DNA of 10,530 nucleotides, taken from contig JAUXHY010000021.1 in assembly GCA_030621275.1 (NCBI GenBank), positions 1 to 10,530 on the forward strand, given 5' to 3'. This document shows positions 1 to 10,530 of this stretch, piece after piece. The notes below the pieces were generated by a model that worked only from the letters and a program-made list of their open reading frames with translations, did no database searches and was not told the DNA's origin. The translations under genes and the position numbers were made by a program. This DNA is from a bacterium. Its GTDB lineage: Bacteria > Fidelibacterota > Marinisomatia > Marinisomatales > JAHJCW01. Each line of letters starts with the position of its first letter. The stretch's first letter is position 1.

Positions 1-660
1 GGAAAATAGTCGTTGAAAAGTTCCAAGAGGAATAATTGCTTGATTGTCCATACTTTGCAAACCTAAAAATTTCCCTTGTTTTTCGACGACACCGATTACG
101 CGGAATTTATAAGGTCCAATTTTAACGTTTTCGCCAATAGGATCGGAATTGTCAAAGAGCTCTTCGGCAACATCGTACCCAATAACAGCAACCCTTGAAC
201 CTGAGTTATGTTCTCCATCAGTAATAAATCGTCCTTTCTCAATTGTAGTATTTGATGTTTGCATATAATCTGTTGTAGTACCAATAACTGATACACCGGT
301 AATGCTCTTTTCATCTCGTGACATATCAGACATTCTAAAACTCTGTGGTGAAGCAGCTATAACATATTTGCCCTGCTCCACTAATTTTTCGGCATACTCA
401 GGTTTTATATCAGGACGATTTCTCAACTCCCAATAATCCTGATTACCAAACCATTCAAATTTGGATATATAAAATACATCTTTCCCTAACATCGACATGC
501 TTTTCTCAAAAGATTTATCTAACCCAGAGATTAACGTACCCATCAAGGTCACAGCTAAAACACCGATGATTATTCCCAGCGCCGTAAGAAAGGAACGCAT
601 TTTACTGGAAAAAATTGCGCTTACTGCGATACGAACGTTCTCAAAAAATAACTGAAGCAT
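1..660 (-). CDS. MacB-like ABC transporter permease, N-terminal 220 residues (3' end outside window)
   Basis: Inner-membrane permease subunit of a MacAB-type tripartite ABC pump. Translation from the ATG at 658-660 stays open for 220 codons to the window edge, so the protein is partial because of the window and not broken. The first about 25 residues are an amphipathic stretch (MLQLFFENVRIAVSAIFSSK), followed by a membrane helix at about 26-45 with TALGIIIGVLAV, the usual start of MacB/FtsX-fold permeases. The rest is the MacB periplasmic core domain: VAVIGYDVAEELF and IGENVKIGPYKFRVIGVV are typical of it. The C-terminal three membrane helices are expected beyond position 1. It starts 15 bp after the ATPase stop and has no clear Shine-Dalgarno, so it is probably translationally coupled. 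In this family ATP hydrolysis in the cytoplasm drives periplasmic movements that push substrate through TolC. The substrate cannot be read from sequence. Confidence 0.93.
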   Translation of the reverse strand, partial: MLQLFFENVRIAVSAIFSSKMRSFLTALGIIIGVLAVTLMGTLISGLDKSFEKSMSMLGKDVFYISKFEWFGNQDYWELRNRPDIKPEYAEKLVEQGKYVIAASPQSFRMSDMSRDEKSITGVSVIGTTTDYMQTSNTTIEKGRFITDGEHNSGSRVAVIGYDVAEELFDNSDPIGENVKIGPYKFRVIGVVEKQGKFLGLQSMDNQAIIPLGTFQRLFS

Positions 661-675
661 TATAAATACAACTGT

Positions 676-1395
676 TTAGTTATTCTTAATATTATTTTTT
701 TCATCAACACGTATTTTACCATCTAAAAGATGTATTGTCCGGTTGGCATGTTCAGCAATATATCGTTCATGTGTTACCAATATTATTGTATTGCCGGCAT
801 CATGTAAACCGTCAAAAATCTTCATAATTTCTTCACCGCTTTTACTATCTAAATTTCCCGTTGGTTCATCAGCTAAAATAATAGATGGATCAGTCACTAA
901 AGCACGGGCAATCGCTACGCGTTGACGTTGTCCACCTGAAAGTTCGTTAGGTTTGTGCTTCATTCTATCAGCAAGACCTACTTTATTCAGCGCCACTTCT
1001 GCTAATTCTATTCGCTCGTCTCGTGGAACATTTGCATAAATAAGAGGAAGTTCAACATTTCGCAAAGCAGTCAATTTGGATAATAAATTAAACGTTTGAA
1101 ATACAAAACCGATTTTCCGATTACGAATGGAAGCTAATTGATTGTCATCCATTTTATGAACGGGTTCACCCTCAAAAACATAAGTTCCTTCTGTTGGTGT
1201 GTCAAGACAACCAATAACATTCATCAATGTTGATTTACCAGAACCGGAAGGTCCCATAATGGAGATATATTCGTTTCTTTCAATATTGAGATCCACACCA
1301 TCTAAAGCATGAACATCCTCAGCTCCAAGATTATATATTTTCTTTACCGCCTTAAAGACGATCATTTCACCGTTTTTAGTTTCAACTGCGGACAT
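676..1395 (-). CDS. MacB/LolD-type ABC transporter ATP-binding protein
   Basis: Cytoplasmic nucleotide-binding subunit, 239 aa, the usual length for the stand-alone ATPases of the MacB/LolD/FtsE class. All catalytic motifs are present: Walker [10 protein letters not shown] at 48-56, Q-loop Q100, signature LSGGQ at 152-156, Walker B IILADE at 172-177 followed by PTGNLD (the family hallmark), and the switch histidine H209. The [20 protein letters not shown] region after the Q-loop is also typical of the class. It lies 3 bp after the adaptor stop and 15 bp before the permease. In E. coli MacB the ATPase and permease are fused, whereas here they are separate genes, as in many other phyla. The ATG at 1393-1395 is chosen for the tight gene spacing. 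A second ATG ten codons later is also possible, and neither has a strong ribosome site. Confidence 0.96.
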
Positions 1396-1398
1396 TAT

Positions 1399-2748
1399 CT
1401 AATTGTTCTCTTTATTATCTTTATTATTTCGCGAACTGCCTTCAACTTCAACAACAGTCATATGTTTTAAATCACGGCTGATAGCTTTATAACTACCGGT
1501 TACAATCTCATCTCCTTCCTCCAATCCATCTAATATTTCGTAATGGTCTTCTGAAGAAATACCTACTTTTACTGGTTTGACAATTACATATTTCTGATTT
1601 TTCTTTAGAGGCTTACCGCGCCATTTGCTCTTCTCATTTTTTTCATCACTATTTTCCGCATTGTCACTTATAACAAATACAACTTCAATCATTTCCTTCT
1701 TTTTCTTGTCATCATATGATTCTTCGCTATCAGCAGATTCATCAAAATTATCGTCTTTTGATTTACGTCCCCGTTTTTGTTTTCTTTCGGCTTCTTCTTC
1801 CCATCCTTCCTGACGAACAGTTAAACACTGAATTGGAATAGCAACAACATCTTCCTTAACATCAGTTATAATATCAGCAGTAGCACTCATACCCGGACGG
1901 ATGTTTTCTGGTATGTTAAGCATTTGTACTTTTACTTCAAAGTTGGTTACTTGCTCCTGGGTACCAAGCGATTGAGTTTCTGCAATATGAGCAATTTCGC
2001 TTACAACGCCATAAAATACTGTATCTTGAAAAGCATCAATCTCAATCTCAGAAGTATCGCCAACAGCGACGGAGACAACATCATTTTCGTTAACATCCAC
2101 AAGTACTTCCATCCTAGACAGATCAGCGACAATCATCAACACATCAGCTTGGAACATGGAACCTAAAGCCATTTCACCAACTTCTTTAGTAATCATTGCA
2201 ACAGTACCGGATTGTGGTGCAACTATGCGAGTCTTTGAAAGTTGATCTTCTTGAGAAGACAAACCTGCCAGTGCCTGTTCAAGTTGGCTCTCGGCTAATT
2301 GATATTGAGCTGTGATAGATTCTAATTCTTCCTGAGAAATTAGATTATTTGCATAAAGCGATTCTGTACGTTTTTTTTGCGCCTTTACTTGCATTAAACT
2401 AGCACGGGCTGATTTAACTGAAGAACGAGCTTGGTTATATGTTGCTCTTACTTGTTTCTCATCCAACGAAATTAAATGTTGACCTTTGGTTACATAGTCA
2501 CCTTCTTCTACTGTTATATCAGTAATCCAGGCAGAAATTGTTGCACTAATTTTTACTTCAACTTCCGGTTGAATCACACCACTTCCATTCACCTTGTGAA
2601 CAACGGTTTGGCGCTTCACTTTTTCAGTATCGACTGATATCGCTTCAGTATCCGATTTCAGCAAATTTCCTGCAACTAGTATAATCAGAACTGTTACAAC
2701 TCCAATGATTATCCATAATTTCTTTTTATTTTTTTTATTTTTAGCCAC
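1399..2748 (-). CDS. MacA-like periplasmic adaptor (HlyD/RND membrane-fusion family)
   Basis: Adaptor that bridges the inner-membrane permease and the outer-membrane channel. Layout of the 449 aa: a very basic start ([10 protein letters not shown]), an uncleaved membrane anchor at about 11-27, a first half-lipoyl domain at about 62-95 ([17 protein letters not shown]), an alpha-hairpin coiled coil at about 96-172, a second half-lipoyl domain ([19 protein letters not shown]), a beta-barrel domain at about 210-310 ([11 protein letters not shown]), and a membrane-proximal domain at about 387-436 ([13 protein letters not shown]). Between the last two is an unusual charged stretch at about 316-386 rich in Lys, Glu, Asp and Ser, which makes the protein longer than E. 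coli MacA (about 370 aa). The start is GTG at 2746-2748, supported by AGGAG (2755-2759 on the plus strand) at 6-nt spacing. It sits 27 bp after the TolC-like gene. Confidence 0.94.
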
Positions 2749-2754
2749 AACTAA

Positions 2755-2759
2755 CTCCT
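2755..2759 (-). promoter_or_regulatory. Ribosome binding site that fixes the GTG start of the adaptor gene
   Basis: On the minus strand this reads AGGAG, 6 nt upstream of the GTG at 2746-2748. It is one of the clearest Shine-Dalgarno sites in the window and supports the GTG as the true start. The N-terminal membrane anchor would be shortened or lost from later starts. Confidence 0.75.
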
Positions 2760-2775
2760 AATTTTTAACAAAAAC

Positions 2776-4053
2776 TTAATCTAGAACTCCCAACTGTGCT
2801 TTGAGGTAGGCTTCCTGAATCCTAACATCGTATTTTGATGAAACCAAATCCACGCGTGCCCGTGTTACTGATACTTGAGCATCTAATAATTCTAAAATTG
2901 ATGCCGAACCTAATCTATAACGTTCATTAACTAATTTAAAATCCTCTTCAGCAGAAACCAATATCTCTTCATTAATTGGTATTATTTTAAAATAATCACT
3001 CACGATTCCTAGTAAACTTTCTAAGCGTACAATTGCGTCATTTTTAATGGTGATCACATCATTTTCTTGCTTTTGTACCGCTAGTTTCGCTTGCTGCGAT
3101 TGCGTCGAAAGTGCCATCCCATTAAATATCGGAAATGATAGATTCAAACCAGTTGTCATCATCCAGTCATTTTTAAAAGCATTTGTGAGTCCGCTTAATT
3201 CATTATCAAATGCTTGATATGACAATGAAGCATTTAATGATGGTAGTCGTGACGCAATGGTCAATTTCTTTCTTAGTTTAATATCGGTAAGTTGAGCTTC
3301 AGCAGCCAATATTCCGGGATTATTCTCTTTTAAAATATCAATTGCTTCTACAAAATTGGGAATAGCTTGTAGTGGTAAAATCTCATTACTGATTTTCAAT
3401 TTACTATTATCACCAATTATTCCCATCGCATTGCGAAGTTCGGATATTGCCACATACAATAAAGCCTGCTGAGTTATCAATGCTGACTTTGCTGTACCAC
3501 GAGCTACTTCAGATTTAAGTAAATCGGTTTTCTTAGCGGCACCTAAATCATATTTTTTCTGAGCTAATTCAACTTGTTGCTCTGCGAGTTCCAAACTTTC
3601 TTTAGCAACTTCCAATAGTTGTTGTTTTTTTAATAATTGGAAATACGTTCGATGAACTTCAGTAATAACATTAATACGTATTTGTCTTTCTAATTGTTGT
3701 GTAATCTTATAGTTATTGTTCGCTTGCGCAATGCGATTCCACCAACCGCCGCCATCAAAAATATTTTGTACACCAGTTATCCCCGCTGACCACGAAGTTG
3801 TCGTGGGAAACAAATCACTTTTTGCATAACTTGTTTCATTTCGTCCACCCGAGAAACTTACTGAAGGTAAAATATTGCTTAACGCACCCACTTTCCCTGC
3901 TTTTGCTGATTGTAAATCCAACTGTGCAGATTGCAATGTTTCTTTGTTATCTAGAGCAATATTTACGCAATCGCTAAGAGATAACTCCTGTGCGTATATC
4001 ACACTTGATAATATTAATATTATTGTAAAAAGCGATGTTTTAATTTTCATCAT
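2776..4053 (-). CDS. TolC-like outer-membrane efflux channel
   Basis: Outer-membrane channel of the tripartite pump, 425 aa, a normal length for the family. A Sec signal peptide covers residues 1-21 (hydrophobic core SLFTIILILSSVIYA, cleavage before QE). The mature protein opens with LSLSDCVNIALDNKETLQSA, the standard start of the outer-membrane efflux protein repeat. Two such repeats are visible, about 24-215 and about 230-420, each with long coiled-coil helices. The motif QVELAQKKYDLGAAKKTDLLKSE in the first repeat is mirrored by VNERYRLGSASILELLDAQ in the second, which is the internal duplication expected of TolC. It starts 4 bp after the YIP1-family stop. Two ATGs in tandem (4051-4053 and 4048-4050) are possible starts, with a weak CAGGG upstream. 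The adaptor, ATPase and permease follow in the same operon. Confidence 0.95.
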   Translation of the reverse strand: MMKIKTSLFTIILILSSVIYAQELSLSDCVNIALDNKETLQSAQLDLQSAKAGKVGALSNILPSVSFSGGRNETSYAKSDLFPTTTSWSAGITGVQNIFDGGGWWNRIAQANNNYKITQQLERQIRINVITEVHRTYFQLLKKQQLLEVAKESLELAEQQVELAQKKYDLGAAKKTDLLKSEVARGTAKSALITQQALLYVAISELRNAMGIIGDNSKLKISNEILPLQAIPNFVEAIDILKENNPGILAAEAQLTDIKLRKKLTIASRLPSLNASLSYQAFDNELSGLTNAFKNDWMMTTGLNLSFPIFNGMALSTQSQQAKLAVQKQENDVITIKNDAIVRLESLLGIVSDYFKIIPINEEILVSAEEDFKLVNERYRLGSASILELLDAQVSVTRARVDLVSSKYDVRIQEAYLKAQLGVLD

Positions 4054-4057
4054 ATAT

Positions 4058-4762
4058 TTACCCTGCTAATCCTAAGAAAAAACTTTGAATTCCGGCGCTG
4101 ATAGCTATCAACAATACCCAGAAAATAAGTAACGCAATGAGATATGGTTTGGTTCTCTTGCTGTAAATGATACCCATTCCTATCGCAATTAATACTATTC
4201 GCCACAATGCAAACAAATCAAATCCTGCAATGAATTTATTTATGAATGAACCGTTTTCACCAATACCTAAAACACCTAGTCCAGTATATACTTCTAGCGA
4301 CCATTTACTTAACATTAACGGAATTTTTATAATATTTTCCAAAATACTAATCATATATGACCAAGCAGTTATATTCAATAACTGTCCATATTTTGCATCT
4401 CCACCCATAATTGTATTCCCGATGAGTAAAGCAACCAATGCCATAAATAAAACTTTTATTGGGTAACCTATAAACCAAGATATGTATTGATTAATATGTG
4501 ATCCCTCTAATTTCTCATCTGCTTTTTGCAACATTTCTGTCTTTGCTTCTTCTGATAATCTATCAGTTTTTTCCATAAAGTTAACTGTTTGGTCATATTC
4601 TAATTCCGCGACTAAATCTTGAACTGGTAAATATGCAATTATACCTACAACTGCGAGTATCAGTAGAGGAACCAGCGCCTTTTTAAAGTTAAAATCTTTG
4701 ACTGCTTCAAATACTTTGCTTGGGGCAAGGTAAATATTTATAATATTTGATAGTATTGACAT
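4058..4762 (-). CDS. YIP1-family integral membrane protein, first gene of the efflux operon
   Basis: A 234-aa inner-membrane protein of unknown exact role. The opening (NIINIYLAPSKVFEAVKDFN, then a hydrophobic helix at about 29-47) is characteristic of bacterial YIP1-domain proteins, in which a short amphipathic 'P..vF..i' segment precedes five or so membrane helices. Further hydrophobic segments lie at about 95-115, 130-155, 175-200 and 205-230. A hydrophilic, acidic loop at about 50-90 (TDRLSEEAKTEMLQKADEKLE) separates the first helix from the rest. The ATG at 4760-4762 has AGGAAG 8 nt upstream. The coupling to TolC, MacA and MacB (4 bp to the next gene) suggests a partner or assembly role for the pump. 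This is inference from context, because no enzymatic motif is visible. Confidence 0.85.
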   Translation of the reverse strand: MSILSNIINIYLAPSKVFEAVKDFNFKKALVPLLILAVVGIIAYLPVQDLVAELEYDQTVNFMEKTDRLSEEAKTEMLQKADEKLEGSHINQYISWFIGYPIKVLFMALVALLIGNTIMGGDAKYGQLLNITAWSYMISILENIIKIPLMLSKWSLEVYTGLGVLGIGENGSFINKFIAGFDLFALWRIVLIAIGMGIIYSKRTKPYLIALLIFWVLLIAISAGIQSFFLGLAG

Positions 4763-4799
4763 GATATGATCTTCCTATTTATAAGTTAGTTTGACACAA

Positions 4800-4819
4800 T
4801 GACAACTTAAAGGTTGTCA
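4800..4819. promoter_or_regulatory. Inverted repeat TGACAAC-N6-GTTGTCA, candidate operator of the efflux operon
   Basis: A perfect 7-bp inverted repeat with a 6-bp spacer, 38 bp upstream of the ATG of the first efflux-operon gene. Dyads of this size upstream of pump genes are often binding sites for TetR- or MarR-type repressors, and no such regulator gene lies inside the window. As RNA it would give only a short, weak hairpin with no T-run, so a protein-binding site is more likely than a terminator. The role is inferred. Confidence 0.4.
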
Positions 4820-5118
4820 ATTAATATAAAAGAAATTAACAATTTATTTATACAAAAGTTCATTTCTTATAACATACACTAAAAATTGCTTATACAGAGG
4901 ATTTTATGCTAAATCCATAAATACATTAATAATGCAATATATTATAATTTCACATTGAAATACATAAATAATTCGGTTTAGCTCTATCATAAGCAGGTCA
5001 CAACAATAGCAAATCTATCTTTACTGTAGCATTCCGACTCACAATGTGTTCTATAATGCAACAATAGTCAGGAATCTCCCTATTTCTATATTAGTAATAT
5101 TACTGAGTTTATGTGTTT

Positions 5119-5140
5119 GGCACAGTATTTGTGATATAAT
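5119..5140 (+). promoter_or_regulatory. Promoter of the secreted-protein operon (extended -10, with an overlapping sigma-54-like element)
   Basis: A perfect -10 hexamer TATAAT at 5135-5140 is preceded by TG at 5132-5133, which gives the extended -10 form TGATATAAT. The -35 position has no good match, as is usual for extended -10 promoters. The same stretch also reads TTGGCAC (5117-5123) and TTTGTG (5128-5133). The GG and the following G are placed with the 10-bp spacing of sigma-54 promoters, but the invariant GC is GT here. Transcription from TATAAT would start near 5147 and leave a leader of about 117 nt. Which sigma factor is used cannot be decided from sequence. Confidence 0.5.
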
Positions 5141-5163
5141 ATCCGAAGAGACAAACATAACAG

Positions 5164-5233
5164 TATTTTTACTTTTCAAGATGTTATTTAATAAGATGCC
5201 TCATCCGAAAGTTTTATCGAAAAAGTAAAAATA
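5164..5233 (+). repeat. Long-range inverted repeat in the leader of the first secreted-protein gene
   Basis: tatttttactttt at 5164-5176 is the exact reverse complement of aaaagtaaaaata at 5221-5233, a perfect 13-bp pair enclosing 44 nt. In the leader RNA it could close a stem-loop ending about 30 nt before the start codon. It is nearly all A-U, so its stability is modest. The right arm overlaps the first of three copies of AAGTAAAA (5223-5230, 5236-5243, 5246-5253) that run up to the ribosome site. Regulation of translation or mRNA stability is possible but unproven. Confidence 0.4.
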
Positions 5234-5252
5234 TTAAGTAAAAACAAGTAAA

Positions 5253-5257
5253 AGGAG
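5253..5257 (+). promoter_or_regulatory. Strong ribosome binding site of the first subunit gene
   Basis: AGGAG sits 6 nt upstream of the ATG at 5264-5266, inside an A-rich leader. The downstream operon genes have no comparable site, so this gene is probably translated far more strongly than the rest. Confidence 0.7.
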
Positions 5258-5263
5258 TACATA

Positions 5264-5809
5264 ATGAAACATATAAATAGAATATTACTAGCAGTTTTAG
5301 TTGTGAGTATTTCGACCGCTTACTCACAAAGTAATACGGATAATCATCAAGTGTCTATTGTAATACCCGAAATAGCAATGTTGGATATTGAATCCGCCGG
5401 TTCAAATGACATTTCATTAACAATGGTTGCCCCGACTGATGCTGGTGAAACAATAGCTGACCAAACAGACAATAGTTTATGGTTAAATGTTACATCAATA
5501 GTTACCTCAAGTGGTACAAGAGATATTTCTGTAAAACTTGATAACGCAATCACCGGTCTTGATCTTAAAGTTGTATCATTAGATTATTCAGGTTCCGGGT
5601 TTGGTTCTTGGGGAACTGCTCAATCTGAAATTATACTAAGTTCAACTGACCAAATATTAGTAGATGATTTAAGAAGTGGTTACACCTTTAATGGTGCAGG
5701 TAACGGTTATAATCTAACTTACACTGCTTCACCACAAGCAGATGCTGATTTTGGTGATTTAGTTGCTAATACCGAAAACATAACTGTCACATACACGCTC
5801 ACCCTGTAA
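5264..5809 (+). CDS. Secreted beta-rich protein, candidate major fibre subunit (subunit 1)
   Basis: I do not recognise this 181-aa protein as a member of a named family. It has a Sec signal peptide (1-21, cleavage AYS-Q). The mature part is rich in Ser, Thr, Asn and Gly, with no cysteine. It shares a pattern with the products starting at 5990 and 10042: an N-terminal strand (HQVSIVIPEIAMLDIES, 28-44), PTDAG (57-61), WLNVTS (73-78), RDISVKLD (86-93), a YSGSGFGSWG segment (108-117), DLRSG (135-139), and a final alternating strand ITVTYTLTL (173-181). An alternating hydrophobic C-terminus with an aromatic residue is what periplasmic pilus chaperones grasp in classical pilins. With a strong ribosome site and a terminator right after it, this looks like the most abundant product of the operon. 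Alternatives are a secreted matrix or adhesive protein that is not polymerised. Confidence 0.85.
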   Translation: MKHINRILLAVLVVSISTAYSQSNTDNHQVSIVIPEIAMLDIESAGSNDISLTMVAPTDAGETIADQTDNSLWLNVTSIVTSSGTRDISVKLDNAITGLDLKVVSLDYSGSGFGSWGTAQSEIILSSTDQILVDDLRSGYTFNGAGNGYNLTYTASPQADADFGDLVANTENITVTYTLTL

Positions 5810-5831
5810 TGTAAACAGAAGTAAATTAAAT

Positions 5832-5872
5832 AAAAAGGTTGCGATTACAACTAATGTTCGCAACCTTTTTTT
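5832..5872 (+). terminator. Intrinsic terminator after subunit 1
   Basis: AAAAAGGTTGCGA (5832-5844) and its exact reverse complement TCGCAACCTTTTT (5858-5870) form a 13-bp stem with a 13-nt loop, ending in seven T residues. It is the strongest terminator-like structure in the window. It lies 23 bp after the stop of subunit 1 and 118 bp before the next gene. Read-through would give lower expression of the downstream assembly genes than of subunit 1. Confidence 0.88.
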
Positions 5873-5989
5873 ATACATTGATATTTTATTTTGTTTGGTA
5901 AAGAAAATTCCTACAGAAATATGGGGGAATTCCCTAGATTAGAGATACTTGATTTATATTAAATTAATTATGTAAATCTACAATATACA

Positions 5990-6556
5990 ATGCTGAACAA
6001 TAAAAAGATTAGTATCACTCAGATAAAAGCAGTATTTGTGTTTGTTTTTATCACCTCCCTATTACTTGGTAAAGATATTAATCACGCTTCTCATACCGTT
6101 AGTATAATTATTCCCAAAATTGCTTTGTTAGATATCGAATCAGAATCTACAAACAATATCACCTTACAAATGAAATCACCCGCTGAGTCAGGTGACAAAT
6201 TAATAAACGCTACAGATAAAAGCATTTGGCTTAATGTTACTTCGGTCACTGAATCAGGAAATGCTAGAGACATTACTGTAAAACTCGACAAACCAATGCA
6301 AGGAATTGACATTCGTGTAGTTTCAAATTTCTATACTGGTTCAGGTTATGGTAAATGGGGAATTCCACAACCCGAAATCTCCTTAACTCAACATGATCAA
6401 TCATTGGTTAGTAATCTAAGAAGTGGAATAACAGGTGATGGAAGCTCTAACGGATTTAACCTAAAGTATAGTGCACACAGCATTGATTCTCAATATGGAA
6501 ATATCAATAGTACCAATGGTAGAGAAATTATTGTAACTTACACTTTAACTCACTAA
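5990..6556 (+). CDS. Secreted beta-rich protein paralogous to subunit 1 (subunit 2)
   Basis: A 188-aa exported protein, by eye roughly half identical to the product at 5264 through the whole mature region. The N-terminus is basic and then hydrophobic (KAVFVFVFITSLLLG), a signal peptide ending at about 27-33. Shared blocks are HTVSIIIPKIALLDIES (35-51), SIWLNVTS (78-85), RDITVKLD (93-100), YTGSGYGKWG (115-124), NLRSG (142-146) and the C-terminal IIVTYTLTH (180-188). There is no cysteine. No Shine-Dalgarno precedes the ATG at 5990, and it is separated from subunit 1 by the terminator, so a lower dose is expected. It is followed 18 bp later by the chaperone-like gene. A minor fibre subunit or an initiator/terminator subunit is the most likely role if this is a fibre system. 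No enzymatic motif is visible. Confidence 0.85.
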   Translation: MLNNKKISITQIKAVFVFVFITSLLLGKDINHASHTVSIIIPKIALLDIESESTNNITLQMKSPAESGDKLINATDKSIWLNVTSVTESGNARDITVKLDKPMQGIDIRVVSNFYTGSGYGKWGIPQPEISLTQHDQSLVSNLRSGITGDGSSNGFNLKYSAHSIDSQYGNINSTNGREIIVTYTLTH

Positions 6557-6574
6557 GAACATACCACCATTACC

Positions 6575-7363
6575 ATGAAATCAATAATAATTACCTTACT
6601 ACTGGTAGTTAATACTGTGTTGGGAGGCGTAGCAGTATTAAATGGATTAGCACATGAACTTAACGTTACACCCGGCAATACTTATAAAGGCAAGATCGAG
6701 TTGCAAAATGCTTCTGATATTGCACAGGTTGTTACAATTTATCAATCTGATCTGGCTACAAAGTATACCGGAGAAACATTTTATACAGATTCAATAACTA
6801 ATGACAGATCAAATATCAGTTGGATAAACCTATCTAATCTAAGTATAACACTTGAAAGCAAAGAGAAAGGAAGCATAGATTTTCAGATCACCGTACCTAA
6901 TTCCAATACACTTGCAGGAACATATTGGAGTGTTATTATGGTAGAACCCCGCGATCCAATTCATGTCCAAAAGGATGAAAGTGGCTATAGTATTCAATCC
7001 AAAATACGGTATGCTATACAAATCGTATGCAATATCGGTGAAACCGGAATAACTGACCTGAAATTCTTAAATATTTCTCAGGAAACATACAAAGATAAAC
7101 ACTACTTAGAGGTAGACATTGAAAATAACGGGCAAGTTCTTATTAAGCCAACTCTAACACTTGAATTATTTGATGTTCAAGGAAACGGTATGCCTATCAT
7201 TAAAGCCGAAAAACAAAGAATATTCCCAAATTCATCGAAAAGATATATAATTGAAATAGACAATATTAAACCTGGTGTATATCAGGGAATTTTAATAGCT
7301 GATTGTGCGACAGATGATCTTTTTGGTGTTAATGTTACTCTTCATTTGAAAGATGATGGCTAA
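6575..7363 (+). CDS. Two-domain Ig-like periplasmic protein, candidate chaperone (DUF916/WxLIP-like)
   Basis: 262 aa with a signal peptide at about 1-18 (IIITLLLVVNTVLGG). The mature part forms two beta-sandwich-like halves. The first (about 25-155) reads LNVTPGNTYKGKIELQN, a Trp in SWINL (82-86), a Pro-rich turn with TVPNSNTLAGTYWSVIMVEP (106-125), then IQSKIRYAIQIVCN (140-153). The second (about 158-258) starts ITDLKFLNISQE and contains VDIENNGQVLIKPTLTLELFD and KPGVYQGILIAD. The 'PG....i.l.N', 'W' and 'G.Y...I.V' spacing resembles the DUF916 domain of Gram-positive WxL-interacting proteins. Size and two-domain layout equal those of pilus chaperones such as FimC, and the IQSKIRYAIQI strand recalls the strand chaperones use to hold a subunit. 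Its position between subunit and barrel genes fits a chaperone. The exact family is inferred, as classical chaperone signatures are not obvious. Confidence 0.8.
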   Translation: MKSIIITLLLVVNTVLGGVAVLNGLAHELNVTPGNTYKGKIELQNASDIAQVVTIYQSDLATKYTGETFYTDSITNDRSNISWINLSNLSITLESKEKGSIDFQITVPNSNTLAGTYWSVIMVEPRDPIHVQKDESGYSIQSKIRYAIQIVCNIGETGITDLKFLNISQETYKDKHYLEVDIENNGQVLIKPTLTLELFDVQGNGMPIIKAEKQRIFPNSSKRYIIEIDNIKPGVYQGILIADCATDDLFGVNVTLHLKDDG

Positions 7364-10040
7364 AATTCGTGATCTATTTGTTTCTATATTACTGATCTGT
7401 TCTCAGGCTTTTAGCCAAAATATCGGCGCCCAGTTGATCAAAGGGTTGCCGTCTAACTTGAGTCCTGGTTCAAGCAATACTATTGTATTTAAATTATCAA
7501 ACAATAATGACCAAGATGTCATTTTAAATGCAAAATTAAAAGCGCCGTTGAACTGGCGATTATTCTACAATAAGTCTATACCAATTCAAGGAAACTCTGT
7601 AGCGATACTACCTATTGGTGTAAGGATTCCTCTTGCCACTCCACCGGGATTTTATCAGATCTTTTTGGAATTAAAAAATTCAGATTTGAACTATAATGAC
7701 ACAATAAGTGTCGATACGCATGTTCTAAAAAATATTGATATTGTAGTACAATTAGTTGACGCTCCTAAAATATCTATGTCAGGTAAAGACATATTAGCAG
7801 ATTTTAGTATTTATAATAAAAGTAACAGTAAACGAAAAATACATTTGGAATCTTCTACCGGCACAATAAATGGCACAAAAAGTTTAACACTTGATATGGG
7901 AGAAACAAAAGTTGTAAACGTTTTCTGTACAACTGATCCTGAATTAAAGAGAACTCTAAATCAAATGATCGATTTGTCTGTCACGTCGGGTCCTTATCAA
8001 AAAATTGAAAAAACTTACGTAACTGTAATTCCTTCAAAAAACTATAAAACGGACAAATATCATAGACTTCCTACGGAAATAAGTGCTATGTATTTATATC
8101 GAAATTTCGGCGATTATAAGTATACAGGATTTCAAGGTAATTTGTTTAGTAGCGGTAGCCTGGACCCCGAAAACAAGCACCATCTAGAAATTAGAGCAAG
8201 AGGTCCGAATCAATTTGATAATTCCATATTAGGACTATATGATGAGTACTATTTGAATTATAACTCAGATAAAATTCATTTGTTTATAGGGGATGACACA
8301 TACTCACTTACACCGTTAACTGAATATGGACGATATGGAACGGGTGTATTGGCCGAATATAATGACCAAAGCTACGAACTTGGTTTTTTCTATATGCAAC
8401 CAAGGTTTTTCCCCGACTATAAGGAGGAATTAGCAGGATACATAAATTATAATTTTGATGATGAAAACAAGGTTGGGCTAACATTCTTACAAAAAATTCC
8501 TGATGGATCTGATAAACCAATTAATATTTATTCCGCTGAATACACTATTAATCCACTTGAATATTTAGAGATAGACGTAGAATATTCTTTTGGGAAATTA
8601 GATAAGAAAACAGGAACCGGATACAGCATTGAACTATCAAATCAAACTGAAAAAACTTATGCCTCTGCGCAGATAGTAGATGCAGGTAAAAATTTCCCAG
8701 GGTATTATAATAATACGCGTTATTTGAATGGAAATTTCCAATATGTAATGAATAAGAATTTAAAAATATTTACAAATTTTCATGAAGATGAAAGTAATGC
8801 TCAGCGAGATACTTTATATGGTGTTTCTCCTTATTCAAAATATTTAGTTGGTGGATTAGCCTTTTCATATAGATTGCAAGATTATCTCAATTTATATATC
8901 GGAAAACGTGAGAGGAAAGACCGAATGCCGTTACAAAAATTTCATTATGAAGAAAATTTTTCAAGAATATCCTTTGTTAATAATCTCTATAAATTTCAAA
9001 CCAATATCAACGGAGAACTGGCTAACACGACTAATTTTATTACAGGTGCCAGTGGAGAATCATATAAGAGTTCATTCACATTACGATATAAACATTCACC
9101 AAAATTTATATTTAGTTCATTTCTCCAATATTACGATACTTATCGATATTCTGAAGATCGATCACAAGAAATAATATATGGAGGAGAAACAACCCTTAAT
9201 TTTAATTCGCACATAAACCTAAATATATCATTTCAAAATACTCATAACATAGAAGATTACTACCGCGATCGGAGTCTATTTGATTTACGGTTTACCAAAA
9301 CAATAAGAGAAAAACATAAATTTGAATTTTTATGGTCAGAAGCTCTAAAACAAAAACAAGTTGATGACAGAGATACTTACATCGGACTAAAATATACATT
9401 TCATTTTGGAATTCCGTTGAAAAAGACAAAAGACCTTGGCAGTATTCGCGGACGACTAATCAATAGCGGTGTAAAAAGTATAGCAAATGTTATTTTAAAT
9501 CTTGGAGGGCGAATACAAGTGACGGATGAAGATGGTCTATTTATTTTCTCTGATATTCCTCCCGGTGATCATTATCTGTATATCAATAATGCTTCATTGA
9601 ATTTTAATGATATTGCAACGGTGAAAACCCCCATGATCGTTACCATTGAACCTGACAAATTAACAGACATACAAATAGAATTAACAAAAGCAGGCAATAT
9701 ATCAGGTAGTGTTTTGCTTGATTTTGAAGATTTAAGATCAGAACGATTGACTTCTGATATAAGTGATATAGATAACAAAGATGTTATTGTTGAACTCCAA
9801 CTCGATAATGAATTTCATCGTACTATAGTAAATTTGAACGATAAATTTCAGTTTACCGGATTACGTCCCGGGAATTGGACAGTAAGAGTTTATCATAATA
9901 GTCTTGGAAATAATTTTACAATTAAAAATTCAGAAATGATTGTTAATTTAAAGGCAGGCGAATCTACTACTATAAATATTAATGTTATTAAAAAAGCCCG
10001 AAGAATCAGGTTTCAACCAACGGAAATAATTATTAACTAA
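7353..10040 (+). CDS. Large outer-membrane beta-barrel with Ig-like N-terminus and two regulatory-like C-terminal domains, candidate usher
   Basis: 895 aa, the size of pilus ushers (about 800-900). Signal peptide 1-21 (AFS-QN). Residues about 26-225 form two Ig-like domains; the first (LSPGSSNTIVFKLSN, ATPPGFYQIFLELKN) resembles NEW3-type domains. From about 240 to 690 the sequence is a run of alternating polar and aromatic strands (FQGNLFSSGSL, YDEYYLNYNSDKIHLFIGDD, YELGFFYMQPRFF, YTFHFGIPL) typical of an outer-membrane barrel. The FIGDD..SL..L...GR.GTG stretch (311-331) recalls the 'lGd....s.l...' region of ushers. Residues about 696-780 and 781-879 are two carboxypeptidase-regulatory-like domains (GSIRGRLINSGVKSIANVIL, TDEDGLFIFSDIPPGDHYLYI; GNISGSVLLDFED, LRPGNWTVRVYHN), a place where ushers also carry two soluble domains. 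There is no TonB box or obvious plug domain, which argues against a TonB receptor. The gene overlaps its neighbour by 11 bp (or 8 if the second ATG is used), which implies coupled translation. Confidence 0.8.
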   Translation: MMAKIRDLFVSILLICSQAFSQNIGAQLIKGLPSNLSPGSSNTIVFKLSNNNDQDVILNAKLKAPLNWRLFYNKSIPIQGNSVAILPIGVRIPLATPPGFYQIFLELKNSDLNYNDTISVDTHVLKNIDIVVQLVDAPKISMSGKDILADFSIYNKSNSKRKIHLESSTGTINGTKSLTLDMGETKVVNVFCTTDPELKRTLNQMIDLSVTSGPYQKIEKTYVTVIPSKNYKTDKYHRLPTEISAMYLYRNFGDYKYTGFQGNLFSSGSLDPENKHHLEIRARGPNQFDNSILGLYDEYYLNYNSDKIHLFIGDDTYSLTPLTEYGRYGTGVLAEYNDQSYELGFFYMQPRFFPDYKEELAGYINYNFDDENKVGLTFLQKIPDGSDKPINIYSAEYTINPLEYLEIDVEYSFGKLDKKTGTGYSIELSNQTEKTYASAQIVDAGKNFPGYYNNTRYLNGNFQYVMNKNLKIFTNFHEDESNAQRDTLYGVSPYSKYLVGGLAFSYRLQDYLNLYIGKRERKDRMPLQKFHYEENFSRISFVNNLYKFQTNINGELANTTNFITGASGESYKSSFTLRYKHSPKFIFSSFLQYYDTYRYSEDRSQEIIYGGETTLNFNSHINLNISFQNTHNIEDYYRDRSLFDLRFTKTIREKHKFEFLWSEALKQKQVDDRDTYIGLKYTFHFGIPLKKTKDLGSIRGRLINSGVKSIANVILNLGGRIQVTDEDGLFIFSDIPPGDHYLYINNASLNFNDIATVKTPMIVTIEPDKLTDIQIELTKAGNISGSVLLDFEDLRSERLTSDISDIDNKDVIVELQLDNEFHRTIVNLNDKFQFTGLRPGNWTVRVYHNSLGNNFTIKNSEMIVNLKAGESTTININVIKKARRIRFQPTEIIIN

Positions 10041-10041
10041 T

Positions 10042-10530
10042 ATGAAATTCCAAACTATCATATTATATATCTTTATTTTGTGTACGGCTAATATTTGTTT
10101 TTCGCAAACACAGTCTACACACAATGCTTATTTCACTCTACCCGAAATTGCCATTTTGAACATTGAACCCAATACAAATGATATAATTTTAGAGTTTGAA
10201 GCACCTACTGATCCGGGAGATGAGCTTACTCCTATCGGGGGAGATACAAAATGGTTGAATTATACAGCTACGTTAGCCTTGGGAGGAACACCAAAAATCA
10301 TAACAGCCCAAGTATCAGCTTCTACAAATATTCCCGGACTTAAAATTGAATTACTTATTTCAAAATATAATGGCAATGGTAAGGGAGTATTTGGAACATC
10401 AGTAGGAACAATAAATCTTTCTTCAACAGCTCAAACAATTATATCCGGAATTGGAGGCTGTTTTACTCGAAATGGAGCAAACAGAGGGCATGAAATTGAA
10501 TATAATGCATCTATTGATGATTATTCTATC
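10042..10530 (+). CDS. Divergent secreted paralogue (subunit 3), 3' end outside window
   Basis: The reading frame is open for 163 codons to the window edge. Signal peptide 1-21 (TIILYIFILCTANICFS-Q). Shared with subunits 1 and 2 are the N-terminal strand YFTLPEIAILNIEP (30-43), APTDPGDEL (54-62), KWLNYTAT (70-77), KYNGNGKGVFG (108-118) and SSTAQTIISGI (127-137), but identity is clearly lower. It is the only one of the three with a cysteine in the mature part (C140). The C-terminal alternating strand is expected just past the window. The ATG at 10042 lies one base after the stop of the barrel gene and has no ribosome site, so translation is probably coupled. The last position in a fibre operon is often taken by a tip or adhesive subunit, but that role here is inference. 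Confidence 0.82.
   Translation, partial: MKFQTIILYIFILCTANICFSQTQSTHNAYFTLPEIAILNIEPNTNDIILEFEAPTDPGDELTPIGGDTKWLNYTATLALGGTPKIITAQVSASTNIPGLKIELLISKYNGNGKGVFGTSVGTINLSSTAQTIISGIGGCFTRNGANRGHEIEYNASIDDYSI

Follow-up and report, generated by a model that had tools for sequence, protein, structure and literature searches.

A bacterial gene set that looks like a hitherto undescribed, distant relative of the chaperone-usher machine

Chaperone-usher pili are built by a textbook pathway that is known mainly from Proteobacteria. In one section of PMC4654587, the classical and alternate systems are confined to beta- and gamma-proteobacteria, and the archaic systems occur in alpha- to delta-proteobacteria, Cyanobacteria and Deinococcus-Thermus; elsewhere in that text the alternative family is termed widely distributed. 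Two further systems are relevant here. Excerpts of PMC10599100 describe WxLIP as a protein that binds and stabilises WxL at the cell surface, and the title of PMC10151520 refers to strand complementation by a chaperone for the TapA-TasA fibres of Bacillus. Here we describe a gene set of an uncultured bacterium that looks like a distant, hitherto undescribed relative of the chaperone-usher machine; among the matches listed in one open library, no paper on this system was found.

The window (the whole stretch of 10,530 nucleotides that was analysed) is an entire contig, C143, of a 1.54-Mb MAG that is 70.7% complete, so that the sequence stops within S3 and before any later gene. As claimed in the preliminary description, five ORFs lie on one strand, at the positions given there (Table 1). 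They had also been called mostly overlapping or touching, which holds for the genes of the chaperone and the barrel (overlap of 11 bases) and for S3 (1 base after the barrel), but not for S1 and S2, which lie 180 bases apart. S2 and the chaperone gene are separated by 18 bases. A full-length counterpart of S3 was found in L035 (12675-13226), and relatives often carry a sixth gene at the 3' side of the operon, encoding another small distal protein (151-202 aa).

Table 1. Position and basis of each feature of the operon
Feature	Position	Strand	Basis
S1, probable major fibre subunit	5264-5809	+	ORF, 181 aa; first gene of the operon
Inverted repeat with T-run, S1-S2 gap	5827-5875 (arms 5827-5844, 5858-5875)	+	Folding
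S2, second fibre subunit	5990-6556	+	ORF, 188 aa; alignment; fused model
Two-Ig-domain chaperone-like protein, periplasmic, WxLIP-related	6575-7363	+	ORF, 262 aa
Usher-like outer-membrane barrel protein	7353-10040	+	ORF, 895 aa; structure model, fold searches
S3, distal subunit, open at 3' end (contig end)	10042-10530	+	ORF, 163 aa seen

As in chaperone-usher operons, genes for subunits, a periplasmic chaperone and an usher-like barrel are found together, and this gene set co-occurs elsewhere. Among 24 stronger loci that the chaperone alone detected in another group, the barrel adjoins the chaperone in 18 and is absent from this place in six. Since chaperone and barrel stay paired in genomes where barrel identity drops to 22-32%, the gene set is more than a chance neighbourhood.

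When the chaperone family profile was searched against the PDB, EfmWxLIP1 of Enterococcus faecium was the sole sequence match (E 8.9e-11). In the fold search WxLIP again came first, followed by CfaA, YadV, FimC and CsuC, which were tied with some other PapD-like proteins; the comparison with FimC, CfaA and CsuC that had been proposed earlier thus found all three, behind WxLIP. Both Ig-like domains are covered by the kinship with WxLIP, in sequence and in fold, and the protein has the two-Ig-domain architecture of the PapD/FimC fold. Its score against PF06030 (WxLIP_PGBD) was 24.6 bits, below the curated cut-off of 27.3. No match to the pilus chaperone family PF00345 was obtained for the window protein (Pfam, E up to 1) or for 24 family members (E up to 0.01), and the profile reached at most 3.0% with known chaperone-usher chaperones; classical and ECP chaperones likewise miss each other, at 18.3%. 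The TapA model matched the window chaperone weakly (E 0.056, 13.1 bits against a cut-off of 80). A C-terminal transmembrane helix is absent; the C-terminus is a beta strand plus KDDG. Homologues are available in the named genera Draconibacterium, Mariniphaga and Maribellus, the neighbourhood being seen for one Mariniphaga MAG (L039), and in 7 of 199 genomes of the phylum of a 'Clostridiales' MAG.

The barrel protein was modelled with a pLDDT of 86.5 and a pTM of 0.60. The model contains two N-terminal Ig-like domains (24-226), the barrel (236-691) and two C-terminal beta-sandwich domains (696-880); structure prediction bears out both the barrel with soluble domains at each end and the two-domain Ig-like protein of the preliminary description. 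FimD and PapC led the solved structures in both fold searches by a modest margin, with other large barrels (porins, LptD) close behind by Z. All fold-search results refer to the matches listed, and families off the lists may still resemble the query. No domain-sized insert was seen among the strands of 236-691, so the barrel appears plugless in a model that, being predicted, is not final. Pfam models of the usher (PF00577), TonB receptor, plug and porin gave no match to the window protein (E up to 1). PF00577 was also found 0 times in the 70.7% complete genome, while the E. coli positive control was detected. Together with the result for PF00345, this agrees with the earlier remark that the proteins were not recognisable as members of known fimbrial clades. 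One relative carried a PF13609 label.

With the barrel profile, no usher appeared among 15 PDB matches (E up to 10). These matches were to stretches resembling Ig or CarboxypepD domains (sialidase, NOMO2, glycosidases and others), and the C-terminal part of the protein is CarboxypepD_reg-like. Against E. coli ushers the profile reached 9.4% at best, which we did not count as negative because classical and ECP ushers miss each other too (only 4.2%). Across the phylum of the window 48 of 245 genomes gave a match, and only three matches were full length; the others were not counted, as they were short and mostly covered the CarboxypepD-like part. Comparison of the N-terminal Ig domains with the chaperone (the idea of a captured chaperone) gave 13-45%.

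The three small proteins are related, as had been proposed: S1 and S2 are 46% identical, and S3 scores 160 bits with a subunit profile that includes S1 and S2 and excludes S3. S1 has a signal peptide (by eye), alternating hydrophobic residues in its N-terminal segment and a strand-like C-terminal end, VTYTLTL. The subunit profile gave three PDB matches, none credible (best E 0.19). The WxL domain PF13731 was found in 0 of 19 subunits (E up to 1) and the WxL family in 0 of 21 genomes, with Lactococcus lactis detected as positive control. For comparisons between subunit groups, 64 of 144 candidate ORFs were chosen by eye; the other 80 did not look like subunits, were near-copies, belonged to two loci of the Marinimicrobia phylum or were odd in some way. 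Weak values were obtained for distal versus flavobacterial type (2.6%), tip versus Ignavibacteria type (8.6%), tip versus flavobacterial (12.7%), flavobacterial versus DUF4402 (26.7%) and Ignavibacteria type versus DUF4402 (45.2%). A C-terminal motif is present in 56 of the 64 subunits and in 49 of 333 ORFs of at least 250 aa, a descriptive count only, as the pattern was picked post hoc.

A sister group (L121-L125 and L062) combines a related chaperone with DUF4402 subunits and a barrel-type gene. Like the window, these loci have a large barrel-type gene directly behind that of the chaperone, and profiles match at 98.6% for the chaperone and 93.5% for the first subunits. The barrels, however, are alike in a C-terminal domain only, and that of the DUF4402 loci is profile-related to E. 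coli ushers. With its related chaperone and usher-related barrel, the sister group forms a bridge from the window system to chaperone-usher pili. The literature searched contained no mention of DUF4402.

The hairpin in the S1-S2 gap has a z of -4.0, and 0 of 200 shuffles were equally stable. A terminator pattern scan of 4763-6000 found no site, though folding reveals the hairpin. L035 has a similar repeat in the same intergenic gap (8385-8423). When 12 gaps were surveyed, z was -3.5 or lower in four (window, L036, L038 and L094), weaker in L093 (-2.7), L035 (-1.7) and L102 (-1.4), and about 0 in five (L037, L039 twice and L040 twice). The hairpin is therefore not universal, being strong in some relatives only. 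In the window it is probably an attenuator that would let S1 be produced in excess.

The likely role of the operon, with a probability of roughly 0.74, is to build surface fibres in a chaperone-usher-like manner, by means of a WxLIP-related chaperone and a barrel that is plugless in the model. The earlier proposal of an independent or very divergent chaperone-usher branch thereby gained support. We infer a fibre that would be assembled in the following order. S1, S2 and S3, and the tip-like protein in relatives, would be exported by Sec, each with a beta-sandwich one strand short. In the periplasm the WxLIP-like chaperone would hold the subunit, a strand of its first domain plugging the gap, and the complex would dock at the outer-membrane barrel. 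There the incoming subunit would displace the chaperone strand with its N-terminal segment, and the fibre would extend outward via the barrel pore, with S1 as main shaft and the distal small proteins as tip.

The genes might instead serve a Gram-negative, WxL/WxLIP-like surface display without polymerisation, in which the chaperone stabilises single subunits and the barrel passes or anchors monomers or short complexes. This would fit the role reported for WxLIP, the nearest solved relative of the chaperone, in the part of PMC10599100 cited above, but we regard it as improbable. The best matches of the barrel are pilus ushers, each operon holds several paralogous subunits and tip-like proteins, and profile comparison links the sister group with genuine pilus components; moreover, the chaperone ends without a transmembrane helix, and the attenuator-like hairpin that follows the first subunit gene of the window, and of some of the relatives, suits an overproduced shaft subunit.

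A barrel of another outer-membrane class (porin, TonB-type receptor or LptD-like), lying beside a chaperone and secreted beta-proteins, is quite unlikely given that ushers topped both fold searches, that the TonB receptor, plug and porin models stayed silent and that the neighbourhood is conserved across large distances. FimD has two C-terminal beta-sandwich domains, as does the window barrel, which also argues against another class. Bacteroidetes type V (FimA/Mfa1-like) fimbriae, whose lipoprotein precursors are assembled by way of proteolysis, overlap in taxonomic group, and one of 24 chaperone-family members matched Mfa2 weakly (E 0.002). Such fimbriae are nevertheless a very remote explanation: neither S1, S2, S3 nor the 19 subunits matched FimA/Mfa models (Pfam, E up to 1), and no lipobox cysteine is seen where the signal peptides of S1 and S2 end (by eye). 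To our knowledge, type V loci contain neither a chaperone nor an usher-like barrel.

That the chaperone of the proposed fibre system is closest to a Gram-positive cell-wall protein suggests a possible common origin of two separately studied systems. As a tentative scenario, at rather less than even odds, WxL/WxLIP, proteobacterial chaperone-usher pili and the window system may descend from one ancient donor-strand pair of a two-Ig chaperone and an incomplete beta-sandwich subunit. Bacteroidota/Marinimicrobia-type lineages would have kept several versions, including the plugless proto-usher of the window and the usher with DUF4402 pilins, and Gram-positives would have retained this pair while losing the outer-membrane barrel or never having possessed it. 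If our reading is true, a divergent branch across Bacteroidota, Chlorobi/Ignavibacteria and Marinimicrobia-like groups has been masked by 'hypothetical protein' and DUF names. The chaperone-usher pathway would then be tied to Gram-positive WxLIP proteins, DUF4402 and DUF3324-type proteins would gain a testable role, and a second barrel type would be at hand for probing the purpose of the usher plug.

In comparison with chaperone-usher pili (classical FimC/FimD, alternative CFA/I and ECP, archaic Csu), the window system is alike in operon logic, in the two-Ig-domain chaperone fold, in the large outer-membrane barrel flanked on either side by soluble domains and in the small paralogous beta subunits with distal subunits. 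It differs in lacking Pfam usher and chaperone matches, in its plugless barrel model with Ig-like N domains and in its hosts. TapA-TasA of Bacillus shares with the proposed system the strand complementation by a chaperone, but has no outer membrane or barrel, and the TapA match is far below cut-off. With the WxL/WxLIP (DUF916-DUF3324) clusters of Lactobacillales and Bacillales, the window shares a two-Ig protein, kin by sequence and fold in both domains, encoded beside small secreted beta-proteins. Its chaperone, in contrast, lacks the C-terminal transmembrane helix, its subunits lack WxL (PF13731) and an outer-membrane barrel is added.

The MAG that holds the window measures 1.54 Mb and is 70.7% complete, and the window is its contig C143 in full (10,530 bases). 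The organism probably belongs to Candidatus Marinimicrobia, as judged from a single named homologue of its barrel (P0016). S1 and S2 share 46% identity in an alignment, and S3 is matched at 160 bits by a subunit profile built with S1 and S2 and without S3, which agrees with the preliminary description of three related small proteins coded on one strand. The genes had also been described as mostly overlapping or touching. This is correct for the last four, which are tightly packed (an 18-base gap between S2 and the chaperone, an 11-base overlap of chaperone and barrel, a 1-base gap before S3), but S1 is separated from S2 by 180 bases. A repeat similar to the hairpin in this gap is found in the corresponding gap of the related locus L035. 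On the minus strand, window positions 1-4762 hold genes that by eye encode a permease of MacB/FtsX type, an ABC ATPase and a protein resembling HlyD/MacA; next come a TolC-like efflux protein (PF02321) and one of the Yip1 type (PF04893). Genes of similar appearance are also found next to the operon in L035.

Features of the candidate fibre operon in the window
Feature	Position	Strand	Type	Stability
S1, subunit candidate	5264-5809	+	ORF	
Hairpin with T-run in the S1-S2 gap	5827-5875			z -4.0; 0/200 shuffles equally stable
S2, subunit candidate	5990-6556	+	ORF	
Two-domain chaperone-like protein, 262 aa	6575-7363	+	ORF	
Barrel protein, 895 aa	7353-10040	+	ORF	
S3, subunit candidate, start only, cut by contig end	10042-10530	+	ORF	

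When genome contigs were scanned with the barrel profile, nine loci were found. Their hosts are Bacteroidetes, Chlorobiota, Bacteroidales, Mariniphaga, Prolixibacteraceae, Ignavibacteria and one MAG labelled Clostridiales; the remaining two are apparently the genus mates G001 and G003, to judge from equal scores. The chaperone gene immediately precedes the barrel gene in all nine. Subunit-type genes lie ahead of the chaperone in eight (in L034 the contig starts within the chaperone), and an additional subunit follows the barrel in eight, L042 being the exception. The full order subunit-chaperone-barrel-subunit-tip, the tip being a second small distal protein of 151-202 aa, is present in six loci (L035-L040; in L039 the tip is cut by the contig end). 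L042 comes from the record labelled Clostridiales (G253), yet has an outer-membrane system, and the chaperone was found in 7 of 199 genomes drawn from the phylum of G253. Two of the 14 barrel proteins in alignment A2, P0020 of L042 and one other, carry a SPOR domain, which suggests peptidoglycan binding.

Because these loci had been selected through the barrel, a further search was performed with the chaperone alone in 395 genomes from the phylum of the Prolixibacteraceae genome. Matches were obtained in 43 genomes, with 51 places listed, and the neighbourhoods of 35 (L091-L125) were examined; two more, L040 and L041, are known from the barrel scan. In the stronger set (L091-L114, n=24, E 1.5e-39 or better), a barrel-profile gene adjoins the chaperone in 18 and is absent beside it in six (L100, L103, L107, L109, L110 and L114). 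The gene set thus recurs in other genomes. Further observations on L100, L103, L107, L109, L110 and L127-L129 concern chaperone genes that have no barrel alongside, the one in L103 adjoining, by eye, a dUTPase-like gene; three of the genomes have elsewhere an ORF of 904-919 aa that matches the barrel family at its C-terminus only.

In the weaker set (L115-L125, n=11), only L116 has a barrel-profile gene. L115 and L117-L120 have a neighbour of 933-948 aa; aligned together with L116 (A12, the only form in which the L115 neighbour was compared), these match the window barrel family at 99.6% over 837 columns (E 2e-24). The barrel precedes the chaperone in L115 and L116, and L121-L125 have a different, usher-like neighbour of 1003-1240 aa. 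In L117-L120, rows of near-alike 181-aa subunit genes lie ahead of the chaperone, and a protein of 477-478 aa, possibly a tip adhesin, follows the barrel.

Within the window's own phylum, the chaperone was detected in 6 of 245 genomes, each with a large barrel-type gene nearby. This is of the window type in three, the window included, and usher-like in G223; in G182 and G167 a barrel relative of 1715 or 2254 aa lies at a distance of two genes or one. Of these giant relatives, found near the chaperone at L060 (1715 aa) and L061 (2254 aa), the former has LysM and SdrD-like domains. Profile searches found neither chaperone nor barrel in the genus mate G002, whose genome is 92% complete, so the operon is accessory.

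By eye, the subunits have a signal peptide, an alternating-hydrophobic segment and then a strand at the extreme C-terminus. The model of S2 fused to the chaperone has a pLDDT of 76.3, with the chaperone mostly above 90 and subunit blocks at 56-88. In this model S2 residues 22-43, which precede the first strand, show disorder and no pairing; this fits the expectation for a donor strand, although low confidence in this region makes it no proof. In profile comparisons, first subunits matched distal subunits at 100%, tip proteins at 92.2%, and the Ignavibacteria, flavobacterial and DUF4402 types at 98.8%, 68.3% and 93.5%, respectively. Several comparisons among other subunit groups were weak (2.6-45%); reversed controls gave at most 2.9% over 30 comparisons.

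The chaperones of L121-L125 and L062, a sister group, match the window chaperone family at 98.6% in profile comparison. Three scanned subunits of this group, in L062 and L121, match Pfam DUF4402, only the L121 member above the cut-off, and by eye the group's barrel alignment contains an usher-like N domain and a plug-like segment. Against E. coli K-12 proteins, the group scored 96.7% for barrels (8 ushers, 547 columns), 95.3% for chaperones (11 chaperones, 141 columns) and 77.9% for subunits (13 pilins, 151 columns), with 0.2% for each reversed control. With a smaller K-12 set these values fell to 1.6%, 84.9% and 15.9%, so the barrel and pilin links hinge on profile depth. Compared directly with K-12, the window-type barrel reached 9.4% and the chaperone at most 3.0%, yet classical and ECP ushers matched each other at only 4.2% and their chaperones at 18.3%. 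Window-type first subunits gave no match to K-12 pilins (8.8%; reversed 9.9%). The DUF4402-type proteins of the sister group resemble pilins, as parts of a chaperone-usher-like system whose barrel is usher-like. Since window and sister-group barrels are alignable in one C-terminal domain only, barrels may have been exchanged between the two types, or may have diverged past recognition.

We propose that the subunits would be exported by Sec and that the chaperone would hold each of them by lending a strand. The barrel would receive the chaperone-subunit complexes, where the N-terminal segment of the following subunit would displace the chaperone strand, and the fibre would exit through the barrel. 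S1 is the putative shaft subunit, because its gene comes first and is followed by the attenuator-like hairpin. The analysis itself establishes the genes, their recurrence, the kinship of the chaperone and the predicted folds; strand donation and exchange, secretion and the fibre are inferred. Two Ig-like N domains of the barrel (residues 24-226, window 7422-8030) are weakly similar to the first chaperone domain (43-45% for single domains) and are possibly a chaperone-like receiver.

Among the matches listed in the open-access PMC literature, which does not cover bioRxiv and cannot prove absence, no paper on such a system was found, and the PMC papers searched do not mention DUF4402. PMC4654587, which describes where classical, alternate and archaic chaperone-usher systems occur, does not name Bacteroidetes. 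The window chaperone is kin to WxLIP/WxL proteins, but it has no membrane helix and no WxL partner, and the system is not classed with that group. The window proteins also fail the usher and chaperone family models, and the barrel has no plug in its predicted model. The system is therefore not classed with the known chaperone-usher families, as had been suspected for its parts with regard to the fimbrial clades, although it would work in the same way.
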